64,000 nucleotides of DNA from Fusobacterium varium (GTDB lineage: Bacteria > Fusobacteriota > Fusobacteriia > Fusobacteriales > Fusobacteriaceae). Shown piece after piece: positions 1 to 64,000 of this stretch; position 1 is the stretch's first letter; each line of letters starts with the position of its first letter. A program made the translations under genes and the position numbers. The DNA lies in contig LR134390.1 of assembly GCA_900637705.1 (NCBI GenBank), positions 2,542,001 through 2,606,000 on the forward strand, given 5' to 3'. The notes under the pieces were generated by a model that was not told where the DNA came from, did not search any database, and worked only from the letters and a program-made list of their open reading frames with translations.

Positions 1-549
1 TCCATACTTAAATGGTGTTGCTGCTCCCATAATTTTAGGTTCTCCTATTGGAGAAAATACCCCTTTAAATATTATTATTGCCAAAACTATAAGAAGTATT
101 GGAGTAAGAATTGCCCCTACTCTATCTACTACTTTGCTTGACTTTAGGGAAAATAGAATAGTTACTGCAAAAAATATTGTTAAAAAACCAAATTTATATA
201 TTTGGAAATTTTCTATATTTTGAGGAACCATCATTTCAAAAGCTGTAGCTCCTGTTCTTGGCAGAGCCAAAAGAGGCCCAATAGACAAAATAAGTGCTAT
301 ATTAAATATTTTACTAAAAAGAGGTGAAACTCTTGTTGCAAAACTATCGAGATCTTTCCCTGCAACTGCTGCTGCTATTATTGCTAAAAGTGGAAATCCA
401 GCTCCAGTTAATATAAATCCTATAGCTGAAACTATCCAATTATCTCCATTGGTAAATCCTACTACTGGTGGAAATATCAAGTTTCCAGCTCCAAACAGCA
501 TTGCAAATAAAGCAAATCCTGTTAATATGACATCTTTCTTTTTATACAT
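1..549 (-). CDS. brnQ: Branched-chain amino acid transport carrier BrnQ, C-terminus beyond window
   Basis: The complementary strand reads 183 open codons from an ATG at 549 to the window edge, so the 3' part is missing. The N-terminus contains FALFAMLFGAGNLIFPP, the characteristic start of LIV-II (BrnQ) carriers, followed by several hydrophobic segments including a GPLLALPRTGATAFE stretch also typical of the family. These carriers use the Na+ or H+ gradient to import leucine, isoleucine and valine across the inner membrane. An AGGAGGAAAA ribosome site sits just upstream of the ATG. The gene has a near-perfect promoter at 653-681. The family call is secure; which of the three amino acids is preferred cannot be seen. 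Confidence 0.9.
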   Translation of the reverse strand, partial: MYKKKDVILTGFALFAMLFGAGNLIFPPVVGFTNGDNWIVSAIGFILTGAGFPLLAIIAAAVAGKDLDSFATRVSPLFSKIFNIALILSIGPLLALPRTGATAFEMMVPQNIENFQIYKFGFLTIFFAVTILFSLKSSKVVDRVGAILTPILLIVLAIIIFKGVFSPIGEPKIMGAATPFKYG

Positions 550-640
550 CTTTTCCTCCTAAAAAAATTTATACCACTATACATAAAGCCTCTATATTAA
601 TACCTTTAAGTTTATATTTTATACTTAATGATTAATAAGT

Positions 641-674
641 GTACTAACAAAAATTATATCAATATTTTTAGTAC
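641..674. promoter_or_regulatory. Inverted repeat over the brnQ promoter, candidate operator
   Basis: A perfect 7-bp inverted repeat GTACTAA-N20-TTAGTAC (arms 641-647 and 668-674) straddles the -10 box and the spacer of the brnQ promoter. Such a position would let a dimeric repressor block RNA polymerase. The binding protein is unknown; this is inferred from symmetry and position only. Confidence 0.45.
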
Positions 675-681
675 ATGTCAA
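653..681 (-). promoter_or_regulatory. Consensus sigma-70 type promoter of brnQ
   Basis: On the minus strand TTGACA (676-681) and TATAAT (653-658) are separated by exactly 17 bp, with a TGa extension before the -10 box. All 12 hexamer positions match consensus. It lies about 105 bp upstream of the brnQ ATG, leaving an untranslated leader in which I see no T-box or other riboswitch signature. Confidence 0.8.
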
Positions 682-791
682 TATAGTAATATTACAAGAC
701 TATTTTTTCAGTATAAAATTCATATATAATTTTTACTATTTTTAGATGGTTTCTTTAAATAATATCTATATAATAATATTAAATTTTATTG

Positions 792-797
792 TATAAT
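792..797 (+). promoter_or_regulatory. Possible -10 box for the ArsC-like gene
   Basis: TATAAT lies 35 bp before the ArsC-like ATG, but no good -35 hexamer is present at 16-18 bp. The rest of the 550-831 gap is AT-rich and shows only the brnQ promoter and its inverted repeat. Confidence 0.35.
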
Positions 798-831
798 AGT
801 AAATAAAATATATTTTTAAGGAGGAAAAATT

Positions 832-1191
832 ATGTCAGTACTATTTATCAACTATCCTAAATGTAGCACTTGTATCAATGCTAGAAAGTGGCTTGAAGAA
901 AATAATATAAAATTTACGAGTAGACATATTGTTGAGGATAATCCAAAAGAGGAAGAGTTAAAAAAATATATAAAGCTAAGTGGGCTTCCTGTAAAAAAAT
1001 TCTTTAACACTAGTGGTATGCTCTATAGAGAAATGAATTTAAAAGAAAAAACTGCTTCAGCTACTGATGATGAAATGATTAAAATACTTGCTACAAATGG
1101 TCTGCTTGTAAAAAGACCTTTAGTTGTAACTGATGACGGAGTTTTAATTGGCTTTAAAGCTGATAAATGGAAGGAATTCTTTAACAAATAA
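832..1191 (+). CDS. ArsC/Spx-family thioredoxin-fold protein
   Basis: The 119-residue length, N-terminal YPKCSTC motif (CxxC at residues 11-14) and the region around LVKRPLVV near residue 92 match the ArsC/Spx/YffB family. Members are small cytoplasmic thioredoxin-fold proteins: arsenate reductases, Spx-type RNA polymerase-binding redox regulators, or uncharacterised YffB types. The RP motif near the C-terminal third (KRPLVV) fits the family, but no ars genes are nearby, so arsenate reduction is not supported. A strong GGAGG site precedes the ATG. It is followed after 27 bp by the 5'-nucleotidase lipoprotein, suggesting joint transcription. Confidence 0.8.
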   Translation: MSVLFINYPKCSTCINARKWLEENNIKFTSRHIVEDNPKEEELKKYIKLSGLPVKKFFNTSGMLYREMNLKEKTASATDDEMIKILATNGLLVKRPLVVTDDGVLIGFKADKWKEFFNK

Positions 1192-1218
1192 AAATATGAA
1201 CTTCTTGGGAGGAAGATT

Positions 1219-2802
1219 ATGAAACTTAAAAAATTAGTATTTTCTTTTATAACCATTATTTTTTTATTGGCTGGCTGCAGTAATATTCAGTCTAATCCAA
1301 ACAATAAATATGAACTTGTTGTTATTCATCTAAATGATGTTCATGGAAGAGCTGAAGAAGGAAAATATGATGGAATTGGGTATCCTAAAGTCGCTTCTAT
1401 AATCAATAAATATAGAGAAGTCTTTGGAAAAGAAAATGTTCTTTATTTAGATGCAGGAGATAATATTCATGGAACTACTTTTGCTACACTTGAAAAAGGA
1501 GAATCTATGATAAATCTCTCAAATGAAATGGGTCTTGATGCGATAGCTTTAGGAAACCATGATTTTAATTATGGAATGGAGCAACTATTAAAACTAGAAA
1601 ATATAGCAGATTTTAAATTTCTTACAACTAATGTATTAACCAAAGATGGAAACCCTATTGGAACAAAGTATATTATAAGAAAAATAAGAGGTGTCAAAGT
1701 AGGAATATTTGGTCTAACTACACCAGAAACTGTATATAAGGCTAATCCACAAATAGTTAAAAATCTAATTTTTGCAGACCCTATAGATACTGCAAAAAAA
1801 ACAACTGAAGAATTAAAGAAGAAAGGTGTTCAATTTATTATTGCTGTCACACATCTTGGTGATGATCCTTCTACTAAATATGAATGGCAGAGTGTAGGAT
1901 TAGCTGAATCTGTTCCAGAAATTAATCTTATTATTGATGGACATAGTCATACAGTTCTTAAAAACAAAACTGTAGTCAATGGTGTAACTATTGTACAAAC
2001 TGGTGAGTATGATAAAAATATTGGTATTGTAAAAATAGATTTTGATGAGCTTGCTTATGGAGAAAAATCTATCTATCCTATTCTTTTATCAAAAGATGAA
2101 GTAAATAGTGGAAAAGATTTATCTGTAAAAATGGAATTAAATGAAAAATTTATAGTTAAAGAAGATAAGAAGATAGCAGAATTAATATCTAATATTAAAG
2201 CACAGCAACAAAAAATAATATCAGAAAAAATTGGCAAAACTCCTGTAGTCTTAGAAGCAAGCAGAGAGAAAGTAAGAACTAGTGAAACTAATCTGGGAAA
2301 TCTTGTTACAGATGCCATACTTGAAAAAAGTCAGGCTGATATAGCTATCACAAGTGGAGGAAGTATAAGAAGCTCTATTGGTATAGGAGATATAACAATT
2401 GAAAATATTATCAGTGTTCTTCCTTTTGGAAACTATGTTGTGGTAAAAGAACTTACTGGAAAACAAATATGGGATATGTTTGAAAATGGCTTCAGCAAAT
2501 ATCCTGAAACTGATGGAAGATTTCCTCAATTTTCTGGAGCTACAGTTACTTTTAATCCTAAAAAACCAGCTGGGAAAAGAGTAGAAAATATAACATTAAA
2601 AAATGGAACTCCTCTTGATTTAAATAAAACATACAAAGTGGCTAGTGATGACTACATTGCTGTAGGTGGAGATGAATACAATATGTTTATCAATGCCAAA
2701 GAAGTAGCTAATTATCCTGCTCTTACAGAAATAGTTATAGAAAATATTAAGAAAAATGGCGTAACTAATCTAACAACAGATAATAGATTAATAAAAAAAT
2801 AA
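1219..2802 (+). CDS. 5'-nucleotidase / UshA-like metallophosphoesterase lipoprotein
   Basis: This 527-residue protein starts with a lipoprotein signal ending in LLAGC (Cys at about residue 20), so it should be exported and lipid-anchored. The metallophosphoesterase domain shows the metal-binding blocks HLNDVHG (about residue 37), DAGDNIHG (78), GNHDFNYG (112) and GHSHT (241). The C-terminal 5'-nucleotidase domain contains NLVTDAI, ITSGGSIR and DDYIAVGGDEYNMF, the usual nucleobase-recognition region. The expected role is hydrolysis of extracytoplasmic nucleotides to nucleosides and phosphate for salvage. Its exact substrate (AMP, UDP-sugar, 2',3'-cyclic nucleotide) cannot be told. A hairpin terminator follows at once. 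Confidence 0.9.
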   Translation: MKLKKLVFSFITIIFLLAGCSNIQSNPNNKYELVVIHLNDVHGRAEEGKYDGIGYPKVASIINKYREVFGKENVLYLDAGDNIHGTTFATLEKGESMINLSNEMGLDAIALGNHDFNYGMEQLLKLENIADFKFLTTNVLTKDGNPIGTKYIIRKIRGVKVGIFGLTTPETVYKANPQIVKNLIFADPIDTAKKTTEELKKKGVQFIIAVTHLGDDPSTKYEWQSVGLAESVPEINLIIDGHSHTVLKNKTVVNGVTIVQTGEYDKNIGIVKIDFDELAYGEKSIYPILLSKDEVNSGKDLSVKMELNEKFIVKEDKKIAELISNIKAQQQKIISEKIGKTPVVLEASREKVRTSETNLGNLVTDAILEKSQADIAITSGGSIRSSIGIGDITIENIISVLPFGNYVVVKELTGKQIWDMFENGFSKYPETDGRFPQFSGATVTFNPKKPAGKRVENITLKNGTPLDLNKTYKVASDDYIAVGGDEYNMFINAKEVANYPALTEIVIENIKKNGVTNLTTDNRLIKK

Positions 2803-2807
2803 TACTT

Positions 2808-2875
2808 TAAAGAAAAAAGGATTGTTGCAAATTGATGATTTTTAATCATTTATTTGAACAGTCCTTTTTCTTTTC
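2808..2875 (+). terminator. Intrinsic terminator after the 5'-nucleotidase gene
   Basis: AAAGAAAAAAGGATTGTT (2809-2826) pairs with AACAGTCCTTTTTCTTTT (2857-2874), one mismatch or wobble apart, across a roughly 30-nt loop. The A-rich/T-rich arms supply a U-tract in either direction. It starts 6 bp after the stop codon. Confidence 0.7.
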
Positions 2876-2995
2876 AGTATTTTTAGTTTAAGCCATTGGA
2901 AATACAACAGCCTCTTTTTTAATTCTTTTAAATAAATTTTTATATTTTATATAATTTTCTTAGAATGAGTGAAAATAAAATTTAATATTCAAATT

Positions 2996-3928
2996 TTAGA
3001 AAGCTGTTTTATCATTTCCTTTTACTTTCAATATTTCTCTAGCTTCATCTGGAGTAGCGATTTCTCTGCTTAACTCTTTTGCTATTCTTGCTATTTTTAC
3101 TACCTGCTCTGCATTACTTTTAGCTTTTATACCTTTTCCTAGCCATATACTATCTTCCAATCCTACACGAACATTTCCTCCCATAGCTATTGCTACTGCT
3201 CCAAGAGGCATTTGGTGTTTTCCTGCTCCTCCAACTGACCATACAAAATTTTCTTTTCCTAAAGCTTTTTCTGTCATATCAACTAGATGTACAAGATTTT
3301 CAACTGATGCTGGAAGTCCTCCTAATACCCCTAAAATATATTGAATGCTTACAGGTTTTTTTATTTTTCCACTTTTCATTAAATAGCTTAAATTATTTAT
3401 ATGCCCTGTATCATATACTTCAAATTCAGGTTTACATTCACATTTTTCAAATACTTCCAAATATTCTCTCATAGACTTAAAAGTATTATTGTGAATATTA
3501 TTTTCTGTATTAAGCAGATACTGCTTTTCCCAATCAAATTTATACTCTGTCAATTTTTCAGCTAAAGGATGAAGAGCAAAGTTAATAGATCCTGAATTAA
3601 AAGAAGCTATTTCAGGTTTTAAATCAATTACTGGCTTTAATCTCTGTTCAAGAGTCATAGTTGTTGGATCTCCCCCAGTTGTTAAACATAATATTATATT
3701 ACATTCTTTTTTTACTTTTTCACATACTTCTTTAAATAGCTCTACATCTGGAGTAGGACTTCCATCTTTAGGATTCCTTACATGAATATGAGCTATTGAT
3801 GCTCCAGCTTTATATGCTTCTATAGCTTCTTTTGCTATTTCTTCTGGAGTTATAGGAAGATACTCAGATTGTGTTGGTATATGAATTGCTCCTGTTATTG
3901 CTGCGTTGATTATAAGTTTATTGCTCAT
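2996..3928 (-). CDS. BKACE family beta-keto acid cleavage enzyme (DUF849, Kce-like)
   Basis: This 310-residue protein belongs to the DUF849 / 3-keto-5-aminohexanoate cleavage family. These zinc-dependent enzymes condense a beta-keto acid with acetyl-CoA to give acetoacetate and a new acyl-CoA. The zinc ligands are visible as HIHVR (about residues 47-51) and the Glu of RVGLEDS near the C-terminus. The family TGA motif at residues 13-15 continues as IHIP; true Kce has Glu right after TGA in the segment that contacts the substrate amino group, so a non-amino beta-keto acid is more likely. It is the last gene of an operon with a CoA-transferase and AtoE permease, which fits use of a short-chain beta-keto acid and recycling of acetoacetate. 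Substrate unknown. Confidence 0.85.
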   Translation of the reverse strand: MSNKLIINAAITGAIHIPTQSEYLPITPEEIAKEAIEAYKAGASIAHIHVRNPKDGSPTPDVELFKEVCEKVKKECNIILCLTTGGDPTTMTLEQRLKPVIDLKPEIASFNSGSINFALHPLAEKLTEYKFDWEKQYLLNTENNIHNNTFKSMREYLEVFEKCECKPEFEVYDTGHINNLSYLMKSGKIKKPVSIQYILGVLGGLPASVENLVHLVDMTEKALGKENFVWSVGGAGKHQMPLGAVAIAMGGNVRVGLEDSIWLGKGIKAKSNAEQVVKIARIAKELSREIATPDEAREILKVKGNDKTAF

Positions 3929-3954
3929 TTTTTAAGCCTCCTATTTTTTTATTG

Positions 3955-5316
3955 TTATACAAGTAAATATCCCCAAATCATAAACATTGAAAACAAAATT
4001 ATTCCTGTCCATAAAAATATTACTACTAGATATCCCATGATATCTCTTACCCCAAGTTTTGCTATTCCAAGTGCTGGCAACGCCCAAAATGGCTGAATTA
4101 AGTTAGTCCAGTTATCTCCCCAGCATAATGACATAACTGTAAGTTCTGGTCGTACTCCAAGAGCTTGAGCTGCTGGGAACATAGCTGGTGCTTGAACTCC
4201 CCATTGACCTCCTGCTGAAGGAACAAACATATTAACCAATGCTGCACTGATGAATGAAAATAGTGGAAATGTTCCAGGAGTAGCAAATGATACAATTCCA
4301 TCAGAAAGAATTTTTGCTAAAGATACTCCATCAGCATTTACTCCAGTCATTATACCCATTATACCTGCATAAAATGGAAATTGTATTACAATACCAGTAG
4401 CACTTTTTATAGCATTCATAACAGCATTTACAAAAGCTATTGGTGTTTTATGAAGCAGCATTCCTAAAGTAAAGAGAATAAGATTCATCAAATCTATTGT
4501 TAAATTAAATCCAGTCTTATGTATAATATTTCCTATATACACTACACTCAAGGCTACTATCAGCAATGTAATTATTCTGCTGTTTTCTATTTTTTCAGCT
4601 GGTGTCATTTTTGATCTGTCTGGTGCTACATATTTTGTATCTTCATCTAAAAGAGAAGCATCTATGCACACTGTTTTATCAGGATCTGGATGCATTGCTG
4701 CATTCAATAGAGGAATTGTTATCAGCATAATCAAACATGTGATAAGAGTTACTGGATTGTATGCTGTCAATGACATAGGAACAACATCTTTTAATACCCC
4801 AGCTGTTACAACTACTATTTCATTTGGATTGCTGGCAGCTTTTAAAGGAATTGTACTTGTAAGAACAGTCAAAATATAAACTGAATAAGAAGCTGCAATT
4901 AACAGTCTATAATCCACTCCCTTTACAGTTTTAGCTATTTTTTTAGCAAATACAGCACCTATTACTAATCCAAATGACCATTGAATTAGACATGCTATTC
5001 CAGCTACTAGAGAAGCAAAAGCTACAGCCTGTTTAGGTGTCTTTGGTATTCCAGCCAATTTACTCAGTACTTTATCAAAAAGTTCTGTATTTGCCAGACA
5101 ATTTCCAAGCACAACAGCTAAAACCATTTGCATTGAGAATCCCAAATAATTCCATAAACCTCCTCCCCAGTGGTTTACCATTTCCAATGGTGTTTGGTTA
5201 TTCAAAAAAATCCCCATGCAGAATATAATTCCTGTTAATAAAAGAGCAAATAAAAATGGATTCGGTAAATAATTATTGGCTATTTTTATACAAGCCGATG
5301 TAAATTTTTTCAACAT
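3955..5316 (-). CDS. atoE: Short-chain fatty acid transporter, AtoE family
   Basis: This polytopic membrane protein of 453 residues has many hydrophobic segments and features of the AtoE short-chain fatty acid permease family, including NPFLFALLLTGIIFC at the N-terminus and NMFVPSAGGQWGVQAPAMFP and CWGDNWTNLIQPFW toward the C-terminus. It probably carries acetoacetate, butyrate or a related keto acid across the inner membrane. It starts 3 bp after the CoA-transferase stop and ends 26 bp before the BKACE gene, so the three are one operon under the sigma-54 promoter at 6933-6947. Family assignment is firm; the carried acid is inferred from context. Confidence 0.92.
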   Translation of the reverse strand: MLKKFTSACIKIANNYLPNPFLFALLLTGIIFCMGIFLNNQTPLEMVNHWGGGLWNYLGFSMQMVLAVVLGNCLANTELFDKVLSKLAGIPKTPKQAVAFASLVAGIACLIQWSFGLVIGAVFAKKIAKTVKGVDYRLLIAASYSVYILTVLTSTIPLKAASNPNEIVVVTAGVLKDVVPMSLTAYNPVTLITCLIMLITIPLLNAAMHPDPDKTVCIDASLLDEDTKYVAPDRSKMTPAEKIENSRIITLLIVALSVVYIGNIIHKTGFNLTIDLMNLILFTLGMLLHKTPIAFVNAVMNAIKSATGIVIQFPFYAGIMGIMTGVNADGVSLAKILSDGIVSFATPGTFPLFSFISAALVNMFVPSAGGQWGVQAPAMFPAAQALGVRPELTVMSLCWGDNWTNLIQPFWALPALGIAKLGVRDIMGYLVVIFLWTGIILFSMFMIWGYLLV

Positions 5317-5319
5317 AAA

Positions 5320-6891
5320 TTAATCCTCCCTTTTAAAATTTTCTTCTAGATTCATTGTTTCAGGACAAAATATTCTTTCATCCATCAATTTTAAATTTTT
5401 ACTTATTAATGGAGTAAAATCCATTTGATCCAGTATATCTTTTTTAAGATCTATTCCAGGAGCTATTTCTGTAAGATACAATCCATCTTTTTTTAATTCA
5501 AATACAGCTCTTTCTGTAATAAACATTACAGCTTGATCTTTCTTTTGAGCATATTCTCCACTGAATGTAATCTGCTCTGCTTTTTTTACAAATTTTTTCT
5601 TTTTCCCTTCTGTTAATATTGAAAGTTTTCCATTTTTAATTTCTGTTTTTAATCCCCCAGCAGTAAAAGTTCCACAAAAAAAGACTTTTTTTGCACTTTG
5701 TGTTATATTTATAAAGCCCCCACACCCTGCTATTAACTGCCCAAATTTACTTACATTAACATTTCCATTCATGTCCCCTTCAGCTAGTCCTAAATATGCC
5801 ATATCAAGACCACCACCATCATAAAAATCAAATTGCAGCCTATGATCCATTATGGAGTCAGGATTTTTAGCAGTTCCAAATTGAATATCTTTCAGAGCTA
5901 TTCCTCCTACTATTCCAGATTCTATAGTAAAAGTCAGATACTCATCTATTTCCTCTTCTACAGCAACATTTGATATATATTCAGGAGTCCCTATTCCCAA
6001 ATTAATCACAGACCATTTCTTTAATTCAAGTGCAGCTCGTCTGGCTATTACTTTTTTACTATCAAGTTCAATGCTACTTTTTCTATCAATTACTACATTT
6101 TTTTCACCACATAATGATGGATCAAAAGGTATCCCAAGAGATTGGCAATTAGTTTTTTCATCTCCCAGTACTACTCCATCTACATAAATTCCAGGAACTT
6201 TTACAAGCTTAGGATCCAATGTATTATTTTTTACAATTTTTTCTACCTGTACTAATACTTTTCCTCCAGAAGCTTTGCATGCTTGAGCTAACGAAGTAGC
6301 ATCAAGAACTAATGGCTCTTTTTCAAAACTGATATTCCCCTTTTCATCTGCATATGTTCCTTTCAAAAGACAGATATCAATAGGTACATGTTTATAAAGA
6401 AGCATTTCATTCCCCTCAATGTTTACCACTTTTACCATGTCCTCTGTTGTAACACTATTTAACTTTCCCCCTGATATTCTAGGATCTACAAATGTGTAAA
6501 GCCCTATCTTAGATAAAGTGAATTTCTGCTGAATACTTATATCCCTATACATCTGGCATATTACTCCCTGAGGAAAATTATATGCTTCAATCTCATTGTT
6601 ATTAGCCATTTCTCCCATTTTTGGACATTTGGCCCAATGCCCCCCAATAACTCTTTTTATCAATCCTTTGTGAGCAAAGTGATCATTTCCATCTCCATTT
6701 TTACTTCCTTGTCCAGCAGCAAAAACAAGAGTCAAATCCTTTGGAAATCCACTTTTTTTATATTTTTCTTCTAAAGCTGATGATATAATTTCTGGAAGTC
6801 CTGTTCCTATAAAACCACCAGTTGCAACAACATCACCATCTTTTATAAGCTCTACAGCTTCTTCAGGTGACATCAATAACTTTTTCTTCAA
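5320..6891 (-). CDS. Acyl-CoA:acetate/acetoacetate CoA-transferase, fused alpha-beta type
   Basis: At 523 residues it has the length of fused two-domain CoA-transferases (YdiF/acetate CoA-transferase type). The N-terminal half carries GGFIGTGLPE and FAAGQG; the C-terminal half carries NLGIGTPEYI and TIESGIVGG, where the Glu of ESG is the glutamate that forms the covalent CoA thioester in this family. It moves CoA between short-chain acids, for example onto acetoacetate. The start is a TTG at 6889-6891 behind a strong AGGAGGAGG site; it is the first codon reached after the sigma-54 promoter. With AtoE and BKACE it would activate imported keto acids. Whether acetate, butyrate or acetoacetate is preferred cannot be read from sequence. 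Confidence 0.9.
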   Translation of the reverse strand: MKKKLLMSPEEAVELIKDGDVVATGGFIGTGLPEIISSALEEKYKKSGFPKDLTLVFAAGQGSKNGDGNDHFAHKGLIKRVIGGHWAKCPKMGEMANNNEIEAYNFPQGVICQMYRDISIQQKFTLSKIGLYTFVDPRISGGKLNSVTTEDMVKVVNIEGNEMLLYKHVPIDICLLKGTYADEKGNISFEKEPLVLDATSLAQACKASGGKVLVQVEKIVKNNTLDPKLVKVPGIYVDGVVLGDEKTNCQSLGIPFDPSLCGEKNVVIDRKSSIELDSKKVIARRAALELKKWSVINLGIGTPEYISNVAVEEEIDEYLTFTIESGIVGGIALKDIQFGTAKNPDSIMDHRLQFDFYDGGGLDMAYLGLAEGDMNGNVNVSKFGQLIAGCGGFINITQSAKKVFFCGTFTAGGLKTEIKNGKLSILTEGKKKKFVKKAEQITFSGEYAQKKDQAVMFITERAVFELKKDGLYLTEIAPGIDLKKDILDQMDFTPLISKNLKLMDERIFCPETMNLEENFKRED

Positions 6892-6932
6892 CTAAATCCT
6901 CCTCCTCCTTTCTTTATTATATTTTATATAAA

Positions 6933-6947
6933 GCAAGAAATGTGCCA
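6933..6947 (-). promoter_or_regulatory. Sigma-54 (-24/-12) promoter of the CoA-transferase-atoE-BKACE operon
   Basis: The minus strand reads TGGCACATTTCTTGC followed by TTT, a full match to the sigma-54 consensus TGGCAC-N5-TTGC. The predicted start is about 30 bp before the TTG start codon of the CoA-transferase. A sigma-54-dependent activator is encoded divergently and two palindromes lie upstream, so all elements of sigma-54 control are present in one 250-bp gap. Confidence 0.88.
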
Positions 6948-7000
6948 AATCTCAATTTCCAATAAATCCCTTAATTCACGAAAATTTTAAGTAAAAAAAA

Positions 7001-7018
7001 TGTAGCATTAACACTACA
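7001..7018. promoter_or_regulatory. Upstream activator palindrome 1 (enhancer candidate)
   Basis: TGTAGCATTAACACTACA is an inverted repeat of form TGTAG-N8-CTACA, 54 bp upstream of the -24 box. It resembles the second site at 7030-7047, as expected for paired enhancer sites bound by the Fis-type C-terminus of the adjacent activator. Confidence 0.6.
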
Positions 7019-7029
7019 ATTTCATACAA

Positions 7030-7047
7030 TGTAGTGTTTTCGATACA
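7030..7047. promoter_or_regulatory. Upstream activator palindrome 2 (enhancer candidate)
   Basis: TGTAGTGTTTTCGATACA has the same TGTAG-N8-(C/A)TACA layout as the first site. The two centres are 29 bp apart, close to three helical turns, so two activator dimers could sit on one DNA face. It also lies upstream of the activator gene itself and may give autoregulation. Confidence 0.55.
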
Positions 7048-7095
7048 TTTTAATCATAAAACATTATTTTTGAACATATATCTTCTACATTTTAA

Positions 7096-7104
7096 TGATA
7101 TAAT
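7096..7104 (+). promoter_or_regulatory. Possible extended -10 promoter of the sigma-54 activator gene
   Basis: TGATATAAT is an extended -10 box (TGn plus TATAAT, 7099-7104) about 40 bp before the GTG start of the activator. No convincing -35 box accompanies it. Confidence 0.4.
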
Positions 7105-7144
7105 AACTTAAATTTATGTTGATTTTATAATAAAGGAGAAAAAA

Positions 7145-8548
7145 GTGAAAAAAGTGATTTTAGATAATTTACTACATTATGCTTTAGAAGCTATGCCCAA
7201 CTGTGTAATCATTGATTTAGACCTTAATATTGTCTATATGAATAAAGTTTATACTGATTTAATAGGAGCTACCCAGGAAGAAGTAATAGGAAAAAATGTA
7301 AAAAAATATCTTCCCAATACTTTGCTAGATGAAATTATAGAAACAGGTAAAGAGCGTATTGGAGATATTTTTCTTGCAAAAAATTTAAAAACTGGCAAAA
7401 CCTTTTCTCTTATAACAAATAAATTTCCAATATATGAAAACAATAAAATAATAGGTGCTCTAGGTATGTCCATTCCACATAGTTCATCATATGGAGTAGA
7501 TACAAAAGATGAGATAGAAAATTTAATTCATAAGGCTAAACTTTACAAACAATACTTAGATAATAAAAAAAATCCTATGTATTCACTAGATCAAATAATA
7601 GGAAAATCAAATGCCATGATGCAAATAAAAGCAACTATTGAAAAATATGCAGATACTGATATCCCAGTATTAATAACTGGAGAAACTGGTACTGGAAAAG
7701 AAGTCATTGCAAATGCTTTTCATCAATTATGCCGTAGATATAATGAAAACTTTGTAAAAATAAATTGTGCTGCTATTCCAAAAGAACTTTTGGAGTCCGA
7801 ATTATTTGGTTATGAACCTGGAGCATTTTCAGGAGCATTAAAAAATGGAAAAATAGGAAAATTTCAACTTGCTGATAATGGTACTATATTACTAGACGAG
7901 ATTGGAGAAATGCCTTTGATTTTACAGTCTAAATTATTAAGAATACTGCAAGAAAAGGAAATTGAAAAAATAGGAGGGTTAAAGCCAATAAAAATAAGTA
8001 CAAGAATTATAGGTTGTACAAATAAAAATATGATAGCTTTGGTTAATGAAAATAAATTTAGAAAAGATCTTTATTATAGAATGAATGCTTTAGAAATAAA
8101 AATTCCTCCTTTAAGAGAACGTGTGGAAGACATTCCTTTATTATGTGATTTCTTTAGAAAAAAAATAAATGATGAATATGGTTATGCCATATCAGAAATA
8201 AGTAAAGAGGTAATTGAAAAATTTATGGATTATTCATGGCCTGGAAATATAAGAGAATTACAACATGTTATGTATAGAGCTTCTATTTTAGCTCATTATG
8301 GTACTCTTACATTAAATGATTTTGATTTTTTCCTTGAAAATTTACAAAACAGTGACTTAGAAAAAATCTCATTTGACTCATTTTCAGAAGAAACTTCCTT
8401 AAAAAAACTTACAATGTCCAATGAAAAAAATGCTATTATTGAAGCTTTAAAAATTACAAAAGGAAATAAATCCAAAGCTGCAAAACTTCTTAAAATAGAC
8501 AGAAGTCGTCTTTACGCAAAAATGAAAAAGCTAGATATTGAATATTAA
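7145..8548 (+). CDS. PAS-domain sigma-54-dependent transcriptional activator (NtrC/AtoC-like)
   Basis: Three domains are visible in 467 residues: an N-terminal PAS sensor (about 8-110), an AAA+ sigma-54 interaction domain (about 145-385) and a Fis-type helix-turn-helix (about 425-465, KSKAAKLLKIDRSRLYAKM). The AAA+ part has Walker A GETGTGKE, Walker B GTILLDEIGEM and the sigma-54 contact loop as GAFSGA, a Ser variant of GAFTGA. It should bind the two palindromes in front of it and activate the divergent CoA-transferase operon, sensing a small molecule through PAS. The start is GTG at 7145 behind AAAGGAG. No phosphoacceptor receiver domain is present, so control is by ligand or redox rather than by a histidine kinase. 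Confidence 0.93.
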   Translation: MKKVILDNLLHYALEAMPNCVIIDLDLNIVYMNKVYTDLIGATQEEVIGKNVKKYLPNTLLDEIIETGKERIGDIFLAKNLKTGKTFSLITNKFPIYENNKIIGALGMSIPHSSSYGVDTKDEIENLIHKAKLYKQYLDNKKNPMYSLDQIIGKSNAMMQIKATIEKYADTDIPVLITGETGTGKEVIANAFHQLCRRYNENFVKINCAAIPKELLESELFGYEPGAFSGALKNGKIGKFQLADNGTILLDEIGEMPLILQSKLLRILQEKEIEKIGGLKPIKISTRIIGCTNKNMIALVNENKFRKDLYYRMNALEIKIPPLRERVEDIPLLCDFFRKKINDEYGYAISEISKEVIEKFMDYSWPGNIRELQHVMYRASILAHYGTLTLNDFDFFLENLQNSDLEKISFDSFSEETSLKKLTMSNEKNAIIEALKITKGNKSKAAKLLKIDRSRLYAKMKKLDIEY

Positions 8549-8555
8549 AAAAATA

Positions 8556-8581
8556 GGTGTTGATACTCTAATATCAACACC
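8556..8581 (-). terminator. Intrinsic terminator of the lysC-dap operon
   Basis: A perfect 9-bp stem GGTGTTGAT/ATCAACACC with an 8-nt loop. Read on the minus strand it is followed by TATTTTTTTAATATT, so it mainly ends minus-strand transcripts coming from the aminotransferase gene; it may also end the plus-strand activator gene, although the U-run is poor that way. Confidence 0.75.
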
Positions 8582-8681
8582 AAATATAGCATAGCTTTAA
8601 TTATTTTTTTATTTTTATTACTATACCTACAGTAATTTTAAGTTTATTTTTTCATCTACCAACAAATCTTTTTATTTAAGC

Positions 8682-9823
8682 TTAATTTTTATATTTTTCC
8701 ACATATTCTTCTATTCTTTCTACTGCTTCTTTCAACTTAGATATATCTACTGTAAGAGATATTCTAAAACATTTCTCTGTTCCAAAAGATATTCCTGGTA
8801 CTACTGCTGTTTGTACTTTTTTCAGCATATCCATTGCAAAATCAAAAGAATTTAATTTTGAAATTTTTGAATAATCTGCAAATATATAAAAAGCTCCTTT
8901 AGGCTCAACTACTTTAAATCCCAGTTCTGTCAGAGCATCTTTCATATATACAGCTCTTTTTTATATATATTCATAAGTTCTTTTCTATCTTCAAATTTTT
9001 CCAGTGCAATCTCTGCTGCTGCAATAGATAAAGCCATTGGAGAGCTCAGTGTATATAAAGTGGTATTCAAGAAATATCTTCTGTATTCTAAGGGAAAAAT
9101 AGTATATCCTATTCTCCACCCTGTCATTGAATGAGATTTTGAAAATCCATTTATTATAATAACCTTATCTTTTATTTTCTCAAAGGAACTAAAAGAATAA
9201 AAATTATAAAATGAAAGTTCACTGTATATTTCATCTGCTATAAGAAATATATCTCTCTTCTCCACAAAATCTGCTATTATTTCCATTTCCTCCAAAGTTA
9301 ATACATTCCCTGTAGGATTACATGGATTGCTTAAGAGAATAGCCTTAGTTTTATCAGAATAATTTTCCTCTAATAATTTTGATGTTATTTTAAAATCTGT
9401 TTTTGTTGTATCCATAAAAATACTCTTAGCATAACATAAATTTACCATTGAAGGATATCCAGGATAGAAAGGTGCTGGTATTATTACCTCATCTCCAGAA
9501 TTTAAAATGGTTCTCAAACATGAAGATAAGGCTTCTGAGGCTCCAACATTTATAATAACATTATCCATTACATAACTAGAACCATATTTTCTATTATAAT
9601 AATCTGCTACCAATGTTCTGATTTTTTCTCCACCACCAGTAGGAGGATATCTTAACTGATGCTCTGCCCCATATTTTAATGCTTCTGTTATAAGTTCTTT
9701 GGGAGAAGGTATATCTGGCTCTCCTATTGTGAGATCTATTGCATTTGAATATTTCCTTGATTCTTCATTAAGAGCTCTGATAAGAGAGTATTCAAGTTTT
9801 AACACTTCTCTGTTTATTTCCAT
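8682..9823 (-). pseudogene. Class I/II aminotransferase of DAP synthesis, split by a single-base frameshift
   Basis: Two reading frames make one aminotransferase: residues 1-293 (9823 to 8942) and an 87-residue C-terminal piece (8945 to 8682). Adding one A to the run of six (T6 at 8957-8962 on the plus strand) joins them into 380 residues, the normal length. The first part has ITIGEP-like TIGEPDIPSP, SNPCNPTGN, DEIYSEL and the PLP-lysine region GFSKSHSMTGWRIGY; the second has the family end FRISLT. As the last gene after dapH it most likely transaminates N-acetyl-2-amino-6-oxopimelate (PatA/DapX role). As written, the product would lack the C-terminal domain. Sequencing error is more likely than a real mutation because the same defect recurs elsewhere in this window. 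Confidence 0.85.
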
Positions 9824-9832
9824 TTTATCCTC

Positions 9833-10537
9833 CTATTTTCTCAAATCATCTACCAACTGTGTCTTTTCTAATGTTTTTTCATCTACATTTTTTACTATTC
9901 TGGCAGGATTTCCTATAACAACTGCACCTGCTGGAACATCTTCAATAACTACTGCTCCTGCTCCTACCACTGCTCCTGTACCTATTTTCACTCCTTCTAT
10001 AATGACAGCATTAGCTCCTACAAGAACTCCATCTTCAACTACTACTGGCTTAGCTGATGGTGGTTCTACAACTCCAGCAAGAACTGCTCCTGCTCCTATA
10101 TGACAGTTTTTTCCAACTGTAGCTCTACCTCCAAGAACTGCTCCCATATCTATCATAGTATTATCTCCAATTACTGCTCCTATATTTATTACTGCTCCCA
10201 TCATAATGACAGCATTATTTCCTATAGTTACTTTATCTCTTATAATAGCTCCTGGCTCTATTCTTGCATTTATATTTCTATAATCTAAAGTTGGTACTCC
10301 TGAATTTCTTCTATCATTTTCTATATAGAAATCTGTTATATTATCTCTATATTTTTCCAATACTCTGTTTATTTCATCTGATTCTCCTATCAGTATATAT
10401 GAACCATTTCCTCTAAAGATTTTAGCTGAAGTTTCAATGTTAGCCATATCTCCATTTATATATGCCTTTACAGGTGTTCTTTTTTGTGAATTTTTTATAA
10501 ATGCTATTATTTCTTCTGCTGTATTTAAGTTTATCAT
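9833..10537 (-). CDS. dapH: Tetrahydrodipicolinate N-acetyltransferase DapH
   Basis: This 234-residue acyltransferase has an N-terminal alpha/beta part followed by left-handed beta-helix hexapeptide repeats (residues about 90-205: [20 protein letters not shown], repeated GA(V/G)V patterns). Size and repeat layout match DapH, which transfers an acetyl group from acetyl-CoA to tetrahydrodipicolinate, opening the acetylase branch to diaminopimelate. It lies between dapB and the aminotransferase in one operon with 8-9 bp gaps. The presence of an acetylase rather than a succinylase agrees with the divergent M20 deacetylase. Confident call. Confidence 0.93.
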
Positions 10538-10545
10538 ATTTCCTC

Positions 10546-11247
10546 CTAATTTCCAAAAATATCTTTCATAGTATATAGCCCTGCTTCTTTTCCAATAAGA
10601 AATTCAGCTGCTTTTAATGCTCCAACAACAAATATCTTTTTAGACATTGCTGTATGTTTTATCTCTATAATTTCATCTTCTCCACAAAAAAGAACTGAGT
10701 GTTCTCCAACAATAGTTCCTCCCCTTAAAGAATGAATTCCTATTTCATATTTTTCTCTTTTGCTGTTTCCTTCTCTCCCATACTGCTCTCTCATATTTTC
10801 AGGACAACTTTTTTCTATAGTTTCAACTAAAGTTTTAGCCGTTCCACTTGGTGAATCCACTTTCTTATTATGATGTTTTTCTACTACTTCTATATCATAA
10901 TTTTCATAAAGTACTGGAACTATTCTCTCAAGAATATCATTCAAAAGATTTACTCCCAAAGACATATTTGAAGAAAGAAGCACAGGAATCACTTCAGCTG
11001 TTTTTTTTATTTTCTTCAATGTTTCATCTGAATATCCAGTAGTTGCAATAACCAAAGGTATTTTTTTATTTTTGGAATAATCTAAAAGAGAATCCAGTCT
11101 TGAATAATGAGAAAAATCTATTATTACATCTCCAGTTTCAACAGTGAGTTCATCTGCAAAACCTGTTACTCTCATATCCTTATTGTTTTCTGCTGTTTCC
11201 TTTATCAATCTCCCCATTACTCCAGTTCCATGTATTATTATTTCCAT
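10546..11247 (-). CDS. dapB: 4-hydroxy-tetrahydrodipicolinate reductase DapB
   Basis: DapB reduces the DapA product with NAD(P)H to tetrahydrodipicolinate. The N-terminal Rossmann motif reads [10 protein letters not shown] and the catalytic block reads [15 protein letters not shown] (about residues 123-137), with the HH pair and Lys of the family. Length is 233 residues, slightly short of the usual 245-270, which is common for compact anaerobe forms. Its start overlaps the dapA stop by 10 bp, so translation is probably coupled. Part of the lysine-riboswitch operon that starts at lysC. Confidence 0.94.
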
Positions 11248-12125
11248 CCTGTCACCTCATGAGCAATAAGTATATCTCTTAATTTTGCTCTATTTGATTC
11301 CTCCATCATTCCCAATGGAAGTCTGCAATTTCCTACTTCATATCCAAGAAAATTCATAGCTTCTTTTATTGGAACTGGATTTGTTTCAAGAAACAAAGCA
11401 TTTACAAGATCATTATATTTCAGCTGCAATTCTCTGGCTTTCTCTATATCTCCATTTAAAAATGAAACTACCATTTCATGATTTATATCAGGAATTATAT
11501 TTGCTGATACAGAAATTACTCCTTTTCCACCCAAAGAAAGAACTGGAACAACCATATCATCATTTCCTGAATAAATATCAAGTTCCGGCACCTCTCTTGC
11601 AACTTCTGCAACATATGATATATTTCCACTGGCTTCTTTTAAAGCTGTTATATTTTCTATTTGTGCCAATTTTTTCAAAAGTGAAATAGAGAGATTTACC
11701 CCTGTTCTTGAAGGAACATTATATAGAATGATAGGAATTTTTACTGCTTCTGCTATTGCTTTATAGTGCTCATATATTCCATTTTCATTCCCTTTATTAT
11801 AGTATGGAGTAACTACTAAAAGTCCATTTACTCCAGTTCTTTCTGCTCTTTTACTAAACTCCACAGCATTTTTGGTATTATTTGAACCAGTTCCTGCTAT
11901 CACAGGTATTCTATTATTTATTATTTCCACTGTAAACTCCATTAATGAAATTTTTTCTTCATCAGTAAGAGTGCTTCCTTCACCTGTAGTTCCTGACACG
12001 ATTATTGCATCTGTATGGTTTATTACATGAAATTCAAGTATTTCTCTAAGTCTTGAATAATTTATTTCATTATTTTCATCAAACGGAGTTATAAGAGCAA
12101 CTCCTGATCCTGTAAATAATCTCAT
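11238..12125 (-). CDS. dapA: 4-hydroxy-tetrahydrodipicolinate synthase DapA
   Basis: DapA condenses pyruvate with aspartate semialdehyde. The 295-residue TIM-barrel shows GTTGEGSTL near residue 45, the tyrosine motif YNVPSRTG (about 136) and the Schiff-base lysine in ALKEASGN (about 164), all standard. It lies between asd and dapB, overlapping dapB by 10 bp. The start ATG has an AGGAGG site and follows asd by 15 bp. Feedback inhibition by lysine is known for many DapA enzymes; here transcription is additionally under the riboswitch upstream of lysC. Confidence 0.96.
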   Translation of the reverse strand: MRLFTGSGVALITPFDENNEINYSRLREILEFHVINHTDAIIVSGTTGEGSTLTDEEKISLMEFTVEIINNRIPVIAGTGSNNTKNAVEFSKRAERTGVNGLLVVTPYYNKGNENGIYEHYKAIAEAVKIPIILYNVPSRTGVNLSISLLKKLAQIENITALKEASGNISYVAEVAREVPELDIYSGNDDMVVPVLSLGGKGVISVSANIIPDINHEMVVSFLNGDIEKARELQLKYNDLVNALFLETNPVPIKEAMNFLGYEVGNCRLPLGMMEESNRAKLRDILIAHEVTGWK

Positions 12126-12140
12126 TTATTTCCTCCTATG

Positions 12141-13121
12141 TTATATTTCTCTAAAAAGTTCTGCTATTTGAACAGCATTTGTTGCTGCCCCTTTTCTTAT
12201 ATTGTCAGCAACTACCCATAAATTTACCCCTTTTTCTGTACTAAAATCTCTTCTTACTCTTCCTACCAGTACTTTATCCTGACCAGTAGCATCAGTAGCC
12301 AGAGGATATTTATTGAAATTTATATCGTCTACAAGTATTATTCCATCAAAACTTCCTAAAACCTCTTTTATCTCTTTTAAAGTGAAATCTTTTTCTAATT
12401 CTACTGTAACAGAAACAGAATGTGAATTTATCACTGGTACTCTTACACATGTAGCTGTCACAGGAAGATCTGGAATCCCTAATATTTTTCTTGTTTCCTC
12501 TATCATTTTTATTTCTTCTTTTGTATATCCATTTTCTAAAAATTTATCAATATGAGGAAGACAGTTGTTAACTATTGAATGAGGATAAGTTTTCGGTTTT
12601 TCCCCTCTAAGTCCATTTTCCAAATCTTCAATTCCTTTATATCCACTTCCAGATACTGCTTGATAAGTACTATAAATAACTCTTTTCAACCCATATTTTT
12701 CTTCCAACGCTTTCAAAGGCAGCATACATTGAATAGTTGAACAATTAGGATTTGCTATTATCCCTCTATTTTTAAAAGCTATTTCTGAGTTCACTTCTGG
12801 CACTATAAGAGGAACTCCACTTTCCATTCTCCATGCAGATGAATTATCTATAACTAATACTCCTTTCTCCACTGCTATTGGAGCAAACTTTTTACTTACA
12901 TCTCCACCAGCAGAAAATAATGCAATATCTATATCTCTATCAAAACTATTTTCTGTAAGTTCTTCCACTGTATACTCTTTATCTTTAAACCTTACTTTAT
13001 TTCCTGCACTTCTCTTTGAAGCAAAAAGGAAAAGCTCTGTTAGATTGAAATTTCTTTCTTCCAGTACTTTTAAAAATGTTCTTCCTACTAATCCAGTAGC
13101 TCCCACTATGGCAATTTTCAT
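12141..13121 (-). CDS. asd: Aspartate-semialdehyde dehydrogenase
   Basis: This enzyme reduces aspartyl phosphate to aspartate semialdehyde with NADPH. The N-terminus has the nucleotide-binding GATGLVGRTFL, and the active-site cysteine lies in IANPNCSTIQC (about residue 128). The later segment with CVRVPV and HSVSV (about 232-244) holds the second catalytic region. Length (326) is typical. It follows lysC by 9 bp and precedes dapA by 15 bp in the DAP operon, so it is probably dedicated here to lysine/DAP supply, although it can also feed threonine and methionine synthesis. Confidence 0.96.
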   Translation of the reverse strand: MKIAIVGATGLVGRTFLKVLEERNFNLTELFLFASKRSAGNKVRFKDKEYTVEELTENSFDRDIDIALFSAGGDVSKKFAPIAVEKGVLVIDNSSAWRMESGVPLIVPEVNSEIAFKNRGIIANPNCSTIQCMLPLKALEEKYGLKRVIYSTYQAVSGSGYKGIEDLENGLRGEKPKTYPHSIVNNCLPHIDKFLENGYTKEEIKMIEETRKILGIPDLPVTATCVRVPVINSHSVSVTVELEKDFTLKEIKEVLGSFDGIILVDDINFNKYPLATDATGQDKVLVGRVRRDFSTEKGVNLWVVADNIRKGAATNAVQIAELFREI

Positions 13122-13130
13122 TATTTCCTC

Positions 13131-14336
13131 CTAAAGTCCAAATTCTATAGCAGCTGACTCTACTGCTCTATTTATTAAATTTCTATCTACACTGCATGAT
13201 ATACTTATTTCAGAAGTAGTTACCTGATAAAATTCCACTCCAGCATTACTTAGTGCTGAAAAAAATCTTCCTGCAATTCCTGAATTATTTATCATTCCAA
13301 TTCCTACAACTGATATCATACCTAGATTATCTTCATATTCTATTTCTATTTCTGGATATTTACTTTTTATTTGCTTCACTACCTGATCTAGCAGATATTT
13401 CTCCCCAAGAGTACAGCTGAATGATATATCTGTTTTTCTATTTCTGTTTATATTTTGTGTAATCATATTTATATTTAATCCACAACTGTTTATTGTTGAA
13501 AATATATCTGCTATTTTCTTTGATGAATATTCTATATTTGAAATTGTAGTCACAATTATTTCATTTGCTACACTCAAACCAGTTACTAATTTTTCTTCTA
13601 AAGCACTATCTCTCTCCATGATATATGTACCTCCTGCTTCACTTAAACTTCTTCCTACAAAAATTGGTATATTAAATTTCTTCCCTAATTCTACAGCTCT
13701 TGTTTCCATAACTCCTGCACCAAGATGTGCCATTTCCATCATCTCCTCATATGAAATCTTATCCAGTAATTTTGCATTTTTATATATTCTCGGATCTACA
13801 CTATATATTCCCTCTACATCAGTATATATTCTACATTCACATTTTAAAGCAGCAGCTAATGCCACTGCACTTGTATCTGAGCCTCCTCTTCCCAATGTTG
13901 TTATATCTCCATTTTCATTAACTCCCTGAAATCCAGTTACTATAACTATCTTCCCCTCTTTTAGATAACTTTCTATTCTCTCTACCTCTATGCTTTTTAT
14001 CTTGCTCTTTGTATGTATTCCCATTGTTTTTACATTAGCTTGTGTCCCAGTAAGAGATACTGCCTTTTCTCCCTTGGCATTTAATGCTATTGAAAGAAGT
14101 GCAACTGTCTGTTGTTCTCCAGTTGAAAGAAGAGAATCCAGTTCCCTCTGATTAGGACTAGAAGAAATTTCATTTGCCATCTTTATCAAAGTATCTGTTG
14201 TCTTTCCCATTGCTGAAGCAACAACAACAATTTCATCATACTTTTCCTTCTTCAACTTGCTAATATACCCAGAAATTGCTTTTATTTTTTCTATTGTTGC
14301 TACACTTGAACCACCATACTTTAATACTACTCTCAT
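13131..14336 (-). CDS. lysC: Aspartate kinase LysC
   Basis: LysC phosphorylates aspartate, the entry step to lysine/DAP. The kinase domain starts with VLKYGGSSVATIEKI and holds TLGRGGSDTSAVALAAAL (about 150); two ACT domains fill the C-terminal third (about 265-401). Length (401) is that of monofunctional aspartokinases. It is the first gene of the operon and is preceded by a lysine riboswitch with its own terminator. ACT domains of this class normally bind lysine, so both transcriptional and allosteric lysine control are expected. Confidence 0.96.
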   Translation of the reverse strand: MRVVLKYGGSSVATIEKIKAISGYISKLKKEKYDEIVVVASAMGKTTDTLIKMANEISSSPNQRELDSLLSTGEQQTVALLSIALNAKGEKAVSLTGTQANVKTMGIHTKSKIKSIEVERIESYLKEGKIVIVTGFQGVNENGDITTLGRGGSDTSAVALAAALKCECRIYTDVEGIYSVDPRIYKNAKLLDKISYEEMMEMAHLGAGVMETRAVELGKKFNIPIFVGRSLSEAGGTYIMERDSALEEKLVTGLSVANEIIVTTISNIEYSSKKIADIFSTINSCGLNINMITQNINRNRKTDISFSCTLGEKYLLDQVVKQIKSKYPEIEIEYEDNLGMISVVGIGMINNSGIAGRFFSALSNAGVEFYQVTTSEISISCSVDRNLINRAVESAAIEFGL

Positions 14337-14365
14337 AAAAAAATCTCCTTTTGAAATATTTTGTA

Positions 14366-14396
14366 ATAAAAAAACCAGCAGATTGCAGTCTGCTGG
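14366..14396 (-). terminator. Riboswitch-controlled terminator before lysC
   Basis: CCAGCAGACTGCAATCTGCTGG on the minus strand folds into a stem of CCAGCAGA with TCTGCTGG, followed by seven U residues. It sits between the lysine aptamer and the lysC start, the standard expression platform for a lysine OFF switch. Confidence 0.85.
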
Positions 14397-14454
14397 TCAA
14401 TATTCATCACAAAAAATTAAAATAAAATTATTAAAATTTTCCATTAGAAAAAAG

Positions 14455-14630
14455 ACTCACAGAAAGCACAACATTGAATATTCAATGACAGTTATACAGA
14501 TGTTATCTGCATTCCCAAAATTGATTTGTCTGCCTCACAAAACCAAAATTTCGGCAATCTCCCCTTTTACTATATCTCATAGCTGGCTGGCTCCTTATAG
14601 TTACTCTTGTCAATTGCTCCTCAATCTGTT
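14455..14630 (-). ncRNA. Lysine riboswitch (L box) of the lysC-dap operon
   Basis: The minus-strand leader shows lysine-aptamer blocks in the right order: GATTGAGGAGC near the 5' end, AAGAGTAA, then AAAGGGGAGATTGCCGAA, and ACTGTCATTGA, closing with CTTTCTGT that pairs with ACAGA in P1. These match the conserved core of the L-box family. The aptamer is followed by a terminator hairpin at 14366-14396. When lysine is bound, termination should dominate and shut off lysC, asd, dapA, dapB, dapH and the aminotransferase. Confidence 0.9.
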
Positions 14631-14766
14631 TATTTATTTAAGTGAAATTTTACAACACAATTTAAAAATTTAATAATTCAAAATATATATTTTTAAAATA
14701 CAAAAAATATATTATTATTTTTTCATAAATTACTATATACTTTTTTAAATATAGTTTAAATAATTT

Positions 14767-14930
14767 TGATAGAGGTGCATGGAACATCAGTAAAAATACT
14801 TAGTCTGGCAGACTGCGAGGTATTTTGAAAGGGAACTTTGCCGAAATGGAGATATCGCCTGATATCTTTGTTGGCAGTATGAAGAATATTTATACTGCTG
14901 TCATTGGTTTTTATCAATGGAGTGCTGTCT
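14767..14930 (+). ncRNA. Second lysine riboswitch, upstream of the M20 deacetylase
   Basis: The plus strand reads GATAGAGGTGC at 14768, then AAAGGGAACTTTGCCGAA, then GCTGTCATTGG and a closing GTGCTGTCTGG. These are the hallmark L-box segments and match the family consensus better than the lysC copy. A terminator with a U-run follows at 14974-15002. The switch faces away from the lysC riboswitch, so lysine controls both arms of a divergent locus. Open reading frame across 14904-15027 is not coding: it runs through the aptamer end and terminator. Confidence 0.93.
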
Positions 14931-14973
14931 GGAAATAGATTTTTTTTGATGTTTTTTATTGTCAGAAATTTTT

Positions 14974-15002
14974 ATCACAGCTCTCATAGCTGTGATTTTT
15001 TT
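14974..15002 (+). terminator. Riboswitch terminator before the M20 deacetylase
   Basis: ATCACAGCT-ctcat-AGCTGTGAT is a perfect 9-bp stem followed by seven T residues, just 25 bp before the M20 start codon. It forms the expression platform of the plus-strand lysine riboswitch. Confidence 0.85.
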
Positions 15003-15027
15003 ATTATATCAATATTGGAGGATAAAA

Positions 15028-16220
15028 ATGAATTTACAAAATATTTTTTTAATGGCATAGAAAACTGTGAACAGTGGTTCATAAATGTGAGAAGAGAGCT
15101 TCATCAGCACCCTGAACTTGATTTTAATTTGCCTGAAACTACTGGAATAATATGCAAATATCTTGATGAAATAAAAATTCCATATAAGACAGGTATTGGA
15201 AAAAGTGGAATAGTTGCTGATCTTAAAGGTAAAAACAGCAATATCACAATAGCATTAAGAGCTGATATTGACGCTCTTCCTATTCTCGAAAATACAGAAT
15301 GTGAATATTCATCAAAAAATATAGGGAGAATGCATGCCTGTGGTCATGATGTTCATACTTCCATTCTTTTAGGTACAGCTAAGATTTTAGCTGCTAAAAA
15401 AGAAGAACTCCCATGCAATGTAAGATTTATATTTCAGCCTGCTGAAGAAACAACTGGTGGAGCTGTTCCCATGATAGAAGATGGAGTGCTTGAAGGTGTC
15501 AATTGTATATTTGGTTTACATGTAGACCCTTCTACAGAAGCAGGAAAAATAGCTGTTAAATATGGAGCAATGAATGCCTCAGCTACAGATGTAAATATAA
15601 AAATAACAGGAAAAAGCTGTCATGGAGCTTATCCCAGTGGGGGAGTTGATGCAGTTGTAACAGCTGCTTATGTCATCACAGCATTACAGACTATTGTCAG
15701 CAGAAACATTGATTCAAGAGATTCTCTTGTATTGACTTTTGGAACTATGCAAAGTGGTACAAAAGAAAATATAGTAGCACAGGAAGCTTTCTGCTGTGGT
15801 ACCATGAGAAGTCTTTCCAATTCTGTTAGAGATAAGGCTAAAAAAAGAATTAATTCTATAGTTGAGATGGTAAGTGCTGCCTATGAAGCTAAAGGGGAAG
15901 TTTTTTATCGTGACAGCTACAATGCCCTTATAAATCATGATGAATATGTTGACTTAATCAAAACCAATGGAGAAAATATTTTAGGAGTGGATAAAGTAAA
16001 AATAAAAGCTCTTCCTGATATGGGAGTAGAAGATTTTGCTTATTTCCTTGAAAAAATACCTGGAGCTTTTTTCAATTTAGGAGTGGGAAACAAAGAAAAG
16101 AAAATAACAGCTCCTCTCCACAATGATAAATTTAATATTGATGAATCAGCTATTATTGTGGGAATAAAAATGCAGATAGCTAATATACTTTCAGCCTATG
16201 AAAAATTTTCCATTAAGTAA
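15028..16220 (+). pseudogene. M20 amidohydrolase, likely N-acetyldiaminopimelate deacetylase, with a frameshift at codon 7
   Basis: The proper start is the ATG at 15028, 5 bp after GGAGG, but its frame stops after ten codons. One more T in the T7 run (15034-15042 region) joins MNLQNIFFNG to the long frame, giving 397 residues, normal for M20 hydrolases. The body carries the metal motif ACGHDVHTS, the catalytic PAEETTGGA and GLHVDP. The lysine riboswitch in front and the divergent acetylase-type dap operon point to deacetylation of N-acetyl-LL-DAP; a hippurate/IAA-amino-acid hydrolase-like amidase is the alternative. The N-terminal break is probably a sequencing error, since the same lesion recurs in this window. 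A plus-strand start at 14904 is rejected because it lies inside the riboswitch. Confidence 0.85.
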
Positions 16221-16275
16221 ATATTTATCTTTTTTATATCTCTAACAAATAAAAAATACTCTAAAATCTTTTAAA

Positions 16276-17575
16276 TGGTCTATACCCTGTCAAGTAGACA
16301 ATTAAAAAAAAGAATGACTAAATGGTTTGAATTCGGTATTCTACTGGACTCAAACCATTTAATTTTTTTGGATCCTTTCATTGTTGTAAAAATCTATATA
16401 ATTTTTCACTATTTCAATTGTTGTTTCCATATTTGATACCTTATTTAAATACAATGCTTCACTTTTAAGGTGACTAAAGAATGATTCAATAGGTGCATTA
16501 TCCCAGCAGTTACCTCTTCTAGACATTGAAACTCTTATCCCATGGCTTTCTAATCTTTGAATATATTTTTCTCTAGTATATGTACTTCCTTGATCGGTAT
16601 GGATTAAACAATTCTTAGCTAGTGAAAGTTTAAAAAGTTTTTCTAAAGTCTTATCTACAAGTTCAGCATTATTGCTTAAACTTAATTCATAAGCTACAAT
16701 TTCTTTATTTGAAATATCTTTTACTGCATTTAAATACAAAAAATTTCTTGTTCCAAGTATTTCGATATATGTTGTATCCATAGTTAAAACCTTTAATGGT
16801 TGAGTTTCATTAAACTCACGATTTAAAATATTTTGAGCTACTCTAGCTGGTTGATAATGTCTATATCTATATTTCTTTCTAATGACGGATTTTATCCCAT
16901 TTTCTTTCATAATTCTGTATATTCTTTTATGATTTACTTGATAATTTGTATTTTTATTTACATAAATTTGAAGTCTTCCAACGCCATAAATACCTTTTAT
17001 CTTTTTATGACATTCAAGTATTAGCGCTGTTATTTCTATATTTTGTTCAGCTCTTTTAGAGAGAGTCCTAGTTCTATTTTTCCATTTGTAATATCCACTT
17101 CTTGAACACTCAGCAAAACGACATAATGAGCTTAAAGAATATTTTTTCCTCATCTCATCAATGATTTGAAATGTATTAATTTTTTTACTTTTTTGCTGAG
17201 CCCGTAACTTTTTTAAATACTCATTCTCCATTCTCAAATACTCAATCTCTTCTTCAAGAGAATTAAATTTAGTTCTTGGTCTTCCTTTGATGGGTCCTTT
17301 AACTTTACCACGAGTTTCAAAATCAAAGGCAGTTTCTCCAAGTAATTTAAACTTTTTAACCCAAGCAGCAACTTGGGAATCATTCTTAACATTCATTTCT
17401 TTAGCTACAGTCAGATATCCACCGTTTCCCTCAAGATATCGCTTAACTACAGCCAATTTAAATTCTTTAGAATATCTGTTATTAATTTTAGACATAAAAA
17501 TCCCCCTTAGTTAGACCTTACAACACTATTATATATGTGTTTTTTTCAAATGTCTACCTAAAGGGGATTATACCA
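16276..17575 (-). mobile_element. IS3-family insertion sequence, IS150-like
   Basis: A 1300-bp element bounded by 25-bp imperfect inverted repeats, left TGGTCTATACCCTGTCAAG.. (16276-16300) and right (complement of 17551-17575), 18 of 25 positions matching and sharing the inner GTAGACA. The flanks both read AAA (16273-16275 and 17576-17578), a possible 3-bp target duplication. It encodes one transposase on the minus strand. It lies in the intergenic gap downstream of the M20 gene and breaks no visible gene. Boundaries are read from the repeats and are good to a few bases. Confidence 0.82.
16318..17495 (-). pseudogene. IS3-family transposase, fused OrfA-OrfB, frameshifted near its 3' end
   Basis: The N-terminus is an OrfA-type helix-turn-helix with a leucine-zipper-like ENEYLKKLRAQ; the rest is an rve/DDE integrase with TMDTTYI, HTDQGSTYT and the SRRGNCWDNAPIESFFSHLK block carrying the catalytic Glu. 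OrfA and OrfB are in one frame, whereas IS3 elements usually need a programmed -1 shift; A6G near residue 95 is a plausible slippery site. The frame stops at 16359 after RIQKN. One additional A in the run at 16363-16369 restores the family ending KLNGLSPVEYRIQT and a stop at 16318 (392 residues). Confidence 0.85.
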
Positions 17576-17638
17576 AAATAATATTTTATTTATAATTTTT
17601 TCATATTTATAAAGAGGTTTTTTTATATAAAATATTTA

Positions 17639-17647
17639 TGTTATAAT
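17639..17647 (+). promoter_or_regulatory. Extended -10 promoter of the exonuclease gene
   Basis: TGTTATAAT is an extended -10 box about 45 bp before the exonuclease ATG; the -35 region is T-rich without a clear TTGACA. A GGGAG ribosome site follows. Confidence 0.5.
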
Positions 17648-17690
17648 AGTAATAGAAATAATATTATTAAATATTTAAGGGAGAATTTTT

Positions 17691-18257
17691 ATGAAGATAC
17701 TTTTTATAGATACTGAAACTGGGGGAATAACTGAAAAATCTGCACTCATTCAACTTTCAGGAATTGTTCAAATTGGAAAAGAAGTGGCTGAAGAATTTAA
17801 TTTTTATGTAAAACCTTTCCCTGGGTCTGAAGTTACAGATGAAGCTTTAAAAATTCAAGGAAGAACTAGAGAAGAAATTGAAAAATATGATTCTGAAGAG
17901 GTAGTCTTTAGAAAATTTATGAAAATTTTAAATAAGCATATTGATAAATACAATAAAGAAGATAAATTTCTTGTTGGAGGGTACAATGTCAGATTTGATA
18001 TAGATGTTATAAACAAGTTTTTAAGAAGAAATGGAGAAAAATATCTTTTCAGCTATATTCAGGCAACAACACTGGATCCACTTCAATGGATTGCAGCACT
18101 GCAACTTTTAAAAAAAATCCCTGTACTTAAAGACAATAAACTTGAAACATGGTGTAATCACTTTGGAATAGAATTAAAAGCTCATGACTCTTTAGAAGAT
18201 ATTAAAGCAACTAAAGCACTTACTAAAAAAATGATGCTACTAATGAGAGAAAAATAA
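17691..18257 (+). CDS. DnaQ-like DEDD 3'-5' exonuclease
   Basis: This 188-residue protein is an RNase T/DnaQ-type exonuclease. The first catalytic block is LFIDTETGG (Asp and Glu at about 7 and 9), the second NVRFDIDVIN (Asp about 105), and the third HDSLEDIKAT (His and Asp about 166-171), giving DEDDh. It acts in the cytoplasm on single-stranded DNA or RNA ends, in repair, replication proofreading or RNA trimming; the stand-alone form gives no further clue. It is monocistronic, flanked by the IS element and a large hairpin. Confidence 0.88.
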   Translation: MKILFIDTETGGITEKSALIQLSGIVQIGKEVAEEFNFYVKPFPGSEVTDEALKIQGRTREEIEKYDSEEVVFRKFMKILNKHIDKYNKEDKFLVGGYNVRFDIDVINKFLRRNGEKYLFSYIQATTLDPLQWIAALQLLKKIPVLKDNKLETWCNHFGIELKAHDSLEDIKATKALTKKMMLLMREK

Positions 18258-18305
18258 AAAAACAGATGATAAAGAATCTAGGCTAAATTTTAAAAGTTTG
18301 GAAAT

Positions 18306-18418
18306 TAGAAAGGGCATATAATTAATGAAGTAAATAAAACGTAAAAAACAGTTCCATTGTTGTAAATCTTCATCTGTCTTCTATGTTTTATAAACAAAAT
18401 TAATAACAACCCTTTCTA
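18306..18418. repeat. MITE-like imperfect palindrome
   Basis: A 113-bp AT-rich element with about 45-bp imperfect inverted-repeat arms around a 22-nt loop. The ends are TAGAAAGGG and CCCTTTCTA (perfect), with matching inner blocks ATTAAT, ATAAAAC and ACAG. If the terminal TA is a target duplication, the termini would be GAAAGGG, consistent with a Tc1/IS630-type miniature element. It could equally be a large terminator hairpin for the exonuclease. No coding sequence. The only other content of the 18258-18448 gap is AT-rich spacer. Confidence 0.5.
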
Positions 18419-18448
18419 CTGGAAAAATTCTAAAATTATATATCTACT

Positions 18449-18844
18449 CTATACTAATTTGTTTTTTATATTTTTTATTGTGGTAAATACTCTCACATAA
18501 ATAGCTCTGTCATTGAATTTCATAGGCTCTTTATCTGGAAAATAAAGATACATTCTTATTACCCAAACAATTATAAAAATAATTCCTATTATATATATAA
18601 GTTTTTTATTTTTATATCCTAACAGAATAAGTGGCACACTCCAAAAAAGTGGGTGATAATAAAATGCTTTCTTTATATCTAAATGGACAAGAGAGATATA
18701 TGCTCTTGTCATTCCACAAGCTGGACATGGCAGTCCAAATATATTAATAAAAAGACAGATACTTTTATTTAAAAAAATTACTGCTATAAAACTTATAACT
18801 GCACCAATTAATATTACTACTATAAGTTCTCTATTTTTGGACAT
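18449..18844 (-). CDS. DUF2752 small membrane protein
   Basis: This 131-residue protein has three to four hydrophobic segments and the DUF2752 signature FGLPCPACGMTRAYISL (Cys-Pro-Ala-Cys-Gly-Met-Thr), followed by AFYYHPLFW. The family is widespread and its function is unknown; the CxxCG motif could bind a metal or form a disulfide. It overlaps the end of the DUF4234 gene upstream by 25 bp, so the two are translationally linked. Confidence 0.85.
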   Translation of the reverse strand: MSKNRELIVVILIGAVISFIAVIFLNKSICLFINIFGLPCPACGMTRAYISLVHLDIKKAFYYHPLFWSVPLILLGYKNKKLIYIIGIIFIIVWVIRMYLYFPDKEPMKFNDRAIYVRVFTTIKNIKNKLV

Positions 18845-19152
18845 AATTCATTTTCCTGATGCTGAATAAGAGCCATAGCTACTATTCCAAAACCAAAAAG
18901 GCTTAATAATAAATAAGCTATTCCTTCATTTTTTCCACCAGCTTTTTCTATTTCTTCCCCCATTCTGTATATCCATACAAAATAATAAATTCCACATGTG
19001 ATTATACTCAAAAGTATCATCATCCATCCATTTTTTTCTTTCCCATTATGTTCTGCAAAATCATTGTTTAAGTTAACATTCCAAAATAAACTATAAATTC
19101 CACAAGTTACAAGTGTTAAGATTATGCATAAAGCTATGTTTCTGTTTTTCAC
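18820..19152 (-). CDS. DUF4234 small membrane protein
   Basis: The 110-residue protein has three hydrophobic helices and two copies of a TCGIY motif (VTCGIYSLFW and ITCGIYYFVW), which is the DUF4234 signature. It ends in a short cytoplasmic tail. No biochemical role is established. It is the first gene of a two-gene unit with DUF2752, with a consensus-like promoter at 19185-19214 and an AGGAGAGAG ribosome site. Both proteins probably act in one membrane assembly, by inference from the overlap. Confidence 0.85.
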   Translation of the reverse strand: MKNRNIALCIILTLVTCGIYSLFWNVNLNNDFAEHNGKEKNGWMMILLSIITCGIYYFVWIYRMGEEIEKAGGKNEGIAYLLLSLFGFGIVAMALIQHQENELCPKIENL

Positions 19153-19184
19153 TTTTCTCTCTCCTTTTTCTAGTTTTATATTCT

Positions 19185-19214
19185 AGTATATCGTGTCTTC
19201 TTAAGAATTGTCAA
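19185..19214 (-). promoter_or_regulatory. Promoter of the DUF4234-DUF2752 unit
   Basis: Minus-strand TTGACA (19209-19214) and TATACT (19185-19190) with an 18-bp spacer, about 33 bp upstream of the DUF4234 start. The remaining 19215-19416 gap contains only a possible plus-strand TATAAT at 19346-19351. Confidence 0.65.
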
Positions 19215-19416
19215 ATTATTATTTATATGCTGAATAGCTTTTAAATACTATAATTATTCCTATTATCACTTAGAGGCATCTATAGAAAAAATAGCCTAAA
19301 TAATTTTTTATTGATAGTTTGTTCATAAAATTAGAAAAAATTTGTTATAATATCTAAGGTTAAATATACCAAATAAGTAATTTTTCCTATACTGTAGCAA
19401 TTTTTTTACACAAACA

Positions 19417-19451
19417 AAAAAGAGAACCATTCATTCAATAATTCTCTTTTT
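19417..19451 (-). terminator. Intrinsic terminator of proC, usable in both directions
   Basis: AAAAAGAGAA (19417-19426) pairs perfectly with TTCTCTTTTT (19442-19451). The minus-strand reading ends in a six-T run and lies 48 bp after the proC stop; the plus-strand reading also ends in T residues. Confidence 0.75.
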
Positions 19452-19498
19452 AGAATTTTTATTTCTAAAGTTATATAGGCTCAATATTTCCTATAAAT

Positions 19499-20314
19499 CT
19501 ATTTATCTTTTTTGCTCATTTCCTTAGATTTATTTATAGTTTCAATAACTGCTTTTATTACAGCACCTCTAAATCCATTTTCTTCCAATGATTTTACTCC
19601 AACTATTGTTGTTCCACCTGGAGAACAAACATTATCTTTTAATTCTCCTGGGTGTTTTCCACTTTCAAGGAAAAGTTTTCCACAGCCTATAAGAGTCTGT
19701 CCCACTAATTTATAAGCTGCTGCTCTAGGAAGTCCTTCTAAAACTACTGCATCTGCAAGAGCTTCTATAAACATAAACATAAAAGCTGGCGATGAACCTG
19801 AAGCTCCTATTACTGCATCAAAAAGTTCTTCTTTAATCTCTATTGCCATACCAATTTTTTCAAAAAGTTCTTTAAAAAAAACTTTTTCTTCATCTTCAAG
19901 ATTTTCATTAAATGAATAAGCAATACATCCTTCCTGCACCATCAAAGGAAGATTAGGCATAGTTCTAACTATTTTACTGTTTCTATTTTCAGTTTCTTCA
20001 AGAATATCTTCCATAGTTATCCCAGGTGCCATTGCTACTAATATCTTGCTGCTATTGATACTGTCTTTGATTTTATCAATTACATCGAAATAAATATTAG
20101 GCTTCACTGCTAAAAATATTATATCACTATTATGAACTAAATCTAGTTCCCCTTCAAGAGCCTTAACTCCATACTTACTTTCTATTTCCTTTCCTTTTGC
20201 CAAATCATAAACACTTATGTTGCTTATTTCTACCATAAGAGAATTGATTATTCCTTTTAGAAAAGCTTCTCCCATATTTCCACAGCCAATAAATCCTACT
20301 CTTTTCATTTTCAC
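19499..20314 (-). CDS. proC: Pyrroline-5-carboxylate reductase
   Basis: ProC makes proline by reducing pyrroline-5-carboxylate with NAD(P)H. The 271-residue protein begins with the Rossmann motif GFIGCGNMGEAF and has the conserved C-terminal helix region SPGGTTIVGVKSLEENGFRGAV, plus RTMPNLPLMV (about 112) and GASGSSPAFMFMFIEAL. It is preceded by an RpiR regulator 140 bp upstream and is followed by its own terminator, so it is probably transcribed alone or with that regulator. Confidence 0.95.
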   Translation of the reverse strand: MKMKRVGFIGCGNMGEAFLKGIINSLMVEISNISVYDLAKGKEIESKYGVKALEGELDLVHNSDIIFLAVKPNIYFDVIDKIKDSINSSKILVAMAPGITMEDILEETENRNSKIVRTMPNLPLMVQEGCIAYSFNENLEDEEKVFFKELFEKIGMAIEIKEELFDAVIGASGSSPAFMFMFIEALADAVVLEGLPRAAAYKLVGQTLIGCGKLFLESGKHPGELKDNVCSPGGTTIVGVKSLEENGFRGAVIKAVIETINKSKEMSKKDK

Positions 20315-20454
20315 TCTCCTATATCTGTATAAGTTCCAAGTTCAATTTCTTTCTCTGGTATCAAAAGAATATCCTTTAATGTATTTTTTCTACTTGAAGT
20401 GTTTTTCCTGCTCTCGTTTCAAGCTTAGTAGATTTAGTTATTTAATCATATCTA

Positions 20455-21306
20455 CTACTTATCTATATATATATTAAATCTGTCAGTTATTTCCTTTAAT
20501 TTATCGAATCTATCCATAACATTTTCTTTATCTTCCATTCCAAGTTTTACTAAAAGTGCATTAATCAGAACTATACCTGGAACAAAAGTATATGCTTTTT
20601 CCCCATTCTTTGTTGTTAAAACAAGATCTGATATATTTCCCAGTGTAGAATCCTTTTTATCTGTCACTGTTATTACTTTATTTCCATGCTCTTTAAAAAA
20701 TTCTGTTACTTGGCAAGTAAAGTTTGTATATGGGTGAAAAGATATTGTAAATAATAAATCTTCTTTTTGTGAATAGAGAAGTTTATCTGTAAAATCTGAA
20801 GCACCTGATATCATCAATTCTACACCTTCTCTAAATTCTTTCAGCATAAAATAAAGATAATATGCAAGAGCATATGATCCTCTAGCTCCTAATACATACA
20901 ATTTTCTGCTGTTTTTTATCCACTCAACAGCTTGATCCAAAGATTTTTCTAATTCAACTATATCCATTTCCTGAAGAAGTTCTATATTAGTATCTATAAT
21001 ATCTTTAATTATATTACTTCCTGTAGCAGCCTCTCCTATACTATTTTTAAGACCTTTCATATATGATGTTTCTTTTTCTACTTCTTTTTGAAATATTTTT
21101 TGAAAATCTGGATATCCTTTAAATCCAAGATTTTTTGAAAATCTTGTGATTGTTGCTGGACTTGTTTCAGTTTCTATAGCTAATTGATTTATTGAAATAA
21201 AAGATATTATACTTTGATTATATTTAATATAATCAGCTATTTTTTTAAAACTTTTACTGAAGCTTTCATAATTTCCATCCAAATAATTTAGTATTTTTTT
21301 CTTCAT
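20455..21306 (-). CDS. MurR/RpiR family transcriptional regulator
   Basis: The 283-residue protein has an N-terminal HTH_6 domain (about 1-77, with ETSPATITRFSKNLGFKGYPDFQK) and a C-terminal SIS sugar-isomerase domain (about 125-255, including KLYVLGARGSYALAYYL and TISFHPYTNFT). Such regulators sense phosphosugars and usually control nearby carbohydrate genes. Neighbours are proC downstream and the aldolase of the TRAP cluster upstream, separated by a terminator, so the target is uncertain. The cluster has its own FadR-type regulator. Confidence 0.88.
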   Translation of the reverse strand: MKKKILNYLDGNYESFSKSFKKIADYIKYNQSIISFISINQLAIETETSPATITRFSKNLGFKGYPDFQKIFQKEVEKETSYMKGLKNSIGEAATGSNIIKDIIDTNIELLQEMDIVELEKSLDQAVEWIKNSRKLYVLGARGSYALAYYLYFMLKEFREGVELMISGASDFTDKLLYSQKEDLLFTISFHPYTNFTCQVTEFFKEHGNKVITVTDKKDSTLGNISDLVLTTKNGEKAYTFVPGIVLINALLVKLGMEDKENVMDRFDKLKEITDRFNIYIDK

Positions 21307-21466
21307 AGTTTTCCCCTCTTATTTAAATGATTTTATTTTAATTATAAACTATAATTTATATAAAAGCAAAGTAAAATATTATAATTTTCACAAATTTAGG
21401 TAATTTACCTTTCATTTTTTTTATTTTTTTCACCTACTTCAGTCTAATATCAAGGAAATTAGAAAA

Positions 21467-21506
21467 ACCTATGCTGCCTTAATTTTTATCTTAAAGTACA
21501 TAGGTT
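21467..21506 (-). terminator. Terminator at the end of the TRAP/aldolase cluster
   Basis: AACCTATG (minus strand, 21506-21499) pairs with CATAGGTT (21474-21467), followed by TTT. It lies just after the aldolase stop codon and separates the cluster from the RpiR gene. Confidence 0.65.
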
Positions 21507-21514
21507 ATAGTTTT

Positions 21515-22495
21515 TTATATTATTGCTTTTTTATATGCTCCATCGGAACCAAATACATCAACAATTTTTGTTTTATAGTAAACTTTCATTTCTTCCCTAG
21601 CTGCACCTAAATATTTTTTCAAGTCAAATTCTTCAGGTTTTTCTGCTAAAGCTTTTCTCAATGCTCCTGTAAAAGCAAGAGAACCATCTGTACTGACATT
21701 AATTTTTGCAACTGTTGACTTTGTAGCTTTTCTTAATTCTAAGTCTGGTATCCCTACAGCATCTTTTATCATTCCTCCATATTGTCTTATCATTTCAATA
21801 TATTGTTTTGGAACTGCTGAAGAACCATGAAGTACTATTGGAAAACCTGATATTCTTCTTTCTATCTCTGCCAATACGTCCAATTTTAATTTAGGGTTAT
21901 CCCCTGGCTTAAATTTATGAGCTCCATGAGAAGTTCCAATAGCAATTGCAAGAGAATCAACTCCTGTCTGTTTAATAAAATCTTCTGCTTCATCTGGAGA
22001 GGTAAATTCATGTTTTTCTACTTTTTTCCCTTCCTCTACCCCTGCTAATACTCCAAGTTCAGCTTCTACTGTTACATTTTTTCCATGGGCATATTCTACA
22101 ATTTCTTTAGTTTTTATTACATTTTCAGCAAAAGGATAATGTGATCCATCAAACATTACAGAAGAAAAACCATTATCTATACACTTTCTAATAATTTCAA
22201 AGTTTGAACCATGGTCTAATTGCAGTGCTACTGGAATCTCTGCTCCTGATGCCTTTACATAATCAACTGCTCCTTTTGCAATCAAAGGTATCATATTAAT
22301 TCCTAAATATTCTATAACTTCTTTTGAACATTGAAGTATTACTGGTGACCCCATTTCTGCACAAGCTTCCATTATTGCCAAAACCTGTTCTAAGTTGTTA
22401 AAATTAAAAGCTGGAACTGCATATCCGTTCTCGTTAGCTTTTTTAAACATTTCTTTAGTATTTACCAAGCCTAATTCTTTATAATTATAAGGCAT
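21515..22495 (-). CDS. Class II fructose-bisphosphate aldolase family protein (cluster-specific aldolase)
   Basis: The 326-residue protein shows class II aldolase signatures: QLDHGSNFE (about residue 93), FDGSHYPFAEN, EAELGVLAGVE, GTSHGAHKF and the zinc-site VLHGSSAVP. Length and the NYKELGLVNTKEMF start are those of FBA of this type. It is the last gene of an operon with a DUF1537 kinase, BKACE, cupin, TRAP transporter and racemase, so it probably cleaves a phosphorylated intermediate made by the kinase rather than serving only glycolysis. The usual glycolytic enzyme has HGAS where this has HGSS. Housekeeping FBA remains a possible alternative. Confidence 0.85.
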   Translation of the reverse strand: MPYNYKELGLVNTKEMFKKANENGYAVPAFNFNNLEQVLAIMEACAEMGSPVILQCSKEVIEYLGINMIPLIAKGAVDYVKASGAEIPVALQLDHGSNFEIIRKCIDNGFSSVMFDGSHYPFAENVIKTKEIVEYAHGKNVTVEAELGVLAGVEEGKKVEKHEFTSPDEAEDFIKQTGVDSLAIAIGTSHGAHKFKPGDNPKLKLDVLAEIERRISGFPIVLHGSSAVPKQYIEMIRQYGGMIKDAVGIPDLELRKATKSTVAKINVSTDGSLAFTGALRKALAEKPEEFDLKKYLGAAREEMKVYYKTKIVDVFGSDGAYKKAII

Positions 22496-22504
22496 TTCAT
22501 CCTC

Positions 22505-23941
22505 CTACTCATTATTTAATAAAATTTCTACTGCCTCTTTTAATGTTGAAACTTCTCCTACATTTCCTGGAAAAATAATATATGGTATCATTGGAAATTT
22601 ACTTTCTTCTCCTGTCTGCCATACTGGTATGCCTGGACAAATCTGTCCTAACACATTTGCCCTTTTTACTTTAAGAGCCTTTGTCCCAACATCACTGGAA
22701 GTTATTCCTCCCTTAGCTATCACAAAAGCTGGTATTACTTGAAGCTTTCCAACTAAAGACTGAACTGCATCTGAAATTTTCACAGAACGAAGAAGCGCTT
22801 CTTCTTTAGTATCGTTTTCTATGACTAACAATTTTCTTTTTGTATATACTACAACTGTTTTTCCAGAAGTAATTAATTCCTCTTCCATTTTCAAGGTGTT
22901 TTCTATCTCTTTTTGAAAAGCTTCTTCATTAAGTACCAAATCAGAATTAAATTCTATAAAAACAAGATCTTTTAATTTTTTCAATTCCTCTACCTGACTT
23001 GTTGTCTTTTGTGTATGTGAACCTACTACAATAATTCCACCATTTTTTGTTTCTTTTACTACCATCTTTTTTCTTGTAAGAAGTGGCTGCTCAGAAATTC
23101 CTCCAATAATTTTTACAATTGCTGCTGCTACACGAAACATGAAATTTTTTCCCTGTTCCATTGCTTTATAAAGAGCTATTACAAATACTTTCAAATCACA
23201 ATAGTCTATTGCATTTACTACAATTTTTTCAAAATTTTCTACCTGCATTAATTTTTTTGTTATTTCATCAATTTTAACTTCACGAAGTTCTTCTAAAGAA
23301 ATAGTGATTACTTTTTCAGCTGAATATTTTCCATTTGTTTTTTCTTCTATATAATCACATAAATTAGAAGAGGTATATCCAAATGTTTTATCTTTTGCAA
23401 ATTCTGTCTGCCCTGCTGGTACAAGAACATTTCCAGTTTTTACATAGTGAATATTCCCAATAGTAAATCTTCCTCCTTCTTTAAAAAATGGACATATAAC
23501 TTCTCCATCCAGATGTTTTTTCCCATCAGCTTCAAATCCTTCACGAAGTAATTGAGTTTCAAGAGGATAGTGACCTCTTAAAGTAGAATCTCCTCTGCTT
23601 ATAATCATATATTCTTTGCCAGTTTCTTTAGAAATTTTATTTACTCTTTGAATTATCTCTTTATGACATTTTATTGTCTGATCTACAGTAAACCCTCTTG
23701 AATTAGTTAATATATAAAAAAGATTCCCCTCCTCTGTAAATCCTTCACGAATACTATCTTCCGACCAGTCTGTATATACAAATACATCATGAACAGTTTG
23801 AACTCCAGTAGGATCATCATCTAAAACAATGATCTTTTTTTTATTTTTCTTTACACAAGCTAAAAGCTGTTCATCTAATTTTTTTTCATCTATAGGCTTA
23901 TATGAATTTAATACTTCAATTCCTAATGCAGTTTCTCCCAT
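22505..23941 (-). CDS. Four-carbon acid sugar kinase family protein (DUF1537, OtnK-like)
   Basis: DUF1537 kinases phosphorylate four-carbon acid sugars such as threonate and erythronate derivatives. Visible here are the N-terminal LDDDPTGVQTVHDV (about residue 40), SRGDSTLRGHYPLE, and the C-terminal nucleotide-binding AKGGITSSDVG and FPGNVG. The 478-residue length fits. It lies 10 bp before the aldolase gene and 11 bp after the BKACE gene. Known OtnK loci also contain a dehydrogenase, OtnI isomerase and OtnC decarboxylase; none is here, so the substrate is likely different. Confidence 0.88.
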   Translation of the reverse strand: MGETALGIEVLNSYKPIDEKKLDEQLLACVKKNKKKIIVLDDDPTGVQTVHDVFVYTDWSEDSIREGFTEEGNLFYILTNSRGFTVDQTIKCHKEIIQRVNKISKETGKEYMIISRGDSTLRGHYPLETQLLREGFEADGKKHLDGEVICPFFKEGGRFTIGNIHYVKTGNVLVPAGQTEFAKDKTFGYTSSNLCDYIEEKTNGKYSAEKVITISLEELREVKIDEITKKLMQVENFEKIVVNAIDYCDLKVFVIALYKAMEQGKNFMFRVAAAIVKIIGGISEQPLLTRKKMVVKETKNGGIIVVGSHTQKTTSQVEELKKLKDLVFIEFNSDLVLNEEAFQKEIENTLKMEEELITSGKTVVVYTKRKLLVIENDTKEEALLRSVKISDAVQSLVGKLQVIPAFVIAKGGITSSDVGTKALKVKRANVLGQICPGIPVWQTGEESKFPMIPYIIFPGNVGEVSTLKEAVEILLNNE

Positions 23942-23951
23942 TACTTTCCCC

Positions 23952-24752
23952 CTATATATTTAACATTTTTCTTGCTTCATATGGTGTCATTGCTTCCTTA
24001 TCCATTGCATGAAGAAGTTTTACTACTTTTTCTACCAATGGAACATTAGTGTCTACTCTAGTTTCTGAATCCAAATAATCACTATCTTCAAATCCTATAC
24101 GTACTGTCTTTGCTCCTAATCCTAATGCTCCTGCTATAATTCCAAAATCTTTTCTATGAGCATGTGTAATCCCCCATATTGTATCTTTTGGAATAAAATT
24201 TACCATAGCCATCAAAGCTTCTGGTGTTGCAGGAGCTTCACCTGGATGTCCAAGTACAATACTGAATAAAATCGGCAGCTTCATATTATATTCTTTACGC
24301 AGTTCAGCTGTCTGATGTATATGCCCTATTTCAAATACTTCTATCTCTGGAGTTTTTCCTGTTTTTATAATTTCTTCTATACAGTATTTTACCTCAGGAA
24401 TAGGATTACAATAAACTGCATTTCCAAGATTTGTAGACCCTACATTTAAGGAACAAGTTTCTACTTTATCATAATACAAGGGAGTGCAACGCTCTTTTAT
24501 AGTTAAATTTGATACTCCCCCAGTAGATACTTGAATAATAATATCTGATTCAGCTCTTATCAATTCTACTGTTTCTTTTAATCCAGATAAGTCTGTTGTT
24601 AAGTTTCCATATTTATCACGCACATGGAGGTGAACCATTGACGCACCTGCCTTTGCACATTCAATTACATCTCTTGCTATTTTCTTTGGATCTATATATT
24701 TATCAGCAGCAGAAACTGGTGCTACAGAAATTAATACTTTATTTTCCATCAT
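23952..24752 (-). CDS. BKACE family beta-keto acid cleavage enzyme (DUF849), TRAP cluster
   Basis: This second DUF849 protein (266 residues, shorter than the copy at 2996) has zinc ligands in MVHLHVRDKYG (about 41-51) and RIGFEDSDYL near residue 225, plus STGG (about 77). Expected chemistry is acetyl-CoA-dependent cleavage of a beta-keto acid into acetoacetate and an acyl-CoA. The TGA motif of classical Kce is replaced by a VSAADK segment, so the substrate differs from 3-keto-5-aminohexanoate and from the other copy. It sits between the cupin and DUF1537 kinase genes. Confidence 0.85.
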   Translation of the reverse strand: MMENKVLISVAPVSAADKYIDPKKIARDVIECAKAGASMVHLHVRDKYGNLTTDLSGLKETVELIRAESDIIIQVSTGGVSNLTIKERCTPLYYDKVETCSLNVGSTNLGNAVYCNPIPEVKYCIEEIIKTGKTPEIEVFEIGHIHQTAELRKEYNMKLPILFSIVLGHPGEAPATPEALMAMVNFIPKDTIWGITHAHRKDFGIIAGALGLGAKTVRIGFEDSDYLDSETRVDTNVPLVEKVVKLLHAMDKEAMTPYEARKMLNI

Positions 24753-24770
24753 TTCCTCCTAAATTAATTT

Positions 24771-25124
24771 TTATTCATATAATACTTGAGCTATAACTAC
24801 TAATGGTTCTTCCCCTTCGCAAGCTATACTATGAGTATCCCCAGGCATTGCTCCTATAATATCCCCTTTTTTCAAATGTTGAACCTCTCCATTAATAATA
24901 TGCTTTGCTTTTCCTGCTATTAAAACCATTGTTTCCATTTCTTTCTCATGGGTATGCATTCCTATACTGACACCTGGATTTAATGTATGACGTACATATG
25001 CTCTTCCTTTTCCAAGCATTTCCTCTGGAGCATTTAAAAGCTTTTCCATCATTACAACTCCTTCTCCTCCCATACAATGTTCCAATGGAATAGGTTTTAA
25101 CTCCTCCAATTTTCTATAAATCAT
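24771..25124 (-). CDS. Small cupin-domain protein
   Basis: This 117-residue single cupin has motif 1 as GMHTHEKEMET (about residues 55-65) and motif 2 as GDIIGAMPGDTHSI (about 87-100), giving a plausible His-His-Glu-His metal site. Cupins of this size are often sugar or organic-acid isomerases, epimerases or ligand-binding proteins. It is the first gene after a terminator-like hairpin and precedes BKACE by 18 bp, so it should act on the same pathway. Function otherwise unknown. Confidence 0.8.
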   Translation of the reverse strand: MIYRKLEELKPIPLEHCMGGEGVVMMEKLLNAPEEMLGKGRAYVRHTLNPGVSIGMHTHEKEMETMVLIAGKAKHIINGEVQHLKKGDIIGAMPGDTHSIACEGEEPLVVIAQVLYE

Positions 25125-25151
25125 AATTACTCTCCTTTTTTCTAAAAAATA

Positions 25152-25180
25152 AAAACGGACTTAAAATTAAAGCCCGTTTT
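25152..25180 (-). terminator. Terminator or attenuator between the FadR-type regulator and the cupin gene
   Basis: AAAACGGGCTT pairs with AAGTCCGTTTT (minus strand), one G-T wobble, with a 7-nt loop, followed by TTTTTATTTTTT. It lies 27 bp before the cupin ATG. No promoter fits between it and the ATG, so downstream genes depend on readthrough or regulated antitermination. Confidence 0.72.
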
Positions 25181-25184
25181 CCAG

Positions 25185-25204
25185 GCCGCATTATCTTTCG
25201 CGGC
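25185..25204 (-). other. Short GC-rich hairpin before the attenuator
   Basis: GCCGC-N10-GCGGC forms a strong 5-bp stem, unusually GC-rich for this sequence, immediately 5' of the terminator hairpin. The tandem hairpins may be an RNA control element; I do not recognise a riboswitch family. Confidence 0.4.
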
Positions 25205-25211
25205 TATTTTT

Positions 25212-25922
25212 CTATTTTTCCCAATATTTATAGTGCTTTTCAATAATTTCACTGATTTTTTCAGTTTGTTTCTTTCTGAATATTTCAATTATCTCTCTAT
25301 GGAGTGATATAAAATCATCTTGATGTCCATGTTCCAAAATATATTCATTTGCAACTATACGACTTGATTTTGTGATTTTATCTATATAATATCCAATACT
25401 TTCTAAAAGACGATTATCTAAAATTTCCACAATAACTGCATGAAATTTTACATCAGCCTCAAACATTTCCTGCGGTGATGGAATTTTTTTATTAATTTTT
25501 TCTTCCATTCTTAGCAATTCCTCTTCCAGCTGCTTAAAATCTTCCTCTGTCATTCTTTTTATAGCTTCTTGAAAAATTCCTACATCAATTACTTTTCTCA
25601 ATTCCACTATTTGCTCTTTAGAATCTTTTTGCAGAATAATTCCATATAGTATTGGATACAGCATTTTATCATCATACTCTTGGCGTATATATGTTCCATC
25701 TGCACGTTTAATTTCTAAAACTCCATAGGCTTCCAAAATCTTTATTGCTTCCCGAACAGAATTTCTTCCTACACCAAATGATTCACATAATTCCACTTCA
25801 GTTGGAATTTTATCCCCTGGTTTTAATTCTCCATTAATAATTGCATTTGTAATTTGATCTGTTATTCGTTCCACAACTGACTTATTAGCCAATGAAACTG
25901 ACATAAATTTATTTTCTTTCAT
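25212..25922 (-). CDS. FadR/GntR-family transcriptional regulator
   Basis: The 236-residue protein has an N-terminal GntR winged helix (about 12-80, with KPGDKIPTEVELCESFGVGR and NSVREAIKILEAYGVL) and an FCD ligand-binding domain (about 90-225) that normally holds a metal-bound organic acid. It is placed inside the TRAP/BKACE/kinase cluster and is the likely pathway repressor, responding to the substrate or a product. It has its own promoter with a palindrome over the -10 region at 25947-25964, suggesting autoregulation. Confidence 0.9.
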   Translation of the reverse strand: MKENKFMSVSLANKSVVERITDQITNAIINGELKPGDKIPTEVELCESFGVGRNSVREAIKILEAYGVLEIKRADGTYIRQEYDDKMLYPILYGIILQKDSKEQIVELRKVIDVGIFQEAIKRMTEEDFKQLEEELLRMEEKINKKIPSPQEMFEADVKFHAVIVEILDNRLLESIGYYIDKITKSSRIVANEYILEHGHQDDFISLHREIIEIFRKKQTEKISEIIEKHYKYWEK

Positions 25923-25946
25923 TAATTACTACCCCTTCTATGTAAC

Positions 25947-25988
25947 ATACCTATATTTAAGTATATAACAAACTGAAATTTTCTGCAA
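25947..25988 (-). promoter_or_regulatory. Promoter and overlapping operator of the FadR-type regulator gene
   Basis: Minus-strand TTGCAG (25983-25988) and TATACT (25960-25965) are 17 bp apart. ATACCTATATTTAAGTAT (25947-25964) is an 18-bp near-palindrome, 14 of 18 symmetric positions, overlapping the -10 box and start region, as expected for GntR autorepression. The start codon is 25 bp downstream. Confidence 0.5.
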
Positions 25989-25991
25989 TTA

Positions 25992-27257
25992 TTATATTAA
26001 ACATGTTGTCAGCCAAGGAACAAATGTAATAATTAAAAGTGCTACTAAAGACATTATCAGTAATGGAACCATTTTACGACAAATCACTTCAAATTTGACT
26101 TTACCTATATCAGCCGCGACATAAAGGTTTGGTCCTACTGGAGGTGTAACTTGCCCTATTGAAAGGTTTAATACTAAAATTACTCCTAAATGAACTAAAT
26201 TTATATCCAATGCTTTTGCTATTGGAAGAATAATTGGAACAATGATATAAAGGGCACTTGTGTTATCCATAACACATCCTGCTAATAAAAATACAACATT
26301 GATTATCAATAACATTACATACTTATTTGTAGTAAATCCAATTGCCATCTCTGTCAACTGAGTTGCAATTCCTTGTTGTGTCAATATCCATGAAAAAATT
26401 CCTGCATTCATAATAATTAATAAAATAATTCCTGTAGTTTTTGCTGTACTGAATAATGTTTCTCTTAAAGCTTCAAAAGTCAGTTCTTTATATATAAATT
26501 TTCCTACAACAAAACTGTATATTACAGCCACTGCTGCTGCTTCTGTTGGTGTAAAGAATCCTGAATAAATCCCCCCTAACACTATAACTGGACTCAAGAA
26601 TCCCGGAAGTGTTCCCCAAAAAATTTTCATTATTTCTTTTTTAGTTGCTTTAGGTTTATCTCCTTTCCATCCATACTTTTTAGAGTAGATAAACACAGTC
26701 AAACAGAGGATACTTGCAAATATGATTCCCGGAACAATTCCAGAAAGGAACAAATCGCTAATAGATTGTCCTGTAATCATTCCATATATGATGAAAGTAA
26801 TGCTTGGAGGAATGACAGTTCCCAATGAACCTGATATTGCAGATAGTGCACTGGAAAATCCTTTATCATATCCTTGCTTTACCATTGCTGGTATCAATAT
26901 AGATCCCATTGCTGCCACTGTAGCTGTTCCTGATCCTGATATTGCTGCAAAGAATAAAGCACTTATAACTGCTACATACCCAAGTCCCCCATGAATAGGC
27001 CCCATCATACTGTCCGCCAGATTAATAAGTCTTTTTGAAATTCCTCCCTTATCCATCAATACTCCTGCCAGTACAAATAATGGAATTGTCAGTAAAGAAA
27101 ATTTCTGTACAGTTGCCTGCATCATTGAAGGAATTACACCCAATGGTGATCCTGTTGCTACAAGAGTCAAGGCACTTGATAATCCTAAAGAAATAGAAAT
27201 AGGAATATTTAAAAATATAAAAACTGCTAATGATATAAATAATATTGCTGATGCCAT
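25992..27257 (-). CDS. TRAP transporter large permease DctM
   Basis: The 421-residue, highly hydrophobic protein shows the DctM layout of about 12 membrane segments, with SGSGTATVAAMGSILIPAM, GSLGTVIPPSITFIIYG and IGQVTPPVGPNLYV (the repeated GTVIPPS/TPPVGPN motifs of the family). TRAP transporters use a Na+ gradient and a binding protein to import organic acids. It overlaps nothing and follows dctQ by 4 bp. With dctP and dctQ it forms the uptake module of this cluster. Confidence 0.93.
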   Translation of the reverse strand: MASAILFISLAVFIFLNIPISISLGLSSALTLVATGSPLGVIPSMMQATVQKFSLLTIPLFVLAGVLMDKGGISKRLINLADSMMGPIHGGLGYVAVISALFFAAISGSGTATVAAMGSILIPAMVKQGYDKGFSSALSAISGSLGTVIPPSITFIIYGMITGQSISDLFLSGIVPGIIFASILCLTVFIYSKKYGWKGDKPKATKKEIMKIFWGTLPGFLSPVIVLGGIYSGFFTPTEAAAVAVIYSFVVGKFIYKELTFEALRETLFSTAKTTGIILLIIMNAGIFSWILTQQGIATQLTEMAIGFTTNKYVMLLIINVVFLLAGCVMDNTSALYIIVPIILPIAKALDINLVHLGVILVLNLSIGQVTPPVGPNLYVAADIGKVKFEVICRKMVPLLIMSLVALLIITFVPWLTTCLI

Positions 27258-27261
27258 TTAT

Positions 27262-27771
27262 TTATTCCCCCTTTCTTTTAGCCTGTTCTTCAGGATCTTT
27301 ATTTATAGCCAATTCATATTGAATCATCCTAATGATAGAAAATACAGCTGATAACGGAATTGCTAAACCTATCAACCAGCTTGGCATTTCTAAAACTCCA
27401 GTAAGTAATCCATATTTATATTGTCTATATACCATGACAGTTCCCCAAATAACCCAAATTCCATAATTTGCACAACATACAGCCAGACGAAACCATGCAT
27501 GTATTACTCTTGTATTTCCTCTAAATTTATCTGTTATGTATGCAAATCCCATATGAGAATCTGTTTTAAAAGCACTTGCTGCTGCTAAACAGCATACCCA
27601 TACAAACATTGTTGTTACTAATTCTTGACTAAATGACATATTAAACCAAGTAATTTTACGTGAAAATACATTCATAAATGTTACCACTGCCATTACTACC
27701 AGAGCTATGGAACATAAATATTCTTCGAAATTATCCCAAAATTCTTTTAAGAAACCTTGTGATTTACTCAT
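27262..27771 (-). CDS. TRAP transporter small permease DctQ
   Basis: This 169-residue protein has four predicted membrane helices and the DctQ-family segment near FVWVCCLAAASAFKTDSHMGFAY. It pairs with DctM in the inner membrane. It lies 4 bp upstream of dctM and 18 bp downstream of dctP, in the order P-Q-M typical of TRAP operons. Confidence 0.9.
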   Translation of the reverse strand: MSKSQGFLKEFWDNFEEYLCSIALVVMAVVTFMNVFSRKITWFNMSFSQELVTTMFVWVCCLAAASAFKTDSHMGFAYITDKFRGNTRVIHAWFRLAVCCANYGIWVIWGTVMVYRQYKYGLLTGVLEMPSWLIGLAIPLSAVFSIIRMIQYELAINKDPEEQAKRKGE

Positions 27772-27789
27772 AATAATATCCCCTCCTAA

Positions 27790-28803
27790 TTATTTGCCCT
27801 GAAACAGATTGATAACATCCTGTCCTACTACATCTACATATTTAACAAAAATTCCTGCACATGCTTCTTTAAATTTCTCTCTTTCCTCATCTGTCAATCT
27901 TGCAAATTTTGTTCCATTTTTTTCTAAGTTTTCAATAATTGAAGATTCATTTGCTGCAAGGTAATCATTTCCCCATTGAAGAGCCTCTGCTGCACTTTCT
28001 TTAATAATTTTTACATCTTCAGGGGATAATTTTGCCAATGTCTTATTGCTTATTACCCAAATATTTGTATCACGAACTCCATCCCAAAGCAAAACATTAG
28101 ATTGTACTTCTGCAAATTTAGAAGAATTAAAAACTGCAATTGGATTTTCCTGTCCATCAATAGTTCTCTGTTGAAGTGAAGTATATACTTCCGAGAAATC
28201 CATAGCAGTAGGATTTGCTTTAAAATAATCCCTGTAAAGATCTATAAACACATTTGCTCCTGGAACACGAATATTCATTCCTTTCAAATCTTCAGGTGAA
28301 TGTATTTCTTTGTTACTTGAAATCTGTCTAGACCCAGCATTATTTATTCCAAGCATTGTCATTTCCAAATCATTGCACCATTTATTGATTTCAGTTTTAG
28401 CTCTATCACTATTAACAAATCTGACTAAATCTTCAGTTGAATCAAATAAAAATGGAAGCCAGAATGCATAGAATTTAGGATTATAATTTGCTATATTTGC
28501 TGGAGCACAAGCATGGATATCTATATTCCCTGCTTGGACTAGCTCTATTGCTTTTGTTAAATCTCCTCCAGATAACCCACAATTCTGATAAACTTCAACC
28601 CGTATTCTCCCATTAGATTTTTCATCCACATATTTCTGAAATTTTTTTGCTGTTAAATCACTGATAGATTCTGGTTGTTGTGTATGAGTCATACGGATGA
28701 TTATTTTTTCATTCTGAGAATTATCACCACATCCTGCTAAAGTAAAGAGCATTATTCCTGTTACTGTTATTGAGAAAATCTTTGTTAATTTTTCTTTAAA
28801 CAT
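27790..28803 (-). CDS. TRAP transporter substrate-binding lipoprotein DctP
   Basis: A 337-residue DctP/SiaP-like binding protein. The N-terminus has a lipobox ending LAGC (Cys about 25), so it is anchored outside the inner membrane. The region MNIRVPGANVF with its Arg (about residue 177) is the usual carboxylate-binding arginine block, indicating an organic-acid ligand. It also contains FSEVYTSLQQRTIDGQENP, typical of the family. Adjacent dctQ and dctM complete the transporter. Confidence 0.92.
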   Translation of the reverse strand: MFKEKLTKIFSITVTGIMLFTLAGCGDNSQNEKIIIRMTHTQQPESISDLTAKKFQKYVDEKSNGRIRVEVYQNCGLSGGDLTKAIELVQAGNIDIHACAPANIANYNPKFYAFWLPFLFDSTEDLVRFVNSDRAKTEINKWCNDLEMTMLGINNAGSRQISSNKEIHSPEDLKGMNIRVPGANVFIDLYRDYFKANPTAMDFSEVYTSLQQRTIDGQENPIAVFNSSKFAEVQSNVLLWDGVRDTNIWVISNKTLAKLSPEDVKIIKESAAEALQWGNDYLAANESSIIENLEKNGTKFARLTDEEREKFKEACAGIFVKYVDVVGQDVINLFQGK

Positions 28804-28831
28804 TCTTATTTCCTCCTCTTCTTTATCTTCC

Positions 28832-29506
28832 CTATTTTACCATTCCTTTTGCTATCAAAGCATCTCTTAATGCTAGAGCTCCATATCTAGGACTTGATGC
28901 AACCATTTTTCCATATTTTTCTCTGATTATATCCTCACAATATGCCATAGAACCTTGTGCAAATAATATTACATCTGCTTTCTCTGCCACTTTCCCTGCA
29001 TATTCTGTCATCAATGCTTTAAATTGTTCTTGATCTAATCCAAATGCTCCATCTACTAAGCAATCTATTAATTCAACATGTTTATTCATTTCTCTAGCTA
29101 CACGTTTTATAGTATTCTTTGTTGGTTCAAGAGTTGTGGGAAGTGTTGCCATAACTACAATCTTATTTCCATTTCTAACTGCATCTCTGCACATTTCTTC
29201 GTCTATTCTTACAATTGGAATTCCTGTATATCTAGCAACATCCTGTGCAGAATCTGCTACTTCTCCCACTGAAGAGCAAATATTTAAAATTGCGTCTGCC
29301 CCTGCACTTACAGCCTCCATATACATTCCTATCAAACGAGCTGCTGGTGCTGGAGTTACATAGCCAGCTGTTCTTACATCTGCAAGTATGCTTGGATCTT
29401 GATATGATAAAATTTCTGTTCCTTCTGGAAGTGCTCTCCCTACTTCTTTTTCTACTAATTCTATTAATTCTGGTGTTGTACTTGTATAAACTAATGCTAC
29501 TTTCAT
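28832..29506 (-). CDS. Asp/Glu/hydantoin racemase superfamily protein
   Basis: The 224-residue protein has two cysteines in family positions: Cys in LNICSSVGE (about residue 77) and Cys in ELIDCLVDGAFG (about 149). The Asp/Glu racemase superfamily uses two cysteines for cofactor-free racemisation or decarboxylation (maleate isomerase and arylmalonate decarboxylase are related). As the first gene of the TRAP-transporter operon it may convert the imported acid to the enantiomer used by later enzymes. A racemase role is favoured, but a decarboxylase or isomerase is not excluded. Confidence 0.83.
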   Translation of the reverse strand: MKVALVYTSTTPELIELVEKEVGRALPEGTEILSYQDPSILADVRTAGYVTPAPAARLIGMYMEAVSAGADAILNICSSVGEVADSAQDVARYTGIPIVRIDEEMCRDAVRNGNKIVVMATLPTTLEPTKNTIKRVAREMNKHVELIDCLVDGAFGLDQEQFKALMTEYAGKVAEKADVILFAQGSMAYCEDIIREKYGKMVASSPRYGALALRDALIAKGMVK

Positions 29507-29524
29507 ATAACCCCCCTGATTTTC

Positions 29525-29545
29525 ATCCTTTGTATAACGTAGGAT
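29525..29545. promoter_or_regulatory. Palindrome in the leader of the racemase-TRAP operon, candidate operator
   Basis: ATCCT-N11-AGGAT spans the predicted start region, 20 bp before the racemase ATG. It is symmetric at 14 of 21 positions. The FadR-type regulator of the cluster is the natural candidate binder, but the sequence is not clearly the same as the palindrome at its own promoter. Confidence 0.4.
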
Positions 29546-29559
29546 GTTTTACTGATTGT

Positions 29560-29588
29560 ATTATACTACCTTTTTTTATTTTTGTAAA
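29560..29588 (-). promoter_or_regulatory. Promoter of the racemase-TRAP operon
   Basis: Minus-strand TTTACA (29583-29588, one mismatch to TTGACA) and perfect TATAAT (29560-29565), spacer 17 bp. It lies about 54 bp upstream of the racemase ATG. Confidence 0.72.
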
Positions 29589-29687
29589 TAGTGTTTTAAA
29601 AAAAATATAAATGCTATATTTTAATTCAAAAAAAGTCATATTCAAATATATTTTATATTTCATTATCTCTATTTTTTCAAAAAAAAA

Positions 29688-29728
29688 TGAAAATGATTCA
29701 TAAGTACAAATACTTATTACCATTTTCA
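29688..29728 (-). terminator. Terminator of the long housekeeping operon (after nfeD)
   Basis: TGAAAATG pairs with CATTTTCA (29688-29695 with 29721-29728), with a second stem ATAAGTA/TACTTAT inside, and on the minus strand a run of about nine T residues follows. It lies 9 bp after the nfeD stop and closes the transcription unit that began near 47942. Confidence 0.8.
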
Positions 29729-29736
29729 CTCCATTT

Positions 29737-30162
29737 TTATTCATTCCCACTTCTGTATTTAACTTTTTCAAGAACAAGCTTTATCCCTTCTATTCTCAAA
29801 ATTTTGACTTTATCTCCAATTTCTAATTCTTCATCAGATTTTCCTACCCAATGTTTTCCATCAAAATAAATTTCATAATTCCCATTTGGAGCAATCCCTT
29901 TTACTTCAACAATGCTCCCAGTTATCCTGTCTACACTGCCATCTTTTCTTTCAAGCATCTTCTTAGAAAATTTTCTAGTTGATGCAAGAAGTACGGCTGA
30001 CAATATCACAAAGAAATATCCTTGATACAATACACTATCTACTGCCATAGAAAAGAAAATAGTAATAGCTGCTGCCAAAGCAAACCAAATAGAAATAAGT
30101 CCAGGAACTATAAGTTCCACCACTGCAAAAAATACTGCTCCTACCAGCCAATATACTGCCAT
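29737..30162 (-). CDS. NfeD-family membrane protein
   Basis: The 141-residue protein has two to three N-terminal membrane helices (about 5-60) and a C-terminal OB-fold NfeD domain with VEVKGIAPNGNYEIYFDGKHWVGKSDEELEIGDKVKIL. Stand-alone short NfeD proteins are thought to act with membrane-quality proteins such as SPFH/stomatin partners; none is adjacent here. It is the last gene of the long operon. Function is by family only. Confidence 0.88.
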   Translation of the reverse strand: MAVYWLVGAVFFAVVELIVPGLISIWFALAAAITIFFSMAVDSVLYQGYFFVILSAVLLASTRKFSKKMLERKDGSVDRITGSIVEVKGIAPNGNYEIYFDGKHWVGKSDEELEIGDKVKILRIEGIKLVLEKVKYRSGNE

Positions 30163-30173
30163 ACATATCCCTC

Positions 30174-30605
30174 CTATTCAGCTTTTTGTTGTTCAATATC
30201 TATGTTTTCAGCATTTTTTTCTTCTATATCTTTTTTAACTCCTTGATCTTTAGTCAAAATCTTTTCTATTTTCTTTACTTTTCTATCTACTTCATTGATC
30301 CTATACTCTAATGAATTCAATATCCAAAATTGAAAATGACTTGCTCTTTGTGCTTCATAAAACATCCATATAAGTTTGAATATTCCTAAAAGCACAGCCA
30401 CTTCTAAAGTTAAAAACAGTGTAATTTTTTGAAGTACTACCCCTAAAATAAGAAGAGCTATTATTAACACAACAAATAAAAGATTAATCATCTTATGCTG
30501 TGAATTATTCGCTCCACCAATCTGTCCTACAATACTTCTAATTCTTTCCTTTTCTTTCTGAAATTCATCTAATTCTTCTCTTAAGTGTTCTTCTCTTTTT
30601 GGCAA
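30174..30605 (-). CDS. Small membrane protein with coiled-coil ends, unknown function
   Basis: About 143 residues. The N-terminal part is charged and helix-forming (PKREEHLREELDEFQKEKERI), followed by two hydrophobic helices (about 40-85) and a charged C-terminal coil ending in ENIDIEQQKAE. I do not recognise a family. The best start is a TTG at 30603-30605 behind GAGGGAGTG; a longer frame begins at 30629 but has no ribosome site. Placement between nadE and nfeD in an operon is the only contextual clue. Confidence 0.6.
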   Translation of the reverse strand: MPKREEHLREELDEFQKEKERIRSIVGQIGGANNSQHKMINLLFVVLIIALLILGVVLQKITLFLTLEVAVLLGIFKLIWMFYEAQRASHFQFWILNSLEYRINEVDRKVKKIEKILTKDQGVKKDIEEKNAENIDIEQQKAE

Positions 30606-30638
30606 TAAAATCACTCCCTCTGTATACAAGATAATTTG

Positions 30639-31460
30639 CTATACTCCCCAATCTCTAGGATATCTAAATTCCATTCCCATAGTTCTTTTTGACACCTTAG
30701 CTATTGTTGGTAGTTTTCTTTTATATTGTGAAAGTTTTATTTTTTTTATTATTTTTTCTACAGTATCTTTTGAGAATCCCTCTCTGATTATCTCTTCTGA
30801 AGTCATTCTTTCATCTATAAGTCTATATAATATTTCATCTGCCATTTTATAAGAAAATCCAAGTTCCTGTTCATCTGTCTGTCCTTCCCATAAATCAGCA
30901 CTTGGTTTTTTTTCAACAAGTTCTCTAGGTACTCCCATATGCCTTGATAAATTCCATACATGAGTTTTGTATAAGTCACCTATTGGATTTACAGCTGAAG
31001 CTGAATCTCCAAATTGAGTACTATATCCCAACATTATTTCAGTTTTATTAGAAGTTCCAAGTACTAAAGCTCTTTCTTTAGCTGAATGATCAAAAAGTAT
31101 AGACATTCTTTCTCTTGCCATTTTATTTCCTTTTCTAAGGCTATCCATATCCTGTTCTAAATTGAAATAAGCTTCTACCATTGGTGTTATCTCTATTTTT
31201 TTACTTCTTATTCCTAGAGCTTTTATTACAAGTTCTGCATGTTCAACACTTTCCTTGCTTGAAGTCTTATATGGCATCATTATCCCCAAGACATTTTCAG
31301 GACCAAATGCTTTAGCTGCAAGAAAAGCTACAAGAGCTGAATCTATCCCTCCAGATAATCCCAGCACCACTTTGCTAAATCCTACTTTTCCTACCTCTTC
31401 CTTCAAAAAATTCACTAATGTTTCTTCTAAAACATTCAAGTCTATATTTAGCTTTTCCAT
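30639..31460 (-). CDS. nadE: NH3-dependent NAD(+) synthetase NadE
   Basis: NadE makes NAD from nicotinate adenine dinucleotide and ammonia with ATP. The PP-loop reads [17 protein letters not shown] (about residue 33), followed by [19 protein letters not shown] and [16 protein letters not shown]. No glutaminase domain is present, so free ammonia is used. Start chosen at the ATG of MEKLNID (31458-31460), which has AATGGAGGAGC just upstream; a frame start 27 bp earlier lies inside the preceding gene. Length 273 residues. Confidence 0.95.
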
Positions 31461-31470
31461 TGCTCCTCCA

Positions 31471-32333
31471 TTACTTATCCAAACCAAATTTACCTAATCT
31501 GCAATTTCTGTAATCTCTAAGGACTGTATAAGCTGCCTGTTGGATATTGAGATTTTCTCCTTTATTAAACATTTTATTTCTAAGTGCTATCTTTTCAAGA
31601 ATTTCTCCTATGACTTCACTTTTATCCTCATCTAAAAGTTTATATCTCTCTTTTAGAATATCCCATAATCCATATTTAATCATTTTTGAAATCAAAATAC
31701 AAGAAATATCTTCTATTGGAAGTATTTCATCTCTAATAGCTCCAGTTATTGCCAGATTTTGTCCAACTTCATCACTTTCAAATTTTGGCCATAAAATTCC
31801 TGGTGTATCCAACAGTTCCAATCCCTCTTTTATTCTTACCCATTGTTTCCCTCTAGTAAATCCTGGTTTATTTCCTACTCCAGCACTACTTTTTCCTACA
31901 ATTCTATTGATAAGTCTTGATTTTCCTACGTTTGGTATACCTACAACCATCAATCTTGTATTTACTTTTCTTAAACCTTTAGCTTTCATTTTTTCTTTTT
32001 TTCAGCAGATACTTTATCTATAATAGAATAAAGAGCCCTTATGTTAAATCCAGTTTCTGCACTTATTTCAAGAACTTCATCAGCCATATTATTTTCTTTG
32101 AAATATTTTTTCCAGTACAATATTTCTGACTTCTCTACAAGATCAGATTTATTTAAAACTATAACTCTTTTTTTATTTTTAGCAAAAACTGTAATATCAG
32201 GATTTTTGCTGGATAGAGGTATTCTTGCATCTACTACCTCTAGAACTATATCTATCAGCTGCATGTTTTCTTTTATCAGATCTTTTGTTTTTTTCATATG
32301 ACCTGGATACCAATTTATTTTTGTCATTGACAT
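31471..32333 (-). pseudogene. rbgA: Ribosome biogenesis GTPase RbgA (YlqF), split by a single-base frameshift
   Basis: RbgA is a circularly permuted GTPase needed for late assembly of the 50S subunit. The N-terminal frame (32333 to 31986) carries the G4/G5 region with WYPGHMKK, VVDARIPLSS and LNKSDLV; the C-terminal frame (31989 to 31471) carries G1 GIPNVGKSRLIN, PGFTRGKQ and G3 LLDTPGIL. The frames meet at an ATGA after a Lys-rich stretch; one extra A in the A6/A7 runs (31989-32002 on the plus strand) joins them into 287 residues, the normal size. RbgA is essential in many bacteria, so this is almost certainly a sequence error rather than a real break. Confidence 0.9.
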
Positions 32334-32354
32334 GATTTACACTACTCCCTTAAA

Positions 32355-33020
32355 TTAATCTTCTTGCCCCTTGATAAGAAGAACTATCTCACCTTTTATT
32401 GGATTCTTAGCAAGTTTTTCTATAAGCTCTGTAGTTGTTCCTCTCAATATTTCTTCATATATTTTTGTAATTTCTCTAATAATTACTACTTCTTTTACTC
32501 CCATAAACTGTTCTATATCCCTTAAAGTTTTTTCTATTCTAAAAGGTGATTCGTATATTACTATTGTTCTTTCTTCATCAGCCAAAGCTTTTAAAAGTGT
32601 CTGTCTTCCTTTTTTCTTAGGAAGAAATCCTTCAAAACAAAATCTTCTCATAGTTATTCCAGCTGCTGAAGCTGCTGCTGTTAAAGCACTTGCTCCAGGT
32701 ATTGGTACAACTCTTATTCCTTCATTATGAGCAGCATCTACCAACTCATATCCGGGATCTGATATACATGGTGTTCCTGCATCTGTTACCAATGCAATAT
32801 CTTTTCCTTCTTTTAAAAGATTTATTATATTTGCAATTTGATGCATCTTTGTATGTTCATCATATCTATACACTGTATTTTCTATTTCATAATGATTTAA
32901 AAGCTTTCTTGTAACCCTTGTATCTTCAGCAAAGATATAATTTACCTCTTTTAAAGTACGAACAGCTCTGAAAGTCATATCCTCAAGATTTCCTATTGGA
33001 GTTGCTACTATATAAAGCAT
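32355..33020 (-). CDS. rsmI: 16S rRNA 2'-O-methyltransferase RsmI
   Basis: RsmI methylates the 2'-O of C1402 in 16S rRNA. The tetrapyrrole-methylase fold shows ATPIGNLEDMTFRA at the start, FAEDTRVTRKLLNHY (about 35), DAGTPCISDPGYELV (about 82) and PGASALTAA. Start chosen at ATG 33018-33020 with AAAGGTG 8 bp upstream; a GTG three codons earlier lies too close to that site. Members of the family are close to 225-280 residues; the compact form is common in Fusobacterium-like genomes. Confidence 0.93.
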   Translation of the reverse strand: MLYIVATPIGNLEDMTFRAVRTLKEVNYIFAEDTRVTRKLLNHYEIENTVYRYDEHTKMHQIANIINLLKEGKDIALVTDAGTPCISDPGYELVDAAHNEGIRVVPIPGASALTAAASAAGITMRRFCFEGFLPKKKGRQTLLKALADEERTIVIYESPFRIEKTLRDIEQFMGVKEVVIIREITKIYEEILRGTTTELIEKLAKNPIKGEIVLLIKGQED

Positions 33021-33033
33021 ATTTTTCACCTTT

Positions 33034-34320
33034 CTATTTACTATTTTCTTTGTTTAGAAGAAGTCCTTTAAGTATTCCTACAGCTGTATCCAACTGTATA
33101 TCTTTATGATGCTCATATTTTTCTGCTGCTTCTTCACCTTTAATCTCTTTTATTATTTCTTTTTTATTTTCTTTTGTTTCAGTTTCATCTATATTAGTTA
33201 CCATACTGTCAAAAAGCATATATCCTTCTTTTTCTTCTACTAATACATCTGGATCTATTCCTTTTCCATGGATAGATATTCCACTTGGAGTATAATATTT
33301 AGCAATAGTAAGTTTCATTCCATCTCCATCTGGCAATGGAATAAGAGTTTGAACACTTCCTTTTCCAAAAGATTTTTCTCCTACAAGAATTCCTCTTTTA
33401 TTATCTTTTATTGCTCCAGCTACAATCTCAGATGCAGAAGCACTTCCTCCATTAATAAGAATAACAAGAGGAAAATCTCCATAATATTTCCCTTCTCTAT
33501 TCGATACCTGCTCTGCTCCTTCTTTAGATTTCACACTTACTACTCTTCCTTCTTTTAGGAACATAGATGATATTTTTATAGCTTGATCCAATGCTCCTCC
33601 TGGATTGCTTCTTAAATCAAACACAAGAGCTTTCATATTATTTTTTTGTAAATCTTCCATAGCTTTTTTTACATCTGGGTATACATTTTCTCCAAATTGA
33701 GTAAGTCTTAAATATCCAATTTTATCATCAATCATTCTATGTTTTACATATTTAAGTTCAACTACTGCTCTTTCTATTTCTATATCCTTTGTTTCTTTTG
33801 TAGATTCTCTATATACTGTTACTTTTACTTTTGTATTAGGTTCCCCTTTAAGTTTTTTTACACTTTCTTCACTTGTAAGCTTATATGTTGCTTCACCATC
33901 AATAGCTATTATTTTATCTTTTGGTTTTACTCCAACTTTAAAAGCTGGTCCATCTTCTATAGGAGATACCACTGTAAGAGGTTCGTTAACTCTTTTTTGT
34001 ACTACCATTCCCACTCCTACATAAGTTCCTTTTAAATCTTCTTTAAAGCTTTCTAATTCAGCTTTAGTAAAATAGTTTGAGTGAGGATCATCTAATGATT
34101 CTACCATTCCCTTTACTGCACCTTGAAGGAGGATTTTTTTATCTATTTTCTTTTCACCTACATAATTTTCATTGAGTATATCCATAATATCAGAAAGTTC
34201 TTTCAATTCCCTTATATTTGAAAGAAATCCACTTTTATCTTCATTTGCTGAAAAACAATTAGAAAAAATAATCATTGAAAATAATAGCACTATTGCTTTG
34301 TTCTTAAATAACTTTTTCAT
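33034..34320 (-). CDS. C-terminal processing protease, S41 family (CtpA-like)
   Basis: The 428-residue protein has an N-terminal signal segment (about 1-25, KAIVLLFSMIIFS), a PDZ domain (about 95-180), and an S41 catalytic domain with LRSNPGGALDQA, the catalytic Ser in INGGSASASEIVAGA (about 290) and the Lys in GEKSFGKGSVQ (about 315). It acts outside the inner membrane on misfolded or cell-wall-related substrates. The start overlaps the tlyA stop by 4 bp. Substrate unknown. Confidence 0.93.
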   Translation of the reverse strand: MKKLFKNKAIVLLFSMIIFSNCFSANEDKSGFLSNIRELKELSDIMDILNENYVGEKKIDKKILLQGAVKGMVESLDDPHSNYFTKAELESFKEDLKGTYVGVGMVVQKRVNEPLTVVSPIEDGPAFKVGVKPKDKIIAIDGEATYKLTSEESVKKLKGEPNTKVKVTVYRESTKETKDIEIERAVVELKYVKHRMIDDKIGYLRLTQFGENVYPDVKKAMEDLQKNNMKALVFDLRSNPGGALDQAIKISSMFLKEGRVVSVKSKEGAEQVSNREGKYYGDFPLVILINGGSASASEIVAGAIKDNKRGILVGEKSFGKGSVQTLIPLPDGDGMKLTIAKYYTPSGISIHGKGIDPDVLVEEKEGYMLFDSMVTNIDETETKENKKEIIKEIKGEEAAEKYEHHKDIQLDTAVGILKGLLLNKENSK

Positions 34321-35126
34321 ACAGCTCCTCCTAAATTTTTACCATTTTTGACAATCCCATCTATATCTATATTTTTTTTATTTTCAACTTTAAGTCCAAA
34401 TATTGATATATACTCTACATTTCCCTTTGTTCCAGTTATTGGAGAAAAATCCAATCCTTCAATATAGAATCCATTATTTTCTCCCTCTTCAATAACTCTC
34501 TTTATAGCTTTTATATGTTGCCCAGTATCCTTTACTATTCCACCTTTTTCTATATACTCTCTGTCTGTCTCAAATTGAGGCTTGATTAAAGCCATAAGCT
34601 TAGTTTCTGGCTGACAGAATTTTACTAAATATTCTAATACTTTCGTTATAGATATAAAAGACACATCCATAACTATATAATCCATTTTTTTATTATCTAA
34701 ATCATTTTCTGTTAAATCTTTTATATGAGTATTTTCTATAGATTTTACTCTATCATCATTCCGAAGCTTCCAGTCAAGTTGATTGGTTCCAACGTCCATT
34801 GCATATACAAATCCAGCTCCATTTTGGAGTAAACAATCTGTAAACCCTCCTGTTGAAGCTCCTACATCAAGAATTGTTTTTTCAGTTAATTTCATTCCAA
34901 ATACCTGCAAGGCTTTTTCAAGTTTCAATCCGCCTCTGCTCACATATTTAGACACTTCTCCTTTTATTCTTATAACAGGATCCTTATCAAGTTTTATGAA
35001 GGTTCCGCTCTTATCTATTCTTTTGTCATTTACTATTACTAAACCAGCCATTATAGCTCTTTGAGCTTTCTCCTTACTTTCAAAAAAACCACTTTTCACT
35101 AAGAGAATGTCTAATCTCTCTTTCAT
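34317..35126 (-). CDS. tlyA: TlyA-family rRNA 2'-O-methyltransferase / S4-domain protein
   Basis: An S4 RNA-binding domain (about 1-65, RLDILLVKSGFFESKEKAQRA) precedes an FtsJ-like SAM methyltransferase domain with DVGASTGGFTDCLLQNG (about 85) and MDVSFISITKVLEYL (about 150). TlyA methylates ribosomal RNA (C1409 of 16S and C1920 of 23S in mycobacteria). Length 269 is typical. It sits between ctp and the HD gene in the housekeeping run. Confidence 0.93.
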   Translation of the reverse strand: MKERLDILLVKSGFFESKEKAQRAIMAGLVIVNDKRIDKSGTFIKLDKDPVIRIKGEVSKYVSRGGLKLEKALQVFGMKLTEKTILDVGASTGGFTDCLLQNGAGFVYAMDVGTNQLDWKLRNDDRVKSIENTHIKDLTENDLDNKKMDYIVMDVSFISITKVLEYLVKFCQPETKLMALIKPQFETDREYIEKGGIVKDTGQHIKAIKRVIEEGENNGFYIEGLDFSPITGTKGNVEYISIFGLKVENKKNIDIDGIVKNGKNLGGAV

Positions 35127-35148
35127 TTTTCACCTCTAAATATACCAT

Positions 35149-35984
35149 CTATTTATCTTTATCTTTTTTAAAAATAATATCATCATTAAAGTATGGGAGA
35201 AGTGGGCTTTCCAGCATTATATTTTTAAATCCCTTTCTATCTACCATTCTTTTTAATTTTTCTGTTTCTCTAACTCTCTGAATAAAGAAATTATCTCCTA
35301 TTGGAATTTTTTTATTCTTCTTATAATAATTTATAAGTTGTTTTGTATTTTTTAATTTAAGTTCCTGTTTTGCTCTTTTTAATCTATCTTTTACTACTCC
35401 TTGAGTACAATTCAATTTTTCAGCTATCTCCTCAAGTTGAGCTCCCTGAGCCATAAGTTCAAGTATTTTATCTGCACCTATTGGATTTATTCTATGATAT
35501 TTTGCAGAGTACATATCTGCTCTATGAACTATATGGGCTTCTTTTGTATTAGGCTGTATTTTTCCCCATTTACCATGATGAGATAGAACTATATGGATTA
35601 TATTTTTTCTTATAGAATCATTTAGTTCTGCTCCAATAGTTTCTTCTACATCTTTTAATACTTTATCTGCTTCCCTTGTTATATATTCAGGTTTTTTTAG
35701 CATCATTTGTGAATGTGAAAATTTTTCTTCTGTTTTTCTTATACTTCCCTTGCTAAGATCATGAATTATTATTCCTACTGTCATAGCAAAAAATCTACTC
35801 TTTCTTTTGCCTCAGAAAAATTTTTATAATCTCTTTTGAGTTCATCGATAGATATTTTCAAGACATCATAGGTATGAGTTGATACTTTCACACCTTGGTC
35901 ATCAAAAAGTTCCAAATCTTTTACCATTTCTGATTCTAAAAGATTTTCTATGAATTCCAATGCTTTCTTATTTTTTTCCTGCAT
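35149..35984 (-). pseudogene. HD-domain phosphohydrolase with C-terminal HTH, split by a single-base frameshift
   Basis: The first 67 residues (35984 to 35781) and the next 211 (35784 to 35149) are two frames of one protein. Adding one T to the T6 run (A6 at 35788-35793 on the plus strand) gives RVDFFAMTVGII and a 278-residue product. The HD site is then THTYDVLK (first His) with IIHDLSKG (HD pair) and LSHHGKW. A helix-turn-helix follows at EEIAEKLNCTQGVVKDRLK. The family is cytoplasmic phosphohydrolase; the substrate is unknown. It overlaps the dxs stop by 17 bp. Confidence 0.8.
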
Positions 35985-37791
35985 CTATTTTTTCCTCAAT
36001 TCTTTTAATTAAATTTTCTCCTTTTAAACCAAACTCTTCCAAAAGTTCTCCCCGCTTTCCGTGTGGCACGATTCCATTCTCTATTGCTATTTTATTTATG
36101 ATTTTTTCCTTTCCTCTTTTGTTAATAAAATCTAATATACTGCTTCCAAATGAATTTTTTTCATATGCTTCTTCCATAACAAAAATATTATCATATTTAT
36201 CCAGATTGTCCAATATGTATTTTTCATCAAGAGGTTTTACAGAAGCTGCACTCACTATTGTTCCATCAATTTTTTTTGATTTTAACTGCTCATCTATACT
36301 TAAAATCTCTTTTAGCATACTTCCTGTTGCTATAAAGAGAGTTTTTTCCCCTTTTTTTATCTCTTTCCATTTACCAATTTGAAATTTTTCATCATTTTCC
36401 AGCGAAAAAGATATTTCTCTTGGTATTCTTATAGCTATAGGTCCATCATCAAAATCCTTTGATATCTCCAAAGCCTCTATTAGCTCATTACAAGTAGTAG
36501 GAGCTATAACTGTATAGTTTGGTATAGTAGTAAATATGGAAATGTCATAAAGTCCATTGTGTGTCTTTCCATCTTCTCCTACAATACCTGCCCTATCTAT
36601 TATAAAACGAACTGGCAACTTTTGAATAGAAATATCATGAATAAGCTGACTGAATCCTCTTTGCATAAAAGTTGAATATATTGCAACATATGGTTTTTTC
36701 CCCATAGAAGCAAGTCCTCCTGCAAAAGTTACAGCATGTCCTTCTGCTATTCCTACATCAACAGCTCTCTTAGGAAATTTTTCAAAAAATTCTCCTAGTC
36801 CTGTTCCTTTTACCATTCCTGCCGAAATGGCATAAATATTCTCATCTTCCTCTCCAAGCTTTACCATTTCTTCTCCTAAAATACTAGAGTAAGTCTTAGT
36901 TTTAGAAGGAATAGATCCAGTTTTCATATCAAATGGCGATATTCCATGAAATTTTTCCTGATCTTTCTCAGCAAATGAATATCCTTTTCCTTTTTGAGTT
37001 TTTATATGTATAAAGATTGGTCCTTCCATATCTTTTACTTTATTAAAAGTATTAGTCAGTTCTTCTATATCATGCCCATCTATAACTCCTAAAAATTTCA
37101 ATCCAAGACTTTCAAGAATACTTAGTGGCAGAAAAAAATTCTTTATAGAAAATTCCATTCTTTCTAGTGTATTAGATACCCTATTTACTATTCTGATCTT
37201 ATTTATAATAGCCTTTACATCATCTCTAAAGCTCATATACTTTTCACTTACCATAAGTTTTCCAAAAAACCTAGAAAGAGATCCCACATTTTTCCCAATA
37301 GACATCTCATTATCATTTAATATTATGATAAGATTTTTCAGTTTCGCACCAATGTTGTTCAAAGCCTCTAAAGAATGTCCATTGGAGATAGAAGCATCTC
37401 CAATAACTACTATTACTTTTTTATCAGGATCAGCTAATGCTATTCCTGCTGCTGCTGAAAGGGCTGTCCCTGCATGACCAGATATAAACGGATCATAAGA
37501 ACTTTCTTTAGGATCCATAAATGGTCCAATTCCATTTCTCTGTCTTAAAGTAGAAAATTTTTCCTCTCTTCCTGTCAATATTTTGTGCACATATGACTGG
37601 TGTCCTACATCAAAAAGTAATTTATCTTTGGAAAAATCAAAAACTTTATGCAGACATAGTGTAAGTTCTACCACTCCAAGATTTGGACCAAGATGCCCAC
37701 CATTTTTACTTACAGTTTCTATTAATATTTTTCTTATCTCTTCAGCTCTTTTTTTAATTTCATCTACACTTGCATCTTTCAAATTTTCCAT
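35968..37791 (-). CDS. dxs: 1-deoxy-D-xylulose-5-phosphate synthase
   Basis: DXS condenses pyruvate and glyceraldehyde-3-phosphate, the first step of the MEP isoprenoid pathway, and feeds thiamine/pyridoxal synthesis. Visible blocks are GHLGPNLGVVELT (about 33), FDVGHQSYVHKILTGR, SGHAGTALSAAAGIA, the thiamine-diphosphate motif VVIGDASISNGHSLEALNN (about 133-152), and the C-terminal transketolase part with DRAGIVGEDGKTHNG. At 607 residues it is slightly short but complete. IspH of the same pathway is encoded at 49878-50753. Confidence 0.95.
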   Translation of the reverse strand: MENLKDASVDEIKKRAEEIRKILIETVSKNGGHLGPNLGVVELTLCLHKVFDFSKDKLLFDVGHQSYVHKILTGREEKFSTLRQRNGIGPFMDPKESSYDPFISGHAGTALSAAAGIALADPDKKVIVVIGDASISNGHSLEALNNIGAKLKNLIIILNDNEMSIGKNVGSLSRFFGKLMVSEKYMSFRDDVKAIINKIRIVNRVSNTLERMEFSIKNFFLPLSILESLGLKFLGVIDGHDIEELTNTFNKVKDMEGPIFIHIKTQKGKGYSFAEKDQEKFHGISPFDMKTGSIPSKTKTYSSILGEEMVKLGEEDENIYAISAGMVKGTGLGEFFEKFPKRAVDVGIAEGHAVTFAGGLASMGKKPYVAIYSTFMQRGFSQLIHDISIQKLPVRFIIDRAGIVGEDGKTHNGLYDISIFTTIPNYTVIAPTTCNELIEALEISKDFDDGPIAIRIPREISFSLENDEKFQIGKWKEIKKGEKTLFIATGSMLKEILSIDEQLKSKKIDGTIVSAASVKPLDEKYILDNLDKYDNIFVMEEAYEKNSFGSSILDFINKRGKEKIINKIAIENGIVPHGKRGELLEEFGLKGENLIKRIEEKIDAGKK

Positions 37792-37800
37792 ATTCCTTCC

Positions 37801-38286
37801 TTACCCTTGTAGATATATTTTAAATATCAATCCAATTACTATTCCAAGGGCACATCCTACTACTACCTCAACAGGTGTATGTCCAAGGAGTTCTTTTAAT
37901 TTCGCTTCTTTTTCCTTACTAAAGTGTTTGTTATATTGAGCTTTTCCAATAAATAGAGGAATCTTTTCTATAAGAGAATTAATTACTCCTGCTTGTTTTC
38001 CTGCTGCTCTTCTTATCCCTGCTGAATCATACATAACAATTCCTGCAAAAATAATAGTTATTGCAAAAATATCACTGCTTATTCCATAACGTATTGCTAT
38101 ACATGTAGCCAGACATGACACTGTAGAACTATGAGAACTCGGCATTCCACCAGTGTCCCATAGTCTTGTTATATCAAATTTTCTCTTCTTAAATATAAGT
38201 GTTAATACTTTATAAAATTGTGCTATAAACCATGCTATAAATACCACATCTAGCACTCTATTATTAAAAATTATTCCGGGACTCAT
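37801..38286 (-). CDS. Divergent PAP2-family membrane protein (DUF212, YuiD-like)
   Basis: The 161-residue protein shows the DUF212 block with TGGMPSSHSSTVSCLATCIA (about residues 47-66), DSAGIRRAAGKQA (about 97-110) and LGHTPVEVVVGCALGIVIG. These resemble the phosphatase motifs of PAP2 enzymes, and four hydrophobic segments place it in the membrane. Physiological substrate is not established. It follows yhbY by 24 bp and precedes dxs by 10 bp. Confidence 0.87.
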   Translation of the reverse strand: MSPGIIFNNRVLDVVFIAWFIAQFYKVLTLIFKKRKFDITRLWDTGGMPSSHSSTVSCLATCIAIRYGISSDIFAITIIFAGIVMYDSAGIRRAAGKQAGVINSLIEKIPLFIGKAQYNKHFSKEKEAKLKELLGHTPVEVVVGCALGIVIGLIFKIYLQG

Positions 38287-38309
38287 AACTTCCCTCCTAA
38301 ATACATTTT

Positions 38310-38618
38310 CTATTTAATACTTTTTAATTCTAATGAAATAGTTGGTTTATCTCTATTTTCTCTAAACAATATAATAGTTCTTCCAATTATTCCTACAATT
38401 TCAAATTCACTGCATTTAGAAAGTTCTTCTAAAACTTCTTCTTTTTCCTTTTCACAATTTTGAAGTATTTTTACTTTTAATAACTCTCTAGAATCTATAG
38501 CTTCCAATATACTTTGAATAAGACTTTCAGTTACTCCATCTTTTCCAATTCTTACTAGAGGATTCAATTCATGAGCCTTCTTCTTTAAAAACGCTCTTTG
38601 CTTACTTGTTAATGCCAT
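38310..38618 (-). CDS. yhbY: YhbY-family RNA-binding protein
   Basis: The 102-residue CRS1/YhbY domain contains SKQRAFLKKKAHELNPLVRIGKDGV and ELLKVKILQNC, ending with a GRTIILFRE strand. YhbY-type proteins bind pre-50S particles in ribosome assembly. It lies directly after ribonuclease J (12-bp gap) and before DUF212. Confidence 0.92.
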   Translation of the reverse strand: MALTSKQRAFLKKKAHELNPLVRIGKDGVTESLIQSILEAIDSRELLKVKILQNCEKEKEEVLEELSKCSEFEIVGIIGRTIILFRENRDKPTISLELKSIK

Positions 38619-38630
38619 ATTCTTCTCCTT

Positions 38631-40517
38631 TTATATTTCCATGATTATCGGTAGTACTACCGGATTTCTCTTTGTTTTATTATAAAAATATTTTGATGCT
38701 ATATCTCTAGTAGTATTCTTAAATGTATTCCAGTCTTTTGTTGAATGCCCTTCTATATTGCTCAATTTAGCTTTTATTGCTTCAATTGCCTCTTTTATTA
38801 TATCATCTGATTCCTTAGAATATACAAATCCTCTTGTTACAATATCAGGCCCTGCTATTATTTTTCCAGTTTCTTTACTAATTGTAAAAACAATTACTAC
38901 CACTCCATCTTGTGATAACTGCTGTCTATCTTTTAAAACTATATTTCCTATATCCCCTACACCTAAACCATCTACAAGTGTAGAACCAGCATTTACCTTT
39001 CCTTTAATTTTTACTGCTGATTTTGTTACCTCTACTTTACTTCCATTTTGAGCAATTATAACATTATTTTTTGGTACTCCAGTTTCAATTGCTGTATCTT
39101 TATGAGCTTTAAGCATTTTGTGCTCCCCATGTACTGGCATAAAATATCTAGGCTTTATAAGATTAAGCATAAGTTTTTGTTCATCTTTACTTCCATGTCC
39201 TGAAACATGTATACCTGCTATTTTCTTAAATACAACTTCAGCATCATATTTAAGAAGATTATTTATATTATTAGAAACAGCTTTCTCATTTCCTGGTATT
39301 GGAGTAGCAGAAATTATTACTGTATCTCCTTCTTTTATTTTTATATGTTTATGCATATTTTTAGCTATCCTAGATAGAGCAGCCATTGGCTCTCCCTGTG
39401 TTCCTGTACATAAAATAACTACTTTATTATCTCTAAGTCCATCTACTTCAGATAATGCTACCATCATGCCCTCTGGAATTCTAAGATATCCTAGATTAGA
39501 TGCTATTTCAAATACTTTTACCAAGCTTCTTCCATCAATAGCTATTCTTCTTCCATACTCTTCTGCTGTATTTATTATCTGCTGTAATCTATGTACATGT
39601 GAAGCAAAAGCTGCCACAATTATTCTTCCCTTAGCTTTTGAAAATTCTTGTTTAAATGCTTCTCCTACACTTCTTTCTGATGGTGTAAATCCTTCTACTT
39701 CTGAGTTTGTTGAATCAGAAAGCATTAAATCTACTCCCTGCTCTCCAATTTGAGAAAGTCTTGCAAAATCCACTCCCTCACTATCCACTGGAGTAAGATC
39801 TATTTTGAAATCTCCTGTATGAAATACTACTCCTGCTGGTGATGTTATTACTAATGAGTAAGCATCTGTTATTGAGTGAGTCACTTTTATAAATTCAACT
39901 GTAAAGTATTTTCCAACTTTTACTCTGCTTCTTCCTTTTACCTCTTTCATTTTAGGAAGTTCTTTTGAAAATCCTGGATTATCAAATTTTGACTTAGCTA
40001 GAGCTAATGTAAGTTTTCCTCCAAACATTGGAATATTTTTATCTATTTTTTGATAAAGATATGGAATTGAACCTATATGATCTTCATGTCCATGAGTTAT
40101 AAAAAGTCCTTTCACTTTATCCTTATTGTTCTCTATAAATGAAAAATCAGGTATTACTAAATCTATTCCCAATAGATTATCATCTGGGAAAGTCACCCCT
40201 GAATCTATTATTATTATTTCATCTCTATATTGAATGACTGTCATATTTTTCCCTACTTCTTCAAGACCACCTAAAGGAATGACATACATTTTTTCTTCTT
40301 TTATACTTTTTGTTTCTTTTGCTTCAGTAGTTCTTTCAGCTTTAACTTCTGATTTATTTCCTTCTTTATTTCCTTCTTTATCCCCTTTCAATTCTTTTAT
40401 ACCAGCTTTTATTGCTTTTAATTTTTCTTTTATATCTTTTACCTCTTTTATTCCACTAGTTTCTGTTTTTTTCTTTTTCGAATATTCTCTTTCTGTATCT
40501 TTGTTTCTTTTTATCAT
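38631..40517 (-). CDS. rnj: Ribonuclease J
   Basis: RNase J is a metallo-beta-lactamase/beta-CASP 5'-3' exonuclease and endonuclease for mRNA decay and rRNA maturation. The metal motif FITHGHEDHIGSIPYL (about residue 134), FHTGDFKIDLTP, beta-CASP core DSTNSEVEG, SHVHRLQQI and VHVSGHGSKDE-like HVSGHGSKDEQ are visible. The 628-residue length includes an unusual N-terminal extension of about 75 charged Lys/Glu-rich residues before the canonical start MYVIPLGGLEEVGKN. A downstream ATG at that Met could be the real start, but the upstream frame has a GGAGAAC site and is uninterrupted. Confidence 0.93.
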   Translation of the reverse strand: MIKRNKDTEREYSKKKKTETSGIKEVKDIKEKLKAIKAGIKELKGDKEGNKEGNKSEVKAERTTEAKETKSIKEEKMYVIPLGGLEEVGKNMTVIQYRDEIIIIDSGVTFPDDNLLGIDLVIPDFSFIENNKDKVKGLFITHGHEDHIGSIPYLYQKIDKNIPMFGGKLTLALAKSKFDNPGFSKELPKMKEVKGRSRVKVGKYFTVEFIKVTHSITDAYSLVITSPAGVVFHTGDFKIDLTPVDSEGVDFARLSQIGEQGVDLMLSDSTNSEVEGFTPSERSVGEAFKQEFSKAKGRIIVAAFASHVHRLQQIINTAEEYGRRIAIDGRSLVKVFEIASNLGYLRIPEGMMVALSEVDGLRDNKVVILCTGTQGEPMAALSRIAKNMHKHIKIKEGDTVIISATPIPGNEKAVSNNINNLLKYDAEVVFKKIAGIHVSGHGSKDEQKLMLNLIKPRYFMPVHGEHKMLKAHKDTAIETGVPKNNVIIAQNGSKVEVTKSAVKIKGKVNAGSTLVDGLGVGDIGNIVLKDRQQLSQDGVVVIVFTISKETGKIIAGPDIVTRGFVYSKESDDIIKEAIEAIKAKLSNIEGHSTKDWNTFKNTTRDIASKYFYNKTKRNPVVLPIIMEI

Positions 40518-40590
40518 CTGTTCTCCTTATTCTAATAGTATTTTTTCTGTACCTCCACTACTTCAAAACTACTATAACACTAAAATATAC

Positions 40591-42431
40591 CTAATTAACT
40601 TTCTCCTCACTATTAACTGAATTTTCCTTGATTAGTTTTTCCCTGTTTTTTATCTCCAAATATTTATCTATGAATTTTCTGGCCATTCCTCCACCCATGG
40701 CTCCTCCTCCTCCAGCTCCTTCCAATATAACTGAAAAGACTATCTCAGGATTATCTGCAGGAAAGTATCCTGCTACCCATGCATGTGTAGTTTTAGAATG
40801 AGGATTCTGAGCAGAACCACTTTTTGCAGCAACTTTCATTCCAGGAGTTCTAAGTATTTTAGTTGTTCCATTATCCTGTGCAACAGTTGCTATCAAAGCT
40901 TCATTTAATTCATCATAATACTTTTTAGGAAATTTTGTTATCTGACGTTTCTCTCCTGTTATTGGAGTCACATTTTTTCCACTAAAATCTACTAACTCTT
41001 TCACTAAATGAGGAGAATACACATACCCTTTGTTTGCAATTGTAGCATAAAGAACAGCTATCTGTAGAGGAGTTACTGTAAGATACCCCTGCCCAATTGA
41101 TAAAAGTATAGTGTCTCCCTTGTACCATCCACTTCCCATTGCCTTCTTTTTCCATTCAGCATCTGGAAGTAGTCCCTTTTTTTCTCCAGGAATATCTATT
41201 CCTGTTCTTTCGTTAAATCCAAATAAACGAGCTGTATCCACTATTGGCTTATGACCTATTTGATCAGATAGCCTATAATAATATGGATTGGCTGATTCAA
41301 CAATAGACTTTTTCATATCTACATATCCATGTCCTCCAACCTTCCAAGCTCTCCATCTCCATTTTCCTATTTCATAATATCCATTTTTATCCAGATATTT
41401 TTCTTTAGGATCAATTCCATTATCAAGAAATGCCATTGCTGACACTACTTTAAATACTGATCCTGGTGGATACTCCCCTGCTATTGTTTTATTAGTCAGT
41501 GGTCTTCCTGGATCAGTTATTATCTTTTGCCAATCCTCATTTAAAATCTGAGAACTAAACATATTTAAAGAATATGTAGGGTAGCTTACCATAGTAATTA
41601 TTTCTCCTGTTTTAGGATCTAATGCTATAAATGCTCCTACTCTTCCATCTTCTTTGAATTGCTCTTCCATGTACTCTTGAAGTTCCATATTTAATGTCAT
41701 ATATAGATCTTTTCCAGGTATCGGATCTTTCTCTTCTGCTACCCTTCTCTGAACTTTATTAAAAGCATTTACTTCTATATATTCATAACCATCTTCACCT
41801 TGAAGCTCTTTATCATAAGCCCTCTCTATTCCATCTTTACCTATTATATCCCTTGGAGAATATCCTTCATCTTTTAATTTTTCATATTCTTTTTCTGATA
41901 TTTTTTAACATAACCTATACTGTGAGAAGCTACTGAATCATAAAGATATCGTCTTTTAGAATAAGTCTGTACTTGCAGGTAAGGATAGTCCACTATCTTT
42001 TCCATCAATTTATGAGCAGTTTCTTCATCTAGACTTTCTACCAATACATTCTCTCTAGTATAAGGAAATATCTCTCCATTTCTTATTCTTCTTTTTATAT
42101 ATTCTTCATCATAGCCAGTTACTTCACTAATTTCTCTAACTATTTCAGGATTGTTATCTCTTTCTTTCAAATATACAAGTCTATATCCTGCACCATTTGT
42201 TACTACTAATCTTCCTTCTCTATCATAGATTTTCCCTCTTGGAGATTCTATCTTCTTTAATTTAAATCTATTTTTTTCAGAAAGATATGCATACCTCTCT
42301 CCTCTTATAAGTTGGAGATACATCATTCTTGTTCCCAATCCTAAAAATACAAGTAAAATAAAAACTTTGAATACAACATCTCTCTTACTATTATCTGATC
42401 CTAATTTTATTTGAATTTTTTCATTTTTCAT
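40591..42431 (-). pseudogene. mrdA: Penicillin-binding protein 2 (MrdA), split by a single-base frameshift
   Basis: PBP2 is the elongation transpeptidase. The N-terminal frame (42431 to 41874) has the membrane anchor (about 18-38) and RFKLKKIESPRGKIYDREG; after residue ~185 the frame breaks in an A6 run (T6 at 41901-41906, plus strand). Adding one A continues as KKISEKEYEKLKDEGYSPRD and into the 3' part with the SxxK block GSVFKVVSAMAF, SAN motif VESANPYYY and KSGSAQN. Corrected length is 613 residues, typical. It is normally essential for rod shape, so the break is probably an assembly error. It lies next to the mreD-like gene, as in rod-shape operons. Confidence 0.9.
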
Positions 42432-42433
42432 AG

Positions 42434-42850
42434 TTATTGTCCTTTAGTATTCTTCTTCTTTCGCATAATTGCCACATATAAATAATTAAATATTATAAAC
42501 CCAATAAAATTAAACATCAAATAATGTAAATTATAATTTTTATATACCATTATAAAATACATTCCAATTTGAACTATAGAAATACTTAAAATATTTTCTT
42601 TACTATACACAAAATTTAAAAATATAAAATTAAACAGATAATAAAATACTGCCATTATTAAAAATAACCTTACAAAATCATGTGTCTGTAATGAAAGAAT
42701 TACAGTCATCAAAAATATACAACTCACTGAACGAATCCTTTTTAAAGTTACAAGATATGTAAAAAATGGAATCGCTATTATTAACACAGAGCTGTTAAAT
42801 GGTAAGCTTGCTTCTATTATTATTCCTAAAAAAGACAATATATAAATCAT
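42434..42850 (-). CDS. Small polytopic membrane protein in the MreD position
   Basis: The 138-residue protein has four to five hydrophobic segments and a short positive C-terminus (MRKKKNTKGQ). Sequence shows no clear signature, but position directly upstream of mrdA, 2 bp away, and size match MreD, a rod-shape protein. Similarity alone is weak, so the MreD assignment is inference from context. Confidence 0.6.
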   Translation of the reverse strand: MIYILSFLGIIIEASLPFNSSVLIIAIPFFTYLVTLKRIRSVSCIFLMTVILSLQTHDFVRLFLIMAVFYYLFNFIFLNFVYSKENILSISIVQIGMYFIMVYKNYNLHYLMFNFIGFIIFNYLYVAIMRKKKNTKGQ

Positions 42851-42861
42851 CAGTCCGTCCT

Positions 42862-43836
42862 TTATTTTGCAAATATTATTATTTTATTCTTTAAATTATC
42901 TTTCTCTATCATATCTTTTATATCAAGTTTTTGAGCTATTTTATATGCAATAAAATAATCTTCAGAGTTATATTCTATTACTGAATTTTCAACTTTTGAG
43001 TCATTTTTAATATTTTTAATATTTTTATATCCTAATTTTTTAAGTTCTTTTCCTATTTCATCTGCTTTACTAGTATTTCCAACTATTTCTAAATTAAAAT
43101 CTACATTCTGCTCCTTTCCTAAGACTACTACTACATTAGCCAATGTAGGAATAGAAGGAACATCTTTAATTTTAAAATATTTTTCATCTAACTGCATTAA
43201 TACTTCTTGTGTCTTTTCTTTGGAAATATCATTCATTATTACATAACTTTCTTCAAGAAATGTTTCATAGTTAGCAGCATTATATTTCATAGACAGATTT
43301 TTCTTTAAAGTTTCTCCTGTTTTTCTTGCATATCCTGCTCTTCCATTTGCATTTAATATATCAACGATTATATTCTCATTTACTTCATTAGCTCTGTTTG
43401 TATCTGTATATAAAGAATCAAACATAGAATATAAACTTGAAGTAAGTATATATCTTTTATCCCCTATATTTGTTTCTGGTATATTTTTAGCATTTTTTAC
43501 ATTTAATTTTATATCTCCAAATTTAATAACCTTATAATTATCTACCTTTTCAGGAAGAATCCTATTTACTGCTGCCATTATTTCCTCTTTATTTTTGTTC
43601 TTTACAAGCTCCTCAACAGTTTCATCTTTACTGATGCTTATTTCATAAGGTATTTTCACAGCTAATTTATCTTCATAGACTGCTATAAGATTATTTTTAC
43701 CTATTATAAGGTATCTGCTGTTTTTATCTAAATCTCTGTTTCCATCATTCATATTTATAAATAAAAAAACTGTTAAAGCTATTATTATTCCTATTACAAA
43801 TATTATTAATTTTAATTTCCCTAATCCTTTACTCAT
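42862..43836 (-). CDS. Membrane-anchored LytR_C domain protein
   Basis: The 324-residue protein has one N-terminal membrane helix (about 7-28) and an extracytoplasmic remainder. Residues about 155-235 (VDILNANGRAGYARKTGETLKKN ... VVVVLGKEQN) match LytR_C, a domain common in cell-envelope proteins; a second partial copy may lie near the end (NLEIVGNTSKADEIGKELKKLGY). There is no LCP catalytic domain. It lies between mtaB and the mreD-like gene and probably helps envelope assembly. Exact role unknown. Confidence 0.7.
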   Translation of the reverse strand: MSKGLGKLKLIIFVIGIIIALTVFLFINMNDGNRDLDKNSRYLIIGKNNLIAVYEDKLAVKIPYEISISKDETVEELVKNKNKEEIMAAVNRILPEKVDNYKVIKFGDIKLNVKNAKNIPETNIGDKRYILTSSLYSMFDSLYTDTNRANEVNENIIVDILNANGRAGYARKTGETLKKNLSMKYNAANYETFLEESYVIMNDISKEKTQEVLMQLDEKYFKIKDVPSIPTLANVVVVLGKEQNVDFNLEIVGNTSKADEIGKELKKLGYKNIKNIKNDSKVENSVIEYNSEDYFIAYKIAQKLDIKDMIEKDNLKNKIIIFAK

Positions 43837-45127
43837 AAGCTATCAACATCTCCTTTTCTAAAGAATTTATTTTTATATCAATAATACTGTTGACTTCTAT
43901 CCCGTTATCCTTAATCTTTACTCTAAGATAATTTTCACTATAACCATATAGATATCCATTTATTTTCTCTTCTAATAAAACACTTAAATGTTTTCCTATA
44001 TATTTTTTTCTTTCTTTTTTCGCCATCTCTGACTTAAGAACCTCTAGTCTATCAGCTCTTTCTTTTTTTACTTTTGCATCTATTTTATCTGTAAAACTGC
44101 TTGCAATAGTATTTTCTCTATCAGAATACTGAAATATATGAATTCCTGAAAATCCTATTTTTTCTATAAGATTATATGAATTTTGAAACATTTCTTCAGT
44201 TTCTCCTGGAAAACCTACTATTACATCAGCTGTATATTCCATATTTTTTACTTTTTTCTTTAATTTCAAAAGCCTTTCTTCAATGAGAGAACTTCCATAT
44301 TTTCTTCTCATTCTTTTTAATACTTCATCATCACAAGATTGCAAAGAAATATGAAGATGAGGCATAAGTTTTTTATTATCAAACATATTTATAAATTCAT
44401 CAGAAATTTTATCTGGATAAACTGATCCTATTCTTACTCTTTGTAATTTATTTATTTCCAATATAGATTTTAAAAGAGATTCAAAGTTTTCTCCTTCATC
44501 AAGATCCTCGCCATAAGCTCCTAAATTTATTCCAATAAGAATAATTTCCTTAAATCCTTCTTCCACCAATTTTTCTATTTCTTTGATTATATTTTCTTTT
44601 TTTCTTGATCTGCTTTTTCCTCTTGCAAAAGGAATCTTACAGTAAGAACAAAAATTATTGCACCCGTCTTGAATTTTAACATAAGCTCTGGACATTTCTC
44701 TCAATGTTGCAAACTCATATTCTGTGTACTCACTATCCAAAAATATATTATGATTTTTTACTTTTTCCATAGTTCTGTTTTCTATATCTTCTATAAAATT
44801 AACTATAGCATTTTTGTCACTATTTCCAATTACATAGTCTATTTCTTCCATTTCTAAAAGTTCTTTACTGTTAGTTTGAGCATAACATCCAGTAACTATT
44901 ACTATACCTCTTGGATTTATTTTTTTTGCTCTTCTCAGCATATTTCTCGTTTTTCTGTCTGCTACACTGGTAACAGTACATGAATTTACTATATAAATTT
45001 CAGCTTTTTCTTCAAAAGCTGTTTCTGTGTATCCTTTTTTTAGTAATTGATTCTTTATACTTTCAGTTTCATATTGATTTACTTTACAGCCTAAAGTATA
45101 AAAGGCAACTCTTTTATTGAAACTCAT
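43829..45127 (-). CDS. mtaB: tRNA t6A37 methylthiotransferase MtaB
   Basis: MtaB converts t6A to ms2t6A at position 37 of tRNAs using two 4Fe-4S clusters. The N-terminal UPF0004 domain holds three cluster cysteines in TLGCKVNQYE, NSCTV and TGCYAQ; the radical-SAM motif is DGCNNFCSYCKIPFARG (about residue 150, CxxxCxxC); a TRAM domain is at the C-terminus. Length 432 is typical. It overlaps rsmE by 14 bp and the LytR_C gene by 8 bp. Confidence 0.95.
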   Translation of the reverse strand: MSFNKRVAFYTLGCKVNQYETESIKNQLLKKGYTETAFEEKAEIYIVNSCTVTSVADRKTRNMLRRAKKINPRGIVIVTGCYAQTNSKELLEMEEIDYVIGNSDKNAIVNFIEDIENRTMEKVKNHNIFLDSEYTEYEFATLREMSRAYVKIQDGCNNFCSYCKIPFARGKSRSRKKENIIKEIEKLVEEGFKEIILIGINLGAYGEDLDEGENFESLLKSILEINKLQRVRIGSVYPDKISDEFINMFDNKKLMPHLHISLQSCDDEVLKRMRRKYGSSLIEERLLKLKKKVKNMEYTADVIVGFPGETEEMFQNSYNLIEKIGFSGIHIFQYSDRENTIASSFTDKIDAKVKKERADRLEVLKSEMAKKERKKYIGKHLSVLLEEKINGYLYGYSENYLRVKIKDNGIEVNSIIDIKINSLEKEMLIAYE

Positions 45128-45827
45128 TTATCAATATTCCTCCCACTACAATAGAGGCTGTTTCTGCTCTTAGTATTCTTCTTCCTAAAGTAACTATATT
45201 TGCTTTTTTTCTTTTTAAAAATTCTATCTCTTCTGGATCGAATCCACCTTCTGAACCTATTATATATAGAATTTTTTTTGGAGATTTTTCTTCGTTTCTC
45301 AATAAATTTTTCAATGTGTATTCTTCCTCACATTCATAAGGAACAATTATAAGATCATATTCTTCAAACTCTATCTCTTCAAGTTTTTTCACTTCATCTA
45401 TTTCAGTAGCTTTAACTGCCTGACATTGTTTTAAAGCTTCTCTTACTATAAGATCCCACTTATCTTTTTTTTCTGTTATTTTAACAACACCTCTTTTAAC
45501 AGCCAAAGGTATTATTTTATTAACTCCAATCTCTGTAAGTTTTTGAATAGCAAGATCCATTTTATCATTCTTTAATATTCCTAATGCAGCATCTATCTTA
45601 ACTTTATGAGAATATCTGTCTTCAAATATTTGTTCTATTTCTAGAATTATCTCTTTTTTATCTATAGAAACAACTTTACAGAAGTACTCTTTTTCACCAT
45701 CTACAGCTCTTATTTTTTCGTCTAGTTTTACTCTAAAAACATTTTTCAAATGATTTATATCGCTTTTTTCATTTATTGTAATCCTATCTCTGCTAATATT
45801 CTCACTTGTTATTATAACACTTATCAC
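45114..45827 (-). CDS. rsmE: 16S rRNA (uracil1498-N3)-methyltransferase RsmE
   Basis: RsmE methylates U1498 of 16S rRNA. The SPOUT-fold protein has INEKSDINHLKNVFRVK at the N-terminus, the core LAIQKLTEIGVNKIIPLAVKRGVV (about 105-128) and the C-terminal knot IGSEGGFDPEEIEFLK and LGRRILRAETA. The start is GTG at 45825-45827, 6 bp after TAGGAG. Length 237. The 3' end overlaps mtaB. Confidence 0.95.
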   Translation of the reverse strand: MISVIITSENISRDRITINEKSDINHLKNVFRVKLDEKIRAVDGEKEYFCKVVSIDKKEIILEIEQIFEDRYSHKVKIDAALGILKNDKMDLAIQKLTEIGVNKIIPLAVKRGVVKITEKKDKWDLIVREALKQCQAVKATEIDEVKKLEEIEFEEYDLIIVPYECEEEYTLKNLLRNEEKSPKKILYIIGSEGGFDPEEIEFLKRKKANIVTLGRRILRAETASIVVGGILINEFQ

Positions 45828-45836
45828 TCTAAACTC

Positions 45837-46259
45837 CTATATCATATCTTTATTTTTTATAAATTCATTTAAAGTAGTTTCTTTCAATATTTTAGTCATA
45901 GCACTATCCAATTTACTCCATATACATGTACTTCCACAAGTTTGTTCGCTACATGTAGCCTTATGCTCTTCACTTTCATTACAATCAATGACTTTGTCCT
46001 CTTCATCAAGTATTTTATATAGCTGATGTAATGTTATTTCATTTGGTTCTTTTGCTAATCTGTAGCCCCCATTAGGCCCTCTTTTACCTTCTATTATATT
46101 CTCATTTTTTAATTTAAAAAGAATCTGTTCAAGATACTGTACAGAAATATTCTGATCATCAGCAATTTCTTTTATTCTTACTAATTTTCCTTCTCCACTT
46201 TTTTCAGCTATATATGCTAAAGCTCTTAATCCATATCTAACTTTTGTGCTTATCTTCAT
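45837..46259 (-). CDS. Rrf2-family regulator with cysteine-rich (Fe-S) loop
   Basis: This 140-residue winged-helix protein has the Rrf2 core [32 protein letters not shown] and [10 protein letters not shown]. Its C-terminal part has cysteines in [11 protein letters not shown] and CGSTC, similar to IscR-type Fe-S binding loops, so it may sense iron-sulfur or redox status. Start chosen at the ATG 46257-46259 behind GGGAG; an in-frame start 12 codons earlier would lie within ruvB. Overlap with ruvB is 23 bp. No iscS/iscU is nearby, so targets are unknown. Confidence 0.9.
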
Positions 46260-47259
46260 TTTCTCCCAGCTCCTTAACACCTTTAAAATGTTCATATGCT
46301 TTTTCAGTTACCATTCTTCCTCTATTAGTTCTTTTTAGGTAACCAATTTTTACCAGATAAGGTTCATAAACCTCTTCCAGAGTTCTTTTATCTTCTCCCA
46401 ACATAAGAGAAAGAGTATCTATACCAACAGGTCCTCCACCATAGTTATCTATGATAGCATTTACTATATCTCTATCTAAATCATCTAGACCAGCAGAATC
46501 TATTCCAAGTATTTCCAATGCTTTTAAAGAGATTTCTCTGTCTATTACTCCATTTCCTCTTATTTCACAAAAATCTCTTACTCTTTTTAAAAGACGATTT
46601 GCTATTCTTGGAGTTCCTCTGCTCCTGCTTGCAAGTTCTTTAGCTCCATCTATTTCGATTTTTACTCCCAGTATATTCCCACCTCTGAGGATAATATCAG
46701 TTATTTCCTCTTCGCTATAATATTCCATTCTATGAGTTACACCGAATCTATCTCTTAATGGGGAACTTAAAAGTCCTGCTCTCGTTGTTGCTCCTATTAA
46801 AGTAAAACTTGGAAGTTCTATTCTTATAGATCGTGCTGAAGGACCTTTTCCTATAATTATATCCAGTTCTTTATCTTCCATGGCAGGATATAATATTTCC
46901 TCCACTGTATTATTCAATCTATGTATCTCATCTATAAAAAGTATATCATTTTCCTCTAATGAAGTCAGTATAGCTGCAAGATCCCCAGCTCTTTCCAATA
47001 CAGGTCCAGAAGTTATTTTTAAATTAGCTCCCATTTCGGTAGCTATAACCCCTGCAAGAGTAGTTTTTCCTAAACCTGGAGGTCCATATAAAAGAATATG
47101 ATCAATAGAGCCACCTCTTTTTTTTGCAGCTTCTATTGAGATTGACATTTTTTCTTTTAAAGAAACTTGCCCTATATAATCTTTAAAACATCTCGGTCTG
47201 AGAGTTTTTTGAATTTCTATATCATTCTCCATTTCTGAAGTTGTAACTACTCTATCCAC
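46237..47259 (-). CDS. ruvB: Holliday junction branch-migration ATPase RuvB
   Basis: RuvB drives branch migration with RuvA during recombination. Seen are [11 protein letters not shown], Walker [18 protein letters not shown] (about 57-73), Walker [12 protein letters not shown], the RuvB loop [12 protein letters not shown] and [16 protein letters not shown], and the C-terminal winged helix [10 protein letters not shown]. Length 340 is normal. ruvA and ruvC are not in this window. Confidence 0.97.
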
Positions 47260-47269
47260 TTTCCTCTCC

Positions 47270-47890
47270 TTACATAAACAAACTTACTCCAAATTGAAAA
47301 AACCCTATTATTCCTCCTAATATGGCTCCTACCACTTCTATATGTTTTAATTCTTTCTTAGCAAGTGAATATGTTATATCTTCTAATTTCTCAAGGGAAA
47401 ATCCATCTACATTAGTTATAATTATATCCCTAAAGCTTACTTTTTCTTCTAAATAATTAGAAAACATTTCTATGATAGTATCTTTATTTTCAAGGATTGA
47501 AGTTTTTATCATATTTTTAATTTTTTTTAGCATATCTTCACTCATAAACATTGCCAGCATAGGAAACTTCTTAGTTAATTCACCTTCTAACTTTTCATCA
47601 AGAATTTTATCTATCATATTTCCCATTCTTGCTTCTAATTCTTCTCCATCTAAAGTGCTTGTTACATCTTTTAAAGATATGAGCTCTTTTTGTACAGTAT
47701 CTGCTATACTTATAGCTATTTCATGTTTCCTTTTAGGAATAAGTCCTTGTATTTTAAATAACCCAAAATTTATTTCCTTATAAGGTCTAAAAAGCATTTT
47801 GATAGCTACATAATTTGTTATCCACCCAATCATTGCTCCTATTCCTACTATAAGAGCTAACTTTATCAACATCGTATTTAATTCTGTCAT
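47270..47890 (-). CDS. DUF445-family membrane protein
   Basis: The 206-residue protein has a hydrophobic N-terminus (about 8-30, [22 protein letters not shown]) and C-terminus (about 187-204), with [16 protein letters not shown] and [11 protein letters not shown] as the DUF445/YheB signature. Function unknown; some members affect division-plane or envelope integrity. It is the first gene of the long operon, about 50 bp after the promoter at 47942-47970, without an obvious leader structure. Confidence 0.87.
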
Positions 47891-47941
47891 TATATTTCAC
47901 CTTCAAATTTCATTAAAATTTCATTACTTCTCTAGTAAACT

Positions 47942-47970
47942 ATTTTATCATAAATATTGTATTTTTTCAA
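47942..47970 (-). promoter_or_regulatory. Promoter of the long housekeeping operon (DUF445-ruvB to nfeD)
   Basis: Minus-strand TTGAAA (47965-47970) and TAAAAT (47942-47947) at 17-bp spacing, with TGa before the -10 box. It is the only good promoter match in the 47891-48204 gap; I see nothing else there beyond AT-rich spacer. Confidence 0.6.
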
Positions 47971-48216
47971 TTATTATAACCATAAACATTACAATCAACA
48001 TTATTTTTTTCTACCTTGTGTTCAGAAATAAAAAGAAGATGCCTCAAAAAATTTAAAAATAAAATTTTTGCTTTTGTGTCATCTCCTAAATATATTTCTA
48101 TTTTTTTACATTTTTTTACAACACATTAATAATATTTTATGATGAATATGGAAAATTGTCAATATCAGCATTCCCTTTTATCAGCTTTTATTTAAAGTTT
48201 AGCTTAAAATAAAATA

Positions 48217-48244
48217 GAGACAATTTGATTCCTCAAACTGCCTC
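48217..48244 (-). terminator. Terminator after the S1-domain gene
   Basis: GAGGCAGTTTG pairs with CAAATTGTCTC on the minus strand, an 11-bp stem with two G-U pairs and a 6-nt loop, followed by a T-rich tail. It lies 19 bp after the S1 protein stop. Confidence 0.7.
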
Positions 48245-48262
48245 CATCACACTTTTTATATT

Positions 48263-49885
48263 TTAGTTCTCTTCTCCTGAAGTTCCATATTTAGAAAGAA
48301 GTTCTTGATTTTCTCTTCTTTCCTCTTCAATTTCTATTTTTTTAATAGATAATTTAATTCTTTGTTTTTCTTTATCTATCTCAACTATTTGAGCTTTTAC
48401 TACTTGCCCTACTGTAAATTTATCTTTAAGATTTTTTACAAAGTCTTTAGAAGCCATTTGAGCTGGAATAAATCCATCTATTCCCTTACTTAAGTTGATA
48501 AATAATCCAAAGTCCATAATATTTTTTATTTCTTTTTCTACAGTTTCTCCTACTTTATAAGTTTCAAGAGCTACTTCCCAAGGACTTTTTCTTAAAGCTT
48601 TGATACTTCCTTTGATTTTATTATCTTCAGTATTAAGTTCAATAACTTTAAACTCTACTATATCTCCAGCTGCGAATTTTTTATTTTCTTCTCCCTGCCA
48701 ATTAAAATCAGATTGATGAATAAATACATCTACTCCTGGTTCTACTTCAGCAAAAATTCCAAAAGGTTTTACTTCAAGAACTTTTCCTTTTAATTCAGTT
48801 CCAACTGCATATCTTTCAGCTGCACTATCCCAAGGATTTGCACTTAATTGTTTTATTCCAAGTTTTAGTTTTCTCTCAGCTGGTTGGAATTCAATTATTT
48901 TAACTTTTACAGTATCTCCTAATTGAACAAATTCATTCAAGCTTACTCTTTTTTTATTCCATGTGAAATCAGACATATGTACAAGTCCTTCTACTCCATC
49001 AGCTATTTCTACAAATACTCCATATGGAAGTATTTTAGTTACTTTTCCTTCTACTATAGAATCTACTGCATATTGTTCAGCTGCTACTTCCCAAGGATTT
49101 CTTGTAAGAACTTTTATAGATAACTTAACATTTTTCTTTTCAGGTTCTAAAGAGATTATTTTAGCCTCTACTTTATCTCCTTTTTTATATTTCTCGCTAA
49201 GTTTATCTAATTTTTTCCAAGATACTTCAGAAATATGAACAAATCCTCTTAGGTGCTGTAATCTTAAAGAAAGTCCAAAATCTAATACATCTGCAACTTC
49301 AGCTTCTACTACATCTCCTACTTTTAATTCAGCAAATTCTTTTTCTTCTTTTTGAAGAGTGATATCTTTTTTAGAGAAAGTTATTTTTTTACCTTTTTTA
49401 TCTTTATCAGGTTTGATATCCTTAATCATTACTGTAATATCTTCTCCAACTACTTTATCTCCATCTTTCATAGAAATTTCAGATAAAGAATTAGGAAGGA
49501 ATCCTTGATGGAACATAGCTTCCACCATATACCCACCTTTTACTCTTTTTACTATTTTTCCAGTTACTGTTTCTTTATTTTCAAAAGCTTCTTCTAATTT
49601 TTTCCAGTTATCTTCCATATCTATTCTTTTTCTAGAACCGATTATGAATTCTCCCTCATCAGTTTCTCCGATAAGAAGTACTTCTACTTCATCTCCTATA
49701 TTATAGTTTGTTAACTCTTCACTTCTCACTCTTACACTTGTTGGTTGCCCTGGTACATCTAAGTAAGCAAAGTTTCTATCCACTTGAGATAATACTCCTG
49801 TTACCCTTACTTTTGATTTTTCCTCTGTTGGTAAATATTCATTCAACAGAGCTTCAAATTCTTCATAATATTCGTTATTAGACAT
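48263..49885 (-). CDS. rpsA: Ribosomal protein S1-like protein with six S1 domains
   Basis: The 540-residue protein is a string of six S1 RNA-binding domains: about residues 20-85, 95-165, 195-265, 280-350, 365-435 and 450-520, with the typical endings GFVHISEVSW, GLVHMSDFTW, VFIHQSDFNW. It should bind mRNA on the 30S subunit to help initiation. The start overlaps the ispH stop by 8 bp, with a GGGGGAT ribosome site. In clostridia and many fusobacteria IspH and S1 are one fused protein; one base fewer in the G5 run just before this ATG would fuse them here. Confidence 0.93.
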   Translation of the reverse strand: MSNNEYYEEFEALLNEYLPTEEKSKVRVTGVLSQVDRNFAYLDVPGQPTSVRVRSEELTNYNIGDEVEVLLIGETDEGEFIIGSRKRIDMEDNWKKLEEAFENKETVTGKIVKRVKGGYMVEAMFHQGFLPNSLSEISMKDGDKVVGEDITVMIKDIKPDKDKKGKKITFSKKDITLQKEEKEFAELKVGDVVEAEVADVLDFGLSLRLQHLRGFVHISEVSWKKLDKLSEKYKKGDKVEAKIISLEPEKKNVKLSIKVLTRNPWEVAAEQYAVDSIVEGKVTKILPYGVFVEIADGVEGLVHMSDFTWNKKRVSLNEFVQLGDTVKVKIIEFQPAERKLKLGIKQLSANPWDSAAERYAVGTELKGKVLEVKPFGIFAEVEPGVDVFIHQSDFNWQGEENKKFAAGDIVEFKVIELNTEDNKIKGSIKALRKSPWEVALETYKVGETVEKEIKNIMDFGLFINLSKGIDGFIPAQMASKDFVKNLKDKFTVGQVVKAQIVEIDKEKQRIKLSIKKIEIEEERRENQELLSKYGTSGEEN

Positions 49886-50753
49886 TAAAGATCCCCCTTA
49901 TTTTATTTTCTATATTAATTACTATTTCTTCTGGTGTTGATGCTCCAGCTGTGATACCTATTTTTTCACAGCCTCTGAACCACTCTTTTTTTATCTCGCT
50001 TTCATCTTGGACTAAGTAAGTGGATTCATTTATTGATTTTGATATATCATAAAGTTTCTTAGTATTAGAGCTATTTTTACCTCCAACGACTAATAACATA
50101 TCTACATTTTTTGATAATTCCTCTACTGCTTGCTGTCGTACTTGTGTTGCTCCACACACCTTATCTGATATCTTAACATTTGAATAGTGATTTTCCAAGA
50201 AACTTTTTATTTTTTCTAAAATTTTTTTATTTAAAGTTGTCTGTGTTAAAAGACAATATTTTTTATCCTTCTTTATTTCTGCCTTTAAAATCTCTTCAAG
50301 ATTTTTAAAAACTTGAATGTTTTTTCCAAAAGATATTATTCCTTTCACCTCTGGGTGTTCTTTATCTCCTACAAATAAAATATCATATCCCTTGGCTTCC
50401 ATTTCTATAAGAGTTTTTCTTATTTGAGTTACAAAAATGCAAGTTGCATCATATATTTTTATATTTTTTTCTTTCAACATATTATATACTTTTTCTGATG
50501 TCCCATGGGCTCTTATTATAACTATGTCCCCACTTTTCAACTTATCTCTTTTTTTTAAAATGTCCTCTTCTTCTATTGTTTCAAAACCTTCTTTTTCAAG
50601 CTTTTTTACCACAAATTCGTTGTGAACAAGCATTCCAAGTATATATATTTTCTTTCCTAAATTTTCAGTTTCTTTTAATACATTATAACATGTTTCAATA
50701 GCTCCTGATACTCCAAAGCAGAATCCCATATGTTTAGCTCTTATTATCTCCAT
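49878..50753 (-). CDS. ispH: 4-hydroxy-3-methylbut-2-enyl diphosphate reductase IspH
   Basis: IspH makes IPP and DMAPP in the last MEP-pathway step with a 4Fe-4S cluster. The three cluster cysteines appear in HMGFCFGVSGA (about 12), YDATCIFVTQ (about 99) and DKVCGATQVRQQAV (about 201). Other family marks are LVHNEFV, DKEHPEVKGI and GITAGASTPE. Length 291 is that of the stand-alone enzyme. The stop overlaps the S1 gene. It follows ptsH by 2 bp in one operon. Confidence 0.95.
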   Translation of the reverse strand: MEIIRAKHMGFCFGVSGAIETCYNVLKETENLGKKIYILGMLVHNEFVVKKLEKEGFETIEEEDILKKRDKLKSGDIVIIRAHGTSEKVYNMLKEKNIKIYDATCIFVTQIRKTLIEMEAKGYDILFVGDKEHPEVKGIISFGKNIQVFKNLEEILKAEIKKDKKYCLLTQTTLNKKILEKIKSFLENHYSNVKISDKVCGATQVRQQAVEELSKNVDMLLVVGGKNSSNTKKLYDISKSINESTYLVQDESEIKKEWFRGCEKIGITAGASTPEEIVINIENKIRGIFNV

Positions 50754-50755
50754 GT

Positions 50756-51025
50756 CTATTCCTCATTGAATTTTTTAACTTCTATCAAATCTACTAATGC
50801 ATCTAACATTTCATCTTCGTCTGGACCATCAGCAATTAATTCTAATGTTCTTCCTTGCTCAGCTGCTAAAAGCATAAGTCCCATTATACTTTTTCCATTT
50901 ATTTCTTCATCATCACACTTGACTATTATATCAGAGTCATACCCTGTAACCAATTGAACGAATAACGATGAAGGTCTTGCATGGAGTCCTGCTTTATTTT
51001 TTATTTGAACCTTTCTGCTTTTCAT
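50756..51025 (-). CDS. ptsH: PTS phosphocarrier protein HPr
   Basis: HPr carries phosphate from enzyme I to PTS sugar permeases. The phosphohistidine lies in KAGLHARPSSLFVQL (His about 15), and the regulatory Ser motif is NGKSIMGLMLLA (Ser about 46), as in HPr kinase substrates. Length 89. The gene lies after ptsI (27-bp gap), reversing the common ptsH-ptsI order. Confidence 0.95.
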   Translation of the reverse strand: MKSRKVQIKNKAGLHARPSSLFVQLVTGYDSDIIVKCDDEEINGKSIMGLMLLAAEQGRTLELIADGPDEDEMLDALVDLIEVKKFNEE

Positions 51026-51051
51026 AAAAATATCACTTTCCTTATCTTGTT

Positions 51052-52776
51052 CTATATATAATTTTTTAAAATTTCCTTTACTTCATTTGAATCTCGGCAT
51101 TGAAGAATTTTTGTTCTAAGAGGTTTTAGTGAAGTATAATCAAGATTCCTTATCAATGCTCTAGCTGCAAGTATTGACCCACTTACCATACTCAGATTTG
51201 TAATCCCCATACTTAAAAACGCTACTATAGCTTTTTGCTGCCCTGCCATTTCTCCACAGATTGATACAGATTTTCCATACTTATCTGCAGCTTCTTTTAT
51301 TTGAAAAACAGCTCTTAATACAGCTGGGTTATAACTATCATACATATCTGAAACTGTTTCTGATAAACGATCAGCAGCTAATATATATTGTGTTAAATCA
51401 TTTGTTCCAATACTAAAAAAATCTACTTCTTGAGCAAAAATATCTGCCATCAGCACTGCTGAAGGTACCTCAATCATTATTCCTACTTCTATATCTTCTT
51501 TAAAATTTTTACCTTCCTGCTTTAATTCTTTTTTTACTTCTTCCAAAAGTATATTTGCTTCTCTTATTTCACTTATATTGGTAATCATTGGGTACATCAA
51601 CTTTACGTTTCTATTATAGGCTGCTCTAAGTATTGCCCTCAATTGTATCTTAAATATATTTTTTTCACTTAAAGAAAACCTTATACCTCTTAAACCTAAA
51701 AATGAATTCATCTCATTTTTCATTTGAAAATATGGAAGCTGTTTATCTGCTCCTATATCCAGTGTTCTTATAATTATAGAACTTTTTTCATCAAAATTCT
51801 TAATTATTTCATTATATGAAGCAAGTTGTTCTTCTTCATCTGGAAAACTATTGCTTTTCATATAAAGAAGCTCTGTTCTTAACAATCCTATTCCATCTGG
51901 AGAAACAGCTTCTATTTCTTCTTTTGTAGTTTTTCCACTGATATTTAAATTCAACGAAACTTCTATTCCATCTAATGTTACAGCAGGCAAAAAAGCAGTT
52001 TTTTCCATCTCTTCTTTTTTATGATTAAACTTTTCTATTTTACTCTTATATTCTTCTAAAGTTTTTTCATCTGGTTCTATTATAACACAAGAATTCTGTT
52101 CAGTAGTATCTAAAATTACATCTTTTTTCCAATCATAACTAAAAATATTTTTTATTCCCATTAAAGTAGGTATTTCCAAAGCTTTTGCTAAAATTGCAAG
52201 ATGAGAAGTTTCCCCACCATATTCCATGATAATCCCTTTTAACTTTATATTTTCATGATATATATTTAATAATTCAGTTGGGAATATTTCCTCTGTTATG
52301 AGTATCTTTCCATTTAAATCAACCCATTCATTTTTTCTTGAGTTTAAATTTCTAATTATTCGTTTTTCTACATCTTTTATATCTAATACTTTTTGTCTAT
52401 ATATAGGATTTTCTAATTTATTAAACAAAGAAATATATTTATCTGTAACTATTTTAACAGAGTCTTCAGCTTTTGTTCTGTTTTTTTGTATATATTTTTC
52501 AATATCAGAAATATATACAGGGTCATCAAGAACCATAAGATGTGCTGTTATTATTTCTAGGTCTTTTTCTCCTATTTTTCCAGCAAGACTTGTTTTTAAA
52601 CGTTCTAAAGATTCTTTTGACATTTCCAGTCCATCTCTGAATCTTTCGATTTCACTCTCTACTTCTCTTTCATCTAAAAGTGTAGTTATTCCATTGTTAG
52701 TCAATTCTTTTCTGTCTAAAAATACTCTTCCTATTACAATCCCTTCAAAAGCAAAAGTTCCCTTCAAAATCTCCAC
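51052..52776 (-). CDS. ptsI: PTS enzyme I (phosphoenolpyruvate-protein phosphotransferase)
   Basis: Enzyme I takes phosphate from PEP and passes it to HPr for all PTS sugars. The active His is in YGGETSHLAILAKALEIPTLMG (about residue 190), the PEP-binding domain includes GIGLLRTELLYM, FFSIGTNDLTQYILAADR, and the Cys in VSICGEMAG (about 500). Length 574 is normal. Start is GTG at 52774-52776 behind AAGGGGTGG. Its promoter is divergent from glnN. The downstream operon includes HPr, IspH and S1. Confidence 0.95.
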   Translation of the reverse strand: MEILKGTFAFEGIVIGRVFLDRKELTNNGITTLLDEREVESEIERFRDGLEMSKESLERLKTSLAGKIGEKDLEIITAHLMVLDDPVYISDIEKYIQKNRTKAEDSVKIVTDKYISLFNKLENPIYRQKVLDIKDVEKRIIRNLNSRKNEWVDLNGKILITEEIFPTELLNIYHENIKLKGIIMEYGGETSHLAILAKALEIPTLMGIKNIFSYDWKKDVILDTTEQNSCVIIEPDEKTLEEYKSKIEKFNHKKEEMEKTAFLPAVTLDGIEVSLNLNISGKTTKEEIEAVSPDGIGLLRTELLYMKSNSFPDEEEQLASYNEIIKNFDEKSSIIIRTLDIGADKQLPYFQMKNEMNSFLGLRGIRFSLSEKNIFKIQLRAILRAAYNRNVKLMYPMITNISEIREANILLEEVKKELKQEGKNFKEDIEVGIMIEVPSAVLMADIFAQEVDFFSIGTNDLTQYILAADRLSETVSDMYDSYNPAVLRAVFQIKEAADKYGKSVSICGEMAGQQKAIVAFLSMGITNLSMVSGSILAARALIRNLDYTSLKPLRTKILQCRDSNEVKEILKNYI

Positions 52777-52817
52777 TTTATACCACCCCTTGTTATATTT
52801 CTAGTGGACTATATTAA

Positions 52818-52846
52818 ATTATATCTCATTTTAATTCATTTTTCAA
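52818..52846 (-). promoter_or_regulatory. Promoter of the ptsI-ptsH-ispH-rpsA operon
   Basis: Minus-strand TTGAAA (52841-52846) and perfect TATAAT (52818-52823), spacer 17 bp, 42 bp upstream of the GTG start. Confidence 0.75.
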
Positions 52847-52885
52847 TTTATTTACTTTTTTAAAAAAATTTTTTTAAAAATTTTA

Positions 52886-52914
52886 TTGATTATCATGTTC
52901 ACTTGTGCTACAAT
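52886..52914 (+). promoter_or_regulatory. Likely promoter of glnN
   Basis: TTGATT (52886-52891) and TACAAT (52909-52914) with a 17-bp spacer and a TGc extended -10. It lies 140 bp before the glnN ATG; the long leader is AT-rich with no recognised riboswitch. Confidence 0.55.
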
Positions 52915-53053
52915 CATAAAATAAAAATTAATACAATAAATTCTATACTCCATATAAATTTGATTCTATATATACAACATATATAATTGTGTAGTAAACA
53001 CATATTTATAGAAAATATTTTTATCTTTTTTTTAAAGGGGAGGCGTTACAAAA

Positions 53054-55165
53054 ATGAACACTATGCTAGAAGTATTTGGTATCCATTATTTTTCCGAGCT
53101 TGAATTAAAGAGCAGAGTTCCTAGCTCAATATTCAAGAAATTTAAGTCTGTTCAACTTGGAGAGGCAGAAATGTCTTTAGAAGTAGCAGATATCATTGCC
53201 AGCGCCGTAAAAAGCTGGGCCACTGAGAAAGGTGCCACTCACTTCACACACTGGTTTCAACCACTTACTGAGTTAACTGCTGAAAAGCACGAATCATTCA
53301 TCTCTATCACTTCTGATGGGTCTATCATGTCTCAATTTTCTGGAAAAGATCTTATAAAAGGAGAAGCTGATACTTCTTCATTCCCAAATGGTGGACTTAG
53401 ATCTACTTTTGAAGCACGTGGATATACTGCTTGGGATACTAGTTCTCCAATGTTTCTAAAAGGAGAGGGTATATCTAAATCATTATATATTCCTACTGCT
53501 TTTGTTGGATACAATGGAGAAGCTCTTGATAAAAAAGTACCTCTTTTAAAATCTATAAAATCCGTTGAAGCACAAGCTTTAAGAATTCAAAGACTTCTTG
53601 GAGATGATAAAACTAAACACATTGATGTAACATTAGGTGCTGAACAAGAATATTTTCTAGTTGAAAAAGAATTCTGGGATAAACGTCTTGATCTTGCCCT
53701 TGCTGGAAGAACTCTTTTTGGTAATCTACCTCCAAAAGGTCAAGAAATGAACGATCACTATTATGGAACAATTAAAGAAAGAGTAGAATGCTTCATGGCC
53801 GAACTTGATGCTGAACTTTGGAAAGTTGGGGTTATGGCAAAAACTAAACATAATGAAGTTGCTCCTAACCAATTTGAACTTGCTCTTATGTTTACTTCTG
53901 CCAATGTAGCTGTAGACCAAAATCACATCACTATGGATATTATCAAAAAAGTGGCAAATAGACATCATCTTGCTGCTCTTCTTCACGAGAAACCTTTCCA
54001 AGGAGTAAATGGATCTGGAAAGCATTGCAACTGGTCGCTTGCAACTGATACAGGAATAAATCTTTTCAATCCTGATAATTTATCAAAAGATAATTTACAA
54101 TTCCTTCTTTATATAATGGCTGTAGTTGAAGGTATAGATAGATATGCAGATATCCTAAGAGCATGTACTGCCACTCCTGGAAATGATCACAGACTTGGAG
54201 GTCATGAAGCTCCTCCAGCTGTAATTTCAATATTCCTTGGTGAACAATTACAAGAACTTTTAGAAAATATAGGAAATAGCGAATTTAATGAATCTGCTGA
54301 TGGAGGTACTCTTGATATAGGAGTTCATATTCCTAAAATCGCAAAAGATCTTTCTGATAGAAATAGAACTTCTCCATTTGCATTCACAGGAAATAAATTT
54401 GAATTTAGAATGCCTGGATCAAGTGCATCTGCTTCTACACCAGTATTTATGATTAATACTATTGTCGCTGACATTTTAAAAGAATATGCAGATTACCTTG
54501 AAAAAACTGATCCTACAAAGCATATAAACAAATATATAATAAAACTTATTAAAGATAGATATCCTAAACATAAAAGAATCATATTCAATGGAAATGGATA
54601 TGAAAATAGTTGGATTGAGCAAGCAAAAGAACTTGGACTTTCAAACTTAAAAAATACTATAGAAGGAATTCCTGTATTTATAAGAGAAGAAACTATTAAT
54701 CTTTTTGAAAGAAATAAAGTCTTATCTAGAAATGAACTTTATTCAAGATTCAAAGTCTATAGTGAAAGATATAACAAACAAACAAATATAGAAATCTCTA
54801 CTGCTATAAGAATGGCAAGAAACGAAATATATCCATGTATTTCAAGATATATAACTAATATTTCTCAAATGATAAATAGTGTAAGAGAAGCTCTGGGTGA
54901 AGAACAATTCATTCAATATGATAAGGAACATTTAATTAAAGTAATAGGATATAAAAATCAACTTAAAGATACTATCACTGAATTAAACGAAGGATTAAAA
55001 ACAGCAGTTGCTATTCCAGATGAATATGAAAGAGCATGTTATTATAATAATGAACTTATACCTGTTCTTACTCGTATGAGAACTATTGTAGATGCACTTG
55101 AATTATTGGTGGAAAAATCTGTTTGGCCTATACCTACTTACTATGATTTATTATTCAGACTATAA
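53054..55165 (+). CDS. glnN: Glutamine synthetase type III (GlnN)
   Basis: GSIII makes glutamine from glutamate and ammonia with ATP; it is a dodecamer distinct from GSI. The 703-residue length is diagnostic. Visible blocks include FPNGGLRSTFEARGYTAWDTSSP (about 115), the ATP/glutamate region HNEVAPNQFELA (about 270), GSGKHCNWS (about 320), LGGHEAPPAVISIFLG (about 380) and ASASTPVFMIN (about 460). A GGGGAGG ribosome site precedes the ATG. It is monocistronic, ending in a strong terminator. Confidence 0.96.
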   Translation: MNTMLEVFGIHYFSELELKSRVPSSIFKKFKSVQLGEAEMSLEVADIIASAVKSWATEKGATHFTHWFQPLTELTAEKHESFISITSDGSIMSQFSGKDLIKGEADTSSFPNGGLRSTFEARGYTAWDTSSPMFLKGEGISKSLYIPTAFVGYNGEALDKKVPLLKSIKSVEAQALRIQRLLGDDKTKHIDVTLGAEQEYFLVEKEFWDKRLDLALAGRTLFGNLPPKGQEMNDHYYGTIKERVECFMAELDAELWKVGVMAKTKHNEVAPNQFELALMFTSANVAVDQNHITMDIIKKVANRHHLAALLHEKPFQGVNGSGKHCNWSLATDTGINLFNPDNLSKDNLQFLLYIMAVVEGIDRYADILRACTATPGNDHRLGGHEAPPAVISIFLGEQLQELLENIGNSEFNESADGGTLDIGVHIPKIAKDLSDRNRTSPFAFTGNKFEFRMPGSSASASTPVFMINTIVADILKEYADYLEKTDPTKHINKYIIKLIKDRYPKHKRIIFNGNGYENSWIEQAKELGLSNLKNTIEGIPVFIREETINLFERNKVLSRNELYSRFKVYSERYNKQTNIEISTAIRMARNEIYPCISRYITNISQMINSVREALGEEQFIQYDKEHLIKVIGYKNQLKDTITELNEGLKTAVAIPDEYERACYYNNELIPVLTRMRTIVDALELLVEKSVWPIPTYYDLLFRL

Positions 55166-55185
55166 AAATATACTTCTATAATTCT

Positions 55186-55235
55186 GAGGAATCTCTGAAA
55201 GTTCAGAACTTTCAAGGGATTCCTCTTGTTTTATT
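55186..55235 (+). terminator. Strong terminator after glnN
   Basis: GAGGAATC-TCTGAAAGT pairs with ACTTTCAAGGGATTCCTC around a 5-nt loop (55186-55225), followed by TTGTTTTATTTT. It is one of the strongest hairpins in the window. Confidence 0.88.
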
Positions 55236-55281
55236 TTGTATTTTCATGATAAAATATATCAAAAATATAAAGGGGTACAAA

Positions 55282-56009
55282 ATGAAAAAAATAGATTTCT
55301 TTATACTTACTTTTCTTTTTCTGTGTAGCATTATAGTCAAATCATCTTTTGGATTTAGATTTCTTTTTTTACTATATACTTCTTTAATAATATATAAAAA
55401 TATAGCTACTAGAGCTGAAAAAAATAGATTTTTTAAATTCTTAAAAAAAATCTGTAAACTTGGATACTATTTTTTATTCTTACCTTTATTTTTGTTGAAG
55501 TAATAATTTTAAAAGATATACTAGTCAATAGAAATAAAGACCCAAAAGTAAAATGCCTAATTGTTCTTGGGGCTGGACTAAAAGGAGATGTTCCATCAGA
55601 AGTATTAAAATATAGGTTAGATAAAGCTGTAGAATATTATAAAGAGAATCCTAACACAATATTTATCGTTTCTGGAGGCCAAGGAAAAGATGAATTGATA
55701 TCTGAAGCAGAAGCTATGGAGATATATCTTTCTAAAAGAGATATTCCTATCAAAAATATAATTAAAGAAGATAAGTCTACATCTACTTATGAAAATCTAA
55801 AGTTCTCTGATGAAATAATCAAACAAAAAGGGATAACTGGAGATATAGCTGTTATGTCCAATAGCTTTCATATGTACAGAGTAAAAATAATATCTGAAAA
55901 ATTAAATTTCCCTTTAAAAACTGTTTATGCAGAAACTCCAGCAATAGTCTTTCCCAATTATATGTTAAGAGAATATTTTGCTCTTCTTAATGAATATAGA
56001 AAAAATTAA
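55282..56009 (+). pseudogene. YdcF/SanA-like DUF218 membrane protein, split by a single-base frameshift
   Basis: The 5' frame (55282 to 55503) has two hydrophobic helices; the 3' frame continues as KCLIVLGAGLKGD, FIVSGGQGKDE, SEAEAME and NSFHMYR, the DUF218 signature. One extra T in the T5 run at 55489-55493 gives PLFFVEVIIL and a 242-residue product. DUF218 proteins sit in the envelope and are linked to cell-wall integrity (SanA) or unknown ligand binding (YdcF). The start MKKIDFF has a GGGG ribosome site. It is a real gene; the break is probably an error. Confidence 0.82.
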
Positions 56010-56095
56010 AATAATTTATAAAAAATATTCTGACATACTGCTGTCAAGCTTTAAATATTACAATGAAATATCTAAAATATACAGGAGGGATTAAA

Positions 56096-56362
56096 ATGAA
56101 TGAAAAATATTGCCAAAGCTGTGGAATGCCTATGGGAAATACTGATGAACTTTATGGAACTAATGCAGATGGTAAAAAAAATAGTGATTACTGCATCTAT
56201 TGTTTTGAAAATGGAAAATTCAAAGATGATGTCACTATGAATGAAATGATTGAATTTTGTGTTCCTCATATGGCTGAAGCACACCCTGAAATTACTGAAG
56301 AAAAAGCAAGACAGATGATGAAAGAATTTTTCCCACATCTAAAACGTTGGAAAAAAGACTAG
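56096..56362 (+). CDS. Zinc-ribbon domain protein
   Basis: The 88-residue protein has YCQSCGMPM at its start and YCIYCFENGKF, two CxxC pairs for a zinc ribbon, then an acidic helical region ending HLKRWKKD. This fits the putative zinc-ribbon family (PF12674-like) found in many anaerobes; function unknown. Start chosen at the ATG after ACAGGAGGGATTAAA; an in-frame start 11 codons earlier has no ribosome site. It is followed by a bidirectional terminator. Confidence 0.82.
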   Translation: MNEKYCQSCGMPMGNTDELYGTNADGKKNSDYCIYCFENGKFKDDVTMNEMIEFCVPHMAEAHPEITEEKARQMMKEFFPHLKRWKKD

Positions 56363-56368
56363 AAAATT

Positions 56369-56412
56369 AAATAGGTGACTTAAAACTAACATAATTTTTA
56401 GTCACCTATTTT
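56369..56412. terminator. Bidirectional terminator between the zinc-ribbon and hydrolase genes
   Basis: AAATAGGTGACT and AGTCACCTATTT are perfect 12-bp arms around a 20-nt loop, with a T-run on the plus strand and an A-run giving U on the minus strand. It ends both convergent genes. Confidence 0.85.
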
Positions 56413-56415
56413 TAA

Positions 56416-56937
56416 TTAAAATTCTATATTCTCAATATCTATTACTTGTGCAAAACGATTTTTCCAAATATTATTCATATAAAAATCATTCAAATCCATA
56501 GCACTAAACTTTCCATTATCACAAGTAGTTACTGTATCTTTGGGAATAATCAGCTCATATCCATATTCAAAAGCTGCTTTACAAGTAGCATCTATGCAAT
56601 ATTCTGTCTGCATTCCAGTCAATATAATTCTTTCAATATTCTTACTTTCAAGATATTCTTTCAATCCTGTTTTTCTTAAAGCACTGTTATAGATTTTTTC
56701 AAATATTTTTTCATTTTCAGCAGGTTGAAGTTTACTGTATATTTCCCACCCAGAAGTTCCATATTCAAGTTCACTGCCTTTCCCACTGTTATGTCTTACA
56801 AATATGACTTCTATCCCTTTTGTTCTGCATATTTTTATAAGAGAATTGATGTTGTCGGTTACTTTTTCAGCATCATGCATACCATACAAAATCAGAGCTG
56901 TCTGAACATCTACTACAAGTAATACTGTTTTCTTCAT
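56416..56937 (-). CDS. Cysteine hydrolase, isochorismatase family
   Basis: The 173-residue alpha/beta hydrolase has the catalytic Asp in LLVVDVQTALI (about 10), and the Cys in TGMQTEYCIDATCKAA (about 118-133), as in nicotinamidase/isochorismatase proteins. Lys of the triad is probably in KIYNSALRKTG (about 85). Substrate unknown: amides or N-carbamoyl compounds are possible. Start chosen at the ATG with AGGAGGGGAA; an earlier in-frame ATG 20 codons up has no such site. Monocistronic. Confidence 0.87.
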   Translation of the reverse strand: MKKTVLLVVDVQTALILYGMHDAEKVTDNINSLIKICRTKGIEVIFVRHNSGKGSELEYGTSGWEIYSKLQPAENEKIFEKIYNSALRKTGLKEYLESKNIERIILTGMQTEYCIDATCKAAFEYGYELIIPKDTVTTCDNGKFSAMDLNDFYMNNIWKNRFAQVIDIENIEF

Positions 56938-57014
56938 TTCCCCTCCTAAAAAATTAAAAATATAAAAAGACCAAATTATTTCCATATAGTATATCATAAT
57001 TTTTTAGAATTTAT

Positions 57015-57788
57015 TTATTTTTTATCTAAATTTTCTACATATTTCAAATAAAGGTTATTTATTATATAGTTTATTGCTATCTCTTGTATCAAAGGAGATT
57101 CAAATTCCTTGTATATTTTTGAAGATACCATTAAAAATATCTCCTTTGTATTTTTAGAATCTTTTTTAGATGTTATAAATATAGTATTTATTTTTTTCTC
57201 TCTTAAATATTTTTTTATTCTATTCATTTGAAAATTATTATTTGAAAAACTTATTATAAATGCCAAATCATTTTCTTCTATTTTTTTAACCTCTATATTT
57301 TGTGAAGAAGCTGCAAGTGGACATATAGTATTTTTCCCTAATCTCATAAACTTTTCGCTAGCATTTTGAGCCAATATATTTGAAAATGAAGTTCCAAAAA
57401 AATATATTTTTTTAGATTTCTTAATTAAATTTATTGCTTGATTATATATTATTTCATTATTTAGTTTTTCAGTTTCTAATAATGATTTATTAAGATCTAT
57501 GAAATAATTCTTCTTTTCATTTTTTCTATGAACTTCTTTTTCTTTAAGAAAACTATTGTATATTCTACATTCTTCCTTTAATGTTTTAAAATCACTGTCA
57601 TTTATTCTCTGACAAAATCTTGATATAGTAGATATTGAAGTATTACATTTTTTAGCAAACTCTTTTATTGACATCTCTGGGATAAAGTCATGATTTTCTA
57701 ATATATAACTAGCAATTACAACTTCTATACTGGGATACAAATCACTATTATCCCTACATTTTTTTAGATTTGAAAAAAATGAATACAT
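57015..57788 (-). CDS. MurR/RpiR-family regulator of the alpha-glucoside PTS operon
   Basis: The 257-residue protein has an HTH_6 domain (about 1-75, SIKEFAKKCNTSISTISRFCQR) and an SIS domain (about 110-235, KKIYFFGTSFSN, FIISFSNNNFQ). It is the last gene after the PTS permease and GH4 enzyme (23-bp gap), so it most likely controls that operon by sensing a phosphoglucoside. Binding site is probably the inverted repeat at 60805-60829. Confidence 0.87.
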   Translation of the reverse strand: MYSFFSNLKKCRDNSDLYPSIEVVIASYILENHDFIPEMSIKEFAKKCNTSISTISRFCQRINDSDFKTLKEECRIYNSFLKEKEVHRKNEKKNYFIDLNKSLLETEKLNNEIIYNQAINLIKKSKKIYFFGTSFSNILAQNASEKFMRLGKNTICPLAASSQNIEVKKIEENDLAFIISFSNNNFQMNRIKKYLREKKINTIFITSKKDSKNTKEIFLMVSSKIYKEFESPLIQEIAINYIINNLYLKYVENLDKK

Positions 57789-57811
57789 CTCAATACACCT
57801 CTGTAGTTTAT

Positions 57812-59371
57812 TTATTCATGTTTTAAAAATTCTCTAAGTTCTATTTTAAACAAATTAGCCTTATTACCATATATTATCTGAATTCCATTGTCAACAATTA
57901 TAGCTCCACTTGCTCCTAGTTGTTTTTCAAATATTTTTTGGTCTATTATTTTAGAATTATCTTTTAATGTAAGTCTTAATCTTGTAAAACAAGCATCAAC
58001 TTTTAAAATATTAGAATTTCCACCAACATTTTCTACTATCTTTTCAAGTATATCATTAGAAATAGTTTTAGTCGATACTATTTCTGTATCTTTATATTCC
58101 TCTTCTTCTCTCCCTGGAGTTTTAAGATTTCTTCTTTCAATATACAATTTAAACATATAATAGTAAATTATAAAATATACAGGTCCTACAAAAAGTAAGT
58201 TATACCAGTGAGAACCTTTATTTGAGTTTAAAATTCCATTAAAAACAAAAGAAAGAAATGGTCCTCCAAAACTTGATGGTCCTGGAATATTTATCTGTAA
58301 TATATATGTTATAACATAAGCCAATCCTGCTAAAAGTGCATGTAAGAAAAATAATATAGGTGAAATAAATAAAAATGAAAATTCCAGTGGTTCAGTAATT
58401 CCCATCAACGCACAAGGAAGAACAGCTGCCATCATTAAAGCTGCTACTTTCTTTTTATTTTTAGGCAATGCTGTTTTGTATATAGCCAATGCTGCTCCTG
58501 GCAGCCCAAACATTGCAAAAAGAACTTTTCCATTCATTACAAATCTTGTTATATTTACATCAAAATCTGCTGTTGGTGAACTTAACATTGCATTATATAT
58601 ATTTACTGCCCCTTCCACCATTCTTCCATCAATTTCTACAAGTCCACCCAACTGAGTAAAAAAGAAAGGAAGATAAATAAAATGGTGAAGCCCAAATGGA
58701 AGTAATAATCTTTCTGAAAGTCCATAAAGAAAAGCTCCCACTGCTCCTGTTGAATTGATAATCTCTGATGACTTTATTAACAACCCTTGAATAGGTGGAA
58801 AAATAAAAGCTAATATTATTCCAAGAATACTTGAAAAAATTATTGTCAATGCTGGTATAGACCTTGTCCCATTAAAAATTGATAAAATTGGTGGAAGCTG
58901 TATCTTATAAAATCTATTGTGTATAGCTGCTACTAAAAAACCTACTAATATACCTCCAAAAACTCCTGTATCTAAAGTTAATACTCCAAGCACTTGTTTC
59001 TGCCCTATTAAAAGACTTGCAGGATTAAGTTTGTGAGTATATATTAAAAAACTTCCTAAAATAGTATTCATAGTCATATAACCTAAAAATCCACTTAATG
59101 CTGCTGTTGCCTTCTCACTTTTTACAAATCCATATGATATACATATTGCAAATATTACTGGAATATTGTTATTTACAACATTTCCTGCATCTTTTAAAAT
59201 ATTAAACAGTAATCCAAGATATTTTAAAAACGGAAATATATCTGTTATTCTTGGGTTAGTAAATCCACTCCCAACTCCAACTAATATCCCTGCAATGGGT
59301 AATATAAGAACTGGAGCCATCAATACTTTTCCCAATTTTTGAAACTCACTAAATACTCTATTTTTATCCAT
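57812..59371 (-). CDS. PTS EIICB permease for an alpha-glucoside
   Basis: The 519-residue protein has a glucose/maltose-type EIIC domain (about 1-425, many membrane helices; FLGYMTMNTILGS, GITEPLEFSFLFISP) and a C-terminal EIIB domain (about 445-519) with the phosphocysteine in VDACFTRLRLTLKD. No EIIA domain is attached, so EIIA must come from elsewhere. Adjacent GH4 6-phospho-alpha-glucosidase points to maltose or another alpha-glucoside. MalB of F. mortiferum is the closest known model by arrangement. Confidence 0.92.
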   Translation of the reverse strand: MDKNRVFSEFQKLGKVLMAPVLILPIAGILVGVGSGFTNPRITDIFPFLKYLGLLFNILKDAGNVVNNNIPVIFAICISYGFVKSEKATAALSGFLGYMTMNTILGSFLIYTHKLNPASLLIGQKQVLGVLTLDTGVFGGILVGFLVAAIHNRFYKIQLPPILSIFNGTRSIPALTIIFSSILGIILAFIFPPIQGLLIKSSEIINSTGAVGAFLYGLSERLLLPFGLHHFIYLPFFFTQLGGLVEIDGRMVEGAVNIYNAMLSSPTADFDVNITRFVMNGKVLFAMFGLPGAALAIYKTALPKNKKKVAALMMAAVLPCALMGITEPLEFSFLFISPILFFLHALLAGLAYVITYILQINIPGPSSFGGPFLSFVFNGILNSNKGSHWYNLLFVGPVYFIIYYYMFKLYIERRNLKTPGREEEEYKDTEIVSTKTISNDILEKIVENVGGNSNILKVDACFTRLRLTLKDNSKIIDQKIFEKQLGASGAIIVDNGIQIIYGNKANLFKIELREFLKHE

Positions 59372-59390
59372 TATTCCTCCCCAAATATTT

Positions 59391-60734
59391 TTAATAAGAT
59401 TTTTTTTCTAATTTTGGCCAATATTCTCCATTCGCTTCTATTAAATCATCTAAAATAGCTTTTGCTATTGAAGTTGATGAAACTGTCTTATTTATCGCTA
59501 TAGCTTGAAGAGCTTTATCATAGGAATTTTCAAAATAAGCATCTACGGCTAACTTTTCTGATGATAATTGATTTTCTATCAATCCTTTATAAAATGATGA
59601 AATAGGTCTTCTAGCTACTGGTTCAGGACCCCAGCTTCTTAAATATGCCGGAACTTCTACCATTGCATCTGCTGGAAGATTTGGAATAGCTCCATTATTT
59701 TCTACAATAACTAAATATCTGTATCCTTTATTATATGCTATTGAGGCTGCTGCATCTACTATAAAATCTCCAAATACAGTAAATTCTTGTATAGGACTTT
59801 TATAATTATTAGGATCTACTAAAAATTTATTATATTCCTCTTCTAGCTCTTTTTCTCTTCCTTCTATTACCATGTCTGCTCTAGTGTGAGTCAAGTCCAT
59901 TTTTTTTACTACATCTGATGAATATAAATAATATTGTAAATAACTATTAGGAAGATATTCTGGATAATCTTTTACAATTTCGGCATATTGTTTCCAAGTT
60001 TTTTGCCAATCTTTATCTTTGTGATGTCTATCACTACAAGCTTCCATTCCTGTTGCTATTATTTTTTCTCTCAATTCTGGCAATCTATCTTTTCCTGTTT
60101 GATCATACAATGCTGTAAACCACCCAAAATGATTTAGTCCAAAATATTCTGGATCCAATTCTGTCCAATCACTCAATCCTAACATTTTACTGTAAGAAAG
60201 AAGTATTGCTACTGGCATATCACATATATTTAATATTCTTTCATTATTAAATTTTCTTCTTGTTGCTTCTGCTACTACAGCAGCTGGGTTTGAATAATTA
60301 AGTATCCAGCAGTCAGGTGAATATTTTTTAGCCTCTTCTATTATTTTTATAACTCCAGGAATTGATCTTATTCCATAGGAAATTGATCCCCCAGGTCCAC
60401 AAGTTTCCTGACCTATAACTCCATATTTTAAAGGTATTTTTTCATCATACCTTCTCATTTCTAGTCCACCTTGTCTTATTTGAGCAAAAACAAAATCTAC
60501 TCCTGTAAAAGCCTCAGCATAGTCTAATGTAGCTATAACTTCTAATTCTTTATCATAATTATCCTTTATAAATTGAGTCATTATAGCTTTTACTCTATTT
60601 AATCTGCCTTCATCTATATCAAATAAAATTAATTTTTTTAAAGGAAGTACGTCTTTCTTTTGAATTAAACTTTGAATTATCCCTGGAGTATGAGTACTTC
60701 CAGCTCCTGCTATTACAACTGTATTTTTTTTCAT
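59391..60734 (-). CDS. 6-phospho-alpha-glucosidase, GH4 family (MalH-like)
   Basis: GH4 enzymes hydrolyse 6-phosphoglucosides with NAD and a divalent metal. The NAD motif is VIAGAGSTHTPGI; the metal cysteine block is ICDMP (about residue 170), and LNHFGW gives the metal histidine (about 201). CDMP, not CNVP, is the pattern of 6-phospho-alpha-glucosidases. Length 447 fits. First gene of the operon with the PTS permease, 20 bp upstream. Expected products are glucose-6-phosphate and a sugar. Confidence 0.92.
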   Translation of the reverse strand: MKKNTVVIAGAGSTHTPGIIQSLIQKKDVLPLKKLILFDIDEGRLNRVKAIMTQFIKDNYDKELEVIATLDYAEAFTGVDFVFAQIRQGGLEMRRYDEKIPLKYGVIGQETCGPGGSISYGIRSIPGVIKIIEEAKKYSPDCWILNYSNPAAVVAEATRRKFNNERILNICDMPVAILLSYSKMLGLSDWTELDPEYFGLNHFGWFTALYDQTGKDRLPELREKIIATGMEACSDRHHKDKDWQKTWKQYAEIVKDYPEYLPNSYLQYYLYSSDVVKKMDLTHTRADMVIEGREKELEEEYNKFLVDPNNYKSPIQEFTVFGDFIVDAAASIAYNKGYRYLVIVENNGAIPNLPADAMVEVPAYLRSWGPEPVARRPISSFYKGLIENQLSSEKLAVDAYFENSYDKALQAIAINKTVSSTSIAKAILDDLIEANGEYWPKLEKKSY

Positions 60735-60765
60735 TTTTTCTCTCCTTTTTTAATATAGTCCCTTC

Positions 60766-60771
60766 ATTATA
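60766..60771 (-). promoter_or_regulatory. -10 box of the alpha-glucoside operon
   Basis: Minus-strand TATAAT lies 32 bp before the GH4 ATG. The -35 region is weak, in line with need for an activator or other control. Confidence 0.5.
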
Positions 60772-60804
60772 AGCAAAGTATAGCATAATAAAATTTTTAA
60801 AATT

Positions 60805-60829
60805 AAAATTTTCATTTTTTGAAAATTTT
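60805..60829. promoter_or_regulatory. Perfect inverted repeat upstream of the alpha-glucoside operon, candidate operator
   Basis: AAAATTTTCA-N5-TGAAAATTTT is a perfect 10-bp inverted repeat about 35 bp upstream of the -10 box. Such spacing suits the RpiR-type regulator encoded at the end of this operon. AT-rich symmetry can arise by chance here, but ten perfect pairs is unusual. Confidence 0.5.
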
Positions 60830-60880
60830 ATTTATTCTTTTAGCTTAAATTTAGTTTTTTATATATTTTTAAGAAATAAA

Positions 60881-60928
60881 AAATACCTTTCTGATATGAA
60901 AAATTTTTTCTCATTCAGAAAGGTATTT
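60881..60928 (-). terminator. Terminator of the met transporter operon
   Basis: AAATACCTTTCTGA (60881-60894) pairs perfectly with TCAGAAAGGTATTT (60915-60928). It lies 11 bp after the stop of the last metQ gene; T-runs on either side allow both directions. Confidence 0.82.
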
Positions 60929-60938
60929 ATATTTTTTA

Positions 60939-61706
60939 TTAAAACACAGGCACAAATCCACCTTTAAAAGTTTCATTAATATAGTTTCTTACTTTTTCAC
61001 TTTGGAAACATTTTACAAAAGTTTTTATATCTTCTCTGTTTTCATCCCCTGCTCTTACAGCTATAATATTTATATATGGAGAATCTTTATCCTCAAGAAG
61101 AATACTATCTTTAGTAGGGTAAAATCCTGCATTAAGTGCATATCCCCCATTAATAATAGCTGCATCTACATCATCTATCACTCTTGGAAGCTGTGCTGCT
61201 TCTAATTGTCTAAATTTTATTTTCTTTGGATTTTCTACAATATCAAATGCAGTAGCATGAAGATCTGTAGGGTCTTTAAGTTTTATTAATCCTATTCTAT
61301 GAAAAAGTAAAAGAGCTCTCCCACTGTTTGTAGGGTCATTTGGTATAGCTATTGTAGCTTTATCTGGAAGTTCTTCCACTGATTTATATTTTTTAGAATA
61401 CAGCCCTAAAGGTGCTATATATGTCACTCCTGCTGAAACAAGATCAAGATTTCTGTCTTTTTTAAATTGCTCTAAATATGGAAGATGTTGAAAAGAATTC
61501 AAATCAATATCTCCTTCTGCAAGTGCTATATTTGGTGTCACATAATCATTCATCTCAACTATTTGAAGTTCTATTCCTTCAGCTTTTAAATCATCTTTTA
61601 TGAGCTCCATAATTTCTGCCCCTGGATAAGAAGTGGTTCCTATTTTTAAAGTTTTTCCAAAACACAATGTTGTCAATAATATAAAAAGTATAAATATTTT
61701 TTTCAT
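60939..61706 (-). CDS. MetQ/NlpA-family substrate-binding protein, copy 2 (distal)
   Basis: This 255-residue NlpA-family protein has a signal with LTTLCFGK (Cys about 15), compatible with lipidation although the lipobox is weak. Family blocks are GTTSYPGAEIMELIKDD, NDYVTPNIALAEGDIDLNSFQH, PLGLYSKKY, ATIAIPNDPTNSGRALLLF and INGGYALNAGF. It probably delivers methionine or a related amino acid to MetNI. Close paralogue of the next upstream gene, 32 bp away: a tandem duplication. The binding-site differences suggest different ligands. Confidence 0.88.
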   Translation of the reverse strand: MKKIFILFILLTTLCFGKTLKIGTTSYPGAEIMELIKDDLKAEGIELQIVEMNDYVTPNIALAEGDIDLNSFQHLPYLEQFKKDRNLDLVSAGVTYIAPLGLYSKKYKSVEELPDKATIAIPNDPTNSGRALLLFHRIGLIKLKDPTDLHATAFDIVENPKKIKFRQLEAAQLPRVIDDVDAAIINGGYALNAGFYPTKDSILLEDKDSPYINIIAVRAGDENREDIKTFVKCFQSEKVRNYINETFKGGFVPVF

Positions 61707-61738
61707 CTCTCAGCTCCCCTTATCAATTATGTATTTTA

Positions 61739-62521
61739 TTAGAATGTAGGTACTACTCCACCTTTATAGTTATTTAAAATATAAGTGCTGACTTTTTCAC
61801 TTTGAAGTGCTTTTATAAGTTTCACTATATCTTCTTTATTTTCATCTCCAGCTCTTACAGCTATAATGTTAGCATAAGGAGATTCTTTTCCTTCTAACAA
61901 AAGAGAATCATCAACTGGAGAAAATCCAGCTTCTAAAGCATAGTTTCCATTAATTACAGCTGCATCTACATCAGGAAGAACTCTTGGAAGCTGTGCTGCT
62001 TCAATTGGCTTAAATTTTAATTTTTTAGGATTTTTAACTATATCAAATTCTGTAACATACAGATTTGAAGAATCATTTAAAGTAATAATTCCATTATTGT
62101 GTAAAAGGATAAGTGCTCTTCCTCCATTTGAGGGATCACTTGGTATAGCTATTGTTGCTTTATCTGGTAACGCTTCTATTGACTCATATTTTTTAGAAAA
62201 AACTCCAAGAGGTTCAACATGAATCTTTGCTGCTGAAGCAAGTTTTAATCCTCTTTCAGTTATAAATTTTTCTAAATAAGGATAATGCTGAAAAAAGTTA
62301 GCATCTATTTCTCCCTCTGCAAGTGCTAAGTTAGGAGTTACATAGTCTGTAAATTCAATGATTTTAAGTTCTACTCCCTCAGCTTTCAAATCATCTTTTA
62401 CAAGATTTAAAAGTTCTGCATGAGGTACAGGTGTAGCTCCAACTTTTAATTCCCCTGCAAATATTGTTGTTCCCACTAATACAAATGCTGCTACTAATAA
62501 TGTTTTCAATGATTTTTTCAT
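61739..62521 (-). CDS. MetQ/NlpA-family substrate-binding protein, copy 1 (proximal)
   Basis: This 260-residue protein has a signal sequence (about 1-22, LLVAAFVLVGTTIFAG) with an AxA-like cleavage site but no lipobox Cys, so it may be released rather than anchored. It has the family blocks GATPVPHAELLNLVKDD, EIDANFFQHYPYL, ATIAIPSDPSNGGRALIL and VINGNYALEAGF. It follows metI by 32 bp. Methionine is the usual ligand, but not provable here. Confidence 0.9.
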   Translation of the reverse strand: MKKSLKTLLVAAFVLVGTTIFAGELKVGATPVPHAELLNLVKDDLKAEGVELKIIEFTDYVTPNLALAEGEIDANFFQHYPYLEKFITERGLKLASAAKIHVEPLGVFSKKYESIEALPDKATIAIPSDPSNGGRALILLHNNGIITLNDSSNLYVTEFDIVKNPKKLKFKPIEAAQLPRVLPDVDAAVINGNYALEAGFSPVDDSLLLEGKESPYANIIAVRAGDENKEDIVKLIKALQSEKVSTYILNNYKGGVVPTF

Positions 62522-62553
62522 AAGTATTCACTCCTTTTATAATTTAATTTTAT

Positions 62554-63201
62554 TTATCGATTTCTCTTAGCTCTATATACAAGATAATTACCAAATGACT
62601 GTAATACTTGTACTAGAAGAATTATAACGATTACTGAATATATCATTATATCTGTTTTAAATCTCTGATATCCAAATCTTATTGCAAGATCTCCAAGTCC
62701 ACCTGCACCGATAGTTCCTGCCATTGCTGAAAATCCTATCAAGCTTATTACTGTAACTGTTATTCCATGTATGATATGAGGCATAGTTTCAGGAATCATT
62801 ACCTTCAATATTATTGTAGAATTGCTTGCTCCCATACTTGAACTAGCCTCTATAAGTCCTCTGTCAACTTCATTCAATGCTCCTTCTATCATTCTTGCAA
62901 CAAATGGTGCTGCTGATATTGATAAAGGAACTATTGCTGCTGTACTTCCTATTGTTGTCCCTACTATTATTCTTGAAAGTGGAAACAGACAAATCATTAA
63001 AATAATGAAGGGAAATGATCTTAAAGTATTAATTATCATTTCAAGAATTTTATTTAATCTTGGTTTTTCCAAAATATTTCCCTCTTTAGTTATTACCAAT
63101 AATATCCCTATTGGAAATCCCATTATCAATGAAAATAAAGTTGAAAAAAATACCATATACAATGTTTCTAATGTTGAGTCTAAAATCATACTAAATACCA
63201 T
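62554..63201 (-). CDS. metI: D-methionine ABC transporter permease MetI
   Basis: The 215-residue permease has five membrane segments and the ABC-permease EAA loop in GLIEASSSMGASNSTIILKVMIPE (about 135-160). FSAMAGTIGAGGLGDLAIRFGY is the characteristic MetI end. It pairs with the MetN ATPase, whose stop overlaps its start by 11 bp, and with the two MetQ proteins downstream. Confidence 0.94.
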   Translation of the reverse strand: MVFSMILDSTLETLYMVFFSTLFSLIMGFPIGILLVITKEGNILEKPRLNKILEMIINTLRSFPFIILMICLFPLSRIIVGTTIGSTAAIVPLSISAAPFVARMIEGALNEVDRGLIEASSSMGASNSTIILKVMIPETMPHIIHGITVTVISLIGFSAMAGTIGAGGLGDLAIRFGYQRFKTDIMIYSVIVIILLVQVLQSFGNYLVYRAKRNR

Positions 63202-64000
63202 TATAAATCACCTCTACCATAACTCCTGATTCATTAAACCATTCTATTGCTTCCTGCTGTTGTTTTATCTCTCCTGATAATTCAATAAATAGGTGTCCTA
63301 CTTTCATTGTAGATAAATGGTCTATTGATCCTCCAATTATACTAAAATCTATATCAAATTTTCTTAATGCTTGTGAAATTATTGGTTCTTCTGCTATAGT
63401 TCCTAAAAATTTAAGTTTTACTATGTATTTCCCCTTAGTTTTCATTATCTCCACTCCTCTTTCCTCTGTACTTGGAAGATAAGAAATAAGTTCTTTTGTT
63501 ATTTCAGCTTTCGGATTAGAGAAAATATGATGTACTCCTCCTGTTTCAACTATCTCTCCATCTGACATGACTGCCACTCTGTTACAAATATCTCTGATAA
63601 CTTCCATTTGATGAGTTATCATAACTACTGTAAGACCAAATTTCTGCTGAATATTTTTATAAGTTCCAATATTGAATTTGTAGTTTTAGGATCAAGAGCT
63701 GAAGTTGCTTCATCTGATAAAAGTATATCTGGATTATTTGCCAGTGCTCTAGCTATTGCCACTCTCTGCTTTTGCCCCCCACTTAATTGACTTGGGTATG
63801 AGTTTATCTTATCTGAAAGCTCTACTACATCTAGCAGTTCCTTTACTCTATCCTTTATTTTATCTTTACCCCAGCCTGCTATCTCCAATGCAAATGCTAC
63901 ATTTTCTCCTACTGTTCTTGAAGCTAAAAGATTGAAATGCTGAAATATCATTCCTATTTTCTTTCTTCTTTCTAAAAGTTCTTTCTTTGAAAGCTTTGTT
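63191..64000 (-). pseudogene. metN: Methionine ABC transporter ATPase MetN, frameshifted, 5' end outside window
   Basis: Reads from the window edge. The N-terminal piece has Q-loop MIFQHFNLL, signature [15 protein letters not shown] and Walker [14 protein letters not shown], then runs out of frame after ELIK. One extra A in the run of five (T5 at 63654-63658) restores [21 protein letters not shown] and the C-terminal NIL domain (GTIAEEPIISQALRKF). Walker A lies beyond 64000. The switch His is in ITHQ. It powers methionine import with MetI. Confidence 0.88.

Follow-up and report, generated by a model that had tools for sequence, protein, structure and literature searches.

Between positions 21515 and 29506 of the window (by which we mean the whole 64 kb stretch of DNA analysed) lie nine open reading frames, all on the minus strand and separated by gaps of 4-87 bp. 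Pfam assigns them, in operon order, to an Asp/Glu-racemase-fold protein of 224 aa (RAC; 28832..29506; PF01177, Asp_Glu_race); the SiaP-like solute-binding protein and the small and large permeases of a TRAP importer (DctP, 27790..28803, PF03480; DctQ, 27262..27771, PF04290; DctM, 25992..27257, PF06808 and above the TIGR00786 cut-off); a GntR/FCD-family regulator (25212..25922; PF00392 and PF07729); a small accessory cupin of 117 aa (24771..25124; PF07883); a BKACE-family Zn TIM barrel (23952..24752; PF05853); a DUF1537 acid-sugar kinase of the DDDPTG subtype (KIN; 22505..23941; PF07005, E 6e-48, and PF17042, E 3e-34, i.e. SBD_N plus NBD_C); and a class II aldolase (21515..22495; PF01116, F_bP_aldolase, also aligned to Giardia FBPA). 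ORF coordinates and families agree with the gene set listed in an earlier note on this DNA, as does the finding by Pfam of no dehydrogenase, OtnI or Aldolase_II-type OtnC among the nine genes; the operon likewise contains no CoA-transferase and no glycosidase. The description of the region as a conserved organic-acid operon also stands, since the identical nine-gene set recurs in the same order in three congeners (L010, L011 and L012). Among the 98 genomes searched in the phylum, the kinase is absent from 93.

The region's best sigma-70 site (TTTACA-17-TATAAT, scoring 11/12; 29560..29588, minus strand) lies upstream of RAC and is identical in all four species. Between this promoter and RAC, the palindrome CATCCT-11 nt-AGGATG (29524..29546, minus strand), also kept in the four species, is the sole match to its pattern in 64 kb, against an expectation of 0.01; judged from sequence, it is a candidate operator for the GntR protein, which would control the operon. 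Orthologues of this regulator are found in the RAC-BKACE-kinase loci L019, L020, L022, L026, L041, L045, L047, L085, L096 and L097. A double hairpin between the regulator and the cupin (25125..25211, minus strand; fold z-score -3.5), conserved in the four species, resembles a terminator, and transcription may therefore be attenuated at this point. An Rfam search found no RNA family.

The AlphaFold model of RAC (pLDDT 92.7) finds allantoin, glutamate and hydantoin racemases as its best folds, and structure comparison thus places the protein in the Asp/Glu-racemase fold. In an alignment with 21 relatives the first Cys (C77) is invariant and the position of the second is taken by an equally invariant Gln184, which faces the second Cys of allantoin racemase in a profile alignment. 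RAC hence lacks one of the two catalytic Cys of cofactor-independent Asp/Glu racemases: the label "racemase-family" given to it in the earlier note is correct for the fold and fails for the two-Cys signature, and the racemisation of an imported acid envisaged there is not supported, given the loss of the second Cys. We propose that RAC is a single-base isomerase; to our knowledge, aldose-ketose isomerisation by this fold has no precedent.

Canonical BKACE enzymes require acetyl-CoA and a proton on C-alpha, and we know of no precedent for retro-aldol chemistry in the family. An alignment of 18 members shows H41, H43, E138, R218, E222 and D223 to be invariant, and alignment to Kce (2y7d), with mechanism residues as given in PMC11961710, equates them with the Zn ligands (H41, H43, E222), the Arg-Asp pair (R218, D223) and the catalytic Glu (E138). 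The window protein shares this intact Zn/Arg/Glu set with the BKACEs of deoxyribonate catabolism (PMC6365646) and malonate semialdehyde (PMC11961710), but differs from them in its short N-terminal loop, in falling below every NCBIfam BKACE equivalog cut-off and in a proposed chemistry that is not acetyl-CoA dependent, namely the cleavage of a branched beta-keto acid.

For KIN, the eight best PDB folds of the model (pLDDT 91.2) are all DUF1537 chains, from six proteins (E 2e-18 to 2e-14); searches of PDB sequences with the single sequence and with a profile gave no match. Its scores lie below the NCBIfam equivalog cut-offs for OtnK (29.6 of 350 bits) and DtnK (60.3 of 450 bits), and we propose that it is an oxo-tetronate kinase or a similar enzyme. 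The earlier note had suggested looking elsewhere for the same set with a dehydrogenase, and such an arrangement does exist: among 91 kinase loci, 41 pair the kinase (and PF01116) with a GarR-type dehydrogenase and 22 carry BKACE, with no locus combining the two. Since the dehydrogenase and BKACE never co-occur beside the kinase, each appears to be an alternative way of supplying it with substrate, and a GarR-type dehydrogenase or RAC plus BKACE would seem to be unrelated, mutually exclusive front ends for one DUF1537 kinase subfamily. The BKACE-linked kinases are scattered over the kinase tree, forcing at least four changes. A role for KIN as glycerate kinase, suggested by GarR and glycerate-dehydrogenase-like neighbours, is weakened both by the recurrent PF01116 partner with its preserved DHAP site and by the published oxo-tetronate precedent (PMC12540250).

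The combination of RAC, BKACE and kinase forms a conserved module across the Bacillota, and the genes also stay together in the congeners, so that the lack of joint conservation named in the earlier note as a ground for rejection was not observed. RAC occurs in 15 of 392 Lachnospirales and is rare in other Bacillota (2/398 and 1/249 in two genome samples, each count including the genome on which the sample was centred). Twelve new loci found by RAC alone comprise BKACE in 10 and a nearby kinase in 8; in the remainder, the kinase lies elsewhere in the genome (three loci) or persists as a remnant (one).

The aldolase is 70% identical to the housekeeping FBA paralogue (G000:C1:824455-825420), of which, on sequence grounds, it is a duplicate. 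In all four species, residues D255, R259 and R280 (Giardia numbering), which we take to be those for FBP recognition and C6-phosphate binding, are replaced in the window enzyme by S, S and K, whereas the housekeeping paralogue retains D, R and R. The Zn ligands, the catalytic Asp and the C1-phosphate site are kept (LDHG, GTSHGAH, LHGSS and NVxT). A glycolytic FBA function is rejected on the loss of the specificity residues and the presence of a true FBA elsewhere in the genome; "FBA-type aldolase", the earlier designation, thus remains valid as a family name for an enzyme whose FBP-specific residues are gone. Such residue losses are seen twice, once in the window lineage and once, as a separate event, in another PF01116 lineage that adjoins the kinase. 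We propose that the window enzyme is an OtnC-type decarboxylase/aldolase yielding DHAP.

A four-step pathway for L-threonate and D-erythronate, reportedly described by Zhang et al. in 2016, employs LtnD/DenD, OtnI, OtnK and OtnC; the window operon shares phosphorylation by a DUF1537 kinase, but has no LtnD, OtnI or Aldolase_II OtnC and a kinase below the OtnK and DtnK cut-offs. In the inositol branch, the keto-acid kinase IolC precedes the PF01116 aldolase IolJ, giving DHAP; IolC is a PfkB kinase, whereas the window kinase belongs to DUF1537, and the acid half differs. A three-step L-threonate/D-erythronate route (Guo et al. 2024, as summarised in PMC12540250) comprises LtnD, 2-OtnK (DUF1537) and 2-OtnC (F_bP_aldolase) and gives DHAP. 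It resembles the window operon in its DUF1537 kinase and PF01116 enzyme, in the DHAP product and in having neither OtnI nor an Aldolase_II OtnC; the window operon differs in having RAC and BKACE (plus the cupin) instead of an LtnD-type dehydrogenase, and its PF01116 enzyme is a recent duplicate of housekeeping FBA and not a member of the PF01116 lineage that accompanies the kinase at other loci. The earlier remark that a DUF1537 kinase with an FBA-type aldolase is unusual has thus been overtaken. The kinase-then-aldolase order put forward with it is sensible. The first half of the pathway appears to be new and the second half to be like the known threonate pathway: with the kinase and PF01116 back end already known, the new points are the RAC plus BKACE front end and its link to loci for RG-II and aceric acid.

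Aceric acid (3-C-carboxy-5-deoxy-L-xylose) is the branched acid of side chain B of RG-II, which is present in every plant-rich diet and whose depolymerisation is known in detail. We know of no described pathway for the catabolism of the released monomer, and searches of an open-access library turned up no description of its fate after release, which does not prove that none exists. In the Lachnospirales, the module travels with GH127, as well as with an apiosidase and a rhamnosidase. BKACE-linked loci carrying GH127 are L041, L053, L064, L078, L085, L105 and L106, and L137, found via GH127, has the kinase and BKACE adjacent to it. The best PDB match of the L041 GH127 is 5mqo, which we take to be BT1003, with 558 bits; other GH127s reach 351, 327 and 258. 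In PMC10850190 and PMC5698469, BT1003 is described as the hydrolase acting at the aceric acid of RG-II. The GH127/RAC regions also carry a GH140-like apiosidase, GH42 (L105) and GH106, as well as, in L144, a split transketolase with a sugar isomerase and an FGGY kinase. The glycosidases adjoining RAC, kinase and BKACE here are a feature in common with the Bacteroides thetaiotaomicron system for RG-II side chain B; the window operon, having no glycosidase, would differ from that system in acting on the released monomer. GH127 and RAC share a genome in 9 cases against 0.57 expected (P=4e-11), and TRAP genes are present in the RAC operon of 5/5 RAC genomes without a 5mqo-type GH127 and of 0/9 with one (P=5e-4), both P values being optimistic because the loci are phylogenetically related. 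In five of the nine genomes the two genes lie on different contigs. Weighing against an aceric-acid reading, L041 has TRAP alongside GH127, and six GH127-positive genomes have no RAC, five of them without any module gene beside GH127 and the sixth being that of L137. A BT1003-type GH127 is absent from the window genome and its three congeners, and the substrate of the window copy is therefore argued from relatives.

It seems quite possible, if somewhat short of an even chance, that the module degrades aceric acid, or else a branched sugar acid much like it, and that the window operon is its free-acid-scavenging version. This proposal builds on the observed gene set, its conservation, the folds, the active-site residues and the GH127 association; substrate and reaction order, above all at the RAC and BKACE steps, are our reconstruction, and to the exact order we give perhaps half the probability that we give to the substrate. 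The TRAP system would import the free acid, and RAC, with its single catalytic Cys, would convert the aldose into the ketose CH2OH-CO-C(OH)(COOH)-CHOH-CH3, a 2-substituted 3-oxotetronate that is also a beta-keto acid. BKACE, whose Zn chemistry serves to stabilise the alpha-carbanion of beta-keto acids, would split this product by retro-aldol cleavage into acetaldehyde and 3-oxotetronate; the DUF1537 kinase would then phosphorylate the terminal CH2OH, and the PF01116 enzyme, its contacts to the C6-phosphate of FBP gone and its Zn, catalytic Asp and DHAP-phosphate site kept, would decarboxylate the phosphorylated product to DHAP. The overall reaction would be aceric acid + ATP -> DHAP + acetaldehyde + CO2 + ADP. 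An acetaldehyde product fits L096, where RAC-BKACE-kinase is accompanied by a CoA-acylating aldehyde dehydrogenase, PduL and BMC shell-like proteins, together with an Aldolase_II protein that, having no NCBIfam match at E 1e-15, was left unassigned and not taken as OtnC. The bolder proposition, that gut bacteria scavenge aceric acid set free by RG-II degraders through a BKACE-family Zn enzyme working as a retro-aldolase without CoA and a sugar-acid isomerase with a single-Cys Asp/Glu-racemase fold, is rather unlikely. The module makes the fate of aceric acid directly testable with purified enzymes. Cross-feeding of gut bacteria other than Bacteroides on monomers of RG-II gains a marker through it, and the BKACE and Asp/Glu-racemase families may have chemistry not known before.

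A serious contender, if not a probable one, is that in loci of the TRAP/PanS type, the window among them, the same oxo-tetronate kinase/decarboxylase back end is fed by TRAP, RAC and BKACE with some other imported hydroxy or keto acid. The window kinase groups on the tree with those of L019, L020, L022, L026 and L096, none of which has a GH127 nearby in its locus, and L020 and L026 have a PanS/SBF-like transporter in place of TRAP. The BKACE of these loci forms a distinct branch, and window-type BKACE is only ~46% identical to that of GH127 loci, so that specificity could differ; the published 2-OtnK/2-OtnC pair (PMC12540250) also speaks for this reading. Against it, RAC, the most constant partner, is 59-79% identical throughout the module, and in L041 a single locus holds both TRAP and GH127. 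A different order on the same substrate is improbable: RAC would decarboxylate the isomerised acid, in the manner of arylmalonate decarboxylase, to a 5-deoxyketopentose, KIN would phosphorylate C1 and the PF01116 enzyme would split 5-deoxyketopentose 1-phosphate into DHAP and acetaldehyde, with BKACE as an auxiliary. The structure comparison places arylmalonate decarboxylase, which also works with one Cys, among the neighbours of RAC, and the lost C6-phosphate residues fit acetaldehyde as the aldehyde half; that Cys, however, is the second of the pair and the one in RAC the first, the DUF1537 kinases described to date take acids as substrates, and BKACE would be left jobless though almost always present.

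The intact catalytic residues of BKACE would also suit its canonical acetyl-CoA-dependent retro-Claisen reaction, here with a beta-keto or 2-deoxy sugar acid taken up from outside as substrate; acetoacetate would form together with a hydroxyacyl-CoA, and KIN would phosphorylate the free acid of the latter. This long shot comes near the beta-keto branch of the earlier note and deoxyribonate catabolism, for which BKACE followed by glycerate kinase has been proposed (PMC6365646), and malonate semialdehyde is one of the C3 beta-oxo acids that BKACE does accept (PMC11961710); yet this reading leaves unexplained why the PF01116 enzyme has a DHAP site, why GarR and BKACE exclude each other and why there is a link to GH127, and the window operon has no dehydrogenase or CoA-transferase to serve it. 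Very unlikely, finally, is a hexuluronate route comparable to IolC/IolJ, in which the kinase would act on a 5-ketoaldonate (tagaturonate, fructuronate or 5-ketogluconate) and the PF01116 enzyme would release DHAP and tartronate semialdehyde, the latter reduced by GarR elsewhere and handled by RAC and BKACE here. The GarR partners do score above the tartronate-semialdehyde reductase cut-off and L087 places the kinase and a RAC-like gene within a uronate locus, but tartronate semialdehyde has no route through BKACE and the published DUF1537 and F_bP_aldolase pair acts on oxo-tetronates (PMC12540250).

The cupin, with 1o4t as closest PDB entry, is found in some loci only (the window clade, L097 and, in a related form, L042); it has no assigned step in the aceric-acid scheme, which counts against that scheme. 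DctP has the sialic-acid solute-binding proteins 4mnp and 2cex as best PDB relatives.

The nine genes that the earlier note had set together as an organic-acid operon do form a compact minus-strand unit in the 3.30-Mb, single-contig window genome (window G000:C1:2542001-2606000), with gaps of 4-87 bp and with an order and chromosomal site shared with three congeners; a close kinase is present in 5 of 98 genomes searched within the phylum. Transcription would begin with RAC, an Asp/Glu-racemase-family protein (29506-28832), and continue through DctP (28803-27790), DctQ (27771-27262), DctM (27257-25992), a GntR/FCD regulator (25922-25212), a cupin (25124-24771), BKACE (24752-23952), a DUF1537 kinase (23941-22505) and a PF01116 class II aldolase (22495-21515), all on the minus strand and framed by housekeeping genes (NfeD upstream, RpiR and ProC downstream). 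The region's top sigma-70 match lies 54 bp ahead of RAC, with the same sequence in four species. Between this promoter and RAC, the palindrome CATCCT-11-AGGATG (29524-29546), also conserved in four species and matched once within 64 kb against 0.01 expected, is a candidate operator for the operon's own GntR protein. Between the GntR and cupin genes lies a double hairpin (25125-25211, minus strand; fold z-score -3.5), kept in four species and with a terminator-like second stem; the space behind it is insufficient for a second promoter, so that it might perhaps serve as an attenuator.

The view that this combination is unusual stands in part. The back end is partly explained by a published three-step oxo-tetronate route: according to PMC12540250, citing Guo et al. 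2024, the route from L-threonate and D-erythronate to DHAP uses a DUF1537 kinase and an F_bP_aldolase-family enzyme, a pair of the same kind as that encoded here. The kinase and PF01116 enzyme hence belong to an already known type of back end. The predicted kinase model (pLDDT 91) has all solved DUF1537 structures as its top fold matches, yet the protein scores far under the OtnK and DtnK equivalog cut-offs and no sequence relatives were found in the PDB, so that it represents a distant DUF1537 subfamily bearing a DDDPTG motif. The genome also encodes a conserved housekeeping FBA, with which the aldolase shares 70% identity; in all four species the aldolase carries S, S and K at D255, R259 and R280 (Giardia numbering, from the alignment), which we take to be FBP-recognition residues and which the housekeeping FBA retains as D, R and R. 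At the D255 and R259 positions, the PF01116 enzymes that adjoin the kinase in other phyla, with 33-37% identity, carry N and S/A. The alignment thus reveals the same kind of residue loss in two lineages, both of which retain the Zn ligands, the catalytic Asp and the DHAP-phosphate site, and we infer that both act as decarboxylases/aldolases on a mono-phosphorylated keto acid.

The new part is the RAC+BKACE front end, to our knowledge, together with its tie to RG-II and aceric acid. The idea that the imported acid is racemised was not supported. The predicted RAC model (pLDDT 93) has the Asp/Glu-racemase fold, with allantoin, glutamate and hydantoin racemases as best matches, and in an alignment of 21 relatives the first catalytic Cys, C77, is the only one invariant; the second position is an invariant Gln184 (also in a profile alignment to allantoin racemase) and C149 of the window protein is unconserved. 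A canonical two-base racemase is therefore ruled out, and a one-base proton shift is more likely. BKACE retains both Zn His, the Zn Glu, the Arg-Asp pair and the catalytic Glu (alignment, with equivalence through a PDB relative), the role of the last being taken from PMC11961710. Its N-terminal loop is shortened and it scores below every equivalog cut-off. Among its PDB relatives is cis-epoxysuccinate hydrolase, which performs CoA-independent chemistry on the BKACE fold.

A kinase profile run against 84,980 species genomes yielded 79 loci, whose neighbourhoods, classed from gene content with a tblastn check, divide mainly into two classes. Class A loci combine the kinase with a GarR-type beta-hydroxyacid dehydrogenase, often a GntP permease and, in some loci, the second PF01116 lineage or DtnK and PdxA; these dehydrogenases pass the NCBIfam cut-off for 2-hydroxy-3-oxopropionate reductase and fall short of that for threonate dehydrogenase. 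Class B loci, to which the window operon belongs, contain RAC, BKACE, the kinase, a TRAP or PanS-like transporter and GntR. Of 91 kinase loci, 41 have GarR and 22 have BKACE, and no locus has both (P = 1e-7 by naive count; 5e-5 for kinase-selected loci only). In the kinase tree, a quick one with several weak forks, BKACE-linked members are scattered among GarR-linked ones; eight changes are needed, at least four of them forced by well-supported branches. We read GarR and RAC+BKACE as alternative supply routes to the same kinase. Other contexts also exist. In a congener (L013, 9448-14740), a second DDDPTG kinase (51%) has TctABC transporter genes and an HpcH/HpaI-like aldolase as neighbours, which adds another, different setting. 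At locus L092 (10028-17071) the kinase and a RAC-like protein adjoin a TPP enzyme, a TIM-barrel isomerase and a glycerate-dehydrogenase-like gene, an arrangement that suggests one more oxo-acid route. The window genome's second DUF1537 gene (L015, 8481-9748; G000:C1:240095-240738), of ADDLTGA type and neighboured by PdxA-like, DapA-like, TRAP and GntR genes, is interrupted by TAA, probably through decay of a D-threonate-type kinase or through a sequencing error.

RAC was also searched independently of the kinase in 392 Lachnospirales genomes. At a cut-off of 1e-45, 15 were positive, all with E at or below 4e-77 and at least 59% identity, and no further matches fell between these and the cut-off. 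Among the 12 new loci, BKACE is present in 10 and the kinase is nearby in 8; three more have it elsewhere in the genome (57-65% identity), and in one a kinase remnant adjoins RAC. This last locus (L102, about 9300-10216), where the remnant has 65 residues and contains stop codons, looks like a decayed module. Elsewhere in the Bacillota RAC is rare. The gene order nearest to the window's (RAC, DctPQM, GntR, cupin, BKACE) is that of L097 (9830-16351), a cluster ending in a GarR-type dehydrogenase, with the kinase at another place in the genome.

The lead to a substrate comes from Lachnospirales class B loci, which include a GH127 glycosidase. That of locus L041 matches PDB 5mqo, which we take to be BT1003, with 558 bits, whereas other GH127 structures give 351, 327 and 258. 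BT1003 hydrolyses aceric acid linkages in RG-II side chain B (PMC10850190, PMC5698469). Close matches to it number 15 in the same 392 genomes and overlap with RAC in nine, against 0.57 expected (P = 4e-11); in five of these (G194, G221, G245, G260 and G283) the two genes lie on separate contigs, and the association is therefore more than local linkage. At L137, a locus found through its GH127, the kinase and BKACE adjoin that gene. GH106, GH42 and a GH140-like apiosidase also occur among the neighbours, as does, in genome G241, a split transketolase with a sugar isomerase and an FGGY kinase, as one would expect for apiose-containing RG-II. A TRAP importer is found in the RAC operon of all five RAC genomes lacking this GH127 (one decayed locus being set aside) and in none of the nine possessing it (P = 5e-4); L041, from outside the 392-genome sample, has both. 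GH127 is absent from the window genome, which is of the TRAP type. This split suggests scavengers of free acid versus polymer users.

Aceric acid is CHO-CHOH-C(OH)(COOH)-CHOH-CH3. Its aldose-ketose isomerisation would give CH2OH-CO-C(OH)(COOH)-CHOH-CH3, a compound that is a 2-substituted 3-oxotetronate as well as a beta-keto acid. A retro-aldol split at its branch would release 3-oxotetronate and acetaldehyde, and phosphorylation followed by decarboxylation of the former would yield DHAP. By elimination RAC would be the isomerisation enzyme, and chemical reasoning points to BKACE as the retro-aldolase. That this stoichiometry holds and that the substrate is aceric acid or a close analogue of it is a tentative proposal, somewhat short of even but directly testable; the exact reaction order is about half as probable. 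Such an order would explain how the same kinase can be supplied either by GarR acting on tetronates or by RAC+BKACE. It would also account for a PF01116 enzyme that requires the DHAP site alone, and for the coupling of the module at locus L096 with a CoA-acylating aldehyde dehydrogenase, PduL and shell-like proteins. At L096 (1085-11910), a RAC-BKACE-kinase-TRAP cluster is followed by Aldolase_II, the CoA-acylating aldehyde dehydrogenase, two BMC shell-like proteins and PduL, and this module may feed a bacterial microcompartment.
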